Both the position numbers and the translations under genes were made by a program. A stretch of DNA of 64,000 nt from a virus, in IMG/VR virus record IMGVR_UViG_3300045971_000528, positions 42,082 through 106,081 of that record; one strand, given 5' to 3'. Position 1 is the stretch's first letter; the number at the start of each line of letters is the position of its first letter. This document shows, piece after piece, positions 1-64,000 of the stretch. The notes beneath the pieces were generated by a model. It did no database searches. It was given only the letters and a program-made list of their open reading frames with translations, and was not told where the DNA came from.

Positions 1-97
1 CCACTTGGCGCAGGCCTGCAGTGATGTTGTCCTCACCACCAGCCGAGTACTCGAGGAGCAGGTGCTCCTTGAACGATGGCAAGTTAGCTTCCCGCAT
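1..97 (-). CDS. Partial CDS running off the left edge, possible internal head protein
   Basis: Only the first 32 codons are inside the window. The ATG at position 97 lies inside the last codons of the upstream gene (14-nt overlap), and the frame stays open to the edge. The start reads MREANLPSFKEHLLLEYS. A short basic start followed by F-K-E-x-L-x-x-E resembles the capsid-targeting peptides of T4 internal head proteins (MKTYQEFIAE). That resemblance is an inference from one short stretch. Function otherwise unknown. Confidence 0.6.
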   Translation of the reverse strand, partial: MREANLPSFKEHLLLEYSAGGEDNITAGLRQV

Positions 98-821
98 TGA
101 TCAGCTCGGCCTTCAGGGCGCGGTAGGCGGTGTCGACTTCACCAAGCTGAGTAACGAAGTCGCCATTGAGGGATGCAGCAGAGGTGCTGAAGTTGTCATC
201 AGTCACCTGCATCCAGTTTTCCCAGCGTGGTGAGTGAACGATCTTCTCGATCTCGCCAATTTGAACACCAACCTTGAGCAGCTCTTCAGTGAAGTCGCCG
301 CTGTCGTCGTAGTCCTTGGCTTCAGTCAGACGACCTTCAGCAACCTTGCCACGAACGGTGACAGTGCGACCGTTCTCGTCCTGAATGGTGTGGCTGTCGC
401 CAGAGGAACGGATGATCTTCTTGGCACGAGTGACTGTGGTCTTGCCGCCAACAGTGCTCACGATGTTCTTGCCTTCATCGCCTTGATCAGCGGCGCCAGC
501 CATCGCTTCATCTACGTCGCGATGTGCTTCACCTGCTTCATCGGCCATCAAGTCGACTTCAATGTGCGTCATGTGCTTTTCAACGAGACGCTTGAAATCT
601 TCGAAGGCATTCGCTAGTACATGAGAACTCATGGGACCTGCGAAATGTTCGATTGAGCCACCAACCCCAAGGGCGTCTTCGAGATCAGCTAGACTGTCAT
701 TGACGTAGTCAAGGACGGCATGAAACTGGTGTGATGAGACGCCTTCCTGAATGGCTGGAGCTTGCTCCTGCACTTGAGCCGGGCGGAGGGAAGAGAGTTC
801 TTGCAGACGTGAAAGGGACAT
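84..821 (-). CDS. Hypothetical phage protein, 245 aa
   Basis: A mostly hydrophilic protein without signal peptide or membrane segment. The N-terminus (MSLSRLQELSSL) matches in style that of the next gene upstream (MSFTTLSGLLSLHE), and both have long helical, acidic bodies, so the two may be distant paralogues or share a targeting signal. The start is supported by GGAG seven bases upstream of ATG and a late octamer at 846-853. No catalytic motif was recognised; a structural or internal head role is possible but unproven. Confidence 0.8.
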   Translation of the reverse strand: MSLSRLQELSSLRPAQVQEQAPAIQEGVSSHQFHAVLDYVNDSLADLEDALGVGGSIEHFAGPMSSHVLANAFEDFKRLVEKHMTHIEVDLMADEAGEAHRDVDEAMAGAADQGDEGKNIVSTVGGKTTVTRAKKIIRSSGDSHTIQDENGRTVTVRGKVAEGRLTEAKDYDDSGDFTEELLKVGVQIGEIEKIVHSPRWENWMQVTDDNFSTSAASLNGDFVTQLGEVDTAYRALKAELINAGS

Positions 822-845
822 GAGAGTCTCCGGATGTTCGTAGCT

Positions 846-853
846 TATTTATC
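846..853 (-). promoter_or_regulatory. T4-type late promoter octamer GATAAATA
   Basis: Reads GATAAATA on the minus strand, 24 nt before the ATG at 821. It matches the T4 late -10 consensus TATAAATA in seven of eight bases. Confidence 0.65.
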
Positions 854-866
854 GTTCCGGACAGCA

Positions 867-888
867 GAATGGGCCCGAAGGCCCATTC
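867..888 (-). terminator. Hairpin terminator with TTCGG loop
   Basis: An 8-bp stem (GAATGGGC with GCCCATTC) closes a CTTCGG-type loop between two minus-strand genes. There is no strong T-run after it. The same CTTCGG loop occurs in the hairpins near 20.0, 43.4, 58.7 and 60.6 kb. Confidence 0.6.
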
Positions 889-891
889 ATT

Positions 892-927
892 TTGCGCGCG
901 CTATCTTGAAGCTAATGCTATAAATCG
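892..927 (-). repeat. 36-bp element, copy 1
   Basis: Read on the minus strand it contains TTATAGCATTAG and GATAGCGCGCGCA. A second copy differing at only a few bases lies at 40462-40497. Both sit just downstream of a minus-strand stop codon. Confidence 0.6.
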
Positions 928-936
928 GCGGCGGAG

Positions 937-1401
937 TTATGGTGTTGGTTCTTCTTCAGGCGGAAGATCGGTAGGAGCTCCATCCAGGTCTTCGTCTGGC
1001 GGTGTTTCGTCTTCTGGTGCAGGTTCAGCCGGCTCATCGAAGGCGCCTGTGTCCTGCTGCATGCCGGTTCCCCAAGCCTGATGCAGGTCGTCGACCGCAT
1101 TAAACAGCGTCTCGATAGCAGAGTGCACTGCATCAAGAGCACCCATATCTCCGCCAGCCTTGACACCAATGTGGTGCAGCTTGTGTGCCTGACCTGTAGC
1201 ACCTGGTGCATGCTTGAAGATGGACTCGATTTCCTCGAGCTTGTTGCGGGCCTGGTCGATCTTGTCGTAGAAGCGAACGATCTCCGCACGCGACAAAACG
1301 GGGTGCGGCTTTGGGCCCATCCCGTATTCGTCTTGATCTTCAGTGATCGGAGTGGCTGATTCGTGCAGGCTCAGCAGACCCGAGAGGGTTGTGAAGGACA
1401 T
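937..1401 (-). CDS. Hypothetical phage protein, 154 aa, acidic C-terminus
   Basis: The middle of the protein is predicted helical (ARNKLEEIESIFKHA), and the last 35 residues are rich in Pro, Glu and Asp (repeated PPEEE/PEDE). GGAG lies seven bases before ATG and a late octamer at 1425-1432. It resembles the following gene in its start (MSFTTLSGLLSLHE). No known domain was recognised. Confidence 0.75.
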   Translation of the reverse strand: MSFTTLSGLLSLHESATPITEDQDEYGMGPKPHPVLSRAEIVRFYDKIDQARNKLEEIESIFKHAPGATGQAHKLHHIGVKAGGDMGALDAVHSAIETLFNAVDDLHQAWGTGMQQDTGAFDEPAEPAPEDETPPDEDLDGAPTDLPPEEEPTP

Positions 1402-1424
1402 AGGAACTCCATGTTGGATGCTCC

Positions 1425-1432
1425 TATTTATG
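1425..1432 (-). promoter_or_regulatory. T4-type late promoter octamer CATAAATA
   Basis: CATAAATA on the minus strand, 23 nt before the ATG at 1401, with GGAG in between. Confidence 0.65.
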
Positions 1433-2096
1433 CCCGGTTCCGCTCATATTGCAGCTCGTCCAGCCATGCCATGAACTCCCGATAGACCTCGATTGCTGGC
1501 TTCGGCGGCTCGAAATCCTGCAGTTCGACGATCCCGATGTTCAGCAACCGCGTCCAGTTGGTGCCACGACTCGGCATCAGGTGGTAGGCCTCGATCGTGA
1601 GGGCGTACATGTCGGCCCACTTGATGATGTCACGGGTTGTGGAATCCGGTTCTGACAGGCCGAGGGATTGCCAGATGGTTTCCATCATGCGCTGCTCGAT
1701 AGCACCGTATGCCTCCTTCATTCCCGGTAGCTGCTTCAGCGGGGTGGGTAGGTCGAGCAAGTAGGCCTCGCTGCCATCATGCACATGCGAATGAAGAAGG
1801 ACGGTACCGGTGATGTAGTGCGCAACCTCACCGTGGAAGTGGGTTTCGTTGTAGAAGCTCTGCCGAAGACCTGTCTCTTTGGGATCCTTCAAGCGCTGAA
1901 CGATCTTGGCGACTGCTGTGGAGTGTTGTCCTACCGTGTAGGGCAGGGTGGTCATGGTGTGACCTGCATACCGAGGCATGCGACTGAGTGCCCACCCCAT
2001 GTCACGATGGTCGATCTGCTCCACCTTCGGATCGAGGAGGTCGATATAGAGACCACTCACGGTCTCGATGCAGTTGGTTCCAACTGGTGTGTTCAT
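1428..2096 (-). CDS. HD-domain phosphohydrolase, YfbR-like 5'-nucleotidase type
   Basis: The 222-aa protein carries the pattern of phage and bacterial HD hydrolases: R-Y-A-G-H-T, then VGQHSTAVAKIV, then LLHSHVHDGSEAYLLDLPTP with the His-Asp metal pair, and a late Asp in IKWADMYAL. Family members of this type dephosphorylate deoxynucleoside monophosphates, which would fit nucleotide supply during infection; the substrate here is inferred. The start overlaps the stop of the upstream acetyltransferase gene by ATGA, so the two are translationally coupled. Confidence 0.85.
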   Translation of the reverse strand: MNTPVGTNCIETVSGLYIDLLDPKVEQIDHRDMGWALSRMPRYAGHTMTTLPYTVGQHSTAVAKIVQRLKDPKETGLRQSFYNETHFHGEVAHYITGTVLLHSHVHDGSEAYLLDLPTPLKQLPGMKEAYGAIEQRMMETIWQSLGLSEPDSTTRDIIKWADMYALTIEAYHLMPSRGTNWTRLLNIGIVELQDFEPPKPAIEVYREFMAWLDELQYERNRA

Positions 2097-2632
2097 GCCG
2101 TTCTCTTGGTTGTGGCGACTAGACGAATGTCTCCCTTGCCGCCGTAAAGCCGATGCCGGCTGTAGAGCTCCCCATCATCCCAGTAGACAGGACAGCGAAT
2201 GCTCAGGTTCTTGAAATCATGGGCCCAAATAGTGAAGAAGTCTCTTCGAACGAAACTCTCCCACAGGGCTTTCGAGTGCTTCGTGTGGGTCTTGCCTGAT
2301 GCGACCAACATGCCATCATCATTGATGACCGCGCGGTAGAGATCCTTGGCCAATCCCTGCCCACGAAATGCAGGGAAGATCCAGAGCTGCTCGACTTCCC
2401 ATGCAGTCCAGCCGGGTCGCTGCTTGAGCATGAGCCAAGCCATCGGCCTTGGGCCTTTGGATGTCTCTCGGAAGATGGCGTAGTAGACTCGAAACCCAAG
2501 CCCGCAGCAAGGTAGCTGCACCACTCCACGTTTCCCAACAAACCGATTGGGTCCTTGCTGGTGGCGACGCGTGATGATCTTGTAGGTCCATTCCCAGTAT
2601 GGACGCGTGATGCTCTGCTCGAGAATCTGCAC
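2093..2632 (-). CDS. GNAT-family N-acetyltransferase
   Basis: 179 aa starting at GTG (position 2632) after a GGTGAG ribosome site. The acetyl-CoA-binding motif A is visible: W-E-V-E-Q-L-W-I-F-P-A-F followed by RGQGLAKDLYRAV, then a typical C-terminal stretch (KHSKALWESFVRRDFF). The substrate cannot be deduced. It sits between a small zinc-ribbon gene and the HD hydrolase gene in a run of overlapping genes. A second, unrelated GNAT gene lies at 9501-9962. Confidence 0.85.
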   Translation of the reverse strand: MQILEQSITRPYWEWTYKIITRRHQQGPNRFVGKRGVVQLPCCGLGFRVYYAIFRETSKGPRPMAWLMLKQRPGWTAWEVEQLWIFPAFRGQGLAKDLYRAVINDDGMLVASGKTHTKHSKALWESFVRRDFFTIWAHDFKNLSIRCPVYWDDGELYSRHRLYGGKGDIRLVATTKRTA

Positions 2633-2636
2633 TAGC

Positions 2637-2846
2637 TCACCACTTGTTGATGGGGCAGGAAGCTTCGAGCAGCTTCGTCTTCAGATCGAGGAAGCAACCG
2701 CAGAGGTCGCATTGGTGTGTCATTTTGCGATAGTGCGGACATGCTTGGCAGACCTTGACACGTTCGCCCGCCAGTTCACCATCAGCCATGGGTGGCAGCT
2801 CGCCCTTCATAAGCTTGCGTGCGATGTCTTTGAGGGTCAAACTCAT
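2637..2846 (-). CDS. Small zinc-ribbon protein, 69 aa
   Basis: Cysteines are arranged as C-x2-C (residues 33 and 36, CQACPHY), C-x2-C-x-C (CDLCGC, about 47-52) and a last Cys near the end, the pattern of a compact metal-binding knuckle. The start overlaps the stop of the upstream gene by ATGA. Function unknown; small proteins of this type are common in T4-like phages. Confidence 0.75.
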   Translation of the reverse strand: MSLTLKDIARKLMKGELPPMADGELAGERVKVCQACPHYRKMTHQCDLCGCFLDLKTKLLEASCPINKW

Positions 2847-3256
2847 GAGCGCCTCTTGTTGCTGGAGAGGAGAGCTTGGAGCTCGTCCTCAGACACGTAC
2901 ACATCGTTGCCTTTGTTGTAGGCAGGCGCCACATTGAACTTCCGCTCGCGTGCAGCCAGTTCGCGAGCCAGCATCTCAGGATCCTCGGCGTACTGGAGCT
3001 CAGGTCGAGCCACAGTTTTGGTGCCACCGTGGCGGATGTACTTCGCTGCATGGTGTGGATGCAGACCTTCGCACCTGTCTGTGAGCATGCGGGGCGGGTT
3101 GCTCTTCGGCTTGATGGCCGTGATTGACGTCTGCCGAATGCCGCTCGACATGGTGCTCACAGACTGTAGCCATGCATTGTATTCGGCTTCAAGCTTCTGC
3201 CATCCCGGCTTGCGCTTCTGCTTGCCTGGTCGAGTGTGTATACGAAGTAGTCCCAT
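2843..3256 (-). CDS. Hypothetical basic protein, 137 aa, probably leaderless
   Basis: The N-terminus is strongly basic (HTRPGKQKRKPGWQK) and the C-terminus forms a possible E-D-E-L helix. No family was recognised. A -10 hexamer TACAAT ends exactly 6 nt before the ATG at 3256, so transcription should start at or next to the A of ATG; there is no room for a ribosome site. It heads a run of overlapping genes down to 1428. Confidence 0.75.
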   Translation of the reverse strand: MGLLRIHTRPGKQKRKPGWQKLEAEYNAWLQSVSTMSSGIRQTSITAIKPKSNPPRMLTDRCEGLHPHHAAKYIRHGGTKTVARPELQYAEDPEMLARELAARERKFNVAPAYNKGNDVYVSEDELQALLSSNKRRS

Positions 3257-3262
3257 GATGCC

Positions 3263-3268
3263 ATTGTA
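3263..3268 (-). promoter_or_regulatory. -10 hexamer TACAAT, 6 nt before ATG
   Basis: TACAAT on the minus strand, 6 nt from the ATG at 3256. Seventeen bases upstream is GTCGCT, the same -35-position hexamer found in front of the gene at 7915-8727. Confidence 0.55.
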
Positions 3269-3293
3269 TCACGACAATGGGTCGGAGCGACCT

Positions 3294-3998
3294 CTACTTG
3301 CGACGTTTGTAGAGGATGAGCGCCAACCCAGCGACCAGCAGCGACAGCGTTGATGGTTCAGGAATGCTGGGTACGACAACTGGAATGTAGATGGGCGGCG
3401 ATGGCTGCCACACAGGCCATCTGTTTGGATAGTCAGGCTCTTGCGGCACGATGCTGTTGGTCTGTGGCAAGGGGGCTGGCGGCACCATTGGAGTATCGGG
3501 CGGGGTCGTAGCACCGCCACCTGGTATTTTGTCGCCAGTTCCTGGTGGAACCCCGGCACCACCACCACCACCACCACCCTTTGATTCTGGTTTCGGTTCA
3601 GGCTTTGGCGCCACGCGCGTGATTTGGCTGAGGTTTCCGCAGATAGTGGGGACAATTACACAATACCCGTCGCTGCAATAGACCATACCACGTTCGAGAG
3701 CATCCGGCTTCCACTTGTCGCGAGTAACGGTAGCGCACATCTGGTTTCGTCCAAAGTGCATCCCACGCAGATCAGTGTACTCGTGCTTGCCCTTGATTTC
3801 AGTCTTCGTAATGTCAACGACTTCATCGAACTTGCGCTTTGCAATCCGCTGTTGCAGCCGATCGCGAGTCTCTTGTGGGATGTCGGTGTAGTGCTGCACT
3901 GCAGACGGCACATCACCCTGAAACCGGTTCGCCCCTGGATTGTCCCAAGAGCATGACGGGGTTGAGATGATAGCGGCGAGAGCGAGGGCACTGAGCAT
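3294..3998 (-). CDS. Predicted lipoprotein with C-terminal PEP-CTERM sorting signal
   Basis: 234 aa. The N-terminus is a short signal sequence ending in a lipobox (STPSC, Cys 16). The C-terminus ends IPEPSTLSLLVAGLALILY followed by KRRK: a P-E-P motif, a hydrophobic helix and a basic tail, which is the PEP-CTERM tag recognised by exosortases of biofilm-forming Gram-negative bacteria. Between them is a proline- and glycine-rich region with a run of seven glycines. A phage protein with both a lipobox and an exosortase tag is unusual and implies display on the host surface. A late octamer lies only 4 nt before ATG, suggesting a leaderless late mRNA. Confidence 0.85.
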   Translation of the reverse strand: MLSALALAAIISTPSCSWDNPGANRFQGDVPSAVQHYTDIPQETRDRLQQRIAKRKFDEVVDITKTEIKGKHEYTDLRGMHFGRNQMCATVTRDKWKPDALERGMVYCSDGYCVIVPTICGNLSQITRVAPKPEPKPESKGGGGGGGAGVPPGTGDKIPGGGATTPPDTPMVPPAPLPQTNSIVPQEPDYPNRWPVWQPSPPIYIPVVVPSIPEPSTLSLLVAGLALILYKRRK

Positions 3999-4002
3999 GC
4001 CC

Positions 4003-4010
4003 TATTTATG
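4003..4010 (-). promoter_or_regulatory. T4-type late promoter octamer CATAAATA, 4 nt before ATG
   Basis: CATAAATA ends 4 nt before the ATG at 3998. In T4 the start point lies about six bases downstream of the octamer, so the mRNA would begin at the start codon. Confidence 0.65.
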
Positions 4011-4012
4011 GC

Positions 4013-4318
4013 TCAGCGCATGTCGTGCCCAGGCTGATTCACGTGTACCGTGTAGTTGTTTTCCGACAACCACGTTCCATCGACCTCTTCAGCATCGATG
4101 CAAGGCACCACAGACTTCCCCGTTTTGTTCTTGAGGATCCTATGGTCGGTCAGATCGTAGATCCAACTTGCCTCAAATGTCAGCCGCTGTGGAAGCGCGG
4201 CACCATTATCGAACCTCGGCCGAGGAAGGATGACATCGTACTCGATCCCGCCAAGACGCCGACCCACTACGTGATAGTAGTGGGTCTTTACACGCACCCT
4301 GACGAGTTCGCGGGTCAC
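4013..4318 (-). CDS. Hypothetical protein, 101 aa
   Basis: A soluble beta-rich protein (VRVRVKTHYYHVVGRRLGG...) of unknown function. The start overlaps the stop of the upstream gene by ATGA, so it is co-translated with it. Confidence 0.7.
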   Translation of the reverse strand: MTRELVRVRVKTHYYHVVGRRLGGIEYDVILPRPRFDNGAALPQRLTFEASWIYDLTDHRILKNKTGKSVVPCIDAEEVDGTWLSENNYTVHVNQPGHDMR

Positions 4319-4584
4319 GCCTCGACTTGTTCAGGCTGAGCAGCCTTGCCGGCACCACGGAGAATGCGCTTGCCGGCGGTCTTCTCGGCCTTGCCGCCAG
4401 ACGACTCGTGCTCCGCCTTAATCATCTCGGCGATGCGCTTCAGCACTTCGGGATTGTCCCGATAGCCCCACTTCTTGCCATGGGACGGCGTGGTGCGAGC
4501 CGGACCCTTCTCACCGTTCTTGTGCATCAAAGTAATGCTGCGAGCCTTGGCGAGGTTCCGGGCGTTCTTGCTGTTGCGGGACAT
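4315..4584 (-). CDS. Hypothetical basic protein, 89 aa
   Basis: Rich in Lys, Arg and Gly (SRNSKNARNLAKARS at the start, GKRILRGAGK near the end) with one central helix (PEVLKRIAEMIKAEHE). This composition fits nucleic-acid binding, but no family is recognised. It is the first gene after the CCA-adding enzyme gene. Confidence 0.7.
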   Translation of the reverse strand: MSRNSKNARNLAKARSITLMHKNGEKGPARTTPSHGKKWGYRDNPEVLKRIAEMIKAEHESSGGKAEKTAGKRILRGAGKAAQPEQVEA

Positions 4585-4628
4585 GTGGTCTCCAGTTGAA
4601 TAGATCTATTGTAAGTCGAGAGCCGGGT

Positions 4629-5735
4629 TTAGCAGGCTCTTTCGTCAGGTTGCAGCATCGAGATCAGAGCACCGATGCGGGCTTGTTCGATGCCCTCACC
4701 GATTTCCTTGCCGCTCATGCCATCGGCCACGAACACGGGTGCCAGTTGAGAAGCCAGCGGTTGCGCGAGGCTGAAGCCACCCACCATTTCGCGGGCAGTG
4801 AATGTCTGCGCTGTGCCCAACTTCGCCGCGCCGTAGCTGATCAGCGTGAACAGCTCCAGGCGCTTTTCATTCTGCCAGCCGATGCGCCGCAGCAATGCAC
4901 TCAAATCGCGGGCGGTATGATTGGCTGTGCGGTTCTGGCTGATGAACTGCGCAAATGCCCAACCTTCGCTACCGCCGACCTGCATCGAGAACGCTTGATC
5001 ACTTTGCGCGATGGCTGTGAACGCCAGCACACGTTCGTCCTTGTTGAAGTTCTGGCGAACCCAACCAGCAACATCGGCGAGTCGCAAGGTGTTCATGCCG
5101 CGGAAGAAGCTGACGTGCTGGGTAACCTTCAGCTCATGCAGCATCTTGAAGAAGCGCATGCAGCCCTTGACCGTGCACGTCTTCAGCACCTTGACAATCT
5201 CGGCAGCGAAGCGCTCCCACGGCAGCTCATTCAGCTCGCCGCGTGCGACCATTTCCTGCGCGAATAACAGCGTGACGTCAGCGACCGTGAAATCCTCGAA
5301 GCGACCGTAGAAGCGAGCCAAACGAACGACGCGCAATGGGTCTTCCTTGAAGGCACTCGACACATGGCGTAGGATGCGCTTGTTGATGTCGTTGATGCCG
5401 TCGAACGGGTCGATGAACTCGCTGGTCTCTTCGTCCATGGCGATCGCATTGATCGTCAAGTCACGACGGCCCAGGTCGTCGGCCAGCGTGACATCTTCGT
5501 CGTAGTGCACCGCGAAACCGTGGTAGCCGGCCCCCGTCTTGCGCTCCGTGCGAGCGAGAGCGTATTCTTCACCCGTCGTGGGATGCAGGAAGACAGGGAA
5601 ATCGGCACCGACTTGTTCGTAGCCCATGGCCAGCATCTCTTGCGGGGATGCACCAACGACTACATAGTCACGGTCCTGGATGGAGTTGCCCATCAACAGG
5701 TCACGAACTGCGCCACCAACGAGGTATTGTTTCAT
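4629..5735 (-). CDS. cca: CCA-adding tRNA nucleotidyltransferase
   Basis: 368 aa, close to bacterial class II enzymes. The start LVGGAVRDLLMG, the metal-binding pair in DRDYVVVG (Asp21, Asp23), the RRDLTINAIAMD block (90-101) and DPLRVVRLARF are all in order. The enzyme adds or repairs the 3' CCA of tRNAs. Several tRNAs in this window lack an encoded CCA, so a phage copy makes sense next to the tRNA region and the RNase P RNA gene. It has its own promoter (TGTACA, 16 nt, TAGAAT), whose -10 ends 6 nt before ATG, predicting a leaderless mRNA. Confidence 0.95.
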   Translation of the reverse strand: MKQYLVGGAVRDLLMGNSIQDRDYVVVGASPQEMLAMGYEQVGADFPVFLHPTTGEEYALARTERKTGAGYHGFAVHYDEDVTLADDLGRRDLTINAIAMDEETSEFIDPFDGINDINKRILRHVSSAFKEDPLRVVRLARFYGRFEDFTVADVTLLFAQEMVARGELNELPWERFAAEIVKVLKTCTVKGCMRFFKMLHELKVTQHVSFFRGMNTLRLADVAGWVRQNFNKDERVLAFTAIAQSDQAFSMQVGGSEGWAFAQFISQNRTANHTARDLSALLRRIGWQNEKRLELFTLISYGAAKLGTAQTFTAREMVGGFSLAQPLASQLAPVFVADGMSGKEIGEGIEQARIGALISMLQPDERAC

Positions 5736-5741
5736 GGTGCT

Positions 5742-5769
5742 ATTCTATCACAGCGGGTAGGAATGTACA
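5742..5769 (-). promoter_or_regulatory. Sigma70-like promoter of cca
   Basis: TGTACA (5764-5769), a 16-nt spacer and TAGAAT (5742-5747). The -10 ends 6 nt before the ATG of cca. Confidence 0.7.
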
Positions 5770-5780
5770 CTACGAAAGTG

Positions 5781-5954
5781 TTACCGCGGCCGATGGATCT
5801 GTTCGTGGGTTTCGATTTTGTGGCACTTACGGCAGATGTGCCGCTCAGACCAGAAGCGGTAACCAGACCGCAGGTCTTGATCCTCGACGGTGTCAAGGTA
5901 CCGCCACTGGTGATTGCACCAGAGCATGCTTTTGATCCAAGCTAGGATGTTCAT
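5781..5954 (-). CDS. Small zinc-ribbon-like protein, 57 aa
   Basis: The frame starts ATG at 5954, overlapping the upstream stop by ATGA, and ends with TAA at 5781. The protein has C-N-H near the start (WCNHQW) and a C-R-K-C-H pair (ICRKCHKI), a plausible single metal knuckle. It fills an otherwise empty gap between two genes, with coding-like composition throughout. Function unknown. Confidence 0.65.
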   Translation of the reverse strand: MNILAWIKSMLWCNHQWRYLDTVEDQDLRSGYRFWSERHICRKCHKIETHEQIHRPR

Positions 5955-6352
5955 GCCCAGTCCAGCAACATGCCCACGTCTAGTTCGAGAACGATGGCAT
6001 GTCGATCTTGAAGGGTGATGTCAGCCCAGTCCAAACAGGCGGGGTCGATCGCGCCGTCCTTCATGAGCATGTTCAGCGAGATGCGGAGGTTGGTGTCGGT
6101 GATGGCATGACCGTGAATCTCGGAGTCGTAGCCTTCCAGCCGAAGCTGCGCGACTGCATGAATGTCGCTTGGGCTGTCGTCATCATCAGCCTGCATGGAC
6201 ACACCGACCCCGGTGATCTTGCAGTAGCGGGGGAATTCAGACTTGCCGTGCTTGCCGTTGCCATCTTCACCAAACATGAAGATGGTCTTGCCGAGCATGG
6301 CACGTTCAAGCAGGATCCTGCAGTCCTGGCGAAGTTCTTCAAGAATTGTCAT
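5951..6352 (-). CDS. Hypothetical protein, 133 aa
   Basis: A soluble protein that begins MTILEELRQDCRILLERAM and has an acidic run (ADDDDSPSD) in the middle. No family was recognised. The start lies inside the end of the 53-aa gene upstream and the stop overlaps the next start by ATGA, so it is part of a small operon transcribed from the promoter at 6509-6537. Confidence 0.7.
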   Translation of the reverse strand: MTILEELRQDCRILLERAMLGKTIFMFGEDGNGKHGKSEFPRYCKITGVGVSMQADDDDSPSDIHAVAQLRLEGYDSEIHGHAITDTNLRISLNMLMKDGAIDPACLDWADITLQDRHAIVLELDVGMLLDWA

Positions 6353-6500
6353 TGAGTTGGCGCTGCAGATCGCGCTTCAGGTTCTGGCGGTTGAAGTCCT
6401 TCGGCCCACGCATACGACCGCCCTTAGCAGCAAGCAACACATCGTTGAGCTGCTTGGCGCGGGGTTTGGGGATATGAATGGTGAAGGTGGTCTTTTGCAT
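6339..6500 (-). CDS. Small basic protein, 53 aa
   Basis: Starts MQKTTFTIHIPKPRAK and ends with a basic stretch (RQNLKRDLQRQLND). The -10 hexamer TATAAT lies 8 nt before ATG, leaving almost no leader. The stop overlaps the start of the following gene by 14 nt. Unknown function; the composition would suit nucleic-acid binding. Confidence 0.65.
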   Translation of the reverse strand: MQKTTFTIHIPKPRAKQLNDVLLAAKGGRMRGPKDFNRQNLKRDLQRQLNDNS

Positions 6501-6508
6501 GATGAATC

Positions 6509-6537
6509 ATTATACATCGGGTACGTGCACATGTACA
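6509..6537 (-). promoter_or_regulatory. Sigma70-like promoter TGTACA-17-TATAAT
   Basis: TGTACA (6532-6537), 17-nt spacer, TATAAT (6509-6514), upstream of the 53-aa gene starting at 6500. Confidence 0.75.
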
Positions 6538-6540
6538 CCG

Positions 6541-6753
6541 TCAAGATGTAACCTCAACTGTTAGATCCCACATAGCGTTTTCGATGTCGAGATCGGCCGC
6601 CAGGATCTTACAGCCCGGAGATTGCTGCTGCGCTTGCGCCACCATCCACTGCCGTTCGTCAGGCAGAACACCAAGCGCCGTACCCATGATGGCATGGTCG
6701 GCGATGATGTCCTCTTGCTCAGGACTACATGGAACTCGAATGGTCGTCATCAC
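6541..6753 (-). CDS. Hypothetical protein, 70 aa
   Basis: Short soluble protein (MMTTIRVPCSPEQEDIIADH...). Its start overlaps the stop of the phosphatase gene by ATGA, so it is probably coupled to it. No motif was recognised. Confidence 0.65.
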   Translation of the reverse strand: MMTTIRVPCSPEQEDIIADHAIMGTALGVLPDERQWMVAQAQQQSPGCKILAADLDIENAMWDLTVEVTS

Positions 6754-7703
6754 TCTATCTCGTCAAATGAGGTGGCGCCCTCAGCCCTCTTGGCTGGTGG
6801 GGTATCGATGACAAGAGGTTCAACCTCCCAGAATTGCGTTTCGGTGGCTTGATAGAACTTCCATGTGCCAAGCTCAACGCACGTCATGCGCTCCCAACCA
6901 GTAGCATCCGTGTCGTACGAGCCGTAGGCGCATGTGTCGATGTTCGTCTGCCCGATGATGGTGAGTGGGCGCTGCACGATCGTGTGACCACTGATGATGT
7001 GACTCAACTTGTCGTTGAACATCTTCGGCTTGTTGCCATTGAGGTAGACCGTACGTTTGATCTTCTCGACGTTGGACAGGTTGGCCTTGTAGAAGTTATA
7101 GAAGAGGAAGCGGCCCCACACAATGTGGTCGCCGTCTCGGGTCTGTACATTGTTCAGCGCAAGCACCTTGGCTGGGTCAGCAAGGATCTCATCAGTCACC
7201 TCATGTCCAGGTGGGAACTCGGCGTGGATCACGTGGAACTTCTTGCCATCAGGTCGTTCGATGGTGATGAGGAGCGGAAGCTCCTCAACAAGCGGGAACA
7301 ATTCAAACAAGGCCTTGCTGTCTGCTTCAATGACCGGACGCTTCGATTCGTCTGTGATGAAGCTAGTGCGGTGCTGCCAATCCTTGTAGGCCTGAATGCC
7401 CCATGCCCCGCCATTCTGAACCCAGAACTGGCCCATGTACCCGCCATTGAATGCCTCGAGCATCATCTGCTCGTGGTTGGCAAGCACACAGTGGAACCAC
7501 GACTCGTTCAACAGCTGAAGACAGCGAAGACTGTCAGGCCCGCGATCTACCAGATCGGCAACGCTGACGAGACGATCCTTGGTAGGATCAAACCTAACGC
7601 CAGCCAGCAGATTCACCAAGACCGATAAGGATCCGTGAATGTCCCCAACCACGAAGTCTCTGCCTTCATGGTTGGGTGGTAGGGTCTTGATTGGATTTCG
7701 CAT
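6750..7703 (-). CDS. PPP-type metallophosphoesterase (Ser/Thr phosphatase or Ap4A hydrolase family)
   Basis: 317 aa with the PPP signature in order: GDIHG (20-24), ADLVDRGPDS (49-58, with Ala in place of the usual Gly before D), ANHEQMM (75-81, usually GNHE) and a late GHTIVQRP. This matches phage lambda-type phosphatases and ApaH-like enzymes, which bind two metal ions. Substrate could be phosphoprotein or dinucleoside polyphosphate; the sequence does not decide. Confidence 0.9.
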   Translation of the reverse strand: MRNPIKTLPPNHEGRDFVVGDIHGSLSVLVNLLAGVRFDPTKDRLVSVADLVDRGPDSLRCLQLLNESWFHCVLANHEQMMLEAFNGGYMGQFWVQNGGAWGIQAYKDWQHRTSFITDESKRPVIEADSKALFELFPLVEELPLLITIERPDGKKFHVIHAEFPPGHEVTDEILADPAKVLALNNVQTRDGDHIVWGRFLFYNFYKANLSNVEKIKRTVYLNGNKPKMFNDKLSHIISGHTIVQRPLTIIGQTNIDTCAYGSYDTDATGWERMTCVELGTWKFYQATETQFWEVEPLVIDTPPAKRAEGATSFDEIE

Positions 7704-7732
7704 TCGATACTGCCAAAGGTGAGGAGTTGTAT

Positions 7733-7918
7733 TTACACCCTCAACCCCTCGACAATATCGTGCAGTTGGTCAGGATGGTCGATGAGGTATTGTTTGATCG
7801 CGTAGAGGACACACTGGTCCAGCCCGCCGATTTGACCGTTGCAGCGGTCATTGGCGTTCTGGACAACAGTGAGAACCTCCTCGCCCGTGATTGGGTATTC
7901 GAGGAGGTTACGCATCAT
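7733..7918 (-). CDS. Hypothetical protein, 61 aa
   Basis: A small, probably helical protein (EEVLTVVQNANDRC...). It overlaps the stop of the upstream membrane-protein gene by ATGA. No family was recognised. Confidence 0.65.
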   Translation of the reverse strand: MMRNLLEYPITGEEVLTVVQNANDRCNGQIGGLDQCVLYAIKQYLIDHPDQLHDIVEGLRV

Positions 7919-8727
7919 GCCAGCTTGAAGACGTCGCGGAAGGCGACCTTGACGATGCGGCCCGACAGATTGACCATCACGTCGGCAACGACACGGAAGA
8001 ACTCGGTCAGCAGGTCACCGAAGATGAGGCTGAGAGCGTAGGCCGGCCACAGGAACGTCCAAGCACCCACGTGTTCGGTCAGTTCACCGCGGTTGATCTT
8101 CGGCTCCACGCTCAGCTTGTCTGCACCGAGAACCGTGCCGATGATGCGGTCTTCTTGACATTGAGCGCGGAAGCAAGAATTGGTGATGAAGGACTTGATG
8201 GCATCGACTGCAGTCTGGAAGGCACCCCATTCGGCACCCCGTTCACGAGCTTCGCGGATCAGATCGGCGTGGGAGATGTCAACCCGGCCTTCATTGTCCT
8301 TGAAGCGAACGGATTCGGTCGTCTTCAGCCAGTCAGACCATAGACCAGCCAAATGGCGAGCAGAGCGGCGGATGGTGAGACCGAACTCGAGACACGAGTA
8401 GACCAAGCCAAGGCCGAGGTAGGCAGCCAGCGGCGCCCAGAACGACCAGTTGCGAACGACTTCCCACAGCACGACGCGGTCTTGCGCCTTCGTGATCACC
8501 GTAGCAGCATCCTTGCCGGTACCCATCACGGCATCAACGTGCGCAGGACCAATGAAGGTGAACTCCGGCCAGTAGTACCAAGCCAGTGCCACAAGGCCGA
8601 CACCGATAAGGTACCACTTTGGTTCCTCATTGGTCGTACGTCGGTCGAATGCCGTGGCAACGATGAGCGCCAGGAAAAACGCGCTGATGAGCGCCAGTTC
8701 GAGAAGGCCAAGACCCAGGAAAATCAT
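7915..8727 (-). CDS. Predicted membrane protein, 270 aa
   Basis: At least three hydrophobic segments are visible: residues about 3-27 (GLGLLELALISAFFLALIVA), about 40-57 (WYLIGVGLVALAWYYWP) and about 93-112 (WAPLAAYLGLGLVYSC), followed by a soluble region and an amphipathic C-terminus. The topology suggests an inner-membrane protein with a large cytoplasmic part. No family was recognised. A 9-bp dyad around a -10-like TAGAAT lies upstream. Confidence 0.75.
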   Translation of the reverse strand: MIFLGLGLLELALISAFFLALIVATAFDRRTTNEEPKWYLIGVGLVALAWYYWPEFTFIGPAHVDAVMGTGKDAATVITKAQDRVVLWEVVRNWSFWAPLAAYLGLGLVYSCLEFGLTIRRSARHLAGLWSDWLKTTESVRFKDNEGRVDISHADLIREARERGAEWGAFQTAVDAIKSFITNSCFRAQCQEDRIIGTVLGADKLSVEPKINRGELTEHVGAWTFLWPAYALSLIFGDLLTEFFRVVADVMVNLSGRIVKVAFRDVFKLA

Positions 8728-8742
8728 GGAGTTGCTCCAGTT

Positions 8743-8770
8743 GTTGAGAGTTTATTCTAACACTCTCAAC
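8743..8770 (-). promoter_or_regulatory. Perfect 9-bp inverted repeat around a -10-like hexamer
   Basis: GTTGAGAGT and ACTCTCAAC flank a 10-nt centre that includes TAGAAT (8754-8759). GTCGCT lies 17 nt further upstream. This could be an operator over a promoter, or a terminator hairpin for the upstream gene. Confidence 0.5.
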
Positions 8771-8788
8771 TGTTGGAGCGACCTGGTA

Positions 8789-9067
8789 TCAGGTCCGGTA
8801 GTGCATCCTCGACAAGCGGAAGATGCGTGCCGCCAGGCGTTGGTTCGCCATCATCTGCACAGTCCAGGCCGTCTGCTTGAACTTCTCGTAGTCCTCACGA
8901 CTGAAGCCGAGGGTGCAGAAGTTGCCGTAGTCGTCGACTGCGTTCAGGCGGACCTGTGCAGTCGGCAGTTCGATCTCGCAGCAGGGGCAGGGACCGGGAT
9001 TTGGCTCACGTGGTTGGTCCGTCAGCCAATACTTGTTGGTGTGTTCCCAATCAAAGATGCGAATCAT
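8789..9067 (-). CDS. Small protein with CPCC metal-binding motif, 92 aa
   Basis: The start is placed at the ATG at 9067, which overlaps the upstream stop by ATGA. The motif C-P-C-C-E-I-E-L follows NPGP, and a single further Cys lies in GNFCTLGF. The rest is helical (EDYEKFKQTAWTVQMM). Possibly a metal-binding protein; function unknown. Confidence 0.65.
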   Translation of the reverse strand: MIRIFDWEHTNKYWLTDQPREPNPGPCPCCEIELPTAQVRLNAVDDYGNFCTLGFSREDYEKFKQTAWTVQMMANQRLAARIFRLSRMHYRT

Positions 9068-9504
9068 GCCAACCCCTTGTCGAAAAGACAACCACCGTGC
9101 AAGCAGGCAACGCCCGCCGCTTCATTGTGTAGCGCCTCAACCCGCATGCATCCCTTCTTGCAGGGGTGCACCTTCGGCTTGCGATCTTCGCGCTTGCGCA
9201 GGAGAACCACATCACTGACCTTGTAGCAGAGGATGGCAAGCTGGTCGTAGTAGTCCATCGTCATGTCGATGATGGCGCTGATCTGATCGTTCGTGGCCAT
9301 GATGCGCACTGGGATCATGCGCTCGATGAAGAGCTCACCGTCCGGTGCCACCCACTGTCCCTTGGCGGGGGTGAGGATGGTGAGGCCGCCAGAAATCATG
9401 CGAACCTTGGCATCCCAAACCCGGTGGTAGCGGGTCGTATAGGGCTTACCGCCGATGCGACGAACTGTCGGCACCAGAATTTCCCACATGTATGGTGTGT
9501 TCAT
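9064..9504 (-). CDS. Hypothetical protein with C-terminal Cys cluster, 146 aa
   Basis: The C-terminal quarter contains four cysteines in H-P-C-K-K-G-C and A-C-L-H-G-G-C-L-F patterns, a possible metal site. The N-terminal part is beta-rich (MWEILVPTVRRIGGK...). The gene is coupled by ATGA overlaps on both sides. Unknown function. Confidence 0.7.
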   Translation of the reverse strand: MNTPYMWEILVPTVRRIGGKPYTTRYHRVWDAKVRMISGGLTILTPAKGQWVAPDGELFIERMIPVRIMATNDQISAIIDMTMDYYDQLAILCYKVSDVVLLRKREDRKPKVHPCKKGCMRVEALHNEAAGVACLHGGCLFDKGLA

Positions 9505-9962
9505 CTCAGTTTGAGTTCCGCGTATGCTTCATCTTCGTTGATGTCGAGGTCCATGGAGAAGCTTCTGGCCAAAGCCTGCATCTTCTTGTTGGTCCGCAGG
9601 CAGGACACGAAGATCAACTCCGTGCCATCTGCTCGGCAGTCAGCGATGATCTGCGCCATGAGCATCTTGCCCAGCCCCTGTGTACGGTGCGCTTCATCTA
9701 CGGTGAATGCGGCCTCAACACTCTTGCGGCCACTAACGTTGATGTGGCATGCAACAGCCATGGCTGCAAGCTGGCCTTCATGGAAGATGCCATAGGCGGT
9801 GTCTGTCTCGAAATTGAGGATGGTGTCGATGTAGTTCTCGACGCCCCAGTCGCTGAGGGTAGTGCAGAACCGCATGTGACGGTCTTCTGGGCTCAGGCGA
9901 AGGTAGTGTTTTGTGATAGCCGGACGGTCTTCTACCGTCAGCATTTTGAGTGTGTGCGTCAT
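9501..9962 (-). CDS. GNAT-family N-acetyltransferase
   Basis: 153 aa. The GNAT core is recognisable: VEAAFTVDEAHRTQGLGKML is motif A with the R-T-Q-G-L-G pyrophosphate loop, preceded by a beta strand (GQLAAMAVACHINV) and followed by a motif B-like helix (NKKMQALARSFSM). The start MTHTLKMLTVEDRPAI is typical. Substrate unknown. It lies directly downstream of tRNA-Arg(CCU). Confidence 0.85.
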   Translation of the reverse strand: MTHTLKMLTVEDRPAITKHYLRLSPEDRHMRFCTTLSDWGVENYIDTILNFETDTAYGIFHEGQLAAMAVACHINVSGRKSVEAAFTVDEAHRTQGLGKMLMAQIIADCRADGTELIFVSCLRTNKKMQALARSFSMDLDINEDEAYAELKLR

Positions 9963-9978
9963 GATGTGTGATGTGTAG

Positions 9979-10053
9979 TGGTCTCTCTGGCAGGAATCGG
10001 ACCTGCGTCTCAGGCTTAGGAGGCCCGCGTATTCTCCACTATACGACAGAGAG
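9979..10053 (-). tRNA. tRNA-Arg(CCU)
   Basis: Perfect 7-bp acceptor stem, encoded CCA, anticodon CCU for AGG. The T-loop is TCCGATT instead of the usual TTCRANT, and the anticodon stem includes one U-G pair. Confidence 0.85.
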
Positions 10054-10063
10054 TGTGTCCTAT

Positions 10064-10318
10064 TTACTCACCCACGAGAATCAGATTGAGACAGCCGTCA
10101 TCGTCGGCAACTACCAGGCTGCCGAACTTCCACGTTCTGCCACCAGACCATTCGCCAGTGCGGTCAGTCAGATCGAGCTTCAATCGCTGTTCCGAGCCCA
10201 GTTCGCGTAGCTCCTTGACGGTGCCCTTGGATGGCATGAAGGCGGTCACAAGTAGATCGCCTTTGTGCGCGATCGTGGTGATGCGACTCGCGTGAAGCAT
10301 GATGCGTATGAAGTCCAT
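10064..10318 (-). CDS. Hypothetical protein, 84 aa, probably leaderless
   Basis: A small beta-rich protein (GSLVVADDDGCLNLILVGE at the end) with no recognised family. The -10 hexamer TACAAT ends exactly 6 nt before the ATG at 10318. The stop is 11 nt from the 5' end of tRNA-Arg(CCU). Confidence 0.65.
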   Translation of the reverse strand: MDFIRIMLHASRITTIAHKGDLLVTAFMPSKGTVKELRELGSEQRLKLDLTDRTGEWSGGRTWKFGSLVVADDDGCLNLILVGE

Positions 10319-10324
10319 GGTTGT

Positions 10325-10330
10325 ATTGTA
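10325..10330 (-). promoter_or_regulatory. -10 hexamer TACAAT, 6 nt before ATG
   Basis: TACAAT on the minus strand, 6 nt before the ATG at 10318; the -35 region is weak (CATTCT). Confidence 0.55.
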
Positions 10331-10352
10331 TCACAACCATGGACCAAGAATG

Positions 10353-11111
10353 TTACCGCTTGCGCTTCTTCCTGACCGCGGTTACCTTCACAGGTACGTA
10401 GAAGCCAGTGTCGCCCAACATCCGCCGAAGCTCGATCAAGTCTGACCATCGCTCCTTCGTATTGGCTGCACCGAGGATGACGACGGTAACCACCGCCTTG
10501 TTGATCTCGGTGATGACGACCAAGCAGCCGCCAGAAGAGTTGATGAAGCCAGTTTTGGAGAGGTAGAATGACCAACCTTCCTTCGTCAGGAGCGGATTGG
10601 TGCTGTTGCGCTTGCCAACTTCGGTGACTGTACGTGTCGAGATCTCAGCAACATCTGTCTGGTAGAGCTCCTTCGCCAGCAAAGCAAGCTGCCTCGCCGA
10701 GGAGGTGTTCTGCGGGCTCAGACCGGATGGCTCAACGATGGTGGCGTACGACGATTGATTCTCGGGAACTGTTCGGCCAAGAGCAACAGCGGCAACATTG
10801 TCAGAGGAGACGAGAGCAAGCTCCTCGAGCTGCTTGCGAGTGTACATTTGGCCGGGTTTCAGAGCCGAATGCTTGCCACCAGCGGCATCACGGAAGTCGA
10901 ACTTCGAGATGCGAATGAGCTCCAGCGGATCCAGTGGGAGTGAGTTGTTGACAACCACCAGCTTGGAGATAGATGCAATGGGCCGGATGTCGTCAGCGTT
11001 CTTCTCGAGAAGCACGTTACCATCCATGTCCTGCACAAGATACGTCGACGCTGTCAGAGCGAAAGCATGGCCTGTCCAGCAAAGGACAAGTGCAAGCAGA
11101 AACCGGGTCAT
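10353..11111 (-). CDS. Exported S11-family D,D-peptidase (PBP7/DacA-like)
   Basis: 252 aa with a signal peptide (MTRFLLALVLCWTGHAFA) and the three serine-peptidase motifs of penicillin-binding proteins: S-x-x-K as SISK (47-50), S-x-N as SSDN in LVSSDNVAAV, and KTG in YLSKTGF. Family members cut peptidoglycan cross-links or terminal D-Ala in the periplasm. It is shorter than housekeeping DacA and lacks the C-terminal anchor, like PBP7. In a phage it could remodel the wall during infection or aid lysis. The stop and start overlap with the next genes by ATGA. Confidence 0.9.
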   Translation of the reverse strand: MTRFLLALVLCWTGHAFALTASTYLVQDMDGNVLLEKNADDIRPIASISKLVVVNNSLPLDPLELIRISKFDFRDAAGGKHSALKPGQMYTRKQLEELALVSSDNVAAVALGRTVPENQSSYATIVEPSGLSPQNTSSARQLALLAKELYQTDVAEISTRTVTEVGKRNSTNPLLTKEGWSFYLSKTGFINSSGGCLVVITEINKAVVTVVILGAANTKERWSDLIELRRMLGDTGFYVPVKVTAVRKKRKR

Positions 11112-11338
11112 CTCTTGTCCAGGTTCCAGAAGGCAGTGTCGACGAGCGCCTGCTGTTCCTTCTCGTTGTACTCACCGTTGCCGCGACGGTGGCTGTAGGA
11201 CCACGTGCCGATCTTGTTGAGCAGCGCAACGACCGCTTGGTGATTCATCGTCACTTCACGATGGAACTGGAGGTCATGAAGAAGCTGCTCGTAGACAGCG
11301 ATCTTCTCTTTCTGGGTGGGGTGTTTTGGTGCAGTCAT
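11108..11338 (-). CDS. Hypothetical protein, 76 aa
   Basis: Helical small protein (EKIAVYEQLLHDLQFHREVTMNH). Small phage proteins of this appearance are common, but I cannot name the family. Overlaps both neighbours by ATGA. Confidence 0.7.
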   Translation of the reverse strand: MTAPKHPTQKEKIAVYEQLLHDLQFHREVTMNHQAVVALLNKIGTWSYSHRRGNGEYNEKEQQALVDTAFWNLDKR

Positions 11339-11949
11339 ACGATGATGCAGTTGCTTTCCTCGCAGCCCAGGATCTTAGAGCAAGCGAAGTAGTCGTGGCC
11401 GCTGAAGCCATAGTGTGGGTCGGTGAGATAGTGCACGCACTGACTCGAATCAAAGTCAGCACCGTCGTCAATGGCCACGTGACAGTCAATTTCCGGATGG
11501 TCACGCAGGAAAGCTTGAACCTCTAGCCCACGCTTTTCCCACAGTCGTGGTGTGACGCCAACCAGCTCGACCTCAAAGCCGAGCAGCTTCAGGTAGAGAC
11601 CCAGACATTCGAGGTGTTCAGGCGACCCGTACTCGATGTCGCATCGTCCTTCGAGAGCTGGAGACATTTTGCTGAAGTAGACACGGTGCGAAGAGGACAG
11701 CACAACCTTGGCACCTGACCGCTTTGCCAGCCGGTTGAGCAGCGACACTGAGGTTGGGCAGAATGTCTGGAAGGACTGGATGACACCGTAACCGAACTCG
11801 CCGCCCGGGCACTTGCTCAGGAGCTGCATGGTCCAGTCAGCGATCTCTGTCTCGGTGCCGTTGCTGGCTTCCCAATAGGTGCCGGTGCGGGCAAGACAGG
11901 ATGCGATGGAGTTTGCGACTCCATCGATGTCGAGGAAGATCGCCTTCAT
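11335..11949 (-). CDS. HAD-superfamily phosphatase-like protein, 204 aa
   Basis: The N-terminal catalytic loop MKAIFLDIDGVANS contains the D-x-D pair (Asp7, Asp9). A second motif, VVLSSSHR, gives the conserved Ser. CHVAIDDGADF is the acidic motif IV. The overall length and pattern match small HAD phosphatases found in many phages. The substrate (nucleotide, sugar phosphate or RNA end) cannot be decided. Confidence 0.8.
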   Translation of the reverse strand: MKAIFLDIDGVANSIASCLARTGTYWEASNGTETEIADWTMQLLSKCPGGEFGYGVIQSFQTFCPTSVSLLNRLAKRSGAKVVLSSSHRVYFSKMSPALEGRCDIEYGSPEHLECLGLYLKLLGFEVELVGVTPRLWEKRGLEVQAFLRDHPEIDCHVAIDDGADFDSSQCVHYLTDPHYGFSGHDYFACSKILGCEESNCIIV

Positions 11950-12194
11950 ACCCGTTCTGCAGAGCGCCGTTCGTCAGCCGAGGTGTTGGTAAGCGTCAGC
12001 TTGCCGGAGTCTTCGTCGATGCAGAAGGTGATGACGTCGCCGACAACGTAGTCATGCTCGACCACCCATTCTGGGCTGAACGTCAACAGGAGTTCTCCGC
12101 TCGGCAGCTCATGACACTGGATGGCATCACCGCTGGGGTCGTGTTGGGGATCTTCTGGGAACTGCTCGTTGCTCAGTGTCTGGTCAAATTGCAT
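11946..12194 (-). CDS. Hypothetical protein, 82 aa
   Basis: Start taken at ATG 12194, preceded by AGAAGGA at good spacing and by a -10 hexamer TACAAT at 12220-12225. The protein is acidic, with a beta-rich centre (VVGDVITFCIDEDSGKLTLT). Its stop overlaps the HAD gene start by ATGA. Function unknown. Confidence 0.7.
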   Translation of the reverse strand: MQFDQTLSNEQFPEDPQHDPSGDAIQCHELPSGELLLTFSPEWVVEHDYVVGDVITFCIDEDSGKLTLTNTSADERRSAERV

Positions 12195-12265
12195 TGTGCA
12201 TCCTTCTGGTGATTGTTCTATTGTAGCACATCCCGGGCACCACTGGTCTGGCAGATGCAGGTTGA

Positions 12266-12610
12266 TCATTCGAGCCGCCCCATCTCTCGGTCATGATCCT
12301 CTTGATCGACGTCTGCGAGCTCAAGCGATCCGTCCTTCTGTGGGCGCAGTTCGAGCTGGTCAATGTGCATGGGGATGTGGTAGCCCTTGGAGTGGAACTC
12401 GTTGCCATCAGCACCCTTGATGTCGATCCACATGGTCTCTGCATCTCGCTCACCTGAGCTGAGCTTGTTGGGCTCGATGTAGGTCCTGATGACAGTGCAG
12501 AGCTCACGACCATAGTCGTAGAAGATGACGCGCTTGTCCTTGCTGAGCGCTCTGCTCAGGAGTTTGTAGACCAGAGGAACGTCCTCGTCGGCGATTTCGT
12601 ATAGCTTCAT
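12266..12610 (-). CDS. Array-1 paralogue (MKLYEI type), 114 aa
   Basis: The true start is the ATG at 12610 (MKLYEIADEDVPLVYKLL), which overlaps the upstream stop by ATGA. It shows the array-1 pattern: M-K/R-L-x-E-I, then an acidic D/E-x-P-L, a helix of about 12 residues ending in L-L-x-K-G/D-x-x-V, and a beta-rich body of about 90 residues. This is the last member of a tandem run of about 15 genes. Function unknown. Confidence 0.75.
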   Translation of the reverse strand: MKLYEIADEDVPLVYKLLSRALSKDKRVIFYDYGRELCTVIRTYIEPNKLSSGERDAETMWIDIKGADGNEFHSKGYHIPMHIDQLELRPQKDGSLELADVDQEDHDREMGRLE

Positions 12611-12948
12611 GTGATCCCCAATTCGCGCAGCCGACCCCACTTGGGCTTCAGCGTCCAAATGTCACCATCCTTCTCAATCCCGATCAGATGGTCCATGTCT
12701 TCGGTGTCCATTAGAATGAGCGTTTGCTCTCTGAACCCCGTGCCAGGATACCATTTGCCGCGATCGCGGAATGCTTCGGTGTACACCATCTTGTAGCGCT
12801 TGCCATCATGGAAGAATTTGGTGGCGATGCACATTGTGTTGTCGCGGTCTGTAATGCGCAACGCTGTCTGGTCAACGGTCGTTTGGAAGTGCTTCAGTGC
12901 CAGCTTCAGTATGAGGGACCCGATGTCCTCAATTTCATGCAACATCAT
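12607..12948 (-). CDS. Array-1 paralogue, 113 aa
   Basis: Starts MMLHEIEDIGSLILKLALKHF. It keeps the N-terminal motif and following helix but has lost the K-G-E segment typical of the family. The body contains TALRITDRDN and ILMDTEDMDHLIGI. Overlaps both neighbours. Function unknown. Confidence 0.7.
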   Translation of the reverse strand: MMLHEIEDIGSLILKLALKHFQTTVDQTALRITDRDNTMCIATKFFHDGKRYKMVYTEAFRDRGKWYPGTGFREQTLILMDTEDMDHLIGIEKDGDIWTLKPKWGRLRELGIT

Positions 12949-13267
12949 TTGGCATCTCCCATTCGCCCTTCAGCAACCAGCACCAGCCACCGCTCATTTG
13001 GTCGTAGTGCTTCTTCAGTTGGAACGTCTCTAGCCAAGCAGCGTGCGTGAAGTACGTGGTCATTGTTGAGCTACCACCGAAGTCGGACTTGTAGAAGAAC
13101 GTGTAGTCGTTGCTGTCACTGTCGTATTCCGCCTTGAACATCCAACCAAGGACTAGAAATTGATCGTCTTGCTTCACGCTCAGCTTTACTCGCTCGCCCT
13201 TGGCCAGCAGCTTTTGGACGACGGTGAAGATCAGCGGAGTGTCGTCAGAGATTTCATCGAGTCTCAT
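12935..13267 (-). CDS. Array-1 paralogue, 110 aa
   Basis: A textbook member: MRLDEISDDTPLIFTVVQKL followed by LAKGERVKLSVKQDD. The C-terminal part ends in an aromatic-rich segment (HYDQMSGGWCWLLKGEWEM). ATGA overlap with the gene upstream. Function unknown. Confidence 0.75.
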   Translation of the reverse strand: MRLDEISDDTPLIFTVVQKLLAKGERVKLSVKQDDQFLVLGWMFKAEYDSDSNDYTFFYKSDFGGSSTMTTYFTHAAWLETFQLKKHYDQMSGGWCWLLKGEWEMPNDVA

Positions 13268-13620
13268 AGGTCATGACCCCCGAGATCCGTATTGTTGCCA
13301 GATGCTGGAACATAGAGGGCTGGCACCAGAGGGCCCCACTTGTTTGGATAGTGTTTCTGCCGAATGTCTGCGCGCTGCAAGCGACCGGCTGGCTGTGAAT
13401 ACTGTTTCGAGACATTGGTGTACACGTTGAAGGTGTACACCTCGAAAGGCTTGTCAGGCGTTGGCGCAAATGAATCCACCTCGAAGCTGGTGATGCGACC
13501 CAGTGTAGACTCAGTGCCATCATCTTGGACTATGACCATCAGCACTGGTTCTTCCTTCTTCAGGAGACTGCGCAGCATCTTCACCACGAACGGTTCGGCG
13601 TTGAGTTCGTCGAGTCTCAT
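13264..13620 (-). CDS. Array-1 paralogue, 118 aa
   Basis: Starts MRLDELNAEPFVVKMLRSLL then KKEEPVLMVIVQDDG. The body is beta-rich (SFEVYTFNVYTN-like pattern). Overlaps both neighbours by ATGA. Function unknown. Confidence 0.75.
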   Translation of the reverse strand: MRLDELNAEPFVVKMLRSLLKKEEPVLMVIVQDDGTESTLGRITSFEVDSFAPTPDKPFEVYTFNVYTNVSKQYSQPAGRLQRADIRQKHYPNKWGPLVPALYVPASGNNTDLGGHDL

Positions 13621-13937
13621 ATCAGCCCGCTCTTCTTGAAGGTCCAGTAGAAAGCAGGGCCGTCATCATCCTTGCCCAACTCGATGGTCGATTCATCTGC
13701 TTCTGGGCCAGTGCGCCATGACGTGCCTATTTCACCAGACACTGCAGCCTTCGGCCAAACGATGCCGTACATCGTGCTGCCTGCAGCACGACCGGAAGTG
13801 GTGATGTCAACCACCCGGCGCGGGCGACCAGAAGCACCGATGAAGTAGACGCGATCGCCCTTCTCCAGCTTGCGCTTGATGATGGTCACAGCCAAAGGAT
13901 CCTCGTCGGTGACGTCATTGATCTCATCAAGGCGCAT
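13617..13937 (-). CDS. Array-1 paralogue, 106 aa
   Basis: Start chosen at ATG 13937 because MRLDEINDVTDEDPLAVTII then KRKLEKGDRVYFIG aligns with the other members; a longer open frame upstream lies inside the next gene. Function unknown. Confidence 0.75.
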   Translation of the reverse strand: MRLDEINDVTDEDPLAVTIIKRKLEKGDRVYFIGASGRPRRVVDITTSGRAAGSTMYGIVWPKAAVSGEIGTSWRTGPEADESTIELGKDDDGPAFYWTFKKSGLI

Positions 13938-14262
13938 TGACGACCTCCCACTCTTTGTCGCCGACCTTCTTGATGTCCAACAGACTGTCCAAATCTGGAT
14001 CATGATCCCTTATGCTCAACATCCAGATCTGCGGATTGCGGCTCGTAGACAGATTATACATCAGTGCGTAGCGATCTTCATCCTTTCCTACGTGCGTCAA
14101 CTGACCATGTGCGGGAAAGACAGTCAAAGTGCCAGTGTTGGTAGGGAACCGCTTCTTCTCGATGTTGAGCGTGACTATCTCGCCCTTGTCAATGAGGCGC
14201 TTCATCAGCCCAAGGATCAGCGGATCCTGATGATCTTCTTCGAACAGTTCGGTGACCTTCAT
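13927..14262 (-). CDS. Array-1 paralogue, 111 aa
   Basis: MKVTELFEEDHQDPLILGLM then KRLIDKGEIVTLNIEKKRF. Ends with KKVGDKEWEVVNAP, matching the family's C-terminal pattern of a Lys-rich turn followed by W-x-h. Function unknown. Confidence 0.75.
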   Translation of the reverse strand: MKVTELFEEDHQDPLILGLMKRLIDKGEIVTLNIEKKRFPTNTGTLTVFPAHGQLTHVGKDEDRYALMYNLSTSRNPQIWMLSIRDHDPDLDSLLDIKKVGDKEWEVVNAP

Positions 14263-14546
14263 CGCATCTCCCAGGAGACGATCTTGCCGTCTTTTCTCTC
14301 GAGTGGATGGAGCATCATGCCTTCTAGCTGTTCAGGTGTCAAGTAGTCAACACCAAAGGTTGGCTCACTGCCGGCCGTGTCTACGATCTCATAGGACAAT
14401 TGATACTGAAACTTCTTGGGAGCGTAGATCAGCGACAGCACCTCACCATAGCCTTGGTAAAAGACAGGCTCGCCCCGATCCTTGAGCTTGTGAACAAGCT
14501 TGTAGATGAGCGGCACATCTGCCTCGTGAATTTCAGTGAGCTTCAA
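14259..14546 (-). CDS. Array-1 paralogue, 95 aa
   Basis: MKLTEIHEADVPLIYKLVHK then LKDRGEPVFYQGYGE; ends with ERKDGKIVSWEMR. Among the most compact members, so it may approximate the minimal domain. Coupled to neighbours by ATGA overlaps. Confidence 0.75.
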   Translation of the reverse strand: MKLTEIHEADVPLIYKLVHKLKDRGEPVFYQGYGEVLSLIYAPKKFQYQLSYEIVDTAGSEPTFGVDYLTPEQLEGMMLHPLERKDGKIVSWEMR

Positions 14547-14875
14547 TTTTCAATCACCCAGACTTCGTCTTTTGCGTAGTGCTTCAGTTTCAGTTCATCA
14601 TCAACAGTCTCAGCCGGTTCGGCCCAACTGTGGGTCGTCATGCCACCGGGAGAGGTGTAGTAGATGAAGAGATTGCCAACCTCGTACTCGACGCGGTCGA
14701 CTGCGCCATCCTCGTAGTGCCCCTTCTTGCCATTTCGCGTGATGACTTTGTATCCGTTCTCTTCGTCATCCTCCATCCAAAGATGGATGTACAGAGTCGC
14801 CTCATCCTTCAACAGCTTATTTAGGACAGTCAGAAGCAGCGGACGGTGCAGATCCAGTTCTTCAAGCAGCATCAA
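14543..14875 (-). CDS. Array-1 paralogue, 110 aa
   Basis: MMLLEELDLHRPLLLTVLNK then LLKDEATLYIHLWMEDDE; ends KHYAKDEVWVIEN. The L-L-x-K segment is kept but the following Gly is lost. Function unknown. Confidence 0.75.
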   Translation of the reverse strand: MMLLEELDLHRPLLLTVLNKLLKDEATLYIHLWMEDDEENGYKVITRNGKKGHYEDGAVDRVEYEVGNLFIYYTSPGGMTTHSWAEPAETVDDELKLKHYAKDEVWVIEN

Positions 14876-16101
14876 CGTTTCTCCCGACGCTGCTTTTCCA
14901 GATCTGCCAGGAATTCAGGGGTGTATGTGAAGCACCAGACATCACCCTTCTTCACGAGAGTGAAGCAGTAGTCCATGGCTTTGTAGCTGAACTTCTGGAC
15001 AGGCACCCACCCCTGAGTGGTAGATTGGTACGCGATATTCAGGCCGTCAGACTTTTCCTCAATGCGAGTGATGTCACCGATGAAGCCATGGAAGCCCATG
15101 TCAATCAAGATCTGGTGTCCCTTGTTGTAGAGCTGAAGCAGAAGCGTAGCGACCAGCGGGATCTTCCCATCATCTACCTCTTCTTCCAGCTCCTCTGCTT
15201 GATCAGGATCATAGCGCACCATCCAATGACCCTCATGCTTGTCAAGTGTCATGTGGTTCTCGAGATGTTCCCGATCATAGGTGATGCTTTGCCGATTGTT
15301 GCCATGCGGGCGCATTACCTTAAAGATGTAGCTGCCATCCCACTGATAGAGATCTTCTAGCCATGCTGGTTCACCCATGTCTTCAGTGTCATAGAAGAAC
15401 ATGGCGTCCTCCTTGACCTTTCGCTGCGCCAACAGCTTCCTCACTTGGGTGAAGATGAGTGGATCCTTCTCCAGCTCTTCCCTCACTTTGCGACTACTTT
15501 CGCTGCCAGCATCCTCGATGCGATAGATCTCCCACCCATTGTGGTCACCACGCAGATCCCACAGGTGCATCAAACTGTCGGGAATGGTAAGGCCGTAGTA
15601 CCTACCCGTCTTGAGTTGTTCGAACTCAAAGGCGGTGCGCGCATCCTTGGTACCTTCAGCATGTCGTAAGATCTTCTTCAGCTCGAAGGTCCTCACGCGC
15701 TTGTGTTCCATGCGCTCGTCGTCATCGATAGATTGGTAGAGGACCTGCTCGCCCTTCTTCATTCGTTGTCTTAGAATGGTCGTGAGGATCGGTTCGCGAT
15801 CATCGTCAATGTCTTCAGTGATGTCACGGTCTTCTTGCATCTCCCACTCAAGGTCACCGTTATTGTCACGCTTCATGATCGTCCAGCGATCGGCATTCAG
15901 CTCATTGATGCGTCTAGAAGTAACACCGATACCGGGACACTTGAATTTCAACTGCCAATGGTGGGCATTGAACAACGGATCGTCATGCTGCTCGGTAATT
16001 TTCTCGAGATAGTAGTGCAGCTTTCCCTGGCCAATGTAGACAGTGTTTCCAGTATCGTGCAGCTTCTGTACGACCTTGATGATCAGCGGCATGTCATCCA
16101 T
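14872..16101 (-). CDS. Array-1 multidomain paralogue, four tandem copies, 409 aa
   Basis: Four repeats are visible by their helix motifs: MDDMPLIIKVVQKLHDTGNT (residue 1), DDDREPILTTILRQRMKKGE (about 98), LEKDPLIFTQVRKLLAQRKV (about 212) and DGKIPLVATLLLQLYNKGHQ (about 310). Each is followed by a beta-rich stretch and a W-containing end. It looks like a fusion of four neighbouring single-domain genes and shows that the domain spreads by tandem duplication. The first copy lacks the usual M-K-L-x-E start. Confidence 0.8.
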   Translation of the reverse strand: MDDMPLIIKVVQKLHDTGNTVYIGQGKLHYYLEKITEQHDDPLFNAHHWQLKFKCPGIGVTSRRINELNADRWTIMKRDNNGDLEWEMQEDRDITEDIDDDREPILTTILRQRMKKGEQVLYQSIDDDERMEHKRVRTFELKKILRHAEGTKDARTAFEFEQLKTGRYYGLTIPDSLMHLWDLRGDHNGWEIYRIEDAGSESSRKVREELEKDPLIFTQVRKLLAQRKVKEDAMFFYDTEDMGEPAWLEDLYQWDGSYIFKVMRPHGNNRQSITYDREHLENHMTLDKHEGHWMVRYDPDQAEELEEEVDDGKIPLVATLLLQLYNKGHQILIDMGFHGFIGDITRIEEKSDGLNIAYQSTTQGWVPVQKFSYKAMDYCFTLVKKGDVWCFTYTPEFLADLEKQRREKR

Positions 16102-16423
16102 TGCGTACTCTCTTTAGTTCCCAATCATCTGGTGCATCTTCTGTCTTGAGACCGATTCGCGTCTTTTCCAGTGTCCATCTTGTTTCAGCTTCATCTGGGG
16201 TCATACTCACCCCGATGCCACCATGTACATCAATGCTGTAAGCTGGGCCATGATACTCGTCACTGTCCATTGTGCGTGGATGATCAACAACTACCTTGCC
16301 AATCTTGCGCACTTCGAGCAATGCAAAAGACCCCCTCAACCAGATGCGGTCACCCTTAGCCATCAGCTTCCGCATGGTGCTGATGAGCAATGGTTCACGT
16401 TCGGTGATTTCACTGAGGATCAT
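16094..16423 (-). CDS. Array-1 paralogue, 109 aa
   Basis: MILSEITEREPLLISTMRKL then MAKGDRIWLRGSFAL; ends DDWELKRVRNG. Overlaps the multidomain gene by 8 nt. Function unknown. Confidence 0.75.
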   Translation of the reverse strand: MILSEITEREPLLISTMRKLMAKGDRIWLRGSFALLEVRKIGKVVVDHPRTMDSDEYHGPAYSIDVHGGIGVSMTPDEAETRWTLEKTRIGLKTEDAPDDWELKRVRNG

Positions 16424-16811
16424 TGGTCAGGATCCATGAAGGTGATGGGCTTGCAGGCACAAGGGTAAAGGTGGTGTCAAATTCATCAGCCCAAATAGCT
16501 GCAATTTGATTGCCATTGCCAGGACCACGGGAGTTCGGATCTACGTCGATCTCGTACTCGATCTCGATGAACAATCGGTTCGGATTCTTCACGCTTGGGT
16601 TGCTATCGCCACCACAACGTCGCGCATCGTGCGCCTCGAAGATGCGACCATTGTCGACGCGATACTTATCATGGGTGCCTTCCATTCCCAGATCATTCGA
16701 GGCATCTAGGGTGCAGTCAAGCCACACACGCTCACCCTTCGCAAGCTTGCGGCGAATGATGTTGATGAGGATCGGAGTGTCGGTCGGATCGGTGATCTCG
16801 GTCAGCTTCAT
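16410..16811 (-). CDS. Array-1 paralogue, 133 aa
   Basis: MKLTEITDPTDTPILINIIR then RKLAKGERVWLDCTLDAS. Slightly longer than its neighbours because of a loop with C-G-G-D-S-N-P. Function unknown. Confidence 0.75.
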   Translation of the reverse strand: MKLTEITDPTDTPILINIIRRKLAKGERVWLDCTLDASNDLGMEGTHDKYRVDNGRIFEAHDARRCGGDSNPSVKNPNRLFIEIEYEIDVDPNSRGPGNGNQIAAIWADEFDTTFTLVPASPSPSWILTNDPQ

Positions 16812-17458
16812 TGCTTCTCCAACACGTAGTCTTTGCCATTGTTGATGGGAGACAGGGTGTAGTCGTCAGGATCGATGTACATCTGTTGCATGAAGCTGCT
16901 CGCTGGCACGGGTCGCTTGTCCATGAAGTCGATCTGCACCCCGCCATGCTCATCGTGTTCCATCTTGGAGACCTCGAAGGAGCAAGCACCGTGGTTGTTG
17001 TGGCGACGAATGAAGATCGTGCCGCCCTTGGCATAGATCTTCTTGGCAAGGATAAGCATCAGCGGCATCCCGTCAACTTCCTCCTTGACGACAGATTCGC
17101 TATTGACGAACTCCCAAGTGCTTCGACCCATGTGCTTGAACTGCTTCAGCATGTAGCAGTCCTCGAAGGTATCAGCATTGATCATCAAGTTGGTTTCGCC
17201 CTTGTACTGGGTATCGTCAGGTAGATCCTGTTTCACGTAGGTCAATTCGATCACATTCTCAGTGCCAATCAACCCCTGTATGAGACTGCTCGGGTTTGGT
17301 TTGGTTTCAAGTCGCAGGATCGGACCTTCATGATGGACCTTCATCGCGCGCAGAGGCATGTCAATGGACAGCCATACCTCTTCGCCTTTTGCTAGCCGCT
17401 GCTTCACCAACTTGGCAAGCAGCGGCAGATCTTCTTCGTGGAGTTCAAAGAGCTTCAT
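16808..17458 (-). CDS. Array-1 paralogue with two domain copies, 216 aa
   Basis: Copy one begins MKLFELHEEDLPLLAKLVKQ then RLAKGEEVWLSIDMP; copy two begins near residue 125 with VDGMPLMLILAKKIYAKGGT. Both keep the helix and the hydrophobic strand after K-G. ATGA overlaps on both sides. Function unknown. Confidence 0.8.
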   Translation of the reverse strand: MKLFELHEEDLPLLAKLVKQRLAKGEEVWLSIDMPLRAMKVHHEGPILRLETKPNPSSLIQGLIGTENVIELTYVKQDLPDDTQYKGETNLMINADTFEDCYMLKQFKHMGRSTWEFVNSESVVKEEVDGMPLMLILAKKIYAKGGTIFIRRHNNHGACSFEVSKMEHDEHGGVQIDFMDKRPVPASSFMQQMYIDPDDYTLSPINNGKDYVLEKQ

Positions 17459-18144
17459 GCGCCCGCCGACATGTTACCGGTCACTGCAAGTGCCGGCTTG
17501 CCATCGATCCTAGTGAACTCGCCACAACGCTCGAGGTCATCATCAACGTAGCCAAAGGCCTGTGGTATTCTGCCGCCTGGCGCGATCACCATGAATTCAA
17601 TCTCTTTGCCAGAGGCTTTACCTTCAGTCTTGCGCTGAAAGCTGGTGATCCTGCCCTGCCACTCAAGCTTGTCCTGGTCATCGATGCGCCAGAAAAGATT
17701 GACTTCTTCCCCCTTGTCGAGGAGCTTCTGCAGGACCTTCTCGAGTAGAGAGACATCAACCTCTTCATCAACCTGCTTCACGCGGTTCGTCAGAATCCAG
17801 TGGCCGTCCTCGTCCTTCTTGAAGTCATAGCGATCATCAAAGCTATCAGCACGGACCCATTCTTCCTTGCCGCCAGGGCGGGTCATGTGCTTCCACTTGA
17901 TGAAGAGACGGGGAATATCAAAGGCCTTCTCTGGCGCAGCCAGCGCACCACCCTTACCGATACCACCGACCTTGAGCGGGGCGCCCATCCGAATGCCAAC
18001 GATGTCACCGAAGACGCGATTGGATCCGTTCGATAGCTTGGCCCAGATCTTGACCTCGTCAGTTTTCATGCGCCGCAAGATGATCCGCGCCAACAGGGGC
18101 AGATCATCGTCGAAGTCGGATTCGAGGAGGTGTGATACGAGCAT
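17455..18144 (-). CDS. Array-1 paralogue with two domain copies, 229 aa
   Basis: Copy one: MLVSHLLESDFDDDLPLLAR then IILRRMKTDEVKIWAKL. Copy two near residue 125: VDVSLLEKVLQKLLDKGEEV. The start codon lies 4 nt after a late-type octamer variant (CGTAAATA, 18149-18156), itself in the loop of a CATCCCC/GGGGATG hairpin. This is the head of the 12.3-18.1 kb operon. Confidence 0.8.
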   Translation of the reverse strand: MLVSHLLESDFDDDLPLLARIILRRMKTDEVKIWAKLSNGSNRVFGDIVGIRMGAPLKVGGIGKGGALAAPEKAFDIPRLFIKWKHMTRPGGKEEWVRADSFDDRYDFKKDEDGHWILTNRVKQVDEEVDVSLLEKVLQKLLDKGEEVNLFWRIDDQDKLEWQGRITSFQRKTEGKASGKEIEFMVIAPGGRIPQAFGYVDDDLERCGEFTRIDGKPALAVTGNMSAGA

Positions 18145-18148
18145 CCCC

Positions 18149-18156
18149 TATTTACG
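18149..18156 (-). promoter_or_regulatory. Late-type octamer variant CGTAAATA inside a hairpin, 4 nt before ATG
   Basis: The octamer variant sits between CATCCCC and GGGGATG, which can form a stem. Spacing to the ATG at 18144 is 4 nt, as for other predicted leaderless late genes. Confidence 0.5.
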
Positions 18157-18170
18157 GGGATGCGAGGCTG

Positions 18171-18482
18171 TCAGTCAGCAAGCTTGAAGATGCGGCCGGA
18201 CCAGTAGGTGGCTTGACGGGTGCGGATGTAGCGGCCCATTTCCTTGCCTTCCGTGTAGTAGTCACACGGCTTTCCATCCTTCACCCAGCCACGCACTTCT
18301 TCGGTGAGGCGGACGACCTGGGCAGCTTTGCGGCCCTCGCCACGGACACCGAGGAAGATGCCCTCGTAGGTGCCGATGAAGGAGCTGCGACCACCGGCCA
18401 CAGCCACGATGCGATCGCCAGGTTGGATGGTCTGGCCAAACTTGTTGAGGAAGGACTTCGGTTCGTAGGTGATTTTCTTCAT
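18171..18482 (-). CDS. Hypothetical protein, 103 aa, beta-barrel-like
   Basis: Starts MKKITYEPKSFLNKFGQTIQPGDRI (given here only in outline: a basic start, then F-G-x-x-I-x-x-G-D-x-I-V). The G-D-x-I-V-x-V segment and G-T-Y-E-G-I-F-L-G fit a small SH3-like beta barrel. A similar F-G-K-x-I-x-V-G-D-P-V-V core occurs in the gene at 19406, so the two are probably distant paralogues. It is not an array-1 member although it lies inside that block. Confidence 0.7.
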   Translation of the reverse strand: MKKITYEPKSFLNKFGQTIQPGDRIVAVAGGRSSFIGTYEGIFLGVRGEGRKAAQVVRLTEEVRGWVKDGKPCDYYTEGKEMGRYIRTRQATYWSGRIFKLAD

Positions 18483-18784
18483 GTGCTCTCCGTTTCGGTG
18501 ACGGTCAAGCTACCACAGTGCAGCTCCCACGTCTTAGTTTCTGGATCTTGAATGAGACGCGCCTGCTGCTCGATCTTGTCGATGTCGATCATGCAAGACA
18601 ACCCGCGCCACTCCTGGGTCTGGCGTGCAGCCATATGGTATCTGATAGCCACGCAGTCATTCACAATGTCGATGCGATTGATCACTCGCGGCTTCGGCTT
18701 CAGGTGGTGGTTGATGTAGTCGACTCGGGTGCCCTTCTTGAGAAGGATGTTCACCATCGAGACGAGGATGGGAACCTCGGTCAT
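18479..18784 (-). CDS. Array-1 paralogue, 101 aa
   Basis: MTEVPILVSMVNILLKKGTR then VDYINHHLKPKPRVINRIDI. Lacks the M-K-L-x-E prefix but keeps the P-I/L helix and K-K-G. ATGA overlaps at both ends. Confidence 0.7.
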   Translation of the reverse strand: MTEVPILVSMVNILLKKGTRVDYINHHLKPKPRVINRIDIVNDCVAIRYHMAARQTQEWRGLSCMIDIDKIEQQARLIQDPETKTWELHCGSLTVTETEST

Positions 18785-19116
18785 ATCGGGCCGAGACCGT
18801 ACGACTCAGTCTTCTTCGCGTGGTTGATCTTCAGTTCCCAGATGGTGGGTGCAGTCTGCTTGATGAAGGCGCAGTGCTCGAGTTCTTCGTGTGTGAACAC
18901 TGAAACGTCATGCACGTCGAAGTTGAACTCGTACGTGATGCGGTAGCGAAATTGGATCGGTTGGGCCGCCGGCCATTCGACTGCATCAATTGCCACCAAG
19001 ATTCCACTGCGTCTACCGCCGGCATGTTCGAGATCCACCCGGACGGTTTCGCCTTTGCGAAGTAGACCCTGCAAGATCCCGAAGATCAGCGGATGGGGTG
19101 TACTGAGGGTAGACAT
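18781..19116 (-). CDS. Array-1 paralogue, 111 aa
   Basis: MSTLSTPHPLIFGILQGLLR then KGETVRVDLEHAGG; ends PTIWELKINHAKK. Prefix lost, domain kept. Function unknown. Confidence 0.7.
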   Translation of the reverse strand: MSTLSTPHPLIFGILQGLLRKGETVRVDLEHAGGRRSGILVAIDAVEWPAAQPIQFRYRITYEFNFDVHDVSVFTHEELEHCAFIKQTAPTIWELKINHAKKTESYGLGPI

Positions 19117-19373
19117 GTGAAGTCTCCTATGCGAAGGGTCTTTACCCCGTTGATCTCTACTAGGTCTGCATTTTCCTCCAGGAACTCGACGCTAAACATC
19201 TCATTGCGTCGCTCGGGGGTCTCGTACATGAACTGCACCATCCCGCCCAACCCACCAGGAATGATGGAGACCAAGTCGCCCTTGCCGTTCTTGTCGAACT
19301 TCGACTCGAACACTATCCACTTGCCTTCGTTCAGCAACTTGATAGCGCAGTGGATGGCGAGCGGGAGTTTCAT
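19086..19373 (-). CDS. Array-1 paralogue, 95 aa, probably leaderless
   Basis: MKLPLAIHCAIKLLNEGKWI then VFESKFDKNGKG. It is the first gene of its transcript: a TATAAT hexamer ends exactly 6 nt before ATG, predicting a leaderless mRNA. Overlaps the next gene by 31 nt. Confidence 0.7.
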   Translation of the reverse strand: MKLPLAIHCAIKLLNEGKWIVFESKFDKNGKGDLVSIIPGGLGGMVQFMYETPERRNEMFSVEFLEENADLVEINGVKTLRIGDFTCLPSVHPIR

Positions 19374-19379
19374 GATTGG

Positions 19380-19385
19380 ATTATA
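19380..19385 (-). promoter_or_regulatory. -10 hexamer TATAAT, 6 nt before ATG
   Basis: Consensus TATAAT on the minus strand, 6 nt before the ATG at 19373. No good -35 at standard spacing. Confidence 0.55.
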
Positions 19386-19405
19386 TCACGTCCACCGGAA
19401 ACGTG

Positions 19406-19759
19406 TTAGATTGTGTGGCCGATCAGATCCTTGACCGTGATGCTGGCATGGCAGAGCGACTGCTCGTAGTGTAGCTTGGTGCGCTTGCCACTGAGCCGCT
19501 CGACGATGTAGTAGGTCTGCTCGCGCTGCAGGGTGTATGGCGTCTCGGGATCTTTCCGATACCACGTCTCGACCCTCATGATGCCCTTGAAGGTGCCTTC
19601 ATCGACAGACGTGGCTCGACCGCACTGGGCGAACGTGACAACTGGATCGCCGACGTTGATCTGTTTGCCGAAGCGACTGTTGACGGACTCCTCGAGGGGT
19701 TCCTTCTGCGAGCCGAACGCGCGCTCGTCGTAGTGGTGACGGTATCCATAGCGGCTCAT
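19406..19759 (-). CDS. Hypothetical protein, 117 aa
   Basis: Start taken at ATG 19759 (MSRYGYRHHYDERAFG), overlapping the upstream stop by ATGA. The core FGKQINVGDPVVTFAQCGRA and EGTFKGIM resemble the protein at 18171-18482, suggesting a shared small beta-barrel fold. Function unknown. Confidence 0.7.
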   Translation of the reverse strand: MSRYGYRHHYDERAFGSQKEPLEESVNSRFGKQINVGDPVVTFAQCGRATSVDEGTFKGIMRVETWYRKDPETPYTLQREQTYYIVERLSGKRTKLHYEQSLCHASITVKDLIGHTI

Positions 19760-20013
19760 GTCGGTTCTCCGATCGTGAGGGTGACAGGTACGGCCTCGTA
19801 GCGGGGCCATGGTGTGAAGCTACCGCGCCCAGCACTGGTGACCTGGCGGTTGAAGTCATCTTGTCGATCGGCATCCTTGTTCTTCTTGCCGACAACCGAG
19901 AAGGCGCTGCCCTTGGTGTAGAGCTTCGGGGTGGCATACTTGCCGTAGCCAGACTCGTATTCCTGGGTGCCTATCTGGCGGATGAAGTAGAACTGTTGCG
20001 TCGCAGCGCTCAT
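19756..20013 (-). CDS. Hypothetical protein, 85 aa
   Basis: Starts MSAATQQFYFIRQIGTQEYE. It has alternating aromatic residues and a basic middle (VVGKKNKDADRQDDFNRQ). It is the first gene after the VWA gene and its terminator hairpin. Unknown function. Confidence 0.7.
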   Translation of the reverse strand: MSAATQQFYFIRQIGTQEYESGYGKYATPKLYTKGSAFSVVGKKNKDADRQDDFNRQVTSAGRGSFTPWPRYEAVPVTLTIGEPT

Positions 20014-20033
20014 GAGGTTCTCCTGTGAGAGGA

Positions 20034-20051
20034 GAGGGGCCGAAGCCCCTC
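20034..20051 (-). terminator. Hairpin terminator with TTCGG loop
   Basis: GAGGGGC and GCCCCTC form a 7-bp stem with a CTTCGG-type loop just after the stop of the VWA gene. Confidence 0.65.
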
Positions 20052-20055
20052 GTGA

Positions 20056-21105
20056 TCAGGCGCTCTTGCCTTCCTTGAAGTGCTTGCCGACGGACGGCCA
20101 GTACAACAGGTTGGTGCCGGCGACGACCTTGCGGTTCGTGCTGGTGGACTGGATGAACACGTCCCATTCGCCGAGGTTGTCAGGCGACAGCTTGGCGTCG
20201 ACGCTGGGCAGACCCACCATCTGGCGAGCAGCCGGGCCGGCGAAGACTTCGCCCGTCTTCTGGTTGCGGACGGCGATCAGCTTGTAGCCCTGCACCTTCA
20301 GTTCGCTCTTGGTGAGCTGGTAGAAGGCGGCGCCCTTCAGCATCTTCGTGCCCAGGCGGGCTTCGACGAAGTCACGGATCTGCTGTTCGTGTTCGGCAGG
20401 GCCGACAGGCAGGAGCTGCACTTCGGCGCCGACGTTGACCAGCGCGGCCTTGACGTCTTCGATGTTGACCTCGGCCATGTTGGCGTAGAAGCGCTTCGTC
20501 GACTTCATGCCCTTCGAGCGACCAGTCATGTAGTCGGTGAAGGCGGCAGTGGCTTGCGCTTGCGCGACTTCGACACCACGCTGGGTCTGCTCCCAGGCCA
20601 GGATGTTGCCTTCGTGGACGCCCAGGCGGATGAGATTCTTGACCTCGGTGGCCGGCACGCGGAAGGTGAAGGTCCAGCGGTCAGATGCGATCAGCTCTTC
20701 CATCTTGGCGATGGCGCGGCCGGAACTCCAGCGACGGCTGTGTTCGTCGCGACCGTCGGTCGTCAGCGAAACCAGGAAGGCGGCATCGGGCTCGTTGGCG
20801 CCGGGTTGGCTCAGCAGGTTGTCGATGGCGTCGCCGACTGCATCCCACAGGGGCGTGCCGCCATTGGTGGAGTAGGACGAAACGGGGGTGAGGGCTTGAA
20901 CGGGCTGGCCGTCTACCACGACGCGTACGTCGGTGGTGTGACCGTAGCCGAGCTCCAGGACTGAGACGATCGTCTCTTGACCGGAGGCAGCCGTTGCGGC
21001 TGCGATGGAAGCAATGAGACCGTTGTAGTCGTTCATTGCTGGGCGAGCGATCCGGGTCATGGAGCCGGAGTGGTCGCGGATGAGGGCCATGAAACTCTTG
21101 GACAT
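20056..21105 (-). CDS. VWA-domain protein, 349 aa
   Basis: The start is set at ATG 21105 (MSKSFMALIRDHSGSM), preceded by GAAGGA at good spacing. D-H-S-G-S (11-15) is the MIDAS metal site of von Willebrand factor A domains; GGTPLWDAV and TTDGRDEHS supply the other metal-site motifs. The domain spans about residues 5-190. The C-terminal 150 residues (from KRFYANMAEVNIEDVKAALV) are a separate region with a possible helical segment followed by beta strands. VWA proteins usually assemble complexes with a partner; none is identifiable next door. A perfect TATAAATA lies upstream. Confidence 0.85.
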   Translation of the reverse strand: MSKSFMALIRDHSGSMTRIARPAMNDYNGLIASIAAATAASGQETIVSVLELGYGHTTDVRVVVDGQPVQALTPVSSYSTNGGTPLWDAVGDAIDNLLSQPGANEPDAAFLVSLTTDGRDEHSRRWSSGRAIAKMEELIASDRWTFTFRVPATEVKNLIRLGVHEGNILAWEQTQRGVEVAQAQATAAFTDYMTGRSKGMKSTKRFYANMAEVNIEDVKAALVNVGAEVQLLPVGPAEHEQQIRDFVEARLGTKMLKGAAFYQLTKSELKVQGYKLIAVRNQKTGEVFAGPAARQMVGLPSVDAKLSPDNLGEWDVFIQSTSTNRKVVAGTNLLYWPSVGKHFKEGKSA

Positions 21106-21172
21106 GTTTGCAAATTCCTTCAAAGACAAAGTTGATGTTGGGAACAAAGTTTGCCGTCTTCCGACGGCGTTC

Positions 21173-21180
21173 TATTTATA
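21173..21180 (-). promoter_or_regulatory. Perfect T4-type late octamer TATAAATA
   Basis: TATAAATA on the minus strand, 67 nt upstream of the VWA start. The leader contains a CCGTC/GACGG hairpin and GAAGGA before ATG. Confidence 0.75.
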
Positions 21181-21241
21181 CCAATCCACTCTGGTATTGT
21201 ATCACACCATCAACCTGACGTGTCAGGCTGATTGTAACGTG

Positions 21242-22030
21242 TTACTTGATGGAGCAGACCTTGGCAGCTTGGGCCATGGTAGGCCACATAGGACCTGTCA
21301 GCTTGGCACCCTTTGGCAGCGGAATGATGATCCCCGTCTGCTTCTGCACCTCAGCAATGCTAGACCTGAAGGTTTGTGGCGTGGCCTTGGAGGCTGCATG
21401 CGGGTAGATGAAGACCAATACCTCGAGGGTCTTCTGATCAACCAGCACCTTGTAGAAGGCTGTGGGAACTACCACCGCATTCTTACCAATCGTGGTAGCA
21501 CCCTTCAGGTCGTAGATGGGACCGACGTAGACAAGGATGTCATCGCCACGGCCAGCTGCCCATGCACGTGAGCGGACCTCAAGAGACTTCCATGCGGCAC
21601 GATTCAGGCCTGGGAGTTGGGGTGCCGCGTTCGACAGGACGTTGCTCTCGAGGGAGAGTTGGTCTGTGGACCGCATGTCAGCGCTGTTGGCCATGTGGCC
21701 AATGTCGTAGCCTGACTTGGCGTAGTCCTTGGTCTCAGCGCGCTTCCCAGCCGGGACAGACGGCTCGGGCTTGAAGCCAGCAGCGCGATCATCGCATCCA
21801 GTGGCTGAAGCAGGAGTCAGGGTGTAGGCGACCCATGCCGGGATCTTGGCCTTGTTGTCATGCGCAAGCGCGTAACCTTCACGACAGATAGGCGTGATGT
21901 CAGACTTGGAGACTTTGGGCTGACCGTAGGGGAGGTGAGCCTTGCAAGCATCCATTGGCATGGATGGCCGAATGCCGGCAGCTGAGGCGGTCAGTGAAAC
22001 GGCAAGAAGCAGGAGGGGCAGCAAGCGCAT
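21242..22030 (-). CDS. Exported DNA/RNA non-specific endonuclease (NUC/EndA-like)
   Basis: 262 aa with a signal peptide (MRLLPLLLLAVSLTASAAG). The catalytic region reads GYDIGHMANSADM, matching the family's D-R-G-H motif except that Arg is replaced by Ile. The metal-binding Asn region is present (SNAAPQLPGLNRAAWKSLE), and a Lys/Thr-rich C-terminal part follows. Family members are secreted or periplasmic nucleases with one His and one bound Mg. In a phage such an enzyme might degrade competing DNA entering the periplasm or scavenge nucleotides; that is inference. Confidence 0.9.
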   Translation of the reverse strand: MRLLPLLLLAVSLTASAAGIRPSMPMDACKAHLPYGQPKVSKSDITPICREGYALAHDNKAKIPAWVAYTLTPASATGCDDRAAGFKPEPSVPAGKRAETKDYAKSGYDIGHMANSADMRSTDQLSLESNVLSNAAPQLPGLNRAAWKSLEVRSRAWAAGRGDDILVYVGPIYDLKGATTIGKNAVVVPTAFYKVLVDQKTLEVLVFIYPHAASKATPQTFRSSIAEVQKQTGIIIPLPKGAKLTGPMWPTMAQAAKVCSIK

Positions 22031-22123
22031 GAGGATCCTTGTGGTGTGGGATATTTACAGGCGCTGGGCTCAGTACAATTCAAGATTGCCAGGATACGTG
22101 CGTGAACAAAAGATAGAAATCGG

Positions 22124-22196
22124 GGATGACATGGGAATCGAACCCTCTCCTCCGTCCGTCAGGACGGTGTGCAGCCTCTACACCACAGTCGCTATG
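22124..22196 (-). tRNA. Degenerate tRNA-like gene, closest to tRNA-Val(GAC)
   Basis: A T-arm with TTCGATT loop, a D-arm and an anticodon hairpin (CCGTC/GACGG) are present, but the anticodon loop has only six bases, the T-stem has two bad pairs, and the expected 5' acceptor strand cannot be found. Probably a decaying or unusually processed tRNA. Confidence 0.45.
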
Positions 22197-22473
22197 ATGG
22201 CAGCGATAACCAATTTCAAGTCGGTTCACGACTTTCTAAATCAACTGGAGTGGAGACTGCTCTTGCTGCAGGCTTGGCCGTCTCGCTAAAGCGCCCTGAC
22301 CTTACGGTCATTATGCGTCTTCCAACGACCGATCGCTGCTCGCGAGCTTAGAAGGGTACAGATGAAGGTGCCAGTTGATTGAGAAAAGCGTGTGAAGACA
22401 GCAAAGGGTTTTTGGAACGGAGGTCGGATGGATGATAACCGTCCCAGATCGGCTGTCTACAAGATCTATTCTA
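22197..22473. other. Gap without recognisable gene
   Basis: About 280 bases between the degenerate tRNA and the next gene. No coding frame or tRNA was seen. Two -10-like TAGAAT/TAxAAT patterns near 22470 may belong to the downstream transcript. Confidence 0.5.
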
Positions 22474-22716
22474 TCACTCTTCCGAGCGATTTGCTGCGGC
22501 AATCAGGTCAGCCGCAAAAGAAGGGTCGCGCTTGCTGATGCTGTTGGCATAGGCGATGACGTCTTGCGCAGTCTCAGCCTTGTCGAGCGGCTTCACTTCA
22601 CGGAACTGCTCCGAGATGAAGTCAATGCCACCATCGATTGCATCGATGATCTTGGTGAAGGCGTTAGCCGCCCAGACGGCGCCACGCGGTGCCTTGAACA
22701 TTTCTTCGTGTTCCAT
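22474..22716 (-). CDS. Hypothetical protein, 80 aa
   Basis: A helical protein starting MEHEEMFKAPRGAVWAANAF, ending ADLIAAANRSEE. It follows the 78-aa gene by two bases and is probably co-translated. Unknown function. Confidence 0.7.
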   Translation of the reverse strand: MEHEEMFKAPRGAVWAANAFTKIIDAIDGGIDFISEQFREVKPLDKAETAQDVIAYANSISKRDPSFAADLIAAANRSEE

Positions 22717-22718
22717 GA

Positions 22719-22955
22719 TCAGTCCTTCTTCAGAATGAAGGCGTACATCTCGACTGCCTTTGCAGTGAGTTCGTCGATGCCATACATCTTTGGCACGAGC
22801 TTTGACATCTCGTCGACAGTGGCCTTGTTGGCGTTGATCAGGGCTTGCATCATCGTCGTTGCGAAGTCGCAGTTACGGTGAAATTGGGCATCCAGTTGTT
22901 CTTTCGCCATCTGAAGAATTTCGAGGCGAATTTCGTACGGGGTCTTTGAAGACAT
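22719..22955 (-). CDS. Hypothetical protein, 78 aa
   Basis: Starts MSSKTPYEIRLEILQMAKEQ, a pattern I recognise in style from T4-like phages (T/S-P-Y-E-I-R followed by an amphipathic helix), but cannot name. Entirely helical by eye. Confidence 0.75.
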   Translation of the reverse strand: MSSKTPYEIRLEILQMAKEQLDAQFHRNCDFATTMMQALINANKATVDEMSKLVPKMYGIDELTAKAVEMYAFILKKD

Positions 22956-23011
22956 TGCGTTTCCTTGCTGTGTCCGCGATTATACTGGCTCGCGGTGTGC
23001 CAGTGCAGGGT

Positions 23012-23737
23012 TCAATGAACCCTTGTCTTGTGCTCGTCGATCAGCGTGACCAACCAGTCCGGTGGATTGGTAGTGTCATCGACCATGCCTGCTGGCAGGG
23101 TGATCTGATAGACCTCAGAGTTCTCACCCTGAACTCGTGCACGAAGCTTCATCATGGCGACCATCTGGTGGTGCTCTGATGAGAAGCGATCGATCTTCAC
23201 GAGGCGCTCAATCTCGAGCATCTTTCGGTAGTTGCCGTCCTTGGTCTCCTTGAACCCCGGACGACCGATGAAGACGAACAGTTCGTTCTCCTCATCTTGC
23301 TTCTCTTGGTCTGGAGTGCGGTTGATCTTCCAGCCGGCTAGCTTGAGTTTGACACCGAGCTTAGCATCAAGGTGCTTTGCAAGTTCGTTCAAATCGATCT
23401 TGTCCTGTAGCTTGCGGATGGCAGGTGCATCCATCTTGGTCATTGCGACAACGATGCTAGTGAGGAGCTGATTCAGAACTTGCCCGTACTCGTAGCGTGT
23501 GGAGTGATCTACGCTTTTGTTGTTTTGCACGTCGATCAGCGGCTTGATGTACGTCAGCAGAACCTCGGGAGAATCGACCGAGTGCTTGTCATACGCCTTG
23601 TTCAGAATGCTAGCGAGCATCTCCTCATCTTCACCCATGGTGCGAAGCACGCGAAGGGTGATGGCAAACTGGTTCCCGTGCCAGATCTTGGTCAAGGGAC
23701 TGAAGTCAGAGGATTCGAGGAGTTGAGCTACACGCAT
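23012..23737 (-). CDS. Hypothetical protein with MRVAQLLE start, 241 aa
   Basis: The start is placed at ATG 23737, because the upstream extension of the frame runs through tRNA-Ser. The late octamer CATAAATA ends 4 nt before this ATG. The N-terminus MRVAQLLESSDFSPL resembles the M-K/R-L-x-E starts of the two paralogue arrays, but the body (helical, acidic, ending in a beta-rich VYQITLPAGMVDD segment) is unique here. Function unknown. Confidence 0.75.
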   Translation of the reverse strand: MRVAQLLESSDFSPLTKIWHGNQFAITLRVLRTMGEDEEMLASILNKAYDKHSVDSPEVLLTYIKPLIDVQNNKSVDHSTRYEYGQVLNQLLTSIVVAMTKMDAPAIRKLQDKIDLNELAKHLDAKLGVKLKLAGWKINRTPDQEKQDEENELFVFIGRPGFKETKDGNYRKMLEIERLVKIDRFSSEHHQMVAMMKLRARVQGENSEVYQITLPAGMVDDTTNPPDWLVTLIDEHKTRVH

Positions 23738-23741
23738 GCGA

Positions 23742-23749
23742 TATTTATG
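23742..23749 (-). promoter_or_regulatory. T4-type late octamer CATAAATA, 4 nt before ATG
   Basis: It overlaps the encoded CCA of tRNA-Ser(GGA): the tRNA 3' end and the promoter of the next gene share bases. Confidence 0.6.
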
Positions 23750-23839
23750 GAGGAGACGGCGGGATTCGAACCCGCGGATCCTGTGAGGGACCTCAACCTT
23801 TCCAGGGTTGTGCAATCAGCCGGGCTCTGCCACGTCTCC
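23748..23839 (-). tRNA. tRNA-Ser(GGA)
   Basis: Class II tRNA with perfect acceptor and T stems, a long variable arm, and anticodon GGA for TCC/TCT. The discriminator is U rather than G; CCA is encoded. Confidence 0.9.
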
Positions 23840-23899
23840 AGATTGCTGGGATCGCTTTCACGATCCCGTAACTCTTCGTACACTTGGTACGTGAGCTAT

Positions 23900-24133
23900 T
23901 TACTTGGCGGCGGAAGCTGCCTTTGCCGGTACACGTGGGACCACGGTACTTGGGTGAACGTTCTTCAGATGCAGTGCCTTGGCAGCACTGCGTTCACGCT
24001 GATACTTCTTGACAGCAGCCTTGTTCTTGGCTGCTTGGGAAGCTGCAGTAGTTGGTGCTGAAGCTGCAGGTGCTGCCGCTTGAGCGACGAGTGAAGTGGC
24101 CAAAAGGGAGGCCAGCAAAAATGACTTGATCAT
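23900..24133 (-). CDS. Small exported basic protein, 77 aa
   Basis: Signal peptide MIKSFLLASLLATSLVAQAA followed by an Ala-, Lys- and Thr-rich tail (KNKAAVKKYQRERSAAKALH). Low-complexity exported proteins like this occur in Proteobacteria; no function can be assigned. Located between tRNA-Ser and the RNase P RNA gene. Confidence 0.7.
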   Translation of the reverse strand: MIKSFLLASLLATSLVAQAAAPAASAPTTAASQAAKNKAAVKKYQRERSAAKALHLKNVHPSTVVPRVPAKAASAAK

Positions 24134-24142
24134 GGAAGATTC

Positions 24143-24331
24143 CTATTGTTTGGTTGGCAGAGGTGTCTCGCCGCCACCGGCGCGAGTATTTCTACGTTCA
24201 ACGGCAACCTGCACATCGGTCTTGCGGCGATTTCCGACCGCGGCGGTGCGTGGAAATCCGTTGAAGGTTCGGTAAGATGTAAAGCTGACACCACAGAGAA
24301 GCGCGAGAATCGTCAAATCTGCTGGTTTCAT
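24143..24331 (-). CDS. Small protein with hydrophobic N-terminus, 62 aa
   Basis: MKPADLTILALLCGVSFTSY could be a signal or single membrane segment; the rest is basic (GNRRKTDVQVAVERRNTRAG). Follows the RNase P RNA gene. Weak support beyond an open frame. Confidence 0.5.
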   Translation of the reverse strand: MKPADLTILALLCGVSFTSYRTFNGFPRTAAVGNRRKTDVQVAVERRNTRAGGGETPLPTKQ

Positions 24332-24412
24332 CTGTTATCTCCATCCATATGCGTATACCTGCCGGTGATATGGTATTTAGCAGGTTCTGCGCATGAAGCA
24401 CCGTTTGTATTC

Positions 24413-24764
24413 AAAGTCCTATAGCCGGGGTTCTGTCTAGACCTGTCATTCATCTACGGCTTTCACCGTCCTCGTGGGGTTTCAATCCCAGTCATAGGTG
24501 CAACAACCCGTTCCCTCGGCGAGCAGCGTCAGCGAGAACTGTTTGTCTTGCTCCAGAATCGTTGTGGTGCAAACGGGGCTAGCCGTGTTTCCTTACTGCA
24601 AGTCCGTCATTCACGAGAGTAAACACAGAACATCTCATGACACTTTGGCGAAACAAACAGCCTCGCGCTTTGAAGCGAGTCCCCTCCCACAGAGCGATCA
24701 TCCTTGCTCTTCGGAGCCCCGAACTTCCTCTAGACGGTTAGGTTTGTACCACACGGACTGGTTT
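24413..24764 (-). ncRNA. rnpB: RNase P RNA (M1-like catalytic RNA)
   Basis: On the minus strand the 5' part contains GAGGAAGTTCGGGGCTCC (24713-24730), the counterpart of bacterial GAGGAAAGTCCGGGCTCC. The middle contains GGAGCAAGACAAA (24542-24554), matching the conserved GGAGCAAGGCCAAA. The 3' end has TAGATGAATGAC then CAGAACCCCGGCTATA (24420-24455), matching TAGATGAATGAC...CAGAACCCGGCTTAT of E. coli. These elements come in the right order over about 345 nt. AGTCC and GGACT at the two ends can form P1. RNase P trims tRNA 5' ends, and tmRNA is a substrate. Exact ends are approximate. Confidence 0.88.
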
Positions 24765-25001
24765 CATCGACTTGATAGTCTCCACCAGAGGCTCAGCACA
24801 ATTATCGTTGTCACCTAATTCGTCCAGCGACAGGTCGGACTTTGAATTCTTGTCCAATGGATCAAGTGAATGTCGAAGCATCCGATCACGAATGACCTTG
24901 ATCTTCGAACTCCCCTTGTCGCAGTACCAGCAGCTACAATAGATCTTGTGCTTCTGCCGGTTCATCTTGATTCCGCGATCACGGTTCTTTCGATCACTCA
25001 T
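24738..25001 (-). CDS. Small protein with C-x-C-x2-C cluster, 87 aa
   Basis: The basic N-terminus (SDRKNRDRGIKMNRQKHK) precedes YCSCWYCDKGSSKIK, a possible metal site. The acidic C-terminal half runs into the predicted 5' end of the RNase P RNA, so the last codons and the RNA gene overlap by about 27 nt. Probably real but not certain. Confidence 0.55.
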   Translation of the reverse strand: MSDRKNRDRGIKMNRQKHKIYCSCWYCDKGSSKIKVIRDRMLRHSLDPLDKNSKSDLSLDELGDNDNCAEPLVETIKSMKPVRVVQT

Positions 25002-25011
25002 TGAAGTATCC

Positions 25012-25105
25012 TGGCGGTGATGGTGGGATTCGAACCCACGGGCCGTCTTGCGACGACCTCTTCCTTAGCAGGGAAGCCCGATAAGCCTGGCTCTGGCACA
25101 TCACC
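25012..25105 (-). tRNA. tRNA-Ser(GCU)
   Basis: Class II tRNA with perfect acceptor (GGTGATG/CATCACC), long variable arm, G73 and encoded CCA. Anticodon GCU for AGC/AGT. Confidence 0.93.
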
Positions 25106-25110
25106 TTTGT

Positions 25111-25335
25111 TTACTGTCGCGATAGGTGCGACTTGATCGCTGCGCGCATCTTCGGCAGAGAGTCTGCCAAAATGGGCTTGTCATTCAGCCGAATGTAGTA
25201 GTGCCCAGGCTCTCCTGGGACATTCCTGAATCGAATCGTGCCAATGACCTTGTCACCACAACGAGCCTCATAAGTTCCTTCCTCTCGGTCGAGAACTTTG
25301 AGCACGATCTTGTCGGTGATTTCGAGTAGTATCAT
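25111..25335 (-). CDS. Small protein with MILLEI start, 74 aa
   Basis: Starts MILLEITDKIVLKVLDREEG, sharing the array N-terminal motif, then a beta-rich segment (IGTIRFRNVPGEPGHYYIRL). A late octamer ends 5 nt before ATG, again leaving almost no leader. Function unknown. Confidence 0.7.
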   Translation of the reverse strand: MILLEITDKIVLKVLDREEGTYEARCGDKVIGTIRFRNVPGEPGHYYIRLNDKPILADSLPKMRAAIKSHLSRQ

Positions 25336-25340
25336 GCAGC

Positions 25341-25348
25341 TATTTATG
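25341..25348 (-). promoter_or_regulatory. T4-type late octamer CATAAATA, 5 nt before ATG
   Basis: Lies between the 3' end of tRNA-Leu(CAA) and the ATG at 25335. Confidence 0.6.
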
Positions 25349-25433
25349 TGGTCCCCTCGGCGAGACTCGAACTCGCACGCCTTTCAGCACCGGATTTTGA
25401 ATCCAGCGCGTCTACCAATTCCGCCACGAGGGG
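25349..25433 (-). tRNA. tRNA-Leu(CAA)
   Basis: Class II tRNA, perfect acceptor stem, anticodon CAA for TTG, A73 and encoded CCA. Confidence 0.92.
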
Positions 25434-25637
25434 TTAGTTCTTGCAGGTGGGTGTCATGCCTTGAGCATCCACCCACTTCGTTAGGTTGCCGGCACGATCC
25501 TTGATCCACTTCTCACCGCTGATGCAGACGACTGAAGCGTTCGCATCGCGCTTGACCTTTGCTGTGGACATTGCGATGATCAACACCGAGATGGGCACGA
25601 TAGCTGCGATCACGGCGATTAGAAGGGTCTTGTTCAT
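25434..25637 (-). CDS. Small single-pass membrane protein, 67 aa
   Basis: MNKTLLIAVIAAIVPISVLI is a membrane or signal segment; the short outside part has two cysteines (VVCISGEKW, TPTCKN) that could form a disulfide. The stop codon directly abuts the 5' end of tRNA-Leu(CAA). Confidence 0.65.
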   Translation of the reverse strand: MNKTLLIAVIAAIVPISVLIIAMSTAKVKRDANASVVCISGEKWIKDRAGNLTKWVDAQGMTPTCKN

Positions 25638-25649
25638 ACCTTGCCTTGT

Positions 25650-25741
25650 TGGAGGAGATGGTGGGATTCGAACCCACGGCCAGGTTTCCCCAGCTCCGCA
25701 TTTCGAGTGCGGTGCAATAAGCCAGACTCTACCACATCTCC
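25650..25741 (-). tRNA. tRNA-Ser(CGA)
   Basis: Class II tRNA, perfect acceptor and anticodon stems, anticodon CGA for TCG. Discriminator U; CCA encoded. Confidence 0.9.
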
Positions 25742-26169
25742 ATTGTTTCTCTGAGCCCTTGACGAATGTCCATCACGAGCTTTCCTAGTTTGTTCTCTCC
25801 GATCCCGTTGCAGACTCCCCAGTAGATGTCTCCCCAGGTGTTCGTCTCTTCGAGATACATGTCGCCCGTGTTGAGCAACCAGATCTGTTCTTTGCCGTCC
25901 GCGTACTTTTGGAAGTTCACGTCAGCCATAACGTCATCACGAATTCCTTCGTACCAACCCGGTCGAATGACGACCTCTTGACCAAGGCGGCGTGCATCAC
26001 GTGGCTTCTCAGCGGCTTGGATGACTCGACGATGGTCGAGGTTCAGGGTCTTCGCTGCTTGATACGCGTGTTCAGTCGTGCGGTAGATCTCACCGTCATA
26101 CACCACCTTCTTGAAGTGGAAGTTGGAGAGGAACCGAAATGGACCGAAGAAACCGCGGATTGCTTGCAT
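25729..26169 (-). CDS. NADAR-domain protein (YbiA/RibX-like), 146 aa
   Basis: The start is set at MQAIRGFFGPFRFLSNF (26169); the longer frame would run into tRNA-Asn. Family hallmarks: F-x-x-x-F-R-F-L-S-N-F, TTEHAYQAAKTL, DARRLGQEVVIRPGW and WGVCNGIGENKLGKLVM. NADAR proteins act on ADP-ribose or riboflavin-pathway N-glycosidic bonds; some remove ADP-ribose from guanine in DNA, countering ADP-ribosylating toxins. A phage copy could protect DNA or take part in NAD+ metabolism together with the 46-52 kb salvage genes. The 3' end overlaps tRNA-Ser(CGA) by 13 nt. Confidence 0.9.
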   Translation of the reverse strand: MQAIRGFFGPFRFLSNFHFKKVVYDGEIYRTTEHAYQAAKTLNLDHRRVIQAAEKPRDARRLGQEVVIRPGWYEGIRDDVMADVNFQKYADGKEQIWLLNTGDMYLEETNTWGDIYWGVCNGIGENKLGKLVMDIRQGLRETMEMW

Positions 26170-26172
26170 AAT

Positions 26173-26248
26173 TGGCTCCACCTCCTGGGCTCGAACCAGG
26201 GACCCACTGATTAACAGTCAGTTGCTCTACCAGCTGAGCTAAGGCGGA
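26173..26248 (-). tRNA. tRNA-Asn(GUU)
   Basis: Cloverleaf with one wobble in the acceptor stem, anticodon GUU, G73 and encoded CCA. Confidence 0.92.
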
Positions 26249-26261
26249 ATGGAATATTGGG

Positions 26262-26331
26262 GTGGTTGGTATTGTAGCTGCAGATTCGAACTGCTTGAAA
26301 CCATTCTACACTAAGAGTCAGTCAGTGGCCA
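26262..26331 (-). tRNA. tRNA remnant: acceptor and T-arm only
   Basis: A good T-arm (GCAG-TTCGAAT-CTGC) is enclosed by TGTAG/CTACA and followed by ATACCA, but no D-arm or anticodon arm fits. It looks like a deletion product reduced to a minihelix. Confidence 0.35.
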
Positions 26332-26392
26332 CCAACTTTCTCTGATCGGCCGATCACCTGCCCCTCTTGCGAAGGGACCCACCCGTTTTCTG

Positions 26393-26479
26393 TGGTGCGC
26401 GGGGCGGGACTCGAACCCGCATGCCGGTTAAGGCGTCAGGACCTAAACCTGGTGCGTCTACCAATTTCGCCACCCGCGC
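26393..26479 (-). tRNA. tRNA-Leu(UAG)
   Basis: Class II tRNA, perfect acceptor stem, anticodon UAG followed by G37, A73 and encoded CCA. Confidence 0.92.
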
Positions 26480-26627
26480 AGAAACCTTGATCTGAACACC
26501 GACAAAAGGCGATGTCGGAGATTGCCCACCTTTACCAAAGGGCATGGACGAATCGAACGTCCTCGGTTCTATTTCCACAATTGAAGGTAACCAACAATCA
26601 AGCGGTCGGTCTTCAGATCAAGATTCA

Positions 26628-26702
26628 TGGTGCCCCAGGTAGGAATCGAACTCACGACCTACCGCTTACAAGGCGGTTGCTCTACCACTGAGCTACTAGG
26701 GC
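26628..26702 (-). tRNA. tRNA-Thr(UGU)
   Basis: Anticodon UGU for ACA, encoded CCA; one mismatch in the T-stem and one wobble in the acceptor. Confidence 0.88.
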
Positions 26703-26712
26703 ATTCAAACTT

Positions 26713-26788
26713 TGGAGTGGCGAGCCAGAATCGAACTGAGCTTCTGAAGGGTTGCAGCCTTCCGGATGGACCAATCTCCCACCGCCAC
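26713..26788 (-). tRNA. tRNA-Cys(GCA)
   Basis: Anticodon GCA, U73 (the Cys identity base) and encoded CCA. T-stem has one mismatch. Confidence 0.9.
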
Positions 26789-26804
26789 ATTATCTGTTAT
26801 TGTA

Positions 26805-27092
26805 TCACACTGTCAGGACTTCGTGTCCTTCAACAGTCAGGTTGTCCTCTTCTTCTGGAAGCGGATCCTTTGGAATCTTCTTGAGCCAGTCCTGAGGAAC
26901 ATGAACTGTCTCGCCAATACCACCGTACTCGGAGATGAGATCACTGCCTTGGCTCTTCACAAGCCAGATGGTGCCATGTTCAGGGTGCCCGATGTAGTCG
27001 ATCTGAACGCACTCGACGATCTTGCCGGTGGAGTGTCCGTCCAAGCTCTTGATGACCACAGCGAGATCACCTGGTTCTAGTGAGTTCGACAT
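26805..27092 (-). CDS. Hypothetical protein, 95 aa
   Basis: Starts MSNSLEPGDLAVVIKSLDGH; the G-D-L-A-V-V and G-K-I-V-E-C-V strands suggest a small beta barrel. Acidic C-terminus (PLPEEEDN). It overlaps the stop of the next gene upstream by TGATG. Confidence 0.7.
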   Translation of the reverse strand: MSNSLEPGDLAVVIKSLDGHSTGKIVECVQIDYIGHPEHGTIWLVKSQGSDLISEYGGIGETVHVPQDWLKKIPKDPLPEEEDNLTVEGHEVLTV

Positions 27093-27304
27093 CAGACGCC
27101 TGTGCGAAGTTCAGTGATGTGAATCTGTTGGCCGGTGAGCTTCTCGCCGATCACTGTGGTGTCGAGAGCAACCTTGTTGATGAGGTGCGTACCTTCACCG
27201 AGCACACTGACGTCTGCACCAAGTTCGCGCAGCGCGCGTGCGATCGCAACCAAGATGTAGCCCTTACGGGAATGATCTGGACCGCTGACTTGAATCTGAA
27301 CCAT
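27092..27304 (-). CDS. Small protein with degenerate P-loop-like start, 70 aa
   Basis: MVQIQVSGPDHSRKGYILVA followed by IARALRELGADVSVLGEG resembles the first strand, P-loop and helix of small phage P-loop NTPases, but the G-K-S/T signature is replaced by R-K-G, so ATP binding is doubtful. The rest of a NTPase fold is missing. Function unknown. Confidence 0.65.
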   Translation of the reverse strand: MVQIQVSGPDHSRKGYILVAIARALRELGADVSVLGEGTHLINKVALDTTVIGEKLTGQQIHITELRTGV

Positions 27305-27322
27305 CGCTGTCTCCTTGTGGTT

Positions 27323-27414
27323 TGGTAGGACCGCTCGGATTCGAACCGAGATCGTGCGCTAATCTGGCGCTCATGGCTTATAAGGCCACCGCTCTACCGT
27401 TGAGCTACAGTCCC
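27323..27414 (-). tRNA. tRNA-Ile(UAU) with enlarged variable region
   Basis: D-arm, anticodon arm (GTGGC-CTTATAA-GCCAT), T-arm and acceptor with CCA are good. The variable region is 22 nt instead of 5 and contains a GCGC-CAGATTA-GCGC hairpin, which is not expected in an isoleucine tRNA. Confidence 0.8.
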
Positions 27415-27459
27415 TTGGACTGTAGGTATTCGTGAAAAATCCATGTCAAAACTCCTTGA

Positions 27460-27533
27460 GGGTTGCGGGACCCTGAATCGAACAGTACTTCCGGGTTATG
27501 AGCCCAGTGTGCGGCCTCCACACTCGTCCCGCG
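27460..27533 (-). tRNA. Initiator tRNA-fMet(CAU)
   Basis: It has the marks of a bacterial initiator: an unpaired C1-A72, A73, and GGG/CCC in the lower anticodon stem (GGGCTCATAACCC is identical to E. coli tRNA-fMet). The acceptor is otherwise perfectly paired. The T-stem has one mismatch, and the 3' end reads CCC rather than CCA in the DNA. Confidence 0.88.
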
Positions 27534-27543
27534 ATTGATCTTT

Positions 27544-27629
27544 TGGTGCGCCGGGTGGGCCTCGAACCCACAATCCCGGAGGAAGCGGGGCTTAAACCCG
27601 CTGCGTATACCCACTTTCGCCACCGGCGC
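27544..27629 (-). tRNA. tRNA-Leu(UAA)
   Basis: Class II tRNA, perfect acceptor, anticodon UAA with G37, A73 and encoded CCA. Confidence 0.92.
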
Positions 27630-27634
27630 CTTGT

Positions 27635-28033
27635 TCAGGTCTTTGGTAAGCGGACTGTCTTGATGTGAGCTGCTGCAGCCATATCGAATGAAACGATGTG
27701 ATCGTGCAGAATCTCTTCGAGACTCAGAATTGTTTTCTCATTCGACTTCGCCGGCGAAGTCGCAAGCATGTGCATCGCTTGGGCAAGCTCCTTATGGCGA
27801 GCTCGGTGAAGATCAAGACCTGGGCAACCCATGCGCTCCATCAGCGTCTCTTCAACGATGAAGTGCCGGCAGAGCTCACCACAAAAATCAGCGAGCTCGA
27901 TCTGAATGAGATTTTGCGGCACACAAGCAGTAATCATCGCTGCTATGTTCGTAGCCATGATGAGTAGGCTGAAGTGATCAGCGTCCATTTCGAGTACGCC
28001 TGTGGCATACTTGCTTGTCACTTCGGTCATCAT
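27635..28033 (-). CDS. Hemerythrin-like metal-binding protein, 132 aa
   Basis: Ligand motifs are in order: MDADHFSLL (His20), HFIVEETLM (His and Glu), LHRARHKEL (two His) and HDHIVSFD (His and Asp). This matches bacteriohemerythrins, four-helix bundles that bind O2 or NO through a di-iron centre. The length is normal. In a phage it might buffer oxygen or NO or interact with motility regulators; no evidence decides. Confidence 0.88.
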   Translation of the reverse strand: MMTEVTSKYATGVLEMDADHFSLLIMATNIAAMITACVPQNLIQIELADFCGELCRHFIVEETLMERMGCPGLDLHRARHKELAQAMHMLATSPAKSNEKTILSLEEILHDHIVSFDMAAAAHIKTVRLPKT

Positions 28034-28063
28034 GGATTTACGCGAACGTCTCCGGTTTTATTT

Positions 28064-28138
28064 TGGTGCCCATGGAGAGAATCGGACTCTCGACCTCCCC
28101 CTTACCAAGGGGGTGCTCTGCCACTGAGCCACATGGGC
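28064..28138 (-). tRNA. tRNA-Thr(GGU)
   Basis: Perfect acceptor and anticodon stems, anticodon GGU for ACC/ACT, encoded CCA. T-loop TCCGATT as in tRNA-Arg(CCU). Confidence 0.9.
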
Positions 28139-28148
28139 GTTTTTCTAT

Positions 28149-28436
28149 TTAGGCATCCGGGGGTCTATTCAACCTATTTCTGCCGATGTGGTAGCCATCG
28201 CAGTGAATGCACTTGTAGTTGGAGAAGTAGCAGCTGTTCTTCTTGGTCATGGCTGCAGCAGACTTCTCAGCGGTGGCCTTGGTGTTGTACATCACCTTCG
28301 GCTTACCCGATCCCTGAGCAACGTGTGAATTGATGTGGAACAGCCCCCACGCATTGCGAGTGATGAAGAAGTTCCGAAAGAACCGAAGTGGCGGCCCTTG
28401 ATCCAAGAGAGCCAACCAGAGGTTTCTCAGCTTCAT
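28149..28436 (-). CDS. Small zinc-finger-like protein, 95 aa
   Basis: Start taken at MKLRNLWLALLDQ (28436), since the longer frame lies in tRNA-Ala. The C-terminal NYKCIHCDGYHIGRNRL has C-x2-C and a His, the C-x2-C-x-x-Y/W-H pattern of small phage zinc proteins. Basic overall. Confidence 0.7.
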   Translation of the reverse strand: MKLRNLWLALLDQGPPLRFFRNFFITRNAWGLFHINSHVAQGSGKPKVMYNTKATAEKSAAAMTKKNSCYFSNYKCIHCDGYHIGRNRLNRPPDA

Positions 28437-28454
28437 GATTGTTCCTTGATGTAG

Positions 28455-28529
28455 TGGTGGAGACCGCGAGAATCGAACTCGTCTAGACATCCTCGCTGCC
28501 AGCGAGAACCGCAACCCATTGCTGCCCCC
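28455..28529 (-). tRNA. tRNA-Ala(GGC)
   Basis: Anticodon GGC, A73, encoded CCA, and the G3-U70 alanine identity pair. The D-arm is short and the innermost acceptor pair (A7-G66) is mismatched. Confidence 0.85.
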
Positions 28530-28670
28530 AAAATTCTGTGAGGAGCTTTGACTCCTCTCGCTAGCCCCTTCCCTAAGGCTTCTCCTCGAGACCGGCCGGG
28601 ACGTCGAGGGTCTTATCGCTTCTCAGTTTAGCTAGACGCCTTTCGGCGGCACCCTTGCGGGATTCTTGTG

Positions 28671-29273
28671 TTAGCGCAATGAAAGGACGCCATCCTTGAA
28701 GTGGAAACCATCAGCCATATTGGCTGGTTTACGCACGAGTTCTCGAAACGTGCGCTGCTCGCCAGAAACCGCAGCGATTCTTTGCTGTCCTGACGGATGG
28801 GTTCCAGATGCACCAGTGACGCTAAGCAGCTTCGTGAGGCCGGGTAGGATATTCAAACCAGCGTCTCGAGCTATTGCGACGCCAAGAAGATCGGCATCGT
28901 ACTCGCGGTTCCAGGTTTCTTGCTCATTCTTTGGTAGCACAGAGAGATCAAGTTGATGTGAGTGGCCCAATGCGCAGTGAGCAAGCTCGTGAGCAACCGC
29001 AGCAGTGAAGGCTTCACCATCCATACCCTTGAGGAAGGTTGATGACACCTGGAGGCGGCAACCATCGGTGTACACAACAAACGGAAATCGCGGTGCTGAC
29101 GAATCTTCCTTGATGGTGAGAGTTGCCGCGGGTACTCTTGGTGCGTAGTGCGCAAGATGCTCTACTACGGTGCGGGCTTCTTCTTGAGGCATCGCCTGTA
29201 TGCACGGCACAGTGAAGGCAGACAAGAGGATGAGCAGCAATCGAGCTGCTCGGGGCTTGATTTGTCGGTCCAT
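28671..29273 (-). CDS. M48-type zinc metallopeptidase, exported, 200 aa
   Basis: The start is set at MDRQIKPRAARLLLILL (29273) because a TATAAT hexamer ends 6 nt upstream. The first 27 residues form a signal peptide. HELAHCALGH (95-104) is the H-E-x-x-H zinc site and EYDAD (124-128) carries the third ligand, as in M48 peptidases. No further membrane segments are visible, so it is probably periplasmic. Related small M48 proteins occur as BepA-like chaperone-proteases of the outer membrane. Confidence 0.85.
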   Translation of the reverse strand: MDRQIKPRAARLLLILLSAFTVPCIQAMPQEEARTVVEHLAHYAPRVPAATLTIKEDSSAPRFPFVVYTDGCRLQVSSTFLKGMDGEAFTAAVAHELAHCALGHSHQLDLSVLPKNEQETWNREYDADLLGVAIARDAGLNILPGLTKLLSVTGASGTHPSGQQRIAAVSGEQRTFRELVRKPANMADGFHFKDGVLSLR

Positions 29274-29279
29274 AGATGC

Positions 29280-29307
29280 ATTATACACCAATGGGGGTCC
29301 GCGTACA
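29280..29307 (-). promoter_or_regulatory. Sigma70-like promoter TGTACG-16-TATAAT, leaderless
   Basis: The -10 (29280-29285) ends 6 nt before the ATG at 29273. Confidence 0.65.
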
Positions 29308-29439
29308 GGTTACAGTGTAACAACTGCCTGCATGTTCTCGGCTGCACTTTCCTACCTTGCTCCTGGATTCGTTGAAGCGATCTACGTTCGGGCGGCCTAC
29401 GAAAGTGTATCAGCACGCCTCAAGGCATTTACAACCTAG

Positions 29440-29475
29440 AGAGACGGAATACGGTAGCGAACCATTTTCCGTCTC
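29440..29475 (-). terminator. Long hairpin with AGAGACGGAA/TTCCGTCTCT stem
   Basis: A perfect 10-bp stem with a 15-nt loop immediately downstream of tRNA-Pro(CGG); may end or process the upstream tRNA transcript. Confidence 0.5.
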
Positions 29476-29485
29476 TCATTCTGTT

Positions 29486-29560
29486 TGGTCAGGGACCTGG
29501 GAGTTGAACCCAGACTACTCGGCTCCGGACCGAATCGGCTGCCACACGCCTCCGTCCCTG
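29486..29560 (-). tRNA. tRNA-Pro(CGG) with C33
   Basis: C1-G72 and A73 (proline identity), perfect acceptor and T stems, encoded CCA, anticodon CGG. The universally conserved U33 is C. Confidence 0.75.
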
Positions 29561-29751
29561 TTGTGAGGGGGCTCAAGCCACTGGCCAGTGACTAACGACG
29601 GTATCCTGACAGTTAGAGCCGCGGCCCCACTTGCACATCCCGTTCTCGCTAACTTGAACCACTTTGTTCGGCCCTATCGTAGGCGCATCTTACGATGCCG
29701 AAGTAGCCGATGCTGCGCAAGCATCGATCTTCCTACGCCTAAGGACTTGAT

Positions 29752-29839
29752 TGGTGCGGGTGAGAGGACTCGAACCTCCACGGTCGCAATGACCAACGCC
29801 TTCTGAAGACGCCGCGGCTACCAATTTCGCCACACCCGC
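29752..29839 (-). tRNA. tRNA-Leu(CAG)
   Basis: Class II tRNA, perfect acceptor, anticodon CAG, A73 and encoded CCA. Confidence 0.9.
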
Positions 29840-29970
29840 AATATTCGTGGCCCTTTATTCGGCTTCCGCCTTATTCTCAAACCGGCTTGAACGGATCCTT
29901 AACCCACCCCGGTACCATTGGGTGGAGGAGCGACGGTACTGCATACGCCAACGCTGCAGTTACGACAACT

Positions 29971-30060
29971 TGGTGCCCTGAGTCGGACTCGAACCGACAT
30001 CCACTAGTTTCGTGGCCGACCTTCTCAGGGTCGTGTGTTTACCAATTTCACCACCAGGGC
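29971..30060 (-). tRNA. tRNA-Leu(GAG)
   Basis: Class II tRNA, anticodon GAG in a perfect stem (CGACC/GGTCG), A73 and encoded CCA. Confidence 0.9.
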
Positions 30061-30067
30061 AGAATAC

Positions 30068-30142
30068 ATTGACAGCAAAGGAGCGAGACGGAGATTCCCT
30101 TTCGGGAAGACTGGTGCGTCTGCCAATTTCGCCACCACCGAC
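30068..30142 (-). tRNA. Degenerate tRNA-Leu-like remnant
   Basis: The 5' part (GGTGGCGAAATTGGCAGACG) matches the leucine D-arm of its neighbours, but the anticodon stem is broken and no T-arm forms. Confidence 0.4.
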
Positions 30143-30145
30143 AAC

Positions 30146-30225
30146 GTTCATCGGCGGGAAGGACTCGAACCTTCATGCCCTGTTACGGGCGCCTGTTTGA
30201 GATAACCATACTCTATCGGCTGTCA
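30146..30225 (-). tRNA. Degenerate tRNA-like sequence
   Basis: A perfect T-arm (GAAGG-TTCGAGT-CCTTC), a GCCC/GGGC hairpin and a D-arm-like GAG/CTC are present, but acceptor strands do not pair and no acceptable anticodon loop was found. Confidence 0.35.
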
Positions 30226-30311
30226 AATCTTGGTGGTTGACTCCACCTGCTGCTTGGCCTCTGCCGTAGATCAACGGTGACGGTTGCAGCGCCTTGCTAT
30301 TGTCTTGGTGT

Positions 30312-30392
30312 TCATTGGCTGGGAATCGAACCCGTACGGACGGCATCAGTCCGCGTCTACCAACCCAGATCGCCTTAGGGACTGGCCAATGA
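30312..30392 (-). tRNA. Atypical tRNA-like gene with enlarged D region
   Basis: Perfect 7-bp acceptor stem and a strong anticodon-type hairpin (CGGAC/GTCCG), but G33, an extra 15-20 nt before the D-arm, and no encoded CCA. The amino acid cannot be assigned. Confidence 0.4.
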
Positions 30393-30400
30393 ACGAATTG

Positions 30401-30480
30401 TGGTAGCGGGGGCGGGATTTGAACCACGCGATCTCTAGCTTATGAGGCTAGCGGGAACGGCCAGGCTTCCCTACCCCGCG
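30401..30480 (-). tRNA. tRNA with CAU anticodon, initiator-like acceptor
   Basis: C1 opposite U72 and the D-loop AGCCTGG resemble an initiator tRNA, but the anticodon stem (CTAGC/GCTAG) lacks GGG/CCC. One base is bulged in the T-stem. CCA is encoded. It could be elongator Met or a tRNA-Ile needing lysidine. Confidence 0.65.
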
Positions 30481-30485
30481 TCAGA

Positions 30486-30740
30486 TTACTTGAAGTTGAA
30501 ATGGTCCAGCAGATCTGCTGGAATCGTGTCAAAGTGAAACTCAACAACTTCCAGGCCGGTACGAAGATCACGCGTCGAATCATGGATCGACTGGCGTGGG
30601 CCACGTGGCTGAGAGAGGTTGGTCGGTGGGCGCAGATCATCTCCATGGAGAGTCGTATTCACCCAATCGCGAACACCAGCATCACGGCTGGCAGATGAAC
30701 TACCGGTCATTTTCCTGGTCCTTTCACTGTTGAAATTCAT
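30486..30740 (-). CDS. Hypothetical protein, 84 aa
   Basis: Hydrophilic, Arg- and Asp-rich (SASRDAGVRDWVNTTLHGDD). A downstream ATG with an AGGA site (MTGSSSAS) is an alternative start. Located between tRNAs; coding status is only moderately supported. Confidence 0.5.
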   Translation of the reverse strand: MNFNSERTRKMTGSSSASRDAGVRDWVNTTLHGDDLRPPTNLSQPRGPRQSIHDSTRDLRTGLEVVEFHFDTIPADLLDHFNFK

Positions 30741-30794
30741 GGGGCATGCTGAGCAAAATCCCCGAGGTCCTGCTTCCGCGGCCTCATATTGTTT

Positions 30795-30880
30795 TGGAGC
30801 GGGTGATGAGAATCGAACTCACATGCGACTTGCGTCTGCCGGCTTGGAAGGCCGGTGCCCTGCCAATGGACCACACCCGC
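30795..30880 (-). tRNA. tRNA-Gly(UCC) with extended variable region
   Basis: Perfect acceptor and anticodon stems, U73, encoded CCA, anticodon UCC. The variable region is about 16 nt and can form a GAC-GCAA-GTC hairpin. Confidence 0.87.
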
Positions 30881-30889
30881 GTTAGTGTT

Positions 30890-30963
30890 TGGAGCGGAAG
30901 ACCGGAATCGAACCGGCGACTAAACGATGGCAACGTCTCGAGATACCACTTCACCACATCCGC
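30890..30963 (-). tRNA. tRNA-Gly(GCC)
   Basis: Anticodon GCC, U73, encoded CCA; one mismatch in the acceptor stem. Confidence 0.85.
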
Positions 30964-31219
30964 ATACGGGGGAATTCCACACCCCTCTCGATGTCAAGGC
31001 TTGCTGTCAGTACGGTTTCCCGTTCTTACCATGACCAGATCCACGAGTGAGACCATGTTCTTCTTGACGTCACGGCTTTCTGTCAAGGTCGCTTCCTTCA
31101 TCCCTCTGCATTTTGAGGGCCGTCCGTACGACTTGCGGTCGTAGAAGCTAACGTGGGGTGAGGGAAGGAGTGCGTGCCTTCATTACTCCACGACCTCCCC
31201 TGGTCGTGGCCTCCGAATT

Positions 31220-31327
31220 TGGAGCGGGATAAGAGACTCGAACTCTCGACCTGAACCTTGTTCTAGACACGTCATTTCTTCGATGCCTAGAGGCAAGGTT
31301 CCGCTCTACCAACTGAGCTAATCCCGC
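31220..31327 (-). tRNA. tRNA-Gly(GCC) interrupted in the anticodon loop
   Basis: Both halves are close to E. coli tRNA-Gly(GCC): GCGGGATTAGCTCAGTTGG at the 5' end and AAGGTTC...TCCCGCTCCA at the 3' end, with perfect acceptor and anticodon stems. A 32-nt segment (31260-31291) separates position 36 from 37. Removing it restores the normal loop TTGCCAA. The insert folds into a 9-bp hairpin. Confidence 0.85.
31260..31291 (-). other. 32-nt hairpin insert between tRNA-Gly positions 36 and 37
   Basis: TCTAGGCAT pairs with GTGTCTAGA (9 bp with G-U pairs) around a 12-nt loop. It is far shorter than a group I intron; whether it is spliced, excised or inactivating is unknown. The border is ambiguous by one C. 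Confidence 0.75.
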
Positions 31328-31647
31328 ATGGCGCTGACTAGGCTGTCACAGCGCTGTGATGCATTCACCGGCTGGGCATGGGTAACCCATTCTCCTGCAC
31401 CTTCCAGCTGAGGACAGCAGCTGAAAACTGTTCGTGCGTGGTGGCACTTTCGAACGTACCGGCCACATTGCACTAGGGACCGACTGAACTTCAGTCGGGG
31501 ATCCACCACCTTGTTCAGAAGGGAACAAGGAACCTTGATCATTGAACTCAACGACTGCACATCCTGAGAAGGAATTTAACGACTTTGTCAGCAGTCTCGC
31601 GTTATAAAGTGGGGTGTCTCGGTTACTAACCCACACGTTCAAAAGGG
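31328..31647. other. Gene-free stretch with several hairpins
   Basis: No coding frame with good support. Self-complementary segments follow one another: TCACAGCGCTGTGA, ATGGGTAACCCAT, a CAGCTG pair, CGACTGAACTTCAGTCG and a CCTTGTTC/GAACAAGG stem. Could be spacer RNA or an unrecognised structured RNA within the tRNA transcript. Confidence 0.4.
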
Positions 31648-31720
31648 TTCAACAGGTAGGAATCGAACCTACATCTCCCAGCTCCACGCCAGGGCTCTGA
31701 CCAATATGAGCTACCGTCGA
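31648..31720 (-). tRNA. Atypical tRNA, UGG anticodon by position, G33
   Basis: T-arm perfect, acceptor paired with two G-U pairs (U1-A72), anticodon-type stem CCTGG/CTGGG. Position 33 is G, and the 3' end reads CCC rather than CCA. Identity uncertain; a canonical tRNA-Pro(UGG) lies 160 nt away. Confidence 0.4.
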
Positions 31721-31726
31721 AAGGGG

Positions 31727-31798
31727 TTGTCTTAGCCAGGATTTCGAAACCTGGACCTCCCGGGTACACCGGGCGTGCTCCCATTACACTACAGACAA
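31727..31798 (-). tRNA. Atypical tRNA-like gene, possible GUA anticodon
   Basis: Acceptor TTGTCT/AGACAA, D-arm and a CCCG/CGGG anticodon stem are visible. The T-loop has nine bases and two extra bases separate T-stem and acceptor. No CCA. Bacterial Tyr tRNAs have a long variable arm, absent here, so identity is uncertain. Confidence 0.35.
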
Positions 31799-31802
31799 AG
31801 GG

Positions 31803-31880
31803 GTTTGCTTCACGTAGAGTTCGAACTACGTCCTTCCGGTAGAAATCCGGGTGTGCTTGACCTTACACCATCAGCAAAAC
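31803..31880 (-). tRNA. Atypical tRNA-like gene, possible UUC anticodon (Glu)
   Basis: Anticodon-type hairpin CCGG-ATTTCTA-CCGG and a strong D-stem (GGTG/CACC) are present. The T-loop has eight bases, the acceptor has a bulge, and there is no CCA. Confidence 0.35.
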
Positions 31881-31881
31881 T

Positions 31882-31958
31882 TGGTCGGAGTACAAGGATT
31901 CGAACCTTGGACCCCCTGGTCCCAAACCAGGTGCGCTACCAGACTGCGCTACACTCCG
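31882..31958 (-). tRNA. tRNA-Pro(UGG)
   Basis: Canonical: C1-G72, A73, encoded CCA, perfect anticodon stem, anticodon UGG with G37. Confidence 0.93.
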
Positions 31959-32009
31959 ATGAAACTATTGCAAGCAAAAAGCGATGAAGGAGTTGCTCCC
32001 CGACTGGAG

Positions 32010-32090
32010 CTTGGAATCCCTTTCGAGACTCCATGGAGTCGAACCATGCATCTGTAAGATAACCTTCAACAAGCGGCTTGCGAATTCTAT
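32010..32090 (-). tRNA. tRNA remnant, T-arm plus possible UAC loop
   Basis: A perfect T-arm (CATGG-TTCGACT-CCATG) is preceded by CTTACAG, a valine-type anticodon loop, but stems and acceptor are mostly lost. Confidence 0.3.
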
Positions 32091-32095
32091 TTATC
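32088..32095 (-). promoter_or_regulatory. Late-type octamer GATAAATA within the tRNA region
   Basis: GATAAATA on the minus strand upstream of the remnant at 32010; may be fortuitous. Confidence 0.4.
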
Positions 32096-32108
32096 ATAGA
32101 GCCCTTTG

Positions 32109-32183
32109 TCTGGGCGGCAGGATTCGAACCTGCGATCTATCGGGTCCAGACCGAGGATGTTGGCCAGGCTACACTACGCCCAG
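32109..32183 (-). tRNA. Atypical tRNA-Pro-like (UGG, C33), no CCA
   Basis: C1-G72 acceptor and good T-arm; anticodon UGG by position with C33, as in tRNA-Pro(CGG). The acceptor helix continues outside the tRNA: CCTTTGT and ACAAAGG extend it to 14 bp, so normal end processing is questionable. Confidence 0.5.
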
Positions 32184-32273
32184 ACAAAGGACTCTATGAC
32201 TTCAATTCAAGAGAACAAAAGGCGTTGAGGGCTGTTTCATAGCCTGATAACCCTCAACAACGGTTCTCGTATT

Positions 32274-32360
32274 TGGTGCGGGTAAGAGGACTCGAACCTC
32301 CACTCCCTTGCGGGAACAAGCACCTCAAGCTTGCGCGTCTACCAATTCCGCCATACCCGC
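32274..32360 (-). tRNA. tRNA-Leu(GAG), second copy
   Basis: Class II tRNA, perfect acceptor, anticodon GAG with G37, A73 and encoded CCA. Differs clearly from the copy at 29971. Confidence 0.9.
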
Positions 32361-32433
32361 ATGAATCTCTCGAGGACGGTTGCAGCGTCCTCTTCCCTAA
32401 CCGGCTATTTGCAACGACCGGATCGGAGTACCT

Positions 32434-32509
32434 TGGTGGAGGATATCGGTCTCGAACCGATCACCTCAAGCTTGCAAAGCTAGCGCTCTCCCAGATGAGC
32501 TAATCCCCC
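32434..32509 (-). tRNA. tRNA-Ala(UGC)
   Basis: G3-U70 pair, A73, encoded CCA and anticodon UGC; one mismatch in the anticodon stem. Confidence 0.9.
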
Positions 32510-32527
32510 AAAAATCTATCTTCAAAC

Positions 32528-32617
32528 TGGCGGGGTCGGTGAGATTCGAACTCACGGGCCGATTTCTCGACCGTCGGTTTTCAAGACCGGTGCGTTAGAC
32601 CGCTCCGCCACGACCCC
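32528..32617 (-). tRNA. tRNA-Ser(UGA)
   Basis: Class II tRNA, perfect acceptor, G73, encoded CCA, anticodon UGA. Confidence 0.93.
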
Positions 32618-32624
32618 ATTGTCT

Positions 32625-32701
32625 TGCGTCCCGTACAGGATTTGAACCTATGTTGCCGCCCCGAAAAGAGGCAGAGTCCTGAGCCACTAGACGAACGGGA
32701 C
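32625..32701 (-). tRNA. tRNA-Glu(UUC) with nine-base anticodon loop
   Basis: The body follows E. coli tRNA-Glu closely (GTCCCGTTCGTCTAG start, G73). The stem CTGCC/GGCGG encloses nine bases containing UUC instead of seven. The 3' end is not CCA. Confidence 0.7.
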
Positions 32702-32709
32702 AAACAAAT

Positions 32710-32785
32710 TGGTGGAGGCCGGGAGAATCGAACTCCTCTAGTCACAGTGCTTGCAAGGCACCGCCGGATCCCAATCACTGCCCCC
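32710..32785 (-). tRNA. tRNA-Ala(UGC), second copy
   Basis: G3-U70, A73, encoded CCA, anticodon UGC. It resembles tRNA-Ala(GGC) at 28455 in its short D-arm and A7-G66 mismatch, suggesting a shared origin. Confidence 0.85.
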
Positions 32786-32789
32786 AATT

Positions 32790-32873
32790 TGGTGTAGTCG
32801 GTTGGATTCGAACCAACGCGTCGTTAGAGACTGTTTTACAGACAGCCGGTTTCAGCCACTCACCCACGACTAC
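32790..32873 (-). tRNA. tRNA-Tyr(GUA)
   Basis: Class II tRNA with perfect acceptor, anticodon GUA, A73 and encoded CCA. Confidence 0.92.
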
Positions 32874-32962
32874 ATAATTGTTCCCCTAGTCAGGGGGTGA
32901 ACCTCAACTCATCACCGTTCCGCGGTACAAACGCGATCCTCCGAGTTGAAACTCATACATCT

Positions 32963-33048
32963 TGGTGGGTAGCCTAGGAGTCGAACCTAGTGTGCCGTAA
33001 GGCGGCGGGGTTACAGCCCGCTGCAGTCGCCAGTGCTGCTCGCTACCC
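32963..33048 (-). tRNA. tRNA-Tyr(GUA), second copy
   Basis: Class II tRNA with perfect acceptor and anticodon stems, anticodon GUA and encoded CCA; different in sequence from the first copy. Confidence 0.88.
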
Positions 33049-33128
33049 ATGAATTTTCCATTTGGGAATCACACTTACCTTGGCTATCCCTTGCGGGCCC
33101 TCCGAAATGAGGGAGTATGATTACCAAA

Positions 33129-33203
33129 TGGTCGGAACTGTAGGGATCGAACCTACGACCTTCGCCTTGTAAGGGCACCGCTCTACCGCTGAGCTAAGCT
33201 CCG
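33129..33203 (-). tRNA. tRNA-Val(UAC)
   Basis: First tRNA of the long transcript. Anticodon UAC, A73, encoded CCA; C1-G72 and one mismatch in the anticodon stem. Confidence 0.9.
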
Positions 33204-33404
33204 ATGTGGACTGTTGTTAGATGCCATCGGTGCAACAGCACGTCAAGTTCATCTTCTGCCAACAGTCCGTTCTTACGTTGTGCGTGATTACCCACAGACG
33301 ACTCCTCAGTGCTTGCGCACTTACGGTACACGTTTCTGCCTTCGACCTACACGGGCCGGTTATTTCAGGGCGGTCACAAACAGCGTAAGCTGTTGGCAAT
33401 CTTG

Positions 33405-33420
33405 AATTGTTAAAGAGCAC
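33405..33420 (-). promoter_or_regulatory. rrn-type boxA antitermination site
   Basis: Minus strand reads GTGCTCTTTAACAATT. E. coli rRNA operons carry TGCTCTTTAACAATT as boxA, bound by NusB-NusE. It lies 64 nt downstream of a -10 element and 200 nt before the first tRNA, the position expected for an antiterminator of the long tRNA transcript. Confidence 0.8.
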
Positions 33421-33483
33421 CTACTGCAACCAGTAGGAGGCAGAGACTGAATCCTTGTCTCAGTATCTGCAGTTGTTGAAGCT

Positions 33484-33513
33484 ATTATACAACAGAGCTT
33501 CAACCTTGTACAA
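33484..33513 (-). promoter_or_regulatory. Sigma70 promoter P2 of the tRNA operon
   Basis: TTGTAC (33508-33513), 18-nt spacer, TATAAT (33484-33489). One of the best promoter matches in the window. Confidence 0.8.
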
Positions 33514-33603
33514 CATTCTTTTGAAGAGATTTGGCGGTTGACTCGACCGTCTTGGGCCTGTAGGATCCGCGTTTTACGAGACAAACATCTTCAGAAGAAT
33601 GCT

Positions 33604-33631
33604 ATCATATCACACTGGCTAAACTTGTACA
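33604..33631 (-). promoter_or_regulatory. Sigma70-like promoter P1 of the tRNA operon
   Basis: TGTACA (33626-33631), 16-nt spacer, TATGAT (33604-33609), 115 nt upstream of P2. Tandem promoters followed by boxA mimic an rRNA operon. Confidence 0.65.
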
Positions 33632-33667
33632 CACAAACTTTGTTTCAAACTGTAACCTGGAAAGCAA

Positions 33668-33702
33668 CCAAGGGCAGAAGCCTTTCGGTTTCTGCCCTTG
33701 GG
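33668..33702 (-). terminator. Strong hairpin between the 33.9-37 kb genes and the tRNA promoters
   Basis: CCAAGGGCAGAA and TTCTGCCCTTGG form a perfect 12-bp stem. It separates the upstream gene block from the tRNA operon. The T-run after it is weak. Confidence 0.75.
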
Positions 33703-33887
33703 TTGGTAGGTGTTGTCCTACTTTATCCTTGGGCAGCCTCCGCTGGATAGGCTGGCGCGCATACTGCACTACCTGACCCGGTGGTCAGAAGAAGCGAGGA
33801 TGAAGGCAAGCCTAGAGAATTCACGGAAGATACTTCCTTAGTCGATGTTGTAATTCTATATATGCGGCGGGCGGGAAATGCACAAAT
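33703..33887. other. Intergenic stretch without recognisable gene
   Basis: Between the hairpin and the stop of the gene at 33888. Nothing convincing was seen. Confidence 0.5.
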
Positions 33888-34283
33888 TCAGGTTCGAACG
33901 TATGGCGCATGTGCCACACACCGATGCACGATCTCGATCATCACCAACGGATTGCTGATGTCGATGTCCGTGTAGTCGCTGGACTGCCGTGGTGGCTGAC
34001 CGGGACCGGTGGTTTCTTGGAAGAAGTAGTAGCGCACGCGGTTGTGCTCCTTCTGGGTCCAATGTTTCTCAGGAGTGACGATGCGGAACTTGCCTTCGGC
34101 GTTGTTGCCCTTGATGAAGTCGCCGTGTGAGTCGCCGCTGCTGAACGTCCAGCCCTCCTTCATCAGAAGTGCACCAAATTCCTGTAGCTTTGGCTTCTTC
34201 TTGGGAGAGGCAGGGCACCGTGTCTCGAGGTAGTCCGAGAAGTCGAGGACCTGCTTGCCCAGGGAAATTTCAAAGAGCTTCAT
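33888..34283 (-). CDS. Array-2 paralogue, 131 aa
   Basis: Starts MKLFEISLGKQVLDFSDYLE. The array-2 pattern is: M-K-L-x-E-I, then V-x-x-F-x-D-Y-L-E, a helix ending F-G-x-L-L-x-K-E-G-W, then F-x-K-G-x-N. Last gene of its run, just before the terminator hairpin. Function unknown. Confidence 0.75.
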   Translation of the reverse strand: MKLFEISLGKQVLDFSDYLETRCPASPKKKPKLQEFGALLMKEGWTFSSGDSHGDFIKGNNAEGKFRIVTPEKHWTQKEHNRVRYYFFQETTGPGQPPRQSSDYTDIDISNPLVMIEIVHRCVAHAPYVRT

Positions 34284-34609
34284 CGTGGTTGATCCAGCTG
34301 TGCAAACACATCATCAATGTTGAGGCCGCGCAGATCACGGAGATCAGCAACGTTCGCTGTGTAGATGCCTGAGAACTTGGCTGCGTATCCGGCCTTCATC
34401 CAATCGTCTCTCAGGTAGATGACATGCTTACCCTTGGTGAAGCAGTTGGTTTTGGACAGTTTGCCGGGGAGCCACTTCCAACCATCCTTGAAGAGCCGGT
34501 GCCCGAACTCGATGAAGAGCCGCTTGTCATCGTCATCGCAAGGACCGTCATCAAGCCAGTCCATGAAGGACATCACGTTGGCGCCAACAGAGACTTCAGC
34601 GAGTAGCAT
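34280..34609 (-). CDS. Array-2 paralogue, 109 aa
   Basis: Start taken at MLLAEVSVGANVMSFMDWLD (34609) to fit the family. FGHRLFKDGWKWLPG and FTKGKHVIYLRDD match the shared core. Overlaps the upstream gene by 14 nt. Confidence 0.7.
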   Translation of the reverse strand: MLLAEVSVGANVMSFMDWLDDGPCDDDDKRLFIEFGHRLFKDGWKWLPGKLSKTNCFTKGKHVIYLRDDWMKAGYAAKFSGIYTANVADLRDLRGLNIDDVFAQLDQPR

Positions 34610-35306
34610 ACGGTAGCTCCCCGCTAAAGATCCTGTCAATCTCTTTCATGCCGAACTTGTCAACTGACTTGAGCGCCCAGTGCTTATGGACTCGGCCGTC
34701 CTCTGTCCAGAAGGTTATGCCGCGGCTGTACTTGTGGCCAGTCATGGAGATGCGGTTCTCGCCCTTCTTGAAATGTGGTTCCTCATCGGGTTCATCAGGC
34801 ATCACTTGCACCCACTCATATCCATTCTTGAAGAGCAGATTTGCTACTCGCTGGTACTTGCGAGTGTCAGCAACTTCCTTGCGCATCCTCGAGTCGAGGT
34901 ATTCTGTGAATGCAAGTACGTCTGAGCCGAGCCCCTCTCTGATTGGTGCCGCATCATTGTGCTTGTTGAGGGTGTCGATGATGTCATGATCACGGAAGTA
35001 ACCGAGCGTGTAGGCGCCACCATTGCCAGCGTATGGCCTCATGATCACGCGGTATTGGGGCGGGTTGCCGTGGTAGGACCAGTTGATGATATTCTCACCA
35101 TCATGGAAGCTGCCACGCGGGTAGCCCATTGAGTCCTTGATCCATGACCACTGGAAGTTTGCCTTCAGCAGGCGTGCAGCGATCTTGCTTGCGATTTCGG
35201 GATAGTCTTCGGGCGTAGTGAGAGCAAGCGAAGCAATGTTGTCCTCGATGAAGTCGGCGACTTCCAGCGTTTGGCCACCAAGTGAGTAGATCTCGTGCAG
35301 CTTCAT
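34596..35306 (-). CDS. Array-2 paralogue with two copies, 236 aa
   Basis: Copy one: MKLHEIYSLGGQTLEVADFI ... ARLLKANFQWSWI ... SFHDGENIINW. Copy two from about residue 123: LGSDVLAFTEYLDSRM ... NLLFKNGYEWVQV ... HFKKGENRISM. The duplication proves a repeating domain of about 110 residues with an invariant F-x-x-G-E-N-x-I strand. Function unknown. Confidence 0.8.
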   Translation of the reverse strand: MKLHEIYSLGGQTLEVADFIEDNIASLALTTPEDYPEIASKIAARLLKANFQWSWIKDSMGYPRGSFHDGENIINWSYHGNPPQYRVIMRPYAGNGGAYTLGYFRDHDIIDTLNKHNDAAPIREGLGSDVLAFTEYLDSRMRKEVADTRKYQRVANLLFKNGYEWVQVMPDEPDEEPHFKKGENRISMTGHKYSRGITFWTEDGRVHKHWALKSVDKFGMKEIDRIFSGELPYATR

Positions 35307-35659
35307 GCCTTGTCCTGCACTTCCTGGAGGTTGTCAGCGAAGTTGGCCAGCATGTCACCTACGTCATACATGTCAGTGGCAAACTCTGGCGGCATTGGTG
35401 ATGGCTGTGGGCGGCGGTAGATGACCTTGACGTTGTGCATGTTCTTGGGCTTCCAGTTGGGCTGTGGCATCATGACGATGTACCAGTCCCTGAAGAAACA
35501 GCCTTCGTAACCCTGCCACTGACCGAACCTCCAGCCCTTCTGGAACAGCTCGTTGGCCAGCTTGTCATAGAGCGGGCGCACCTTCACCCCAATCTTCTTG
35601 TCCTCCATGTAGTCCATGTAGGCCATCACGTGAGCACCAGAAATTTCGTCGAGCCTCAT
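35303..35659 (-). CDS. Array-2 paralogue, 118 aa
   Basis: MRLDEISGAHVMAYMDYMED, then LANELFQKGWRFGQWQGYEG and CFFRDWYIVMMPQ. Clear member of the family. ATGA overlaps on both sides. Confidence 0.75.
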   Translation of the reverse strand: MRLDEISGAHVMAYMDYMEDKKIGVKVRPLYDKLANELFQKGWRFGQWQGYEGCFFRDWYIVMMPQPNWKPKNMHNVKVIYRRPQPSPMPPEFATDMYDVGDMLANFADNLQEVQDKA

Positions 35660-36105
35660 TCGTCATCCTCTTGATCGAAGTAGGCTGGATCGGAGTTGTA
35701 CGTCTTGTAGCACCAGATGTTATCGCCATGGGCATAGCCGTGGTCGAGTGAAACGCCATGATCCTCCATGGCCTTGATGGCAGCTGCACGGCAGGATTTC
35801 TCGCTGATCGAGTATGCGTACACGTGGAACTCAGGGGCTTCCTTCATCTCGTGGAAGCCGGCATCGGTGACGGCCATCAACAGCGGGATGTTCGTGAGGG
35901 TGGTGATGGGCACGAGGTAGCCACCGAGCAGCTTGTCGACTACTTTGGAACCTTGGGCGGAGTTTGCAGCATCCTGTGCAGCTTCATGGGATGGGAAGAC
36001 CCAAACATTCTGGATGTTCTTCTGCCAGATAGATCCACGTGGCACAGCAATGAAGCCCTGCATATCGAGAGGATCACGCCAACCCAGAATCTCGAAGACC
36101 TTCAT
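35656..36105 (-). CDS. MKVFEI-type protein, 149 aa
   Basis: Shares the start motif (MKVFEILGWRDPLDMQGFIA) but the body differs from array-2 (VFPSHEAAQDAANSA, FHVYAYSISEKSCRAAAIKA). Probably uses the same N-terminal signal on an unrelated domain. Confidence 0.7.
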   Translation of the reverse strand: MKVFEILGWRDPLDMQGFIAVPRGSIWQKNIQNVWVFPSHEAAQDAANSAQGSKVVDKLLGGYLVPITTLTNIPLLMAVTDAGFHEMKEAPEFHVYAYSISEKSCRAAAIKAMEDHGVSLDHGYAHGDNIWCYKTYNSDPAYFDQEDDE

Positions 36106-36509
36106 CGAGCGAATGCCTTCGTTAGGTAATCGCTTAGCTGGCTAGCTGCGTGAAGATCCTTGTTGAGCTTATCCCAATCAATGTTGGCAGCTTGCTTGAC
36201 GGTCGTCTTGTCGATCAGCGCATTGATGCCATCATGGAGATCATAGACAATGTTCTCGACATCAGTGAGGAAGATGAACTCGAAGCCTGAGGCATGGCGA
36301 TTCAGGAGCATCGCGATGTTGAAGAACGGCATAGCAAACTCGATCTCGTCATCTTCAATGGTGATGTCGGCACCGGCCTTGATGAGCTTCATGCAGAGTG
36401 TCTGATGATCAGCGATGACCTGGGGATCGACGCCTTGATCATGCAGTTGCTGAAGAGCTTCGCCCACATCTGCTGCGGCACCGCCGCCTGAGACTTCGTC
36501 GAGTTTCAT
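36102..36509 (-). CDS. MKLDEV-type protein, 135 aa
   Basis: MKLDEVSGGGAAADVGEALQ, then a predominantly helical body (ADHQTLCMKLIKAGADITIE). Only the start motif is shared with its neighbours. Function unknown. Confidence 0.7.
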   Translation of the reverse strand: MKLDEVSGGGAAADVGEALQQLHDQGVDPQVIADHQTLCMKLIKAGADITIEDDEIEFAMPFFNIAMLLNRHASGFEFIFLTDVENIVYDLHDGINALIDKTTVKQAANIDWDKLNKDLHAASQLSDYLTKAFAR

Positions 36510-37144
36510 AGGTTCGTCAGATCGATGATGTCGAGTCGCTTGAAGACGGCTGACTTGTGGATGCCCTTGAAGAAGCCGCCAGGCATGACAAGCTCTTCTT
36601 CAGCTGACTGACCAGCAGTGTGGTAGAGCAGGCCGAAGAACATCTCGTCCCTGAACTTGTTCCACACCTGCGAGAAGGCGTGCTCGTGTCCAGGATTTTC
36701 GTCGTCGAACTCTTGTCCGGTTGCTTGTTTGAATTCACGGTCCCACACCCCATTGAAAGCTTCTTCACCGATCCAGGCATCATAGCCCATGTAGAGGCCA
36801 TTGTCTTCAGGACGGTAGCCCACGAACACGAGAGACTTGTCATCGACGGGTGATGAGAAGCTGAAGGCGTGATGTGGCTTGCGGGAGCCCTTCACCTTAG
36901 ACAGATCCATCTCGATTTCGACTTCAATGCCGTCAGAGCGCTTCAGCAGACGCATCACTCGGTTTTGGGCATTGTCGATGGCAGGACCATCCTCACCATC
37001 ACCAAAGACCAACTGGCCCTTGTAGGTGAGTGCGTTCTTCTTGGCACGCATGGCCTTGACGTAGGTGTTCTTGTAGAACCTGACGAGGTCACCTAGTTCG
37101 ACTAGGTTAGCTGCGTCTTCCGAGAGCAGTTCATTGATCTTCAT
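36506..37144 (-). CDS. MKINEL-type protein, 212 aa
   Basis: MKINELLSEDAANLVELGDL starts the run. G-D-L-V-R-F-Y-K-N suggests a small beta barrel near the N-terminus; the rest contains an aromatic-rich region (LVFVGYRPEDNGLYMGYDAW). A late octamer variant (CGTAAATA, 37169-37176) lies upstream. Function unknown. Confidence 0.75.
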   Translation of the reverse strand: MKINELLSEDAANLVELGDLVRFYKNTYVKAMRAKKNALTYKGQLVFGDGEDGPAIDNAQNRVMRLLKRSDGIEVEIEMDLSKVKGSRKPHHAFSFSSPVDDKSLVFVGYRPEDNGLYMGYDAWIGEEAFNGVWDREFKQATGQEFDDENPGHEHAFSQVWNKFRDEMFFGLLYHTAGQSAEEELVMPGGFFKGIHKSAVFKRLDIIDLTNL

Positions 37145-37187
37145 AGCTGATCCGTAGCATGGATCAGCTATTTACGGACAACCAGTG

Positions 37188-37418
37188 TCAGCCGAAGATC
37201 TTGGTGATGACTGCTTCAGGCACCTGCCAGAGCAGGGTGTCCTGTTCCGTAGTGAGCGACTCAGAGATGGAGATGCCACGGACGATGTCGGTGACAATCT
37301 CGAGAGCCTCTTCTTTGAGGAGATGCGTAGAGACCGATTGATCTTCCAGCCGAAGCTGGAGATTCCGTGATAGATCTGGCGGCAGGCGTCGAAAGATCTC
37401 TACGATGTCCATGTTCAA
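37188..37418 (-). CDS. Hypothetical protein, 76 aa
   Basis: Helical (EIFRRLPPDLSRNLQLRLED). ATGA overlap with the gene upstream. No family recognised. Confidence 0.7.
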   Translation of the reverse strand: MNMDIVEIFRRLPPDLSRNLQLRLEDQSVSTHLLKEEALEIVTDIVRGISISESLTTEQDTLLWQVPEAVITKIFG

Positions 37419-37720
37419 CCCCGAAGTAGCTGATTGGAAGGTGTGGCGAGGATCAAACCGGTGGTCTGTTGAATGTAGCTGTCGGAAACCTCACCGAGGA
37501 TCTTGACAGGGCGCGCCACGAGCGCGTGATCGAGCAGCTCGACTTCTTCTTCGTCGTGCAGAAGCGACCACTTCGAGAAGCCAAGGGTTGGCTGGCCATC
37601 GGCGCCGCGCATCATGTGGATGACGAGCGGGTTCTTGACCTTGTAACCAGTGCCAGTGGCAGCAACCAGGTTGGCAATGAGTTCCTGACCAGTCGTCAGC
37701 ATGAATGAGCGAATGTCCAT
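37415..37720 (-). CDS. Lsm-like small protein, 101 aa
   Basis: MDIRSFMLTTGQELIANLVA ... GYKVKNPLVIHMM ... resembles a family of phage proteins with an Sm/Hfq-like fold (L-x-T-G-x-E-x-I-A, then V-x-N-P-L). Such proteins may bind RNA. The assignment is by pattern only. Confidence 0.65.
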   Translation of the reverse strand: MDIRSFMLTTGQELIANLVAATGTGYKVKNPLVIHMMRGADGQPTLGFSKWSLLHDEEEVELLDHALVARPVKILGEVSDSYIQQTTGLILATPSNQLLRG

Positions 37721-37747
37721 TGAAATATCCCGGGAGTTTGAAAGTAT

Positions 37748-38158
37748 TTACAGAGCTTCAGGCAGCTGATACATCCGCTGCATGTTGTTCGTGATGAACG
37801 AACGCCAGCCGTCACGGTCCGTCGAGTAGACGTGAAGCAGGTGGGGTTGTTCTGGGCGGCCTGCACCGGCGAACACCGTCGGATCAGACGATGGCAGCAG
37901 CTTCGGATCGAGCGTGCACTCCATGATCGCGTTGGTGCCATCAGCCTTGGTGAACTCGATGACCCACTTGCCGACTTGCAGGTAGCTGCGGATCTGCTCG
38001 CGCTTCTCGAGCTGAGATTCGGTCATGACTGTCGCTGGCTTGGGGATCTTGGGAATCGTTTTGCGGTACGGTGCATTTGGGCCACCGATCTTGGTGTCGG
38101 CAATGGGCACCCCGTTCTGCATGGAGTTGAGGACGGCGATGGTGGATGGCTTGGTCAT
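37748..38158 (-). CDS. DUF2693-like small protein, 136 aa
   Basis: The core VGKWVIEFTKADGTNAIMEC followed by TLDPKLLPS matches the V-x-F-T-K-x-D-G-T-x-R-x-M-x-C-T-L pattern of a phage family (DUF2693) with a probable SH3-like fold. ATGA overlap with the gene upstream. Role unknown. Confidence 0.75.
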   Translation of the reverse strand: MTKPSTIAVLNSMQNGVPIADTKIGGPNAPYRKTIPKIPKPATVMTESQLEKREQIRSYLQVGKWVIEFTKADGTNAIMECTLDPKLLPSSDPTVFAGAGRPEQPHLLHVYSTDRDGWRSFITNNMQRMYQLPEAL

Positions 38159-38451
38159 TCAGAGTCTCCTCGGGCTTGGGCAGCAGCTTCTTCTGCTTCA
38201 CGATCACAGTCCATAACGCACTTGTCGGCGATATGGTTGGCAAGGGAAATCAAGATCGAACGAACACTCTCACGGCTCATGCACTCGTTCATGCACGTGA
38301 TCTCATGGGTATCTCGATTCACATCGAAGGAGAGTTGGCCGAAGCCACAGCCCTTCCAGGCCCAGTTGAAGTAGGCCTGGCCTTGGAAGATCGTACCGAT
38401 CTCAGGTGGGTTCGCGGCCATCATAGCCCGCCGTTCATCAGGTGTCATCAT
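38155..38451 (-). CDS. Hypothetical protein, 98 aa
   Basis: Start taken at MMTPDERRAMMAANPPEIGT (38451), overlapping the HAD gene stop. Contains three central cysteines (ITCMNECMSR, KCVMDCDR). Function unknown. Confidence 0.65.
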   Translation of the reverse strand: MMTPDERRAMMAANPPEIGTIFQGQAYFNWAWKGCGFGQLSFDVNRDTHEITCMNECMSRESVRSILISLANHIADKCVMDCDREAEEAAAQARGDSE

Positions 38452-38984
38452 AGTTCGTCGATGTTGAGAATGCAGCCCTTGACTTGGAGGTCTGGCCACA
38501 TGAAGGTTTCATTGAACACGGCGTCATCGAGGAGCATCACCTCGCCGACAATACCATGCTCGCGTGTCTTGGAGAACATGTTGCGCATACAGAGACGGAA
38601 GGCTTCGTGTTTGCCCCAAAAGTTGCTCATCTCCTGGAAGTCGACGAGGCTGCGTTGAAGCCCCATCACCTTGCAGCAAACCGGGAGAATGTCTTCGTCG
38701 ACGGTGGGCACTAGACTGAATTGCATGCCGAGCGCCGCCTCCAGCATTGGGCGAACGGCTTGATTAAACTGCTCGCGTTGCGCGACGTTCCAGATGGCGA
38801 AAGAGAAGATGTGCAGGAAGTCTGGCTGAAACTTCGCCATGACCGCCTTGACCTTGTCAATGTTGATGAGCTCCGTCTTCCACCAACCCTCGATCACGGG
38901 CGTGATCACGGTGTCTTCGAGGTCTATAAATAGATGGGAACGAACTTCAGGAGCCCGAGTTGAGTGATCAAATGATGCATCCAT
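38448..38984 (-). CDS. HAD-like protein, 178 aa
   Basis: The catalytic-loop pattern HLFIDLEDTVITPV gives D-x-E-D-T near residue 20; the second Asp of the usual D-x-D is Glu, so activity is uncertain. VMLLDDAVFNETF near the C-terminus is motif IV-like. The 5' end overlaps the start of the plus-strand GIY-YIG gene by 25 nt, so the true start may have been altered by that insertion. Confidence 0.7.
   Translation of the reverse strand: MDASFDHSTRAPEVRSHLFIDLEDTVITPVIEGWWKTELINIDKVKAVMAKFQPDFLHIFSFAIWNVAQREQFNQAVRPMLEAALGMQFSLVPTVDEDILPVCCKVMGLQRSLVDFQEMSNFWGKHEAFRLCMRNMFSKTREHGIVGEVMLLDDAVFNETFMWPDLQVKGCILNIDEL
38925..38932 (+). promoter_or_regulatory. Perfect T4-type late octamer TATAAATA on the plus strand
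   Basis: TATAAATA 28 nt upstream of the GIY-YIG gene, with CAGGAG between. It is the only late octamer on this strand that I found in front of a gene. Confidence 0.7.
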
Positions 38985-39670
38985 ATTGTGTCTACATTAC
39001 CTTCTATCATGGTGACCTTCTACCTCCATTTTACATCGGATCGTCGTCAACGTGTAAAGTGGAAGCAGGTTACAATGGCACCGTTTCATCTAAAACGTGG
39101 AAGCGCGTGTGGGAAGATGAACAGCGACTTCACAAAGATCTATTCTACACGATGATCGTGTCAGTGCATCCTACCCGTAATGATGCACTCGAAGCCGAAT
39201 TCGCAGCACAAAAACAGTTCGATGCGGTCAACTCAGATCTATTCATCAACAAGGGGTATGCTCACAAGAAGTTTTGGGGCGAGAACTTCAAACCTGGACA
39301 CCGACACACAGAAGAAACGAAAGCGAAGATGCGAAATCGAGTAGTGACGGAGGAGACACGAAGAAGAATGTCAGAGGCCGGGAAACTAAAAGCGCCAATG
39401 TCAGAGGAGACACGAGCCAAAATGCTTGCACGTGATCCCGCAACCCGTCTTCATTCTACCGAAACAAAAGCAAAGATCAGCAGATCAAACAGAAAACCAA
39501 AGACGGCCGAGGCCGTCAAAAATTCAGTTGCCGCTCGTTTGGCAGTCATGACCCCGGAGTTCAGAGAGAAGTTAGCAGCCAATCGTGGCAAGCATTGGTA
39601 TAACAACGGCACCAAAAGCTTCTTGATGCTTGACACTGAAGCCGATGGTCTGCAGCGTGGTCGCCTTTAG
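38960..39670 (+). CDS. GIY-YIG homing endonuclease-like protein with NUMOD3 repeats
   Basis: 236 aa starting at TTG 38960 after GGAG, or at ATG 38972. The GIY-YIG module starts YCVYITFY ... FYIGSSSTCK (residues about 8-35), with R and E further on (WEDEQRLHKDL, LEAEFAAQKQFD). The middle has three NUMOD3-type repeats (HTEETKAKMRNR, VTEETRRRMSEAG, SEETRAKMLARD). The end, KHWYNNGTKSFLM...GRL, is shared with the HNH gene near the tmRNA. A-rich sequence and plus-strand orientation mark it as a late insertion between minus-strand genes. Confidence 0.88.
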   Translation: MSDQMMHPYCVYITFYHGDLLPPFYIGSSSTCKVEAGYNGTVSSKTWKRVWEDEQRLHKDLFYTMIVSVHPTRNDALEAEFAAQKQFDAVNSDLFINKGYAHKKFWGENFKPGHRHTEETKAKMRNRVVTEETRRRMSEAGKLKAPMSEETRAKMLARDPATRLHSTETKAKISRSNRKPKTAEAVKNSVAARLAVMTPEFREKLAANRGKHWYNNGTKSFLMLDTEADGLQRGRL

Positions 39671-40008
39671 ATCTTCAGGTGCTGCGTCAATCCGTCCAGC
39701 TGCTTCATCTGGGCTTTGGTTGCTTTCTGATCCGTCGGGAGTAGACATTTTTGTGCGAGGGCCTGTGTCATCATTCGGATACCGTTCTCGGACATCTTCG
39801 ATGCCACGATCACTTTGCGCTGGGCGGGCGTCACGTCTTCTTGCGTGAAGAAAACGTACTGGGCCCCGCTGCCCCGTTTGGGGTCAGGGTAGAAGGCCTC
39901 AGTGAAAAGACCCGTCGCCATCGGCGTCAAAGTTGCGCGGTACCAAAGTCGTGTTGAGTTCTGCGGTGTCATGCGGAGCCAGGAAGTGAAGGGGCTCCAT
40001 ACCACCAT
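39667..40008 (-). CDS. Hypothetical protein, 113 aa, probably leaderless
   Basis: Starts MVVWSPFTSWLRMTPQNSTR and has a Lys/Gln-rich helical C-terminus. The promoter TGTACA-17-TACAAT ends exactly 6 nt before ATG. The stop overlaps the end of the convergent GIY-YIG gene by 4 nt. Confidence 0.7.
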   Translation of the reverse strand: MVVWSPFTSWLRMTPQNSTRLWYRATLTPMATGLFTEAFYPDPKRGSGAQYVFFTQEDVTPAQRKVIVASKMSENGIRMMTQALAQKCLLPTDQKATKAQMKQLDGLTQHLKI

Positions 40009-40014
40009 AAGAAC

Positions 40015-40043
40015 ATTGTATCACGGTACCGCGCCTTTGTACA
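40015..40043 (-). promoter_or_regulatory. Sigma70-like promoter TGTACA-17-TACAAT, leaderless
   Basis: -35 at 40038-40043, -10 at 40015-40020, 6 nt before the ATG at 40008. Confidence 0.75.
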
Positions 40044-40051
40044 CAGTCTAG

Positions 40052-40381
40052 TCAGGTTGAAGCTGCTTCTCGTGCCAGCTCCATCTGAATGCCCGCTTCC
40101 TGACGGCTGAGGTGCCGCTCGGTGATCAGCTCAGTTGCTTCAGTGATGAGGCTCTTGTGCTCCTCGCGGAGGTTCTCCATCTTGGCATGCGCGCCATGGT
40201 AGTCAGCGCGGCGTTGCGAGATCCACTTGTAGTCAAACGCGCCATGCTTCGAGAACTCGCGCTGGGCGTTCTTGAAATCGACCTTCACCTTGCGGATGCC
40301 GGCGATCGTGTCGAAATACTGGAGGCGCCATGTAGCAACGTAGGCGAGGTAGGTTTTACGGGAGTTGAATTCGAATTTCAT
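40052..40381 (-). CDS. Hypothetical coiled-coil protein, 109 aa
   Basis: Long amphipathic helices (KMENLREEHKSLITEATELI) with basic N-terminus MKFEFNSRKTYLAYVATWRL. The start MKFEF is echoed by MKFTII in the next gene upstream. No family recognised. Confidence 0.7.
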   Translation of the reverse strand: MKFEFNSRKTYLAYVATWRLQYFDTIAGIRKVKVDFKNAQREFSKHGAFDYKWISQRRADYHGAHAKMENLREEHKSLITEATELITERHLSRQEAGIQMELAREAAST

Positions 40382-40461
40382 GATATGGTATCCTTAAGGT
40401 TGGGTGAATGAGTTGTTGGGCAAATTCGGTCACCTTAGGGAGGACCCCGGGCTTGGGTAAA

Positions 40462-40497
40462 TGCGCGCGCTATCTAGCAACTAATGCTATAAGTCGC
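40462..40497 (-). repeat. 36-bp element, copy 2
   Basis: Second copy of the element at 892-927, again just downstream of a gene's stop codon on the minus strand. Confidence 0.6.
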
Positions 40498-40514
40498 ACG
40501 CTGAGTGGTGGTGT

Positions 40515-40976
40515 TCATAGTCCAAGTTCCTTCTTCAGTTTGGTGTACTGCTCGAGCTGGCTTTTGCGGAGCCGCTCGTCAGCCAAGGCCCTCGCCTTGA
40601 GTGCATTGGCGTGTGCTTCGGCTTCGCGGGCTTCACGGAGCTTCTTCTCACGTGCTGCCCGCTCTTCGAAGATCTGCGCCACGAGGGCATCGAACTTCAC
40701 AAGCTCTTCACGTTCCTCGTCAGACCACTTGTCGTCCTCGGCGCTGTAGTCCGAGTGCTGGAGGTTCTGGAAGTTGTCGTCACCGTGACGCTTCCCGTTG
40801 ATCAGGAGAAGCGTGTCAGCAGACGACCACTGGCAGTTTGCCCAAGCACGAGCTGCTTCGTCGAGTTCATCGAACTGTTCGATCTCGCAAGAGCCCTCCG
40901 AGAGGATTCGATCTGGGTCGCCGCAGCAGCCGCGCTCGATCTCGGTGCCTTCGAACTTGATGATGGTGAACTTCAT
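40515..40976 (-). CDS. Hypothetical protein with C-terminal coiled coil, 153 aa
   Basis: An N-terminal beta-rich part with C-C-G-D (IERGCCGDPDRIL), then an acidic linker and a long charged helix (AAREKKLREAREAEAHANAL). Coupled to the upstream gene by ATGA. Confidence 0.7.
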   Translation of the reverse strand: MKFTIIKFEGTEIERGCCGDPDRILSEGSCEIEQFDELDEAARAWANCQWSSADTLLLINGKRHGDDNFQNLQHSDYSAEDDKWSDEEREELVKFDALVAQIFEERAAREKKLREAREAEAHANALKARALADERLRKSQLEQYTKLKKELGL

Positions 40977-41365
40977 GATTGTGCCCCAGTGATACGGTGG
41001 TATTCAGCGATGATCGCGGCCTTCCGAGCTTCTTCAGCGCGGGCAGCTTCTTGACGTTCGGCTTCTTCCTTGTCGGCAACGAACTGCTTCGCAGCAGCGA
41101 TCGGGTCTTCGGCGTTCATCACGCTCAGCGGGATCCGATGTTCGCCGTCCATAGCGCAGCATCGAACTTCGTACGCTGTCTCGATCACGAACTCGTCGCC
41201 GTCCTCGTACGTGCGAGTGATTCGGTCGTGCCCGATCTGGCCTTCACCGAGGGCTTCGAGAATCTTGTCGAGCTCGATAGCGAACTCGTACGATGCCTGC
41301 GCCTTGCGGGCCTTGGCATGGCTGATCTCAGATTCGAGATCGCTGAGTGTGTCGCGGAGGCTCAT
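40973..41365 (-). CDS. Hypothetical protein, 130 aa
   Basis: MSLRDTLSDLESEISHAKAR starts a helical region; a beta segment (GDEFVIETAYEVRCCAM) and a charged C-terminal helix follow. One of three neighbouring coiled-coil genes, possibly partners. Confidence 0.7.
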   Translation of the reverse strand: MSLRDTLSDLESEISHAKARKAQASYEFAIELDKILEALGEGQIGHDRITRTYEDGDEFVIETAYEVRCCAMDGEHRIPLSVMNAEDPIAAAKQFVADKEEAERQEAARAEEARKAAIIAEYHRITGAQS

Positions 41366-41820
41366 GATTGTCCTCCCATGGCGGCGAGCTTCTTGTTCAG
41401 CTCTGCCTGTTGGCGGAGCAGCGCAGCACGGGTCTGTTCGAGTTCCTTCTGTGCCGCCTGGATCTTGCGGGCCTCGATCGTCTTCAGATGACGCTTGAAG
41501 AAGTCGAACTGCTTCTGCTTGAAGAGATCGTGCTGGCCGTCGAGCACCAGCGGGTCGAGTTGAAAGCTGCCGCTGATCTCGTCTTGACCACCCCAGTGAC
41601 CGCGTTCCCAGCAGTTGATCGAACCACCTTCACCCACCTCCATCCAATCCGTGTACTGGAGATAGCGATAGTTCGAGTCCATGCTGTGTGAAAAGCCGGC
41701 AGTGACCGAAGCTTCTCGCATGAGTTGGAGTTGAGTCTCGGCGAAGCCGTGAAGCTTGCCCTCGAGTTCGCTGACTTGGTTCATGAGGTCAGCATGTTGT
41801 TGCAAAAGTGCGTGGCTCAT
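41362..41820 (-). CDS. Hypothetical coiled-coil protein, 152 aa
   Basis: Start taken at MSHALLQQHADLMNQVSELE (41820), overlapping the upstream stop by ATGA. Helices at both ends, a W-rich middle (YTDWMEVGEGGSINCWERGH). Function unknown. Confidence 0.7.
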   Translation of the reverse strand: MSHALLQQHADLMNQVSELEGKLHGFAETQLQLMREASVTAGFSHSMDSNYRYLQYTDWMEVGEGGSINCWERGHWGGQDEISGSFQLDPLVLDGQHDLFKQKQFDFFKRHLKTIEARKIQAAQKELEQTRAALLRQQAELNKKLAAMGGQS

Positions 41821-42146
41821 TTGATGCTCCAAAGTGGGAGATGTGAAAGGAAGAACTTTTGATCGGCAGTGATCATGCACGAGATCGCAGTGAGACCCCA
41901 GTGTTGGTAGGGTTCATGGAACTCGGCAGTCTTGATGCCCTGTTCGTGCAGCGAATGACGCAGCAACTCGAGTGACTTGGTGTCACGAGCAGACAGGTGG
42001 ATCAAAGACGGGTGATGGTCGTGAGGGCGACCGAACTGGAACGCGTATTCGAGAGCGGCGTGGCCGGCCTGAATAGCCTGGTGCGCGAGTGGGAGATCGC
42101 GGCGGGAGATCGTGTAGAGATAGGACTTGCGGGAAACCTACATCAT
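41817..42146 (-). CDS. Pth2-type peptidyl-tRNA hydrolase with in-frame amber at codon 3
   Basis: Starting from ATGATG at 42146 (after a GAGG site) the third codon is TAG; reading on in the same frame gives SYLYTISRRDLPLAHQ, then AIQAGHAALEYAFQFG, LIHLSARDTKSLELL and FHEPYQHWGLTAISCMI. These are the hallmarks of Pth2 proteins (R-D-L-x-x-x-x-x-Q-A-x-Q-A-G-H-A, then E-P, then L-T-A-I). The enzyme frees tRNA from peptidyl-tRNA. No standard start codon lies between the TAG and the conserved region, so the gene is either a nonsense mutant, read through, or started at a non-standard codon. Confidence 0.75.
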
Positions 42147-42232
42147 GATAGCCTCGTAGTGTGGTGACTTCGTTTACAGCGTGGTGAAGTCGATACCGGT
42201 TCAATGCTGCGGGACTCTTTGTTGACTGTTCT

Positions 42233-42261
42233 ATTCTACCATAGTCAACGCCGAATGTACA
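42233..42261 (-). promoter_or_regulatory. Sigma70-like promoter TGTACA-17-TAGAAT
   Basis: -35 at 42256-42261, -10 at 42233-42238, upstream of the Pth2 gene. Confidence 0.75.
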
Positions 42262-42262
42262 A

Positions 42263-42547
42263 CTATTTATGCGAATCCTTCAGGTCGACACCCAGCATTT
42301 TGGCAGCAACCTCGTCGAAAGACATCTCGAGGTCATGGTAGACGATGGTGCTACCATCTTTGCGTGCCTTTTCCGTGAAGAGGTTCATGACCATGTTCGA
42401 CCGATGCTCGCGGCTCGGGTTCACGAGAGGACCCCAGAGCATCATGTCGCCGATCTTGGTGCCTTCAGCAGGCGGCCAGGTGGGCGTGATGCAGACGATG
42501 TCGTGTTCCTTGGCCACAGCCAGCATCTTGTCGAACAGGTTCTTCAT
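42263..42547 (-). CDS. Hypothetical protein, 94 aa
   Basis: MKNLFDKMLAVAKEHDIVCI then TPTWPPAEG suggests a strand-turn of an alpha/beta fold; the C-terminus ends in VDLKDSHK. Overlaps the upstream gene by ATGA. No family recognised. Confidence 0.7.
   Translation of the reverse strand: MKNLFDKMLAVAKEHDIVCITPTWPPAEGTKIGDMMLWGPLVNPSREHRSNMVMNLFTEKARKDGSTIVYHDLEMSFDEVAAKMLGVDLKDSHK
42264..42271 (-). promoter_or_regulatory. T4-type late octamer CATAAATA
   Basis: Directly upstream of the sigma70-like promoter of the Pth2 gene, so this unit may have both early/middle and late control. Confidence 0.6.
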
Positions 42548-43032
42548 GATCCGGTGCTCAACATGAGGGTGTCAGCCCGGCCCGGCTTCGGCTGGAAATC
42601 CTCGACGAAGATGTGGTGGGTGTCACCACTCGCGTCGATCGCACCGTCAGCAGCGATGTAGAGGTCCTTCCAGGTGGGGCCTTCCACGTCTGCCGTCACA
42701 TGCACGGAGCTGGTGTGGTACTGGAGCTTTGTGATCTTGCCGAACGGATGGTCAGCGAGCAGGTCTTCGACTTCATGCAGACTCCAGATCGCCTTGAGGT
42801 TGTGCTCGATCGCGACCTTGCCGGCACTGTCGATGCTCTTCTCGGCCATTGCATCGTCCTGCTCGTACGCGTTCTTCAGCCCCTTATTCAGGAGGTCGAT
42901 CGCCTTCTGGAGACGGGCGGCCATCTTCGGATGCACGACGCCTTCCATCGACTGCAGAATGCCGTGCAGCTCGCACTTGGCATTGTGGACATCAGCGAAC
43001 TCAGAAGGAGTCAGAGTGGGAGAGATGTTCAT
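42544..43032 (-). CDS. Hypothetical protein, 162 aa
   Basis: Helical N-terminal two thirds (NAKCELHGILQSMEGVVHPK) and a beta-rich end (SSVHVTADVEGPTWKDLYIA). First gene after tRNA-Arg(UCU). Function unknown. Confidence 0.7.
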   Translation of the reverse strand: MNISPTLTPSEFADVHNAKCELHGILQSMEGVVHPKMAARLQKAIDLLNKGLKNAYEQDDAMAEKSIDSAGKVAIEHNLKAIWSLHEVEDLLADHPFGKITKLQYHTSSVHVTADVEGPTWKDLYIAADGAIDASGDTHHIFVEDFQPKPGRADTLMLSTGS

Positions 43033-43045
43033 GCCTGTCCTTGAT

Positions 43046-43120
43046 TGGTGCGCCCGGCGGGAATCGAACCCGCGCCAAAGGATTTAGAATCCCCTACTCT
43101 AACCGCTGAGCTACGAGCGC
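43046..43120 (-). tRNA. tRNA-Arg(UCU)
   Basis: Acceptor stem with one wobble, perfect T-stem, anticodon UCU for AGA, encoded CCA. The anticodon stem has one mismatch. Has its own promoter at 43140. Confidence 0.88.
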
Positions 43121-43139
43121 GTATTTGGTGCATGTAGCC

Positions 43140-43168
43140 ATTATACCATAAGCGCCGAATCCGGACAA
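43140..43168 (-). promoter_or_regulatory. Sigma70 promoter TTGTCC-17-TATAAT of tRNA-Arg(UCU)
   Basis: -35 at 43163-43168, -10 at 43140-43145, about 20 nt before the tRNA 5' end. Confidence 0.75.
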
Positions 43169-43182
43169 CAAGAAGTGTAACG

Positions 43183-43374
43183 TCAGAAGCTGATCTTCCC
43201 GGTGGCCCACATGACAGCAAGAGTCGGCACCAGAATGTGCTCGAAGATCTCGTACAGCGTCATGAACGTGAGAAGCACTGCAAAGAGCGGGTTGGTCTCA
43301 GCCTTCGTGGCGAGCCAACGGAAGAAGCGAGCGTGTGTAGCAGCAATCTGCTGGGCAATTTTGACGATGAACAT
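43183..43374 (-). CDS. Small membrane protein, 63 aa
   Basis: Start at ATG 43374 after a strong GGAGG site. The hydrophobic segment FAVLLTFMTLYEIFEHILV suggests one membrane pass with a basic cytoplasmic N-terminus (HARFFRWLATKAE). Lies just downstream of the tmRNA gene. Confidence 0.65.
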   Translation of the reverse strand: MFIVKIAQQIAATHARFFRWLATKAETNPLFAVLLTFMTLYEIFEHILVPTLAVMWATGKISF

Positions 43375-43430
43375 AAGAACCTCCAATGAGAATGATTCTT
43401 ATTTACAGAGAACATCTAGCGGAAACAACA

Positions 43431-43448
43431 ACGGACCCGAAGGTCCGT
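43431..43448 (-). terminator. Hairpin terminator of the tmRNA gene
   Basis: ACGGACC and GGTCCGT form a 7-bp stem around a TTCG-type loop, followed on the minus strand by TGTTGTTT. Confidence 0.75.
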
Positions 43449-43735
43449 GTCGGATGACTCAGCGAACTGAGTCACCTACCGTTTGATGACAAGGACCGGG
43501 TGTCCTCGCAAAGCTTACGCCGCTAGGCGCAGTCCTTCGAAGTTAGCATCGTTTGCAGATACTTGGTTTTGCTTGATTTACGGTCATCGCCTACCGAGCG
43601 CAAGAAAAGTTACTAGTCTGTCGGTCGATTACCAGATCACCCCCATCAGAAGAACACCCGCAGATGCGCTTATGGTGGAGGTGGGGGGATTTGAACCCCC
43701 GTGTCGCCAGCATTTCTCAGTCCTCGTTTACGCTG
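43449..43735 (-). ncRNA. ssrA: Circularly permuted two-piece tmRNA
   Basis: On the minus strand the acceptor piece comes first: GGGGG-TTCAAAT-CCCCC T-arm, then CACCTCCACCA (CCA at 43673-43675). After 28 nt the 5' piece starts with GGGGGTG (43644), which pairs with CACCTCC including a G3-U70 pair, the alanine identity. GATCTGGTAATCGACC follows, matching the tmRNA D-like region. The resume codon GCA at 43554-43556 opens the tag ANDANFEGLRLAA, ending TAA at 43515. This gene order is the permuted form known from alphaproteobacteria, some betaproteobacteria and cyanobacteria. tmRNA rescues stalled ribosomes and tags products for proteolysis. Outer ends are approximate. Confidence 0.92.
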
Positions 43736-44356
43736 TTATTGGAAGCCTGGGTTCAGGCGTCCCAATTTCAAATTCTTCGTCCTCTCGTCAGTGATGGCAA
43801 GCAGAAAATTGGTAGTTGAATCATTATACCACCTTTTCCCGTACGTGCCATTCTTTTTGCACTTTTTGTTTTCGATCCATTCGCTTGACAAAATCCATCC
43901 AACAGGTTGATCACCACGAACAAACCTCCTTCGGTCGCCATCAGCATCTCGATAGATGCTCGTACCAAATGCAGAATTTGTATCGCCTTGCTGGTGGTTG
44001 ATCGATGCGTATGTGTTCTTCCGTTTAGCAACCGCTTCTGGTGTGGAAGCCTGGGCCGTGGCATATTCTTGGTTCTTCGTATTTAGTTTCCAATTAGCAG
44101 ATGTCGGCTTTTTCCAGGGTTGATTTGCAGCGACTGCCTTATGACCACCTAGTCTTTGCAGCTCATGCACTAATTCTGACTTCGAGATAATTCCTGCCAA
44201 ACCTTTCCAAGCCAACTTGTCCTCTACTCTACCGTGCGTTTCATAGAGCAGCCGGTGTGCTTCGGCGTGTTCAGCAACGGTGAGCAGTTCTATGTTGTCT
44301 GGAGAATCTGTTCCACCAGCATGTGTGGGAATTTTGTGATGACGATGTTTCAACAT
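43736..44356 (-). CDS. HNH homing endonuclease-like protein adjacent to ssrA
   Basis: 206 aa. MLKHRHHKIPTHAGGTDSPD then NIELLTVAEHAEAHRLLYE is an HNH-type core with H-H-K-I-P, N and H ligands. The C-terminus KRWYNDSTTNFLL...GRLNPGF shares W-Y-N-x-x-T-x-x-F-L...G-R-L with the GIY-YIG protein. The stop codon lies exactly where the tmRNA acceptor piece begins, so it was probably inserted at or next to ssrA. The sequence is AT-richer than its neighbours. A perfect TATAAATA ends 4 nt before ATG. Confidence 0.85.
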   Translation of the reverse strand: MLKHRHHKIPTHAGGTDSPDNIELLTVAEHAEAHRLLYETHGRVEDKLAWKGLAGIISKSELVHELQRLGGHKAVAANQPWKKPTSANWKLNTKNQEYATAQASTPEAVAKRKNTYASINHQQGDTNSAFGTSIYRDADGDRRRFVRGDQPVGWILSSEWIENKKCKKNGTYGKRWYNDSTTNFLLAITDERTKNLKLGRLNPGFQ

Positions 44357-44360
44357 CGTC

Positions 44361-44368
44361 TATTTATA
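44361..44368 (-). promoter_or_regulatory. Perfect T4-type late octamer TATAAATA, 4 nt before ATG
   Basis: TATAAATA then GACG then the ATG of the HNH gene at 44356. Confidence 0.7.
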
Positions 44369-44386
44369 CGGAATCGAACCTATGTC

Positions 44387-44584
44387 CTATGGTGTCAGGA
44401 TGTTGCCGATATCCTCGAGCTGTTTGCGGATGTTATCGAACATGTCTTCAACGGCCTTCTGTTCATCGGGCGTCATCGGTTCGACGTGCCCATCGATGAT
44501 GATGATTCCGTATTCGACCTCAGTCTTGTACGAAACACCTGGTGATGTCAGTGGCTTCTTCCCGCGCTTCGATATGATTTTCAA
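44387..44584 (-). CDS. Hypothetical protein, 65 aa
   Basis: MKIISKRGKKPLTSPGVSYK then a strand (YGIIIIDGHVEPM) and a helix (QKAVEDMFDNIRKQLEDIGN). A late octamer lies 22 nt upstream. Unknown function. Confidence 0.7.
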   Translation of the reverse strand: MKIISKRGKKPLTSPGVSYKTEVEYGIIIIDGHVEPMTPDEQKAVEDMFDNIRKQLEDIGNILTP

Positions 44585-44606
44585 GGACAGCTCCCGTATG
44601 CTGCCT

Positions 44607-44614
44607 TATTTATC
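44607..44614 (-). promoter_or_regulatory. Late octamer GATAAATA
   Basis: GATAAATA, 22 nt before the ATG at 44584, with GGGAG between. Confidence 0.6.
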
Positions 44615-44929
44615 TCACCAACGGTCGCGGAGGTCCGCAAAGCTGGTATCGGGAACAAACTTGTACCGCTTGATGTGCTCGGCGCAGATGGCCTTCAATG
44701 CCTTCTGCATGTCCGCTGGCCAGCCCTCACGATCGAACTGGTCAGTGTAGATCCACCGCATGAGATTGTTCTGCAGAAGCTGGGTGCCCCACTCTCCCAC
44801 GATCTGCTTGTAGATCCGCGGGTACATGGCTTTCACCACGAGCAGCGGATTGAGATCAGTGTGGGGCATGTCGAGGCCGGACGGTTCAGTGTCCTCAAAA
44901 CCCGGCAGCTGCGGAAAATCCATGCTCAT
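44615..44929 (-). CDS. Hypothetical protein, 104 aa
   Basis: Start at ATG 44929 (MSMDFPQLPGFEDTEPSGLD). The body has a helical WGTQLLQNNLMRWIYTDQFD region. Directly follows the zinc-finger gene. Function unknown. Confidence 0.65.
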   Translation of the reverse strand: MSMDFPQLPGFEDTEPSGLDMPHTDLNPLLVVKAMYPRIYKQIVGEWGTQLLQNNLMRWIYTDQFDREGWPADMQKALKAICAEHIKRYKFVPDTSFADLRDRW

Positions 44930-44930
44930 G

Positions 44931-45410
44931 TCATCCTCGCTTGTCCCTCTTCGCCTGCTGGGCTGCGTGCTTCTCACAGTAGGTCTTGAGCCAGTTCTTG
45001 CCGCCGCACTCGCCGGGTGCACCACACGCTTCACACGTGTGGGATGCCTTTATCTCGGCAGTTCGAATGTAGTTGCCGATGGCGCTGTAGAACGCCTCCT
45101 CGTCTGGCGCTTTGCCTGCCTTCGACTGCGTGTAGAAGCGCAAGCCACCAAACTTCTCCTTGATCTGTTGCGCTTGGCATGAAGATCCTGGGCACAGCTC
45201 CAACAAGCCTGTGATGCCGATGAACGCTTCTTCCAGGATCGGCCACCAACCTGGCCCGACCAGCGTGCCGAGATCTCGGCCCTTGAAGATCAACGGATAC
45301 TTGGCTTTGATCAGTTTCCACTCGGCTTCGATGATGTCCCAATGCCCATGGTCGTCGAGTACATCGCGGCTGACGGCAGCCTCGTAGGCGGTGATGGCGG
45401 CTTGGCTCAT
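44931..45410 (-). CDS. Phage protein with C-terminal zinc finger, 159 aa
   Basis: QIKEKFGGLRFYTQSK and the C-terminal CEACGAPGECGG ... TYCEKHAAQ form a pattern seen in many phage and prophage proteins: I-K-E-K-F-G-G-L-R-F-Y followed by C-x2-C-G-x-x-G and C-x2-H. It probably binds one zinc ion. Role unknown. Confidence 0.8.
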   Translation of the reverse strand: MSQAAITAYEAAVSRDVLDDHGHWDIIEAEWKLIKAKYPLIFKGRDLGTLVGPGWWPILEEAFIGITGLLELCPGSSCQAQQIKEKFGGLRFYTQSKAGKAPDEEAFYSAIGNYIRTAEIKASHTCEACGAPGECGGKNWLKTYCEKHAAQQAKRDKRG

Positions 45411-45670
45411 AGGTGAAATGCCTTTTGAAGTAGAAGCACGACTGCGTCGCGCATGGTTTGTTTGAAGAGGGTGGTGCTGAAGTCGGCGGTCTTGAGTGTC
45501 TCGACCATACCGCGGATCTCGTCTTGCCGGTACTTCAATCGAGCGGTCTCCATCAGCTCCATCATGCCTTCACCACTCTGTGCCCACTCTTCCTTGACGC
45601 GCAAGATGTAGTCACGGCTGGATTCGCCGAACTGGACTTCGGGAAGTCGACTGAGTAGACGAATGTTCAT
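45407..45670 (-). CDS. Hypothetical protein, 87 aa
   Basis: Start at MNIRLLSRLPEVQFGESSRD (45670), overlapping the upstream stop by ATGA. Mostly helical. Function unknown. Confidence 0.65.
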   Translation of the reverse strand: MNIRLLSRLPEVQFGESSRDYILRVKEEWAQSGEGMMELMETARLKYRQDEIRGMVETLKTADFSTTLFKQTMRDAVVLLLQKAFHL

Positions 45671-46020
45671 TGCTTGTCCGTCCACTGGTTGTAGAGCTTC
45701 CAGCCCAGCACCACCTTCAAGCGCTGGTCGATGCTGGTCGTTGAGCGGCCAAGTTGCCACGCGCAGTGGGCAAGGTCGACGTCCATGAGGTGACCACCAT
45801 TCCCGCCAGCCCGCTGCGTAGCAATGTGCTTGAGCACATCATCTTCGGCCGGACTCCAGCGTGCGCCGAGGCGCGGACGATCGGTCCACGGCGGCATGGC
45901 TGGGTTCAGACCAAGCTGCGGGAACAACCAGGTCTCGGCCTTCTTTAGCGCACGTTGGCGCTGGATCTGCGCATAGACATGCGCTGTGGGATTGAATTGG
46001 GGGCGATAGCGGTAGGTCAT
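45667..46020 (-). CDS. SANT/Myb-like helix-turn-helix protein, 117 aa
   Basis: GARWSPAEDDVLKHIA ... DLAHCAWQLGRSTTSIDQRL fits a Myb/SANT-type three-helix DNA-binding unit (R-W-S-x-x-E-D, then A-x-x-L-G-R-S-x-x-S-I). The N-terminal part is basic. It could be a small regulator. Directly downstream of the NadR-like gene with ATGA overlap. Confidence 0.65.
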   Translation of the reverse strand: MTYRYRPQFNPTAHVYAQIQRQRALKKAETWLFPQLGLNPAMPPWTDRPRLGARWSPAEDDVLKHIATQRAGGNGGHLMDVDLAHCAWQLGRSTTSIDQRLKVVLGWKLYNQWTDKQ

Positions 46021-47033
46021 GTCAGGTAGTCCACGATTTGCTTGACGCGTTGTTCGACTGTGCCACCCACGTAGAGCGGGTGAAGACCACGATGTTTGAG
46101 CATTGTACCATACCAGAGCCAGGCACGGTCACGGAACTCAGGACTCTCCCGCGTTCCGTCCTGCTCGAATGGGATCTCGTTGCCGCACATGATGTAGTGG
46201 CTGTACGGCCGTTCGGAGAGTTCGCGAAGGCGCGGCGAAACGTGGCTGTTGAAGAGCTCCTTGCTGTACCACATCGTGGTCAGTGGAGTCGTGTCGCACA
46301 CCAAGAACCCCTTCGCTTGACGTGCGATCTTCCGTTCCTCGTCAACCTGCACTTCCGCGATCTTCAGCATGTCGTTGTAGCAAAGTTGGTCCGTCCCTCC
46401 GATTCGCTCGGTTAGTGTACGTCCATATTCGGGCACCCAGGCTGTGCCCAGGGCGTCAGCAAGCGCCTTGGCCAGTGTCGTTTTGCCACTGGATTCACCA
46501 CCCAGGATGGCGATTCGGGGCACCAAGCTGGCCTGCACGAATTGGCTGACGTTTGGAATCTGGCCTGGAATACCGCGCCGTGCTTCGGTGCCGCTGATGG
46601 GGAATACCTTGCGTTCCAAATCTACGCAGATGTGATCCACCTGGTGCGACACGAAGAACCGGTCTTGGTAGTAGTCCATCGCGAACTTCGCAAACCCGTC
46701 GCCGTATTCCTCGCTCGTGAAGATGGCGTTGACTACCGCATCACAGCTGTCGATGCAGAAATTCAGGCAGAACTGGCGATGGTAGTCAGCGTCCTCGTGA
46801 TCGAACGGAATGTAGTTCGGCTCGAGCACGTAGATCTCGACATGCTTCAGGTGGCCAAAGGAGGTGTTCAGCCAGAAGCGCCGCTCATCAGCGTGGCAAC
46901 CAGGATGTACGAGGTCGGTGTAGCTGAGCACGATAAGCCGCTCGCATTGGCCAGCCGCCGTGCTGATGAGGTACTCGTGACCAACCGTGAGTGGGCAGAA
47001 CTTGCCGACGACGAGACCGGTTCCGTACATCAT
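46017..47033 (-). CDS. nadR: NadR-like bifunctional NMN adenylyltransferase / ribosylnicotinamide kinase
   Basis: 338 aa. Residues about 5-165 form a nucleotidyltransferase: VVGKFCPLTVGHEYLI (G-x-F-x-P-x-x-x-G-H) and ISGTEARRGI (I-S-G-T-x-x-R). Residues about 172-335 form a P-loop kinase: ILGGESSGKTTLAKAL, then VPEYGRTL and VCDTTPLTTMWYSK. NadR proteins phosphorylate nicotinamide riboside to NMN and adenylate NMN to NAD+. The bacterial repressor HTH domain is missing, so the protein is enzymatic only. ATGA coupling with pnuC upstream supports riboside import and use. Confidence 0.93.
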   Translation of the reverse strand: MMYGTGLVVGKFCPLTVGHEYLISTAAGQCERLIVLSYTDLVHPGCHADERRFWLNTSFGHLKHVEIYVLEPNYIPFDHEDADYHRQFCLNFCIDSCDAVVNAIFTSEEYGDGFAKFAMDYYQDRFFVSHQVDHICVDLERKVFPISGTEARRGIPGQIPNVSQFVQASLVPRIAILGGESSGKTTLAKALADALGTAWVPEYGRTLTERIGGTDQLCYNDMLKIAEVQVDEERKIARQAKGFLVCDTTPLTTMWYSKELFNSHVSPRLRELSERPYSHYIMCGNEIPFEQDGTRESPEFRDRAWLWYGTMLKHRGLHPLYVGGTVEQRVKQIVDYLT

Positions 47034-47746
47034 TCCACCTTCATGTTCTGAACGCGCTCGTTCACGATCTTGTTGATCCAGGCTTCGTTCGCCTCAGAGA
47101 GCGGCACCGTCTTCCCATCTTCCTGATCATCGAACAGATCGAGCCAGTGGCGCCATGCAACGATCGCGTTCACCCAGCAGACAGCGTAGAGAGCGGCCGA
47201 CAGGTACAGCTCACGATAGAAGTAGAGCGGCACAGACAGCGTGTTGACGAGCAACCACACTGGCCAGTTCTCGATCTTGCGGCGCATCAGGAGCAGCTGA
47301 CCGACGATGCTGAATGTGAGCACTAAGCTGTCGATACCGGGTGACCATGCATCAGTGAACGTGTTGAGCAAGTAGCTGTAGCCGGCGGCGACGAGGATGG
47401 CAATTCCAGCCATGATCGCAAGGGTCTTCGGTTCAGTCTTCGTGATCGGCAGTTCACCATTGCCATTGCGCTGGTCATCGCCGACAGTCAGGAGACCGCC
47501 AGTGTTCTCGATTGACATTCTGGACTTCTTGACCCATGCCACCCAGCCGATGATGCCGGTAGCGACGAAGAAGATCTGCAACGTGGCGTCAGCGTAGAGC
47601 TTGGCGTCGAAGAACACCTTGCCGTAGAGGACGCAAGCGAGGATGCCGATCCACCACGTGTGGATGTTGTTGCGACCGGCGAGGATGATGCAGGCAGCAG
47701 TCGTGATGACTGCTGCCCATTCGTAGTAGGTGGTACCGAGGAACAT
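47030..47746 (-). CDS. pnuC: PnuC-family nicotinamide riboside transporter
   Basis: Start at MFLGTTYYEWAAV (47746); the longer frame lies inside the upstream gene. 238 aa with about seven membrane segments. Family signature near the C-terminus: KIENWPVWLLVNTLSVPLYF with the ENW and a trailing Y-F-Y-R-E-L. PnuC lets nicotinamide riboside cross the inner membrane by facilitated diffusion, and NadR-type kinases trap it as NMN. An unusual hydrophilic loop (SIENTGGLLTVGDDQRNGNG) is inserted in the middle. Confidence 0.92.
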   Translation of the reverse strand: MFLGTTYYEWAAVITTAACIILAGRNNIHTWWIGILACVLYGKVFFDAKLYADATLQIFFVATGIIGWVAWVKKSRMSIENTGGLLTVGDDQRNGNGELPITKTEPKTLAIMAGIAILVAAGYSYLLNTFTDAWSPGIDSLVLTFSIVGQLLLMRRKIENWPVWLLVNTLSVPLYFYRELYLSAALYAVCWVNAIVAWRHWLDLFDDQEDGKTVPLSEANEAWINKIVNERVQNMKVE

Positions 47747-47756
47747 GGTGCGTCTT

Positions 47757-48107
47757 TCAGATGATTTCAGGATTGAAGTACTTGACGGTGACGTCGTGTA
47801 GACCGGCGTGGTACACTTCGCCCTTGACGCCGACCGAGGTTTCCCAGCCGTCGAACTGAAGAACCCAGACTTCGTCTGAGCGCTCAATCATCACGCGACA
47901 GTGCTGACCCCATTCTTCCCACGTCGCGGCAGTGCTCGGCATGAAGCGAAGCAACTGGTAGTCCTGCACCATCGGCGCCCAAAACGTGATGTCTGGAAAC
48001 CGCATTTGCAGCGCAGCGAATGCACGAAGGAACGACTCGTTCAGGGCGCCATCAGTGACGGTGCCCTTGGTCGGGATCGCGATGAAAACCAGTTTCCGCT
48101 TGCTCAT
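47757..48107 (-). CDS. Nucleoside 2-deoxyribosyltransferase-like (DUF1937 type), 116 aa
   Basis: MSKRKLVFIAIPTKG starts a Rossmann-like strand; SDEVWVLQFDGWETSVGVKG followed by EVYHAGLHDVTVKYFNP matches the C-terminal half of small deoxyribosyltransferase-fold proteins (D-G-W-x-x-S-x-G-V-x-x-E). Family members cleave or transfer N-glycosidic bonds of nucleosides. In this NAD+ block it may act on a nicotinamide- or deoxynucleoside substrate; that is inference. Confidence 0.7.
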   Translation of the reverse strand: MSKRKLVFIAIPTKGTVTDGALNESFLRAFAALQMRFPDITFWAPMVQDYQLLRFMPSTAATWEEWGQHCRVMIERSDEVWVLQFDGWETSVGVKGEVYHAGLHDVTVKYFNPEII

Positions 48108-48108
48108 G

Positions 48109-48360
48109 TCAGACCTCGACGTGTTTGACGATCGTGTGAATCTTTTGCTTCAAGAGCCGCTCTTTGTGCGTCTGTCTGATGCAGTACTTGAGCGTGTCTT
48201 CGGCCTCTTCCAACGTATCGCCAGGACCCACGAACGAATTCGTGCCGATGTAATGGAAGCCGACGTCTTGCCAGAAGAAACCGTAGACCTTCATCTGCGT
48301 TCTGAACACGGTGGTTCCGTCGCCGTGGTCAGTTCGTCGGATGCGAAATTCGTGGCTCAT
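48109..48360 (-). CDS. Hypothetical protein, 83 aa
   Basis: MSHEFRIRRTDHGDGTTVFR then beta strands and a helix (GDTLEEAEDTLKYCIRQTHK), an alpha/beta pattern. ATGA overlap with the next gene upstream. Unknown. Confidence 0.7.
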   Translation of the reverse strand: MSHEFRIRRTDHGDGTTVFRTQMKVYGFFWQDVGFHYIGTNSFVGPGDTLEEAEDTLKYCIRQTHKERLLKQKIHTIVKHVEV

Positions 48361-48500
48361 GGGTTTCTCGGTTGGCGCGATTCGAACGGGGTGCCTTTGT
48401 CCCAGATGATGTCATCGTCCTGGGGCTTTCGCTCGGGCTGAGCGGGTGGGGACTCGAAGGGCGTACCCTTGTCCCACACCCTCTTGTCGTCCTGTTCCAC
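48357..48500 (-). CDS. Small protein with a tandem WDKGTPFES repeat, 47 aa
   Basis: GTG start at 48500, 3 nt from the stop of the upstream gene; ATGA overlap downstream. The nine-residue motif WDKGTPFES occurs twice, separated by a Pro/Asp-rich linker. A repeat of this kind argues for a real peptide. Confidence 0.55.
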   Translation of the reverse strand: MEQDDKRVWDKGTPFESPPAQPERKPQDDDIIWDKGTPFESRQPRNP

Positions 48501-48502
48501 GA

Positions 48503-49084
48503 TCAGAACGAGTAGAACAGCATCGTGACGACGCCTTGCTGGGTCGTGCCGTACTGCCAGATGCGCGAGTACCCGACACGAGCCGTGACCTTCTCGGTCA
48601 GCGTGACGTCCACGCCGAACTGTACCCTGTTCTGGCTCGCGATGCCGTACTTGTTCAGGCCCTTCATGTGCGAAACGCTGACATAGCCATTGGCCGCCTT
48701 GCACAGCGGGAAGCCAGCTTCGACGGAACCGAGGGCGTAGTGGCCGGTGGCCGCGGTACCATCAGGCTGCTCGATGTTGCGCATGTCGCCGAGGGCCAGA
48801 CGTGGAAGCAGCGTGACCTTGCCGAGGGTGATCACCGGCGTGGTGTAGCCGACCTCGAAGCCGTTCAGATTGTCGACGTAGCCAGGGCCGGAAGCACGAA
48901 CGCCTTGGGCGTAGCCGTCGATCGTGCCATACTTGCCACCGTACGAGAGGCCGGTGGCCCAATACGTGGAGCGATCACTCGTGCCGTTGTACCGGTGGTA
49001 ATCGACTTCGGCGATGGCCGTGACTTGGGCGAAAGAGGAAGTGGCCAAAACGGCCAAAGCCAGAGCTGAGAAGATCTTCTTCAT
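48503..49084 (-). CDS. Outer-membrane beta-barrel protein, 193 aa
   Basis: Signal peptide MKKIFSALALAVLATSSFAQ, then alternating hydrophobic/polar strands (VTAIAEVDYHRYN, FGVDVTLTEKVTARVGYSRI) and a terminal strand ending VVTMLFYSF with C-terminal Phe, the BAM recognition signature. About eight strands fit the length, as in OmpA/OmpW-size barrels. A phage-encoded porin could change surface receptors or let small solutes in. It has its own promoter. Confidence 0.8.
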   Translation of the reverse strand: MKKIFSALALAVLATSSFAQVTAIAEVDYHRYNGTSDRSTYWATGLSYGGKYGTIDGYAQGVRASGPGYVDNLNGFEVGYTTPVITLGKVTLLPRLALGDMRNIEQPDGTAATGHYALGSVEAGFPLCKAANGYVSVSHMKGLNKYGIASQNRVQFGVDVTLTEKVTARVGYSRIWQYGTTQQGVVTMLFYSF

Positions 49085-49107
49085 GGTGTACCTTGTTGAG
49101 ATGAATG

Positions 49108-49136
49108 ATTGTATACCAGGGTGTCCGAAATGTACA
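49108..49136 (-). promoter_or_regulatory. Sigma70-like promoter TGTACA-17-TACAAT overlapping a hairpin
   Basis: -35 at 49131-49136, -10 at 49108-49113. CAGGGTGT and ACACCCTG form an 8-bp dyad covering the -35 and spacer. Confidence 0.75.
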
Positions 49137-49147
49137 CCCTGAACTTG

Positions 49148-49459
49148 TTACCGACGTGAGAACTTGAAGTTCGCTTCGTACGTCTCGCAGTACGCAGGTT
49201 TGTCGTACTCGACCTTCCAGCCAGCCTTCTCGTAGAACGGTTCGAAGTCGAGCCAACCACTCGAGTAGATCAGGCTCTTGTGCAAGCCTGGGCTTGCGGC
49301 ACAGATCCGATCACAGATGTCCTTCTGAAGGAGCGTGACATACCCGCTCTTCGTCATCTTCTCGGCGAGCATGTTGTTCACCGTCTCGATGACGACATCG
49401 GGGATGTTCGTGATCTTCAGATCGAGGGCGCCTTGTGGGCTGATAGGTTCAACGGCCAT
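49148..49459 (-). CDS. Conserved-looking jumbo-phage protein, 103 aa
   Basis: Contains SGWLDFEPFYEKAGWKVEYD then KPAYCETYEANFKF, a pattern I have seen in proteins of large T4-like phages, encoded next to NAD+ genes here. The fold is unknown. Ends with the aromatic F-K-F-S-R-R. Confidence 0.75.
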   Translation of the reverse strand: MAVEPISPQGALDLKITNIPDVVIETVNNMLAEKMTKSGYVTLLQKDICDRICAASPGLHKSLIYSSGWLDFEPFYEKAGWKVEYDKPAYCETYEANFKFSRR

Positions 49460-49469
49460 GATGGTCTCC

Positions 49470-50993
49470 TTAGACAGCCGCAGATTCGCGGACCTGGTCG
49501 ATGTTCACCTTGTTGTACAGGCGGCCAGTGTGCAGCACGAGGCGATGCACGTCTTCCCAACCTTCCGGCACTTTGGCGTTGTCCAGGCGGAACGGCTTTG
49601 TTTCGCGGGTCTTCAGGCTGCGGATGGTGGTCATCACGCCTTCTTTGGACTTCTTGCCTGGATCGGTGATCGGGTCCTTGGCAATGCCTTCCCACTTCTC
49701 CATCATGGCACCACCGTGGGCTCCGACGACCAGCTTCTCGACCAGAATGGCAGAGCCTTTTTGCGCCCACTTCAGCGTATCGCGGTTCACCTTCTGAAGC
49801 AGCGCACCGCCGGAGCCGAACACGACCGACGAAGCGACGAAGCCCATGGCCAGGATGTTGCCGATCAGCGTGAGCATGTTCAGGCGGTCCACGCCGTCAC
49901 CTTGGATGATGCCGACGTTGTTGATGACCTTGTAGCCCTTCTCGTTCACGGTGAAACCGAACGACTCGGCTTGCAGGCGGACCAGCCAAGGCACGATCTC
50001 CATCATGTCGCCACTGTCAGGGCGGAACACGACCTTCGCCTTCGACTCGATGATGTCCTCGCGGAAGCCGCCTTCGGCACGAGGGGCGCACAGGCGCTGA
50101 GCACAGCGCTTCGTGTCCTTGCCGTCGATCACGATCGACAGGATCGAACCTTCCACTGCGTTCGCGAGCATCGCCTTGATGTACTCGCCTTCACCTTCCA
50201 CGTCCAGACCGAACGAGCACTCGACGCTGTGCTCGGTGGCGAACACCGAGAACGCCGACATCGGGCTGTCGTAGTAGAAGTTCATGGCCAGCACACCTTC
50301 GACGGTGTCCGAGCCCATGTAGTTCACCAAGTGCGCAGCACCGCCGACTTCGGCTTGTTCACCGCAGGAGACACCGCGACCGCCGAAGTCGTGCAGCGAG
50401 AACGGCAGGAGTTCCATTGGAGCACCGCTGATCTCGTAGAACCGCTTCATCTCGATCTTGCTGTCACGGTCCAGGGACGCGATCGTCGACGGGTACCAGA
50501 CACCACGGAGGATCACGGTCTCGAACCCGCTGGACATCCAGAACAGGTCTTCGTCGAGCACAGTCACCGAGTACACGGGATCGCCACCGGACAGAACGGT
50601 GCCGTCCGGAGCAGCGCGAACGATCAGCGGAGGGAACCCGCCGTACACGTTCACGACCTTCTCCCACGAAGCGCGGTCGAACAGCGGCCGGCCGAAGTGG
50701 GCGATCGCGAACTGCTCAGCAGCGTCGATGTGGGCCATCGTGATCGGCTTCGAGAAGAACTTCGCGAACAGCATCTGAATGCCGAACACGGTGATCTTGA
50801 TGGCGCTCGGCACACGGGCTTCGCCGTAGCTGGTCATGCCCTTCACGCGCTTCAGCTTCTTGAGCTGCTTGAACATGAAGGGGTGGGTGAACTTGTACGA
50901 GTCGGTACGGCAGATCAGGGAGATCTGGAGTTCATCGAGGGCCGTCCATTGAATGTCGGACGGTTGCGGGGTGAAGATGTTCATCAGAGACAT
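49470..50993 (-). CDS. nadV: Nicotinamide phosphoribosyltransferase (NAMPT)
   Basis: 507 aa, close to vertebrate and bacterial NAMPT in length. Recognised: RTDSYKFTHPFMF near the N-terminus, SLHDFGGRGVSCGEQAEVGG, YMGSDTVEGVLAMNFY, FATEHSVECSFG and VVFRPDSGDMMEIVPWL. The enzyme joins nicotinamide and PRPP to give NMN, the rate-limiting salvage step. NadM/NatV next door turns NMN into NAD+. Phage KVP40 carries the same pair. AGGAG before ATG supports the start. Confidence 0.95.
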   Translation of the reverse strand: MSLMNIFTPQPSDIQWTALDELQISLICRTDSYKFTHPFMFKQLKKLKRVKGMTSYGEARVPSAIKITVFGIQMLFAKFFSKPITMAHIDAAEQFAIAHFGRPLFDRASWEKVVNVYGGFPPLIVRAAPDGTVLSGGDPVYSVTVLDEDLFWMSSGFETVILRGVWYPSTIASLDRDSKIEMKRFYEISGAPMELLPFSLHDFGGRGVSCGEQAEVGGAAHLVNYMGSDTVEGVLAMNFYYDSPMSAFSVFATEHSVECSFGLDVEGEGEYIKAMLANAVEGSILSIVIDGKDTKRCAQRLCAPRAEGGFREDIIESKAKVVFRPDSGDMMEIVPWLVRLQAESFGFTVNEKGYKVINNVGIIQGDGVDRLNMLTLIGNILAMGFVASSVVFGSGGALLQKVNRDTLKWAQKGSAILVEKLVVGAHGGAMMEKWEGIAKDPITDPGKKSKEGVMTTIRSLKTRETKPFRLDNAKVPEGWEDVHRLVLHTGRLYNKVNIDQVRESAAV

Positions 50994-51041
50994 TGCAAGC
51001 TCCTTGCAGTTAAAGCCGAACTCGGTGTTCGGCGGTTGGAA

Positions 51042-52235
51042 TTACTGGTCGATCTGGGCTTCTGCCCAACCGATGATGCGGTCGTGATCCTCGAAGATGA
51101 GATGCGTGTTGGAAGAGACCCACTCGAGACGCTTCCACTCGGCGGCGAATGTCTCGACTGTTTCCTTGCCGTTGGATTCGTAGGCAGGGACGAGTTGTCC
51201 TGACACCTTCGGCAGTGGCTTCGTGTCGTCGAGGCGCATCAGGTACGCTACCGTGATGATGCGCCCGCGCTCCGAGCGGTTGGGGTCGTCGAAGATCTCC
51301 TTGCCGCGGATGGCGCCGTCGAGCATCTTCTTGGTGATCTCTTCAGCGTTCTTGCCCGTCGTCAGGCGAATGCCGGTTTCTTCCAGCGCTTCGCGAACAG
51401 CGGCAGCACGAATGCGCTCATGCTGGTTCACGTAGCCGCCAGGCAGGGCCCAGAGACCGTAGCCCGGCTGGTTGGCCCGCTGGATCATGAGCACGTGACC
51501 CGACTGGATGATGACGGCGTCGGCGGTGTTGAAGGTGACGGGGTGCGGGGAGCCGGCCCACTTCTCCTTGCCTTCCTTGATGAAGGCATTCTGCACCCGC
51601 AGGGCGCCGAGTTCCTCAGGCTGCTTGCGAATGAAGGAGGTGATGAAACCTACCGTGGTTTTGGGCAGCTTCTGTTGCAAGACCGCAAGGTCGGCATCGC
51701 TGAACTGCACACCATTTGTAGTGATCAGAATGTCGCTTTCATAGAGCACACGACGAACACTGGTGGCGCTGAGGTCGGCGTCGGTGCCAGGCTTGTGCTG
51801 CAGCGCAGGGACGAGATCCTTGTTCCAGTGAGGGAAGGCCTCGAGGTACCAGGTGGTGTCATCACGGTCAGAGCCGGTGATGGTCACGTCGGTGAGGATC
51901 TCGTTGCGTGCGAGACAGAACTTGTTCATCGCGTTGTGCACGGTGGCTTGCACTGACTTGATCCACATGTTGTTGGATGCGAAGTCGCGCATGGGCAGCA
52001 CAACGAGATTGCCGATGGTGTCGGTTTGGAGAGACCAGTCGGTCTTCCATGTTTCGATCATGTCTTTCCGTTCCGCGTACGTGAACGGGTTCTTGGGCAT
52101 GCGAGGCTGAAAAGCCGAGCCCACGAGAACGATGACGAGCTTGTATTTCTTGAGTGCCTGTTCCAGCACGTAGGCATGGCCTAGGTGGAAAGGGTTGAAG
52201 CGTCCGATGTAGACGCCGACGTCCGTGTTTGCCAT
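51042..52235 (-). CDS. natV: Bifunctional NMN adenylyltransferase / Nudix hydrolase (NatV, NadM-Nudix)
   Basis: 397 aa. The adenylyltransferase domain starts VYIGRFNPFHLGHAYVL (G-R-F-x-P-x-H-x-G-H) and includes LSATSVRRVLYE (S-A-T-x-x-R). The C-terminal domain has the Nudix box GGYVNQHERIRAAAVREALE followed by ETGI. The architecture matches bacterial NadM and phage KVP40 NatV, which make NAD+ from NMN and hydrolyse ADP-ribose. It follows a late octamer variant AATAAATA. Confidence 0.95.
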   Translation of the reverse strand: MANTDVGVYIGRFNPFHLGHAYVLEQALKKYKLVIVLVGSAFQPRMPKNPFTYAERKDMIETWKTDWSLQTDTIGNLVVLPMRDFASNNMWIKSVQATVHNAMNKFCLARNEILTDVTITGSDRDDTTWYLEAFPHWNKDLVPALQHKPGTDADLSATSVRRVLYESDILITTNGVQFSDADLAVLQQKLPKTTVGFITSFIRKQPEELGALRVQNAFIKEGKEKWAGSPHPVTFNTADAVIIQSGHVLMIQRANQPGYGLWALPGGYVNQHERIRAAAVREALEETGIRLTTGKNAEEITKKMLDGAIRGKEIFDDPNRSERGRIITVAYLMRLDDTKPLPKVSGQLVPAYESNGKETVETFAAEWKRLEWVSSNTHLIFEDHDRIIGWAEAQIDQ

Positions 52236-52290
52236 GTCGAGCTCCTCGATTAGCGGGTTGTGCAGTGTCGGATCGTTTCCGTCTGCTTGG

Positions 52291-52298
52291 TATTTATT
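52291..52298 (-). promoter_or_regulatory. Late-type octamer AATAAATA
   Basis: AATAAATA on the minus strand, 55 nt before the NatV start. Next to it lies CACCAGTgcgcaACTGGTG, a 7-bp dyad. Confidence 0.5.
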
Positions 52299-52342
52299 GC
52301 ATTCTACACCAGTTGCGCACTGGTGTATGGCGTTCGTTCAGG

Positions 52343-52759
52343 TCATTGGTAGACCATGAAGTAGTTCGCCTCGAGGTGCTGTGGCAGGATGCCGCAGGCC
52401 TTGCCTTCGGACTGTTCCTTGCACTGGAGGTATGCACCCTTGACCGCTTCGCCGACCGTCGGGCTCAGGCTCATGCCGATGGCGCCGCCATCTTCCGAGT
52501 GGCTGATGGCAAACCATCCAGCCCGGTCTACGTTCATCACGAGCTTGCATGGTCCCGGGAATTCCTTGGCGTTCTTCGCCTGGAATTCCTTGCAGTTCTT
52601 GAGCGCGCTCTGGGCCGCCTGGGCCGCATCGTCAGCACGCACGGTGAAGAAATACCGGATGTCATTCTTGTTCACCAGGGCGGTGAGGGCAATGCCAGTA
52701 CCGGCAAAAGATGCGGAGGCGGCAAGCGCCAGCGAAACGGCAAGCAAAATCTTCTTCAT
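52343..52759 (-). CDS. Exported cysteine-containing protein, DUF4189-like, 138 aa
   Basis: Start at MKKILLAVSLALAASASFAG (52759), a clear signal peptide. AGWFAISHSEDGGAIGMSLS followed by ALKNCKEF/YLQCKEQ-type cysteine helices resembles DUF4189, secreted stress-related domains with W-A-I-S-x-x-G-x-x-G-x-S. Six cysteines could form disulfides in the periplasm. Confidence 0.7.
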   Translation of the reverse strand: MKKILLAVSLALAASASFAGTGIALTALVNKNDIRYFFTVRADDAAQAAQSALKNCKEFQAKNAKEFPGPCKLVMNVDRAGWFAISHSEDGGAIGMSLSPTVGEAVKGAYLQCKEQSEGKACGILPQHLEANYFMVYQ

Positions 52760-52817
52760 GACAAGCTCCTTGGGGATCGCCCCCACTGTGGTTGCCTCAG
52801 GGCCGCTGAGGCGCCGG

Positions 52818-53243
52818 TTATTCGTTGGTTGCGATTTTCAGTTCGATCGCCTTCTTGATCAGCTTCTCTAATGTCTGCTGATTTGGAAACGCGCGATACA
52901 CTGGCGTCTCTCTCGGTTGGACCAGAAATGTCAGGTACGTCTTGATCTTGTTGTCTTCAAACCGCACGATCAAGCGGCTGTATATCGAATCGTCGCAGGC
53001 ATCCTTGACAAGGCGCAGGTCGGCGTATCGCATCATCACCGCCCGATCAAACTGGATGTTGGCTATCCAGCATTCACCGGTAGATTGATCGGCATGCAGG
53101 CCGAGATTGAAGCAAGCGTCCTGCTTCTCTGGCACCACCAACTTCAATGTCGGCCAGCTATGCTCCGCCAACACCTCATCGATGTGGGCAGCTTGGGCTG
53201 TGGCGGTGATTGTGCAGAGAAGCAGAGCGGCGAGTGGCTTCAT
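52818..53243 (-). CDS. Exported protein, 141 aa
   Basis: MKPLAALLLCTITATAQAAH is a signal peptide (alternative start two codons upstream, 53249). The mature part has three cysteines and a mixed alpha/beta pattern (FEDNKIKTYLTFLV). No family recognised. Confidence 0.7.
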   Translation of the reverse strand: MKPLAALLLCTITATAQAAHIDEVLAEHSWPTLKLVVPEKQDACFNLGLHADQSTGECWIANIQFDRAVMMRYADLRLVKDACDDSIYSRLIVRFEDNKIKTYLTFLVQPRETPVYRAFPNQQTLEKLIKKAIELKIATNE

Positions 53244-53318
53244 GATCATTGTAGGTTGGTTGCTATGATGTCATTATACCATGTTTGCCGCTGAGAAGTA
53301 GTTACGAGGTGTAACGAC

Positions 53319-53510
53319 TCACCTGCCGGCCTGGGCCATCACTGCTGCGGAGAACTCCTCGATGAGCGAGGCGAGCGAGGCGTCGTCGAGATCAGCCAAG
53401 TAGATCTTCGGCAGACCCTGAATGCCGTCTTGTTTGCGGCCCGCAGGCATGTCCAAGTAGACAAATTCGGGCACTTCGAAAGGCTTGATGGGGAGGGAAA
53501 GGGTGGCCAT
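53319..53510 (-). CDS. Hypothetical protein, 63 aa
   Basis: MATLSLPIKPFEVPEFVYLD then an acidic helix (ADLDDASLASLIEEFSAAVM). Follows a 36-codon gene by 9 nt. Unknown. Confidence 0.6.
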   Translation of the reverse strand: MATLSLPIKPFEVPEFVYLDMPAGRKQDGIQGLPKIYLADLDDASLASLIEEFSAAVMAQAGR

Positions 53511-53519
53511 GTCAGGTCC

Positions 53520-53630
53520 TTAGAAAATGGGGTAGAAGAGATCGCGCATCTGTTGATCGATGCGCCGGCGCCAGCCGATGCGCGGGCCACCACAGAAGCG
53601 GCAGCGAGCGCGGTACATGGCACGGGTCAT
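53520..53630 (-). CDS. Tiny C-x2-C protein, 36 aa
   Basis: ATG at 53630 overlaps the upstream stop by ATGA; reads MTRAMYRARCRFCGGPRIG then a basic helix. One C-x2-C-G pair. Short, but the overlap and spacing support translation. Confidence 0.5.
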   Translation of the reverse strand: MTRAMYRARCRFCGGPRIGWRRRIDQQMRDLFYPIF

Positions 53631-54181
53631 GCTGTGGCCTTCTGCACTGGCACACGGCGAACAGTGGCGCCGCTCGAGGTCTTGATGATCTCGACGCCCG
53701 TGTCAGTCGGCTTCTTGACAGCGGTGCGCTTCACGCCGGCCACGCCCTTGGCGATGGCTTCGCGGGCCTTGACGACGACGTCAGACGTGGATTCGGCAGG
53801 CTTGTTGTTGCCGCGATTGGCCTTGGAACGGATGCCGCTCTTGTTGGTGAGACGGCCACCGACGATCCAGGACAGCTCCATCAGTTCCTTCTTGACCGAG
53901 CGGAAGTTGCTCGAGGCCTTGACGGACTGGGCTTCCAGCACCAATAGCTTCTCGTTGGGCTTGATGAAGTCGGGGTTGACGAAGTTGTAGAGGCGCGGGA
54001 CCTTGAACTCGACGGGCCCGAGTTGATCGGTGTCACTGACGACGATGGCAACGTCGAGCCACTGGGTGTGGTGGTCAGCAGGACGGTGGTCCTTCCAGAA
54101 GCCGTCCTTCATCTGCGGAATCAGCACGGCCGCGAGGAGGTGGGCCTGGACAGCGGAGGAGACGTAAAGGGTTTTGGACAT
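53627..54181 (-). CDS. Conserved-looking jumbo-phage protein, 184 aa
   Basis: MSKTLYVSSAVQAHLLAAVL then KDGFWKDHRPADHHTQWLDV recalls a family frequent in large T4-like phages. The C-terminal third is Lys/Arg-rich, so DNA binding is possible. The promoter at 54216 is good. Confidence 0.75.
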   Translation of the reverse strand: MSKTLYVSSAVQAHLLAAVLIPQMKDGFWKDHRPADHHTQWLDVAIVVSDTDQLGPVEFKVPRLYNFVNPDFIKPNEKLLVLEAQSVKASSNFRSVKKELMELSWIVGGRLTNKSGIRSKANRGNNKPAESTSDVVVKAREAIAKGVAGVKRTAVKKPTDTGVEIIKTSSGATVRRVPVQKATA

Positions 54182-54215
54182 GGTGGATAGAACTCCGTTA
54201 GGAAGAGGTTAAGAC

Positions 54216-54244
54216 ATTGTATCACGAATCAGCCAGGTTGTACA
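54216..54244 (-). promoter_or_regulatory. Sigma70-like promoter TGTACA-17-TACAAT
   Basis: -35 at 54239-54244, -10 at 54216-54221. The 15-nt dyad ACACTttcgtAGTGT lies immediately upstream, as at the cca promoter. Confidence 0.75.
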
Positions 54245-55072
54245 CTACGAAAGTGTAACCTGCGCCTTTTCGCTGGAGAGGTAGGCGTACAGCGGGTTGT
54301 CAGCAAAGTGCTTCAGATCGAACCGAGGCAGGCGACGCCATGACTTCTTGGGCCAGTAGACGAGCTTGTTCCACTTCAGCTCGATGGCCCAGATGACGCG
54401 GTTGGTGTGCACCTTGAAAGCGTCGAAGCCGCTGAGATCTGACAGCTTGAAGAGGCGTTCCTTCGAGATGTCATCTTCGTAGATGTTCGAGTAGTAGAGC
54501 AGTTTGCCGTCCTGCCGCACGAAGCCAGCAAGCGGGCCGTCCCAGTAGTTCGTAGACCAGCAGTGCGTGACTTCGTTCCACATGAACACGGGATAGAAGC
54601 GCTTGTCGAGATCAACGACCTCGGCTACCCAGGTCTCGTACATCAGCGGCGGAACCTGTGTGCGGATGTACTTGATGCTGGGGATGGAGAGCTTCTTGAG
54701 GAAGCGCTCCGGCAGATACCACATGGGATGGTAGTTGCCGGCATCGTCGCTCCAACCGTCCTTCATTGGATCGCAGACCTCGGTATCACCCGTCTCGTCG
54801 TCCTTGATGGTGAGAACACCGTCTTGGTCGATGGAGATGGTGACGAGCGGCACATAGTCGGTGGGCGTCAATACCTCGAACACCATGACAACGTTACCAT
54901 CGACATCGACAAATGTCCGCCACATGTCGCGCAGACGTGCATTCGAACCGTACCCGAACTCGCTCTCGCGAAGATCAGCGAGTGCGTCGATCTGCATCTC
55001 CGTCGCCATCTTCATCATCGCAACCTGGTACGTCAGCTTCCAGGCTTCAGCGAGGCGTTCGAGGTAGTTCAT
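54245..55072 (-). CDS. Hypothetical protein, 275 aa
   Basis: Helical start (MNYLERLAEAWKLTYQVAMM), then beta-rich sections with many Trp and Tyr (YHPMWYLPERFLKKL, KLVYWPKKSWRRLPRF). No family recognised. TAG is the stop codon. Overlaps the upstream stop by 1 nt. Confidence 0.7.
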   Translation of the reverse strand: MNYLERLAEAWKLTYQVAMMKMATEMQIDALADLRESEFGYGSNARLRDMWRTFVDVDGNVVMVFEVLTPTDYVPLVTISIDQDGVLTIKDDETGDTEVCDPMKDGWSDDAGNYHPMWYLPERFLKKLSIPSIKYIRTQVPPLMYETWVAEVVDLDKRFYPVFMWNEVTHCWSTNYWDGPLAGFVRQDGKLLYYSNIYEDDISKERLFKLSDLSGFDAFKVHTNRVIWAIELKWNKLVYWPKKSWRRLPRFDLKHFADNPLYAYLSSEKAQVTLS

Positions 55073-55428
55073 TACCAGCTCACCGTGGTGCTGTCACCTT
55101 CGCGCTGATCGGAGTAAGTCTTGACGGTGAAATTCACCGCCTCGAGTCGCTTCTTGATCAGTTCGCGGTGCTTGAACGGCATGTCAACGCATACGTTGCG
55201 TTCACCTGCATTGGCCGCGGCCCTCACAAGCTCGAGGATGGTTTGCGTTTCCTGCTGGGCAATCTGACCATGAATGTCGAGCGCCTTCTCGGTCAGCTTA
55301 CGTGCATCGTTTGCGGTGAATGGGGTGGATGGTGAGCGTGGCATTTGAGTGGCCTTTGGTAATGGACACAGGTTTCGATCAGGCGGTTCGTACGCTGGGT
55401 ACGGATCCCGTTGTGCGCAGCCGCTCAT
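55072..55428 (-). CDS. Hypothetical protein, 118 aa
   Basis: Start placed at 55428 (MSGCAQRDPYPAYEPPDRNL), overlapping the TAXI gene stop as TGATG after a GAGGAA site; MPRSPSTPF at 55344 is an alternative giving 90 aa. The conserved-looking part is a helix pair (ARKLTEKALDIHGQIAQQET). Function unknown. Confidence 0.65.
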   Translation of the reverse strand: MSGCAQRDPYPAYEPPDRNLCPLPKATQMPRSPSTPFTANDARKLTEKALDIHGQIAQQETQTILELVRAAANAGERNVCVDMPFKHRELIKKRLEAVNFTVKTYSDQREGDSTTVSW

Positions 55429-56351
55429 CACTTCCTCTTGGTTTCGCGCTTGATCGCGGCCAGAGCGGCCGGGTGCACGGGCCAGGTGAAGTTGTCGATC
55501 TCGAGCGGATCGACGTTCCGCCACTTCGGGTGACCGGTCGCGCCCATCTTCTCGACGTTCTTCGTGATGCACGAGACCAGATTGCCGATCTCGGCCTGGT
55601 ACTGTTGCTTGAACGCGTACGTCATCATGGCGAACTTCACCTTGTACGTCTGCGTCGTGCCTTGCTGCCACGGGTACACACCACTCGGCACCAGCGTCTT
55701 CGTGTAGTACTTGAAGCCGTCGAGGGCCGGGTGGCTGATCGGGATCAGGCGAATGCCGGTGGCCTTCGCGAGCAAGCCGATCGGAGCACCTTCGACGAAG
55801 AACCCAGCGTCGAGCTGCCCGTTCTGAATCGCCTTCAGGCCATCTTCCTTCTTGGAGACAGCGAACGCTTGCCACTGAATGCCGGTCTTGGCAGCGATCA
55901 CCTTCGTGGTCACCCACGTGCCAGTGCCTTCAGCGCTGACATACACCTTCTTGCCAGCCAGATCGGCGAGCGAACGGATCGGCGAGTTCGCCGGCACGAC
56001 CAGGTGCAGTTCTGCGCTGATCAGCGGGAACACCATCTGAATGCGCTTCATCATGTCCGGGTCGATGCCTTGCTGGTACACCGCGGCATCTTCCTGCGTG
56101 TACCCCATCTGCACGAGCTTGTCGGACGAGATGCGGGCGATGTTGTCCAGCGAACCCTCGCTGTCGACGACGCGAACACCCGGGCAGGTCTTCGCGATGT
56201 CCTCGATCATCAGGTGCGTCGTACTGCCCGGCTGGCCAGCGGCGATGCCGATTGTGGTCTGGGCCATCGACTCGGAAGGAGCACCGAGAACGAAGACCCC
56301 GGCGAAACTGACAGCAACGGCTGTCATGCGAAACTTCATGTGCGGCATCAT
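55428..56351 (-). CDS. TAXI-family periplasmic binding protein
   Basis: 307 aa with a signal peptide (VAVSFAGVFVLGAPSESMAQ). TTIGIAAGQPGSTTHLMIED is the typical ligand-loop start, followed by GYTQEDAAVYQ and LADLAGKKVYVSAEGTGTWV, as in TRAP-associated TAXI and NMT1-type receptors. The usual ligands are small acids or glutamate. No TRAP membrane protein is nearby; instead it lies beside an ABC ATPase and permease, so it may serve as a second receptor for that transporter. Confidence 0.85.
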   Translation of the reverse strand: MMPHMKFRMTAVAVSFAGVFVLGAPSESMAQTTIGIAAGQPGSTTHLMIEDIAKTCPGVRVVDSEGSLDNIARISSDKLVQMGYTQEDAAVYQQGIDPDMMKRIQMVFPLISAELHLVVPANSPIRSLADLAGKKVYVSAEGTGTWVTTKVIAAKTGIQWQAFAVSKKEDGLKAIQNGQLDAGFFVEGAPIGLLAKATGIRLIPISHPALDGFKYYTKTLVPSGVYPWQQGTTQTYKVKFAMMTYAFKQQYQAEIGNLVSCITKNVEKMGATGHPKWRNVDPLEIDNFTWPVHPAALAAIKRETKRK

Positions 56352-56358
56352 GTTCAGC

Positions 56359-56634
56359 TCACTTCAGAAGGTTGTTCAGACCGGCATCAGGCGCCGCTGG
56401 CTGAAGAACGGGTTGACCAGCTGGCTTCGCTGGTGCCTGCGCCACTGGGGCGGCTTGCTGGACAGGAGCAACGGGGGCTTGAGTCGATTCGGCAGGCACC
56501 GAAGTTGCTGGGGCTGCCACGACTTCAGGCGTCTTGGGCCGACTGTCGAGGAACTTGCTGGCGCCGAAGACCGCGAGACCGACGATTGCCAGAAGCGCGA
56601 GGATCTTGGGAAGAGGTTTGACGTTGGAAAGCAT
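56359..56634 (-). CDS. Single-pass membrane protein with Pro/Ala-rich tail, 91 aa
   Basis: MLSNVKPLPKILALLAIVGL is nearly the same start as in the OmpA-fused protein at 58766 (FLSNVKPLPRALILLVGVG). After the membrane segment comes a long Pro-, Ala- and Gln-rich periplasmic tail. The shared start suggests a common targeting or interaction signal within the cassette. Confidence 0.75.
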   Translation of the reverse strand: MLSNVKPLPKILALLAIVGLAVFGASKFLDSRPKTPEVVAAPATSVPAESTQAPVAPVQQAAPVAQAPAKPAGQPVLQPAAPDAGLNNLLK

Positions 56635-56664
56635 TGGCGTGGTGTCCTTTGGTTGCGATGATGT

Positions 56665-56693
56665 ATTGTAGTCTATGTGCGCAGGTTAGTACA
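56665..56693 (-). promoter_or_regulatory. Sigma70-like promoter TGTACT-17-TACAAT
   Basis: -35 at 56688-56693, -10 at 56665-56670. AACCTGNGCNNATAGACTA following the -35 is nearly identical at 60555-60583. Confidence 0.75.
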
Positions 56694-56707
56694 CCCACAA
56701 ACGCAGG

Positions 56708-57514
56708 TTAGAGGGTCTTGAAGAGTTCTTGCAGTTCCTGCACCATCGGCCAGAATGCAGAGTTGTGCATGATGTCGGGGTCCCAAGCAAGACCACGTTC
56801 GATCAAGTTGTAACGCTTGATCACCGTGGCACCAGGCTTGTCCTTCTCACGACCAAGAACCCAGATCTCGTCAGCCAATCGCACGGCACTTTCAAGATCA
56901 TGGGTGGTGAAGATGACGGTGTTGAGGCAGTCTGCAGTCGAGACCTTCAGGATCGTCTCGCACACACGAGCCTTCGCGATGATGTCGAGACCAGAGAACG
57001 GCTCGTCCATCAACAGGAAGTGCTCAGAGCAGAGCAACTGCTGGATGATGGCAACACGCTGCCGCTGCCCACCCGACAGTTCGACTGGGTACGCATCCTT
57101 CTTGTCGCTCAGCCCGAAGTGATGTAGGAACGCTTCAGCCTCGGCTTTCGTGTCACCTGCGCTCTTCCTGTGAGCCCCAGCCAACATGAGGTTGCTCCAC
57201 ACAGTCCGGTGGTTGAGCAGCGGATATGCTTGCTGGACGACACCCACGTCACCGGCTCGGACGGGCAGCTTCACTTCGTTGAGCAGCACCTGACCAGTCG
57301 TCGGCTGTTGGAGACCGGCGATGCAGCGGAACAACTGTGTCTTGCCGATGCCAGACGGGCCGAGCAGGGCAACGACTTGACCTTGCACCAGATCTGGGCG
57401 GATGATGTCGTCGACTTCGACGTTGATGTCACGCAAGATGACCTTGTCGCCATACGAGAGGTTGAGGCCGGCGATCGTGAGCAGGCGTTCTTGCTTGGTG
57501 TACGGGACGTTCAC
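56708..57514 (-). CDS. ABC transporter ATP-binding protein (NitT/TauT type)
   Basis: 268 aa from a GTG start. Walker A GPSGIGKT (52-59), Q-loop VVQQAYPLL, signature LSGGQRQRVAIIQQ, Walker B FLLMDEPFSGLD and a switch His (TTHDLESAVRLADEIW). All catalytic residues are intact, so it should hydrolyse ATP. It pairs with the permease at 57726 and the binding proteins on either side. Confidence 0.93.
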   Translation of the reverse strand: MNVPYTKQERLLTIAGLNLSYGDKVILRDINVEVDDIIRPDLVQGQVVALLGPSGIGKTQLFRCIAGLQQPTTGQVLLNEVKLPVRAGDVGVVQQAYPLLNHRTVWSNLMLAGAHRKSAGDTKAEAEAFLHHFGLSDKKDAYPVELSGGQRQRVAIIQQLLCSEHFLLMDEPFSGLDIIAKARVCETILKVSTADCLNTVIFTTHDLESAVRLADEIWVLGREKDKPGATVIKRYNLIERGLAWDPDIMHNSAFWPMVQELQELFKTL

Positions 57515-57729
57515 TTCGTCTCCTTCGGCGCTTGATCAAGCTCGTCGTAGAGAGCTGCAACGGCGACGTAGATGTTCTCGCCGTACTTTGCTCGACACTC
57601 ACGAACCTTCGTGAAACACTCTTCGCTGCCAATCGATTGTACGCCGAGAAGCCAAAGCAACTCATCAGCTGTTTCCCAGGCGGCGAGTGGGTAGCACTCT
57701 TCGAGGACGTCGATGATGTTCTCGTTCAC
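57511..57729 (-). CDS. Hypothetical protein, 72 aa
   Basis: Acidic helical protein (MNENIIDVLEECYPLAAWET) squeezed between the ATPase and permease genes with overlaps on both sides, hence co-expressed with the transporter. Possibly a regulatory subunit; no homologue recognised. Confidence 0.7.
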   Translation of the reverse strand: MNENIIDVLEECYPLAAWETADELLWLLGVQSIGSEECFTKVRECRAKYGENIYVAVAALYDELDQAPKETK

Positions 57730-58511
57730 TTGTCGCTCCGGTTCAGACGCGTCCAGGGGCAGAGAGCCAGCCGCAGGTACGTGAGACCCACATCCTGCAA
57801 GATGCCGTAGGAAAGGATGGTCAGTTGGATGGCGAACACTGCAGCCAAGTTGAAGTACTTGTTCTGGTTCAAGAGCAGCGAGCCGATGCCACCGTCAGAT
57901 CGAGTGATGCCTTCAACCATGGCCAGCATCGTCCAACCAACTGCGGCATTCTGACGGATGAGGTCGAGCATCTCGCCTGACTTGCCACGCACCATCAGCT
58001 CCCACGTGAGACCCCAACCAGACAGGCCGAGCGAGCGTGCGTAGTCAATCTCGGATTGCGGTGTGGCCTTCACTGCATCGATCATCGAGCGAGACAGGAA
58101 GACGGTCATGCCGAACGTAAGCAGCGACAGCTTGAGCGAGTGCTGCGAGTCCGTCCACAGCGTGAAGAGGTAGGTGAGACCGGCGAAGCCAAGGAACCGC
58201 AGTGCCGCGATCGTGGTAGTGATCGGCTTCGAGATATCGGTGGTGCTCAGCGCGGCAATGATCCAACCGAGAATGCCGGATAGCAAGATCGCTTCGGCAA
58301 TGATCTCGGCAGATGAGGCAAGTTCCCGCAGCAGACCTTGCTCGAGTGCCAGCTTGTTCCAAGCCTCGAGGATGGCGAGCGGTGAGGGAATGCCAGTTGT
58401 TAGCGGGGCGACGGTCCAGAGGCCAAGCAGAATGACGAGCTGACCGGCCGCAAGAAACTTGACGCTGAAGCGCCGCCCCATGGAAAACGGTGTAACGAGT
58501 GCAGTGATCAT
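57726..58511 (-). CDS. ABC transporter permease (NitT/TauT type)
   Basis: 261 aa with about six membrane segments. The coupling-helix region reads AVKATPQSEIDYARSLGLSG (E-x-x-x-A-R-x-L-G), followed by RGKSGEMLDLIRQNAAVGWT, as in taurine/nitrate permeases. It contacts the ATPase encoded two genes downstream. No ligand can be deduced. Confidence 0.9.
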   Translation of the reverse strand: MITALVTPFSMGRRFSVKFLAAGQLVILLGLWTVAPLTTGIPSPLAILEAWNKLALEQGLLRELASSAEIIAEAILLSGILGWIIAALSTTDISKPITTTIAALRFLGFAGLTYLFTLWTDSQHSLKLSLLTFGMTVFLSRSMIDAVKATPQSEIDYARSLGLSGWGLTWELMVRGKSGEMLDLIRQNAAVGWTMLAMVEGITRSDGGIGSLLLNQNKYFNLAAVFAIQLTILSYGILQDVGLTYLRLALCPWTRLNRSDK

Positions 58512-58693
58512 GACTTCTTGGTCTTGTAGAAACGGATGACTGTGACGCCATTCGCGCGCAACGAATCGTCAATGGCCTTGATCGCTGCCTCAGCCTGTTC
58601 GTACGAATGGAACTCGAGCAGTTGGCTGGTTACGCTGGGTGGGTATGAGCCGCTCCCGCCAACCCTGTACGCGACCATCACTTTGAAGTCCAT
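58508..58693 (-). CDS. Hypothetical protein, 61 aa
   Basis: Start at MDFKVMVAYRVGGSGSYPPS (58693). Strand-helix-strand pattern ending NGVTVIRFYKTKKS. Overlaps the permease start by ATGA. Confidence 0.65.
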   Translation of the reverse strand: MDFKVMVAYRVGGSGSYPPSVTSQLLEFHSYEQAEAAIKAIDDSLRANGVTVIRFYKTKKS

Positions 58694-58734
58694 GTTTCTT
58701 CCTTTGAGGAGGACCCGTAGGATCCTCTTGAAAG

Positions 58735-58754
58735 GAGAGGGCCGAAGCCCTCTC
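58735..58754 (-). terminator. Hairpin terminator with TTCGG loop
   Basis: GAGAGGG and CCCTCTC form a 7-bp stem right after the OmpA-fusion gene. Confidence 0.65.
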
Positions 58755-58765
58755 ACATGGCCTGC

Positions 58766-60499
58766 TTACTTGCGCAGCAGGATTTCGACGCGGCGGTTCT
58801 GGGCGTTGGTGCCGATGGGCATCGTGTCGCCGTAACCACGGGTCGTGACGCGCTCGGCCGGGAAGCTGGTCGGAGCATTCGTCATCAGGAACTTCTTCAC
58901 AGCTTCGGCACGGGCCTTGCTGAGCTCGAGGTTGCTGGTCGGGCTGCCGACGGTGTCGGTGTGGCCATTGATCTGCAGCGACAGCGAGGTCACAGCAGCT
59001 TGGTCCAGCACGTCATTCAGCGCAGCCATTGCCTTCGGTGTGAACGTTGCCTTGCCGGTCTCGAACTCGATGGACACGGACTTGGAAGCCACGGTCACGG
59101 TCGATGCGCCATTGAAGGTCGGCGTCACGGCCTTGCCGGCATCGCCAGTGGCGGTCAGCAGCTCTTGCATGTAGCTGGTGTCGATCACGTCTTCGTACTT
59201 CTGCAGGCCGCCAGGCATGATGTCGGGGAAGTACTGGACAGCGATCTTGCCATACACGGTGTAGACCTTCTTGAAGAGGTTGTCAGCGCCGTTCAGGCCG
59301 AAGAGGTAGGCGGAGTCGGCCAAGCTGTTGGTCGTGGAACCACCCAGGGCGATCGGCTTGCCATTCGGGCCGGCTTCGACGGTGCCACGGAAGAGTGAGG
59401 CCCAGTAGCTGGCGTCTTGCTCGCCGAAGATCTTGGCTTCTTCAGCAGCGGCCACCATCAGTGCGGCATTGTCGGTGCGGACCTTCTCGCCACCTTCGAA
59501 CGTGGCAGCCAAGAAGGCCTTCACGACGTCGCGGTGCTTGGACATCCACTCCTTGTTGCCGATGACCAGTGCGGACATCTGCCATGCGTAGTCCTTGGTC
59601 GAAGCCAGAACGCGGATCGACTTGCCACCGGCCTTGAACTGGTTGAACACGTTCGTGTCGCCCGGGGTCCAGGTCGCGGTGCCGGTCACGCACACCTTCT
59701 GCATCTTGCCAGTGCCGGCCACGGTGCGGTCTTCACAGGCGCCGCCTTGGAAGTTCTTCTGCATCGAGGCGATGAAGGCCTGGTCAGCTTCGACGAAGTC
59801 CTTGGCGTTCGTGAGGTTCAGCGCGTTGGGGTCGTAGATCTTCGTGTCGGCGTTCACGGGGATACCGTTGTCGGCGGCCCACTTCACGCAGATGTTGATG
59901 TCGCCGTCACCGAGCACGCCCTTGACGAGAGCACCACGGGGTTCCACACCATCGGCGATGATGCACTTGTCTTCGCCGCGGCTGTAACCGATACCAGCGA
60001 TGCCGGCAACGTGCGAGCCGAAGGGCTTGAGTGCGGCATTGGCGCCGATCGAGAAGGCCGGGTAGCCGTCACCCATGATCACGACGAAGTGCACGCCTTG
60101 AGCCGGATCCTTCGCGAAGGAGGCCAGATCGGCGGTCATCTTGCTGTAGTCGTCTTCACGCTTGATGTCGACAGTCAGGCCCTTGGCCTTGTAGAGACCG
60201 GCCGACTTGGCGTAGGCTGCACCAGCAACGGCGTTCCAGGCCAGGACCTTGACACGCAGCTCTTGCGGGGCAACGGCAGGCGCGTTGATGACGGCACCAT
60301 GGCTCATGGCGATCGCTTCGGCCGGTGTGGTCGGCAGATCGATCTTGTCCGGCACGGCGATGGCGACGGTCGGCTTCGGCGCAACATAGGCGCCCAGCTT
60401 GGTGTTGTCGATGGCCCACTTGGCTCCACCGATGATGGCTCCCACACCCACCAGAAGGATGAGTGCTCGCGGGAGCGGTTTGACGTTACTCAGAAACAT
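58766..60499 (-). CDS. Substrate-binding protein fused to an OmpA peptidoglycan-binding domain
   Basis: 577 aa. Residues 1-30 form a membrane anchor (LSNVKPLPRALILLVGVG). Residues about 80-420 look like a NitT/TauT-type binding domain (VLAWNAVAGAAYAKSAGLYK, DYSKMTADLASFAKDP, VVIMGDGYPAFSIGANAALK). Residues about 455-577 are an OmpA/MotB domain: SIEFETGKATFTPKAMAAL, LQINGHTDTVGSPTSNLELS, RVTTRGYGDTMP and NRRVEILLRK. The whole would be inner-membrane-anchored, bind a ligand in the periplasm and grip the wall. A receptor tied to peptidoglycan is atypical for transport and suggests sensing or envelope support. Confidence 0.9.
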   Translation of the reverse strand: MFLSNVKPLPRALILLVGVGAIIGGAKWAIDNTKLGAYVAPKPTVAIAVPDKIDLPTTPAEAIAMSHGAVINAPAVAPQELRVKVLAWNAVAGAAYAKSAGLYKAKGLTVDIKREDDYSKMTADLASFAKDPAQGVHFVVIMGDGYPAFSIGANAALKPFGSHVAGIAGIGYSRGEDKCIIADGVEPRGALVKGVLGDGDINICVKWAADNGIPVNADTKIYDPNALNLTNAKDFVEADQAFIASMQKNFQGGACEDRTVAGTGKMQKVCVTGTATWTPGDTNVFNQFKAGGKSIRVLASTKDYAWQMSALVIGNKEWMSKHRDVVKAFLAATFEGGEKVRTDNAALMVAAAEEAKIFGEQDASYWASLFRGTVEAGPNGKPIALGGSTTNSLADSAYLFGLNGADNLFKKVYTVYGKIAVQYFPDIMPGGLQKYEDVIDTSYMQELLTATGDAGKAVTPTFNGASTVTVASKSVSIEFETGKATFTPKAMAALNDVLDQAAVTSLSLQINGHTDTVGSPTSNLELSKARAEAVKKFLMTNAPTSFPAERVTTRGYGDTMPIGTNAQNRRVEILLRK

Positions 60500-60554
60500 G
60501 ATGTACCTTTCAGTTGCGGTTGATGATGGTCAGCTCGTTTTAGGCGAGTATGTC

Positions 60555-60583
60555 ATTCTAGTCTATCGGCTCAGGTTAGTACA
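60555..60583 (-). promoter_or_regulatory. Sigma70-like promoter TGTACT-17-TAGAAT
   Basis: -35 at 60578-60583, -10 at 60555-60560, upstream of the OmpA-fusion gene. Confidence 0.75.
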
Positions 60584-60628
60584 ATGATGATGCAGGTCAC
60601 ACGCAGGTTGCACTAACCGGAGACGACA

Positions 60629-60650
60629 GAGGGCGACCGAAGCCGCCCTC
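60629..60650 (-). terminator. Hairpin terminator
   Basis: GAGGGCG and CGCCCTC form a 7-bp stem with a TTCGG-type loop, after the membrane coiled-coil gene. Confidence 0.65.
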
Positions 60651-60665
60651 CTTGATGTGCGCTGC

Positions 60666-61721
60666 TTACTTCTTGTTCAGCAGTTGGGCGTAGTCGACTG
60701 CAGCCGGGGCACCGATGTTCACCATCATCGGTGCAACGCTCGACTGCTCGAGCAGCTGTGCCTTGCCGGCGGAGCCGAGCAGGATGCTGTCGGCCTTCTG
60801 CTCCCAAGCTTGCAGACGCTTGAGACCTTCGGCTTCGTACACGCCGTTCTGCAGATCCAGACCGTCGATGAAGGGCTTGGCTTCCTCGATGAAGCTCTCG
60901 ATCTCGCCGACCTTCATGGCCAGGTCGTTCACCTGAAATTCCATGGCTTGGTCGTAGAGCTGCTTCTCGAAGGAGCTGCCGCTCATGATGGCCTTGGCCG
61001 CCTTGATCACGCTGTAGCTGGCCATGATGCCGTCGCGACGGATCTCTTGGGCCTCGACCTCGTTGGTCGTGTCCTCGATGAGGGTGCCGGTCACTTCATA
61101 CAGCTTGTTGGCTGCACGGAGGTGGGCCTCGAGCATCGTCTTCAGTGGCAGCATCGTCTCGTTGGTCAGCTTCTCGAGGCGAACTGCTTGCTTGGCATTG
61201 ACACGCATTGCTGCTTCATTGCTGCGGTTCTTTGCCTCTTGAGCGATTGCGAATGCCTTGTCGGCGCGAGTGTTGATGGTCGCGATCTTGCCATCGAGCA
61301 CCTTGATCTGCCCCCTCAGCTTGTCGCGAGCTTCGCCGATTTCTTCACGACGACTGATCATGCGCTTCACAAACGTCTTCATGATGCCGATCGGATCGAT
61401 CTCGACGAACCAGCCCGTCAACTTGCGCATGACACCTTGGAAGATGTACGAGCACAGCATCTGAAACCGTGCGTTCGTGACGGTGTAGCCGATCACGAAC
61501 AGGAAGAGACCGAGGAACGTCAGCAGCACCGTGTTCGCAGCGATGCCGACCAACCCGCTGACGATGCCAGCCAAATTGGTGACGACGCCGAGAATCGGAC
61601 CGCTGAAGAACGCGAGAGCGCCGATACCGCCCGCAATCGCGAGCATGCCGGTCTTGCCTTCGGGACGAGCCCAGAAGGACTTGATGGTCTGGCCAGTGTT
61701 GCCCGGCAGATCGAGAGACAT
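60666..61721 (-). CDS. Membrane protein with long coiled coil, 351 aa
   Basis: Two adjacent hydrophobic segments (IGALAFFSGPILGVVTNLAG and VLLTFLGLFLFVIGYTV) lie in the first 90 residues. A long charged helical region follows (SRREEIGEARDKLRGQIKVL onward to about 300). The layout resembles membrane-anchored stress proteins that work with PspA or LemA, but no named family fits. Transcribed with the LemA-like and two coiled-coil genes upstream. Confidence 0.8.
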   Translation of the reverse strand: MSLDLPGNTGQTIKSFWARPEGKTGMLAIAGGIGALAFFSGPILGVVTNLAGIVSGLVGIAANTVLLTFLGLFLFVIGYTVTNARFQMLCSYIFQGVMRKLTGWFVEIDPIGIMKTFVKRMISRREEIGEARDKLRGQIKVLDGKIATINTRADKAFAIAQEAKNRSNEAAMRVNAKQAVRLEKLTNETMLPLKTMLEAHLRAANKLYEVTGTLIEDTTNEVEAQEIRRDGIMASYSVIKAAKAIMSGSSFEKQLYDQAMEFQVNDLAMKVGEIESFIEEAKPFIDGLDLQNGVYEAEGLKRLQAWEQKADSILLGSAGKAQLLEQSSVAPMMVNIGAPAAVDYAQLLNKK

Positions 61722-61741
61722 GATGATTCCCTTTCGTGATG

Positions 61742-62410
61742 TCAGCCGAGTGCCGACAGGATGGTGGACTTGTGACTCTGCAGTTCTTGCTTGACGACTT
61801 GCGCCGCCATCTTGAACTGTGCAGTTGCTTGTTCGATCTCGAGACGCTTTGTGGCTGCCTCGGCAGTTGCCTGAGCAACGTCCTGCTGGAACGTGCCGAT
61901 CTGTGCACTGAGCTCGGCGATGCGAGCTTGCAGCTGTTCGATCTGCTGCGTGTTGGAAGTGATCGCCGACGTTGCAGCGGCTGCACGACGCTCTTGACCA
62001 CCCACTTCTTCAGCGGCCTTCTTGTCGATGGCTTGCTTGAAGCGAGCTTCTTCGCCATCGACGTCGGCCAAGTGGATGTCCACGGCTTCAGCGACTTGAC
62101 GTGTGGTACGACCATCGCCGGCCGTAGCGAAAGCCGCCTTGAAGCGGGTCACCGGGTCGGGGATGATCGAGGCCAGCTTGTCAGCTGCAGTGAGCAGCTG
62201 TGTCAGCGCTGTGTTGCGGCTCAGCACTACCTTGCGGATGGCAGCCACAAACTCGGGGCTGACTTGCGGTGTAGCGTAGGCAGACCCTGCCAATGCCACA
62301 CTGCCACCGATCGGCTGCATCACCGGCGCGGGGGCCGCTGGCTTTGCGGCTTCATCGCCCTTGTTTGGGTCGATGAGGACTGCCTCTGCAATCTTGTCGT
62401 ACCATGCCAT
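61742..62410 (-). CDS. PspA-like coiled-coil protein A, 222 aa
   Basis: Long amphipathic helices (TQQIEQLQARIAELSAQIGT) and a short end HKSTILSALG. It aligns in plan with the next gene (acidic N-terminal third, VSxxxxLxxLLxAAxxLxxI..P.xRFKAAxxxxG, coiled coil, K-S/M-S/T-I-x-S-A). The two are paralogues. PspA-type or YjfI-type membrane-stress function is an inference. Confidence 0.8.
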   Translation of the reverse strand: MAWYDKIAEAVLIDPNKGDEAAKPAAPAPVMQPIGGSVALAGSAYATPQVSPEFVAAIRKVVLSRNTALTQLLTAADKLASIIPDPVTRFKAAFATAGDGRTTRQVAEAVDIHLADVDGEEARFKQAIDKKAAEEVGGQERRAAAATSAITSNTQQIEQLQARIAELSAQIGTFQQDVAQATAEAATKRLEIEQATAQFKMAAQVVKQELQSHKSTILSALG

Positions 62411-62419
62411 GATGATGTC

Positions 62420-63004
62420 CTACTTGTTAAAGGCGGAGATGATCGACATCTGCCTACGTTGAAAATCGGTGCGAACTTCTCGCGCTGCTTGCCTGACTCG
62501 TTCCTGCACTGCAAAGACCGCGGTCTGGTTCTCAGCAATTTCGCCACGGAGGTGAGTGATGTCATCGTTGCACTGGGCAACGGTGTCCTTCAACTCCTCG
62601 ATGACGCGTTCTGCTTCGATGATTGCCTGTTCGCGCTCTCTGATCTTGCGTTGCAGTTCCTCACGGTCTGCACGCAGATCCTGCGTAGCAGCTTTGGTAA
62701 GGATCCGCTCCTGTGCATCGATGTCGCCGATGTGCTCGACCACCGCCGCGTCCAGCTCCTGGAACGTGATGGTCTCGCCAAGGGCGGTGATCGCAGCTTG
62801 TAGCCGAAGCTTCGGATCTGCGAACAACCCCTTCATTCGTTGGGCTGCATCGTAGATACGGGACAGCATCGTGCTTCGAGTACCGCCCGCTTGGCGAATG
62901 ATCGCAGCGAAGTCCTGCACTGGAACAACCACATCCGTCAGGGTGGGCACCTCGAGAGGTGCCGCATCCGTAGGAGGGCCGAAGATGTTTGCTTCAGCAG
63001 TCAT
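62420..63004 (-). CDS. PspA-like coiled-coil protein B, 194 aa
   Basis: Paralogue of the neighbouring gene: TMLSRIYDAAQRMKGLFADP then KLRLQAAITALGETITFQEL and a coiled coil (LQRKIREREQAIIEAERVIE), ending RRQMSIISAFNK. Two tandem paralogues suggest a hetero-oligomer. Confidence 0.8.
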   Translation of the reverse strand: MTAEANIFGPPTDAAPLEVPTLTDVVVPVQDFAAIIRQAGGTRSTMLSRIYDAAQRMKGLFADPKLRLQAAITALGETITFQELDAAVVEHIGDIDAQERILTKAATQDLRADREELQRKIREREQAIIEAERVIEELKDTVAQCNDDITHLRGEIAENQTAVFAVQERVRQAAREVRTDFQRRQMSIISAFNK

Positions 63005-63008
63005 GTGC

Positions 63009-63611
63009 TCAGTTCGCAGGGCGCAGTTGGATGCCGGTGTCGCGCTTCGTCTCGAAGGTCTGGTGTGCCTTCTCGGTCGTCACGATGGTGCACATCTTCT
63101 CGATGTCCAGCTTCGGGTAGCCAGCGAACTTGAGCATGAAGCCCGACCACACGTTGCCGCGCAGCGTCTCGTAGTTCCGGCACTGGTCCAGCAACTGTGT
63201 CTGCGAGTTCTGGAACTGGTTGCGGAAGGCCTCGATCACTTGCTGGATCTTGGTGTACATCGACGGGTCCAGCGACACATTGGCTTCCTTCAGCCACTGC
63301 ACGGTGGCTTGGGAACCGTTGGCGCCGTAGCGGCCTTGAATGGCGGCGGTCACGATCTTCTGCAGATCGGCGGCATACATGCCCGGGACTTGGGCGATTT
63401 CCATCACCTTCTGGGTGCCGTTGGCGTAGACGTTCTCGTTGTCGGCGTACTTGGCCTTGATGGCTACTTCGAGCCGGTTGCCTTGGTTGGCGGCACTGAC
63501 GTACGTGCCGATTGCCATTGCTGCGACGACGCCGACAACCGAGAGACCGATGATGACTGGGACCAGAGAGCCCCCACGTTGAGGGAGGGACTTGTTGCCG
63601 ATGACTGCCAT
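63009..63611 (-). CDS. LemA-family membrane protein, 200 aa
   Basis: One N-terminal membrane segment (VPVIIGLSVVGVVAAMAIGT), then the LemA pattern: N-x-L-E-V-A-I-K-A, VMEIAQVPGMYAADLQKIVT, FRNQFQNSQTQLLDQCRNYE and SGFMLKFAGYPKLD. LemA proteins are helical-bundle inner-membrane proteins of unknown function in many bacteria, where they often sit beside TPM or stress genes. AAGGAG supports the start. Confidence 0.88.
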   Translation of the reverse strand: MAVIGNKSLPQRGGSLVPVIIGLSVVGVVAAMAIGTYVSAANQGNRLEVAIKAKYADNENVYANGTQKVMEIAQVPGMYAADLQKIVTAAIQGRYGANGSQATVQWLKEANVSLDPSMYTKIQQVIEAFRNQFQNSQTQLLDQCRNYETLRGNVWSGFMLKFAGYPKLDIEKMCTIVTTEKAHQTFETKRDTGIQLRPAN

Positions 63612-63637
63612 TTTGAGGCTCCTTGATGAGGTATGTG

Positions 63638-63666
63638 ATTGTAGATCATTTGGCTGAGGTTGAACA
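63638..63666 (-). promoter_or_regulatory. Sigma70-like promoter TGTTCA-17-TACAAT
   Basis: -35 at 63661-63666, -10 at 63638-63643, upstream of the LemA-like gene: start of the cassette transcript. Confidence 0.75.
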
Positions 63667-63671
63667 CCTAA

Positions 63672-64000
63672 CTACTCAGGTTCACCGAAATAGTTCTGCA
63701 ACGACTTGATGCCGTCAGCGAGGTTGTCCAGCAGCGCAACATCATGCCGCTGGCACATGACCTCGATGTTACCACGCCGCCAGAAGTCGGGCTCGGCCAC
63801 GACGATGATGTGGAATCCGGCGGCGCATGCGATGCCGAGTTCCATCAGCGAGATCGGCGAGAGCGTGTTGCCTTGGAAGTAGAAGAAGATCAGGTCGCTG
63901 ATGTTGACTTGGTCGAGTTCCCAGTTGACCTGCTCGACGAAGACGGGGTTGTCAAGCGATTGCTTCCAGCTCGAGTCCCAGGCGGAACGGCGAGGATTGA
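63672..64000 (-). CDS. Partial nucleoside 2-deoxyribosyltransferase-like protein
   Basis: The frame is open to the right edge and ends TAG at 63672. It reads NPRRSAWDSSWKQSLDNPVF then EQVNWELDQVNISDLIFFYF, NTLSPISLMELGIACAAGFH, and AEPDFWRRGNIEVMCQRHDV. This is the pattern of the Nuc_deoxyrib_tr2 family (W-D-S-S-W near the start, S-P-I-S-L-x-E-L-G in the middle, F-W-R-x-G-N later). It probably acts on nucleosides or nucleotides. The N-terminus lies outside the window. Confidence 0.85.
   Translation of the reverse strand, partial: NPRRSAWDSSWKQSLDNPVFVEQVNWELDQVNISDLIFFYFQGNTLSPISLMELGIACAAGFHIIVVAEPDFWRRGNIEVMCQRHDVALLDNLADGIKSLQNYFGEPE

What the first reader, a model, noticed from the sequence alone, without database searches (positions are those of the whole stretch)
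24413..24764. RNase P RNA gene inside the tRNA region
Seen: three universally conserved RNase P RNA segments in correct order and spacing, with a possible P1 helix at the ends. A phage gene for the catalytic RNA of tRNA maturation is something I have rarely or never seen described. Together with cca and many tRNAs it suggests the phage processes its own tRNAs, perhaps with the host protein subunit.
Basis: partly seen in the sequence, partly recalled or inferred. Interest (0 to 1): 0.87.

Follow-up and report, generated by a model that had tools for sequence, protein, structure and literature searches.

The report
Phage-encoded RNase P RNA family
A bacterial virus carries, inside its block of tRNA genes, its own reshaped copy of the RNA enzyme that trims tRNAs in cells, and related copies occur in about thirty other uncultured phage sequences.

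Summary
The RNase P RNA is real. Rfam's bacterial class A model matches window 24409-24774 (minus) end to end, E 1.8e-8, but at 32.6 bits against a cut-off of 100, so annotation with cut-offs misses it. In an alignment with 22 relatives the catalytic domain is conserved: 46 pairs, 97.2% of cells paired, 36 pairs with changes on both sides, 0 of 500 shuffles as good. The gene is about 439 nt, 24409-24847.

The new part is the shape. In the window's clade the specificity domain (P8-P14) is replaced by an 18-197 nt insert, while the P6 pseudoknot stays. I found RNase P RNA in 35 contigs, the window's included, some of 300-385 kb; 25 of 33 checked have tRNA or tmRNA genes within 2 kb, all same-strand. 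No RnpA gene passed the cut-off (0 of 20). Most likely it is a working ribozyme that uses host RnpA to mature phage tRNAs. Activity is untested; 13 named phages lack it.

The parts
24409..24847 (-). RNase P RNA gene, about 439 nt, from the 5' end of P1 to the 3' end of P1
   Evidence: RF00010 match 24409-24774, E 1.8e-8; P1/P2 further 5'
24837..24847 (-). P1 5' strand, pairs with 24409-24419, 11 of 11
24409..24419 (-). P1 3' strand
24829..24836 (-). P2 5' strand, pairs with 24440-24447, 8 of 8
24440..24447 (-). P2 3' strand
24731..24826 (-). enlarged P3: outer helices 24824-24821 with 24736-24733 and 24818-24813 with 24743-24738, one-sided internal loop with CAACGAUAA invariant in three sequences, inner helices
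   Evidence: fold_alignment on 3 sequences: 29 pairs, 11 with changes on both sides
24713..24730 (-). J3/4 (GAGGAA), P4 5' strand with bulged U at 24722, P5 5' strand
24704..24709 (-). P6 5' strand; pseudoknot with 24521-24526, 5 of 6 pairs in the window
   Evidence: covariation in relatives
24687..24698 (-). P7 5' strand, pairs with 24558-24567, 9 of 9
24568..24686 (-). 119-nt insert in place of the bacterial specificity domain (P8-P14)
   Evidence: model positions about 74-213 deleted or replaced by inserts
24558..24567 (-). P7 3' strand
24539..24554 (-). P5 3' strand, J5/15 and P15 5' strand (GGAGCAAGACAAACAG)
24510..24539 (-). P16 hairpin whose loop (24521-24526) is the P6 partner
24502..24509 (-). 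GGGU of L15 (tRNA 3'-CCA binding in bacteria, role recalled and as UGG/GGU motif in PMC8172020) and P15 3' strand
24475..24490 (-). extra hairpin between P15 and P18 ('P15x', my name)
   Evidence: all 4 pairs covary
24456..24469 (-). P18 hairpin
   Evidence: all 4 pairs covary
24447..24455 (-). J18/2 AGAUGAAUG; its last base also closes P2
24423..24436 (-). J2/4 ACAGAA and P4 3' strand CCCCGGCU

Best explanation
It is a phage-encoded RNase P RNA: a bacterial class A type ribozyme whose catalytic domain is intact, whose specificity domain has been replaced by a variable insert and whose P3 is enlarged. It is most likely transcribed with the tRNA array, folds through the P2/P4 and P6 pseudoknots, binds the host's RnpA protein, grips the encoded CCA end of phage pre-tRNAs with the L15 GGGU and cuts off their 5' leaders; the tmRNA precursor is a likely further substrate. 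Shown here: the gene, the fold by covariation, the replaced specificity domain, the tRNA context, no RnpA gene over the cut-off. Inferred: transcription, use of host RnpA, cleavage activity and substrates.
For: Class A match end to end, E 1.8e-8, still E 1.3e-7 without the 5' flank. Covariation over 23 phage RNAs: 97.2% of 1027 cells paired, 36 of 46 pairs with changes on both sides, 0 of 500 shuffles as good, slid structures 30-49% paired. GAGGAA, AGAUGAAUG, ACAGAA, the bulged U and GGGU are present. Enlarged P3 with 11 doubly changed pairs in 3 sequences. Same-strand tRNA or tmRNA genes within 2 kb in 25 of 33 loci. CCA encoded in 26 of 30 window tRNAs; cca gene at 4629-5735. Ascertainment without an RNase P motif: of two contigs fetched through a relative of a window protein, one carries an RNase P RNA of 87 bits in a 3.3-kb locus with ten tRNAs, though of the lineage that scores closer to class A. 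Published: the E. coli catalytic domain alone cleaves, with lower efficiency, helped by a P6-like pairing, and P18 is then dispensable (PMC5839562, abstract and section 21 read); the phage RNAs keep P6, and G005 has lost P18.
Against: The score is far below Rfam's cut-off (32.6 against 100). No expression, cleavage or protein binding is shown. A sigma-70 consensus scan of 24300-25012 found no promoter-like site (0.5 expected) and two overlapping terminator-like sites inside the RNA, 24660-24679 (0.5 expected), which if real would stop transcription early. No RNase P RNA in 13 named phage records by either model, some under stricter filters, so it is not a general jumbo-phage trait. Most relatives were collected with motifs that fix bases of P4, J5/15, L15/P15 and the P16 loop, so conservation there, GGGU included, is partly imposed; the helices P7, P16 and P18 were not selected for. 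For G030 and G048 the P1/P2 score was reached by 27 and 36 of 200 shuffles. P2 alone beat shuffles in 9 of 23.
Confidence: 0.8

Rival explanations
1. Decoy or inhibitor: the RNA no longer cuts, but keeps the RnpA-binding catalytic domain to take RnpA from the host enzyme and slow host tRNA maturation.
For: The part of the RNA that RnpA touches in bacteria (recalled) is kept while the part that senses the tRNA elbow (recalled) is lost. No RnpA gene over cut-off in 20 records.
Against: Elements near the active site are largely invariant in the 23 sequences: GAGGAA, the bulged U, most of AGAUGAAUG and ACAGAA, and GGGU (partly imposed by the search motifs); a decoy would hardly need them. The gene sits with the tRNAs.
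Confidence: 0.08
2. Altered-specificity ribozyme: active, but its main targets are not ordinary tRNAs (for example the permuted tmRNA, polycistronic phage RNAs or host RNAs), because tRNA-elbow recognition is gone.
For: The specificity domain is replaced in the window clade; a permuted tmRNA gene lies in the window. 8 of 33 loci show no tRNA within 2 kb, though seven of these had less than 2 kb held on one side.
Against: The window's tRNAs are mostly ordinary: 25 of 30 have a TTCRA T-loop and 26 of 30 encode CCA, so they remain natural substrates. Phage RNAs that score nearer to the full class A model (G001 141 bits; G020 255 bits) also sit by tRNAs.
Confidence: 0.15
3. Decaying relic of a captured host rnpB with no function.
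For: Low score against the bacterial model. Broken copies exist elsewhere: in L020 only the 3' part was found, beside an endonuclease-like ORF, and L087 has a truncated copy in tandem with another.
Against: 36 of 46 pairs carry compensated changes, and the window copy pairs fully in P1, P2, P4, P5, P7, P15, P16 and P18.
Confidence: 0.03
4. Chance resemblance or misclassified cellular DNA.
For: The 106-kb record has no phrog_2 match and IMG/VR classification is computational. phrog_2 also rings in 11 of 14 control genomes of cells, so it is no proof of a phage by itself.
Against: E 1.8e-8 and covariation exclude chance. The record has a tail-fibre-like gene with collagen-like repeats, NAD-salvage genes with many phage relatives and, in the window, no rRNA. 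Six of 20 RNase P-bearing records match phrog_2; for G034 the best isolate matches are annotated terminases of jumbo phages.
Confidence: 0.02

Closest known systems
Bacterial RNase P RNA, class A (Rfam RF00010)
   Same: P1-P7, P15, P16, P18, the P6 pseudoknot, bulged U in P4, GAGGAA, AGCAA, AGAUGAAUG, ACAGAA and L15 GGGU
   Different: P8-P14 missing; enlarged P3 in the window, G030 and G047; extra hairpin between P15 and P18; P4 written AGU[U]CGGGG/CCCCGGCU instead of AAG[U]CCGGG/CCCGGCUU; 32.6 bits against a cut-off of 100
Archaeal minimal RNase P RNA (type T in PMC5839562, called type P in PMC4919922; Pyrobaculum)
   Same: catalytic domain kept, specificity domain nearly lost; P6 modelled (PMC4919922 passages; PMC5839562 section 21)
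   Different: archaeal; lacks P18. The phage RNA keeps P18 in most members and carries an insert on P7
Divergent RNase P RNAs of CPR bacteria (PMC8172020)
   Same: found only below model cut-offs, helices missing (sections 10-11 read)
   Different: cellular genes; 23 of 35 of those lack the CCA-binding UGG motif, which the 23 phage RNAs keep as GGGU. The same paper ran all Rfam models on two circular megaphages and reported only tRNAs and a tmRNA
tRNA-rich jumbo phages such as XacN1
   Same: tRNAs for all 20 amino acids and CUA suppressor tRNAs (PMC5852040 passages); its terminase is the closest isolate match to that of G034, 48.7%
   Different: no RNase P RNA detected in XacN1 with the R1 or RF00010 models

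Membership tests
Bacterial class A RNase P RNA | P4 helix with bulged U, flanked by GAGGAA and ACAGAA | tested here: met
   8 of 8 pairs; 98.4% of cells in the family
Bacterial class A RNase P RNA | P6 pseudoknot (a class A feature; type B lacks it, PMC5839562) | tested here: met
   5 of 6 pairs in the window; 91.7% of cells, 5 of 6 pairs with double changes
Bacterial class A RNase P RNA | P1, P2, P3, P5, P7, P15, P16, P18 | tested here: met
Bacterial class A RNase P RNA | AGCAA (J5/15) and L15 GGU for tRNA CCA | tested here: met
   GGAGCAAG and GGGU
Bacterial class A RNase P RNA | Specificity domain P8-P12 with its conserved motifs | tested here: not met
   model positions about 74-213 deleted or replaced; between the P5 strands ACAGA occurs in 0 of 23, CCGCC in 1 of 23 (motifs recalled)
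Bacterial class A RNase P RNA | Rfam gathering score of 100 bits | tested here: not met
   32.6 bits
Bacterial class A RNase P RNA | Cleaves pre-tRNA 5' leaders | not testable with these tools
   needs experiment
Bacterial RNase P holoenzyme | RnpA protein encoded in the same genome | tested here: not met
   PF00825: 0 of 20 records over cut-off; two weak matches, E 0.026 with internal stops and E 0.051. Records are often fragments; contigs found later were not tested
Archaeal type T RNase P RNA | Catalytic domain without specificity domain | tested here: met
Archaeal type T RNase P RNA | No P18 (PMC5839562) | tested here: not met
   P18 present in the window, 4 of 4 pairs

The most novel reading that the evidence does not exclude
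Large phages have evolved their own class of RNase P RNA, marked by a rewritten P4, a replaced specificity domain and in some an enlarged P3. It takes over the host's RnpA during infection, works without the tRNA-elbow sensor and is tuned to the phage's own RNA set (tRNAs for all 20 amino acids plus a permuted tmRNA), so that phage tRNA maturation becomes independent of host RNase P RNA.
Probability: 0.4. Interest if true: 0.93.

Novelty: new variant of a known kind. Interest (0 to 1): 0.86.

Why it matters
RNase P RNA is a textbook cellular ribozyme. A viral family of it would put a trans-acting tRNA-processing ribozyme on viral genomes and add a translation-related part to large phages that surveys with protein annotation or curated Rfam cut-offs would not see. 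The family is also a natural experiment on the enzyme: some two dozen catalytic domains that lost P8-P14 but kept P6, which can test directly the claim that P6 supports activity when the specificity domain is gone. P4, close to invariant in bacteria (phage form in 0 of 398 genomes, bacterial form in 53 of 60), is rewritten with compensating changes.

Tried and rejected

A window P4 with U at 24723... that is, the neighbouring register of the bulge, was replaced by the register with U 24722 bulged, which also fits the outlier G046.

Microcystis phage MaAM05 (MW495066) has a canonical RNase P RNA, 251.8 bits, but the 12 kb seen carry fliM, fabI, engB, mtgA, glyS and gatD; I take the record for bacterial DNA and dropped it. 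MT836057 matched 26 bases only and has no RF00010 match; dropped.

Pattern hits without RNase P features were dropped. One pattern found nothing. RF00010 tallies: 1 of 1, 11 of 23 (E up to 0.001; the two weakest, G016 and G022 at 13-15 bits, were not used), 7 of 13 (E up to 1), 12 of 29 (E up to 0.1; three of these are the rnpB of bacterial genomes G063-G065 and are not counted). L091, L092 and L093 had the pattern but no CR-I or CR-V nearby. G050 and G056 were given to model R1 and missed.

Idea that odd T-loops explain the lost specificity domain: not supported; 174 of 215 tRNAs of nine loci have TTCRA, and the position-based count fails on miscalled ends.

A host could not be assigned. The Aquabacterium contig (L092) looked like a lead but is a chance pattern hit. 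The MAG label 'Nitrososphaerales archaeon' on L094 I take for misbinning (inference).

Blastn of seven phage RNase P RNAs (window, G001, G020, G017, G015, G034, G023) against 50,697 phage records gave only the two matches dropped above.

Literature: 10 searches listed no title or abstract start on a phage RNase P RNA; only the listed papers were seen, not all that matched. Term look-ups in the main text found no 'RNase P' in PMC7162821, PMC7824862, PMC13282480, PMC12619734 and PMC5852040. Passages of PMC4919922 and PMC8172020, sections 10-11 of PMC8172020, abstract and section 21 of PMC5839562 were read. Subscription journals and preprints are mostly not held, so this does not prove absence.

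Full report
WHAT WAS CLAIMED.

IS IT THERE. Yes. With Rfam's curated cut-offs the window shows only tRNAs and a tmRNA. With E-values, the 751 bases around the spot give a single match after overlap removal among 4227 families: bacterial class A RNase P RNA, RF00010, 24409-24774 minus, model 1-367, 32.6 bits, E 1.8e-8. The gathering score is 100, so annotation with cut-offs drops it. Without the 5' flank the match is still 29.2 bits, E 1.3e-7. The alignment agrees at both ends and in the P15-P16 region, while model positions of about 74-213, the specificity domain, are deleted or replaced by inserts.

WHAT GENOME. The window is bases 42082-106081 of a 106,081-base virus record. ARAGORN finds 30 tRNAs and one tmRNA in the window and 26 more tRNAs in the remaining 42 kb; together the lists cover all 20 amino acids, plus a tRNA with anticodon CUA. 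A tail-fibre-like gene is present, as are cca and NAD-salvage genes with many phage relatives. No match to phrog_2 (large terminase, label recalled) was found in this fragment.

RELATIVES. Motif scans of 2.9 million virus contigs and one of genome contigs, RF00010 on the records found and a covariance model R1 of the 3' core, built from 17 sequences, gave a family. R1 matched 33 of 42 records given to it: 33 of 35 virus contigs (preselected as candidates; 16 of the 33 had supplied training sequences) and 0 of 7 named phages. Five of the 33 (G001, G017, G020, G021, G023) are weak with R1 but score 73-255 bits with RF00010. With G066 (RF00010 64.8 bits; a 12.7-kb contig binned in an archaeal MAG) and G465 this makes 35 contigs, the window's included; G017/G021 and G048/G061 have identical RNAs. 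Record sizes run from 5.7 kb to 385, 358, 350, 336 and 300 kb. Six of 20 RNase P-bearing records tested match phrog_2, G020 only weakly (E 3.3e-9), and that family also rings in 11 of 14 control genomes. For G034 the matched protein is 48.7% identical to the annotated terminase of Xanthomonas jumbo phage XacN1.

One contig was found without any RNase P motif: G465 was fetched because it encodes a relative of window protein 20056-21147. It carries an RNase P RNA of 87 bits, of the lineage nearer to class A, with ten same-strand tRNAs in the 3.3-kb locus. The other protein relative, G464 (41.7 kb), has none: 1 of 2.

FOLD BY COVARIATION. 23 phage RNAs of the window's clade were aligned. The helices P4, P5, P6, P7, P15, P16, an extra hairpin I call P15x, and P18 were named by hand and counted: 46 pairs; 97.2% of 1027 cells form standard pairs; 36 pairs have a change on both sides; shuffled controls reach none of the five measures in 500 trials; sliding one strand by 1-3 columns drops pairing to 30-49%. 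Related sequences can beat such shuffles without structure, so the slid control and the spread over helices matter. The search motifs fixed bases of P4, J5/15, L15/P15 and the P16 loop, but not P7, P16 or P18, nor the P6 pairings as such. P6 examples: GAACAG with CUGUUC, GAGUAG with CUACUC. In G019, G027 and G039 P6 is misaligned and counts as broken; read directly, G019 has GCAAGGGA with UCCCUUGC and G027 CCGAGAA with UUCUCGG. G031 keeps 4 of 6 P6 pairs.

CORRECTED ENDS. With a 48-nt 5' flank P1 beat shuffles (p < 0.05) in 19 of 23 sequences and P2 in 9 of 23. For P1 the window failed, as did G030, G047 and G048. With a longer flank the window has P1 (24847-24837 with 24419-24409, 11 of 11) and P2 (24836-24829 with 24447-24440, 8 of 8) side by side about 118 nt before GAGGAA; 0 of 200 shuffled flanks score as high. 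G047 has the same layout (2 of 200) and G030 too (27 of 200, not significant alone); G048 has a short P1 near GAGGAA (36 of 200). Between P2 and GAGGAA lies an enlarged P3: the window, G030 and G047 fold alike, with 29 pairs, 11 of them doubly changed, and an internal loop in which CAACGAUAA is invariant. In the window an 87-aa ORF (24738-25001 minus) runs into this 5' part, its stop codon lying in P3. In G030 and G047 that frame is closed by stops shortly upstream, in G047 also inside P3, so P3 is better explained as conserved RNA than as protein. The gene is therefore about 24409-24847.

WHAT IS CHANGED. (a) The specificity domain is replaced by an insert between the P7 strands of 18 to 197 nt, 119 in the window; between the P5 strands the ACAGA motif occurs in 0 of 23 and CCGCC in 1 of 23. 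(b) P4 is rewritten: bacterial AAG[U]CCGGG becomes AGU[U]CGGGG, with matching changes on the other strand. The phage form GAGGAAGTTCNGGGCTSC occurs in 0 of 398 genomes of the phylum of G064 (an Aquabacterium MAG, so Pseudomonadota), while the bacterial form GAGGAAAGTCCGGGCTSC occurs in 53 of 60 of those genomes. The GAAGUUC form is shared by phage RNAs with higher class A scores (G001, G017, G020, G023), three of which were found by a 3' motif that does not select for it. G046 of the window clade has a bacterial-like AAG[U]C with matching 3' changes. (c) G005 has lost P18 and the extra hairpin.

CONTEXT. In 25 of 33 loci a tRNA or tmRNA gene lies within 2 kb, and every one of these genes is on the same strand as the RNase P RNA. 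Eight loci have none; for seven of the eight less than 2 kb was held on one side. In the window the nearest is 232 nt away by that count. CCA is encoded in 26 of 30 window tRNAs and in 199 of 215 tRNAs of nine loci. RnpA (PF00825) passes its cut-off in 0 of 20 records, with two sub-threshold matches (E 0.026 with internal stops, and 0.051); the control rings in 10 of 14 genomes.

MECHANISM. A bacterial RNase P RNA works with one protein, RnpA (recalled). The E. coli catalytic domain alone still cleaves, less efficiently; a P6-like pairing helps, and P18 is then dispensable (PMC5839562, abstract and section 21). The phage RNAs look as if evolution had run that experiment: no P8-P14, P6 kept at 5-8 pairs in nearly all, P18 variable or lost, L15 GGGU kept. 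I therefore take them for working ribozymes that use host RnpA and CCA contacts to mature phage tRNAs and probably the phage tmRNA. Cleavage, RnpA use and expression are inference. The scan for promoters and terminators gives no help: no promoter-like site in 24300-25012 and two overlapping terminator-like sites inside the insert.

LIMITS. All members are metagenomic. None of 13 named phage records (12 isolates and one from an enrichment culture) has it by R1 or RF00010, some of these under stricter filters. Blastn of seven RNAs found none in the phage collection apart from one record that looks bacterial (MaAM05) and a 26-base match. Literature searches listed in Tried and rejected found no description; one 2021 paper that ran all Rfam models on two circular megaphages reported only tRNAs and a tmRNA (PMC8172020, section 11), which fits a gene missed by cut-offs or absent there.

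NOVELTY. RNase P RNA is known; a phage family of it, with this architecture, I could not find in print. I rate it a new variant of a known kind.

Noticed in passing
window 43452-43785 minus: tmRNA matching Rfam's permuted tmRNA (90 bits, gathering 47) and beta_tmRNA (90.5 bits, gathering 84); a likely substrate of RNase P.
   Followed up: no
window 43046-43120 minus: tRNA with anticodon CUA (called tRNA-Pyl by ARAGORN), probably an amber suppressor; CUA tRNAs recur in L008, L017, L075 and L081, a UUA one in L040.
   Followed up: no
whole 106-kb record (window plus L110, L111): 56 tRNA genes (30 + 26) covering all 20 amino acids.
   Followed up: partly
window 24738-25001 minus: 87-aa ORF with cysteines (CSCWYC) that overlaps the 5' 110 nt of the RNase P RNA on the same strand; no PHROG match.
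   Followed up: partly
L020 7469-8177: Only the 3' part of a phage RNase P RNA was found, directly behind an ORF that looks like a GIY-YIG endonuclease (label from recalled motifs). Possible intron or homing insertion.
   Followed up: partly
L087 (G059), 5.7 kb: Two RNase P RNAs in tandem, the first broken off after GGGUUG; recombination or assembly error.
   Followed up: no
L066 (G038) 674-1136: Insertion of about 75 nt in the P16 stem-loop of the RNase P RNA.
   Followed up: no
L094, JANWKP010000389.1: Contig in a Nitrososphaerales archaeon MAG holds a phage-type RNase P RNA (64.8 bits); probably misbinned phage.
   Followed up: no
MW495066.1 (Microcystis phage MaAM05), L064: Record deposited as a complete phage genome, but the 12 kb seen carry fliM, fabI, engB, mtgA, glyS, gatD and a canonical RNase P RNA; looks bacterial.
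   Followed up: partly
window 46017-47033, 49470-50993, 51042-52235 minus: NAD-salvage set: NMNAT-like (phrog_3462), NAMPT/NAPRTase and cytidylyltransferase-NUDIX proteins.
   Followed up: no
window 58766-60499 minus: 577-aa protein with an OmpA domain and a weak NMT1-like match, unusual in a phage to my knowledge.
   Followed up: no
window 24660-24679 minus: Two overlapping terminator-like hairpins with T-rich tails inside the RNase P insert; consensus match only.
   Followed up: no
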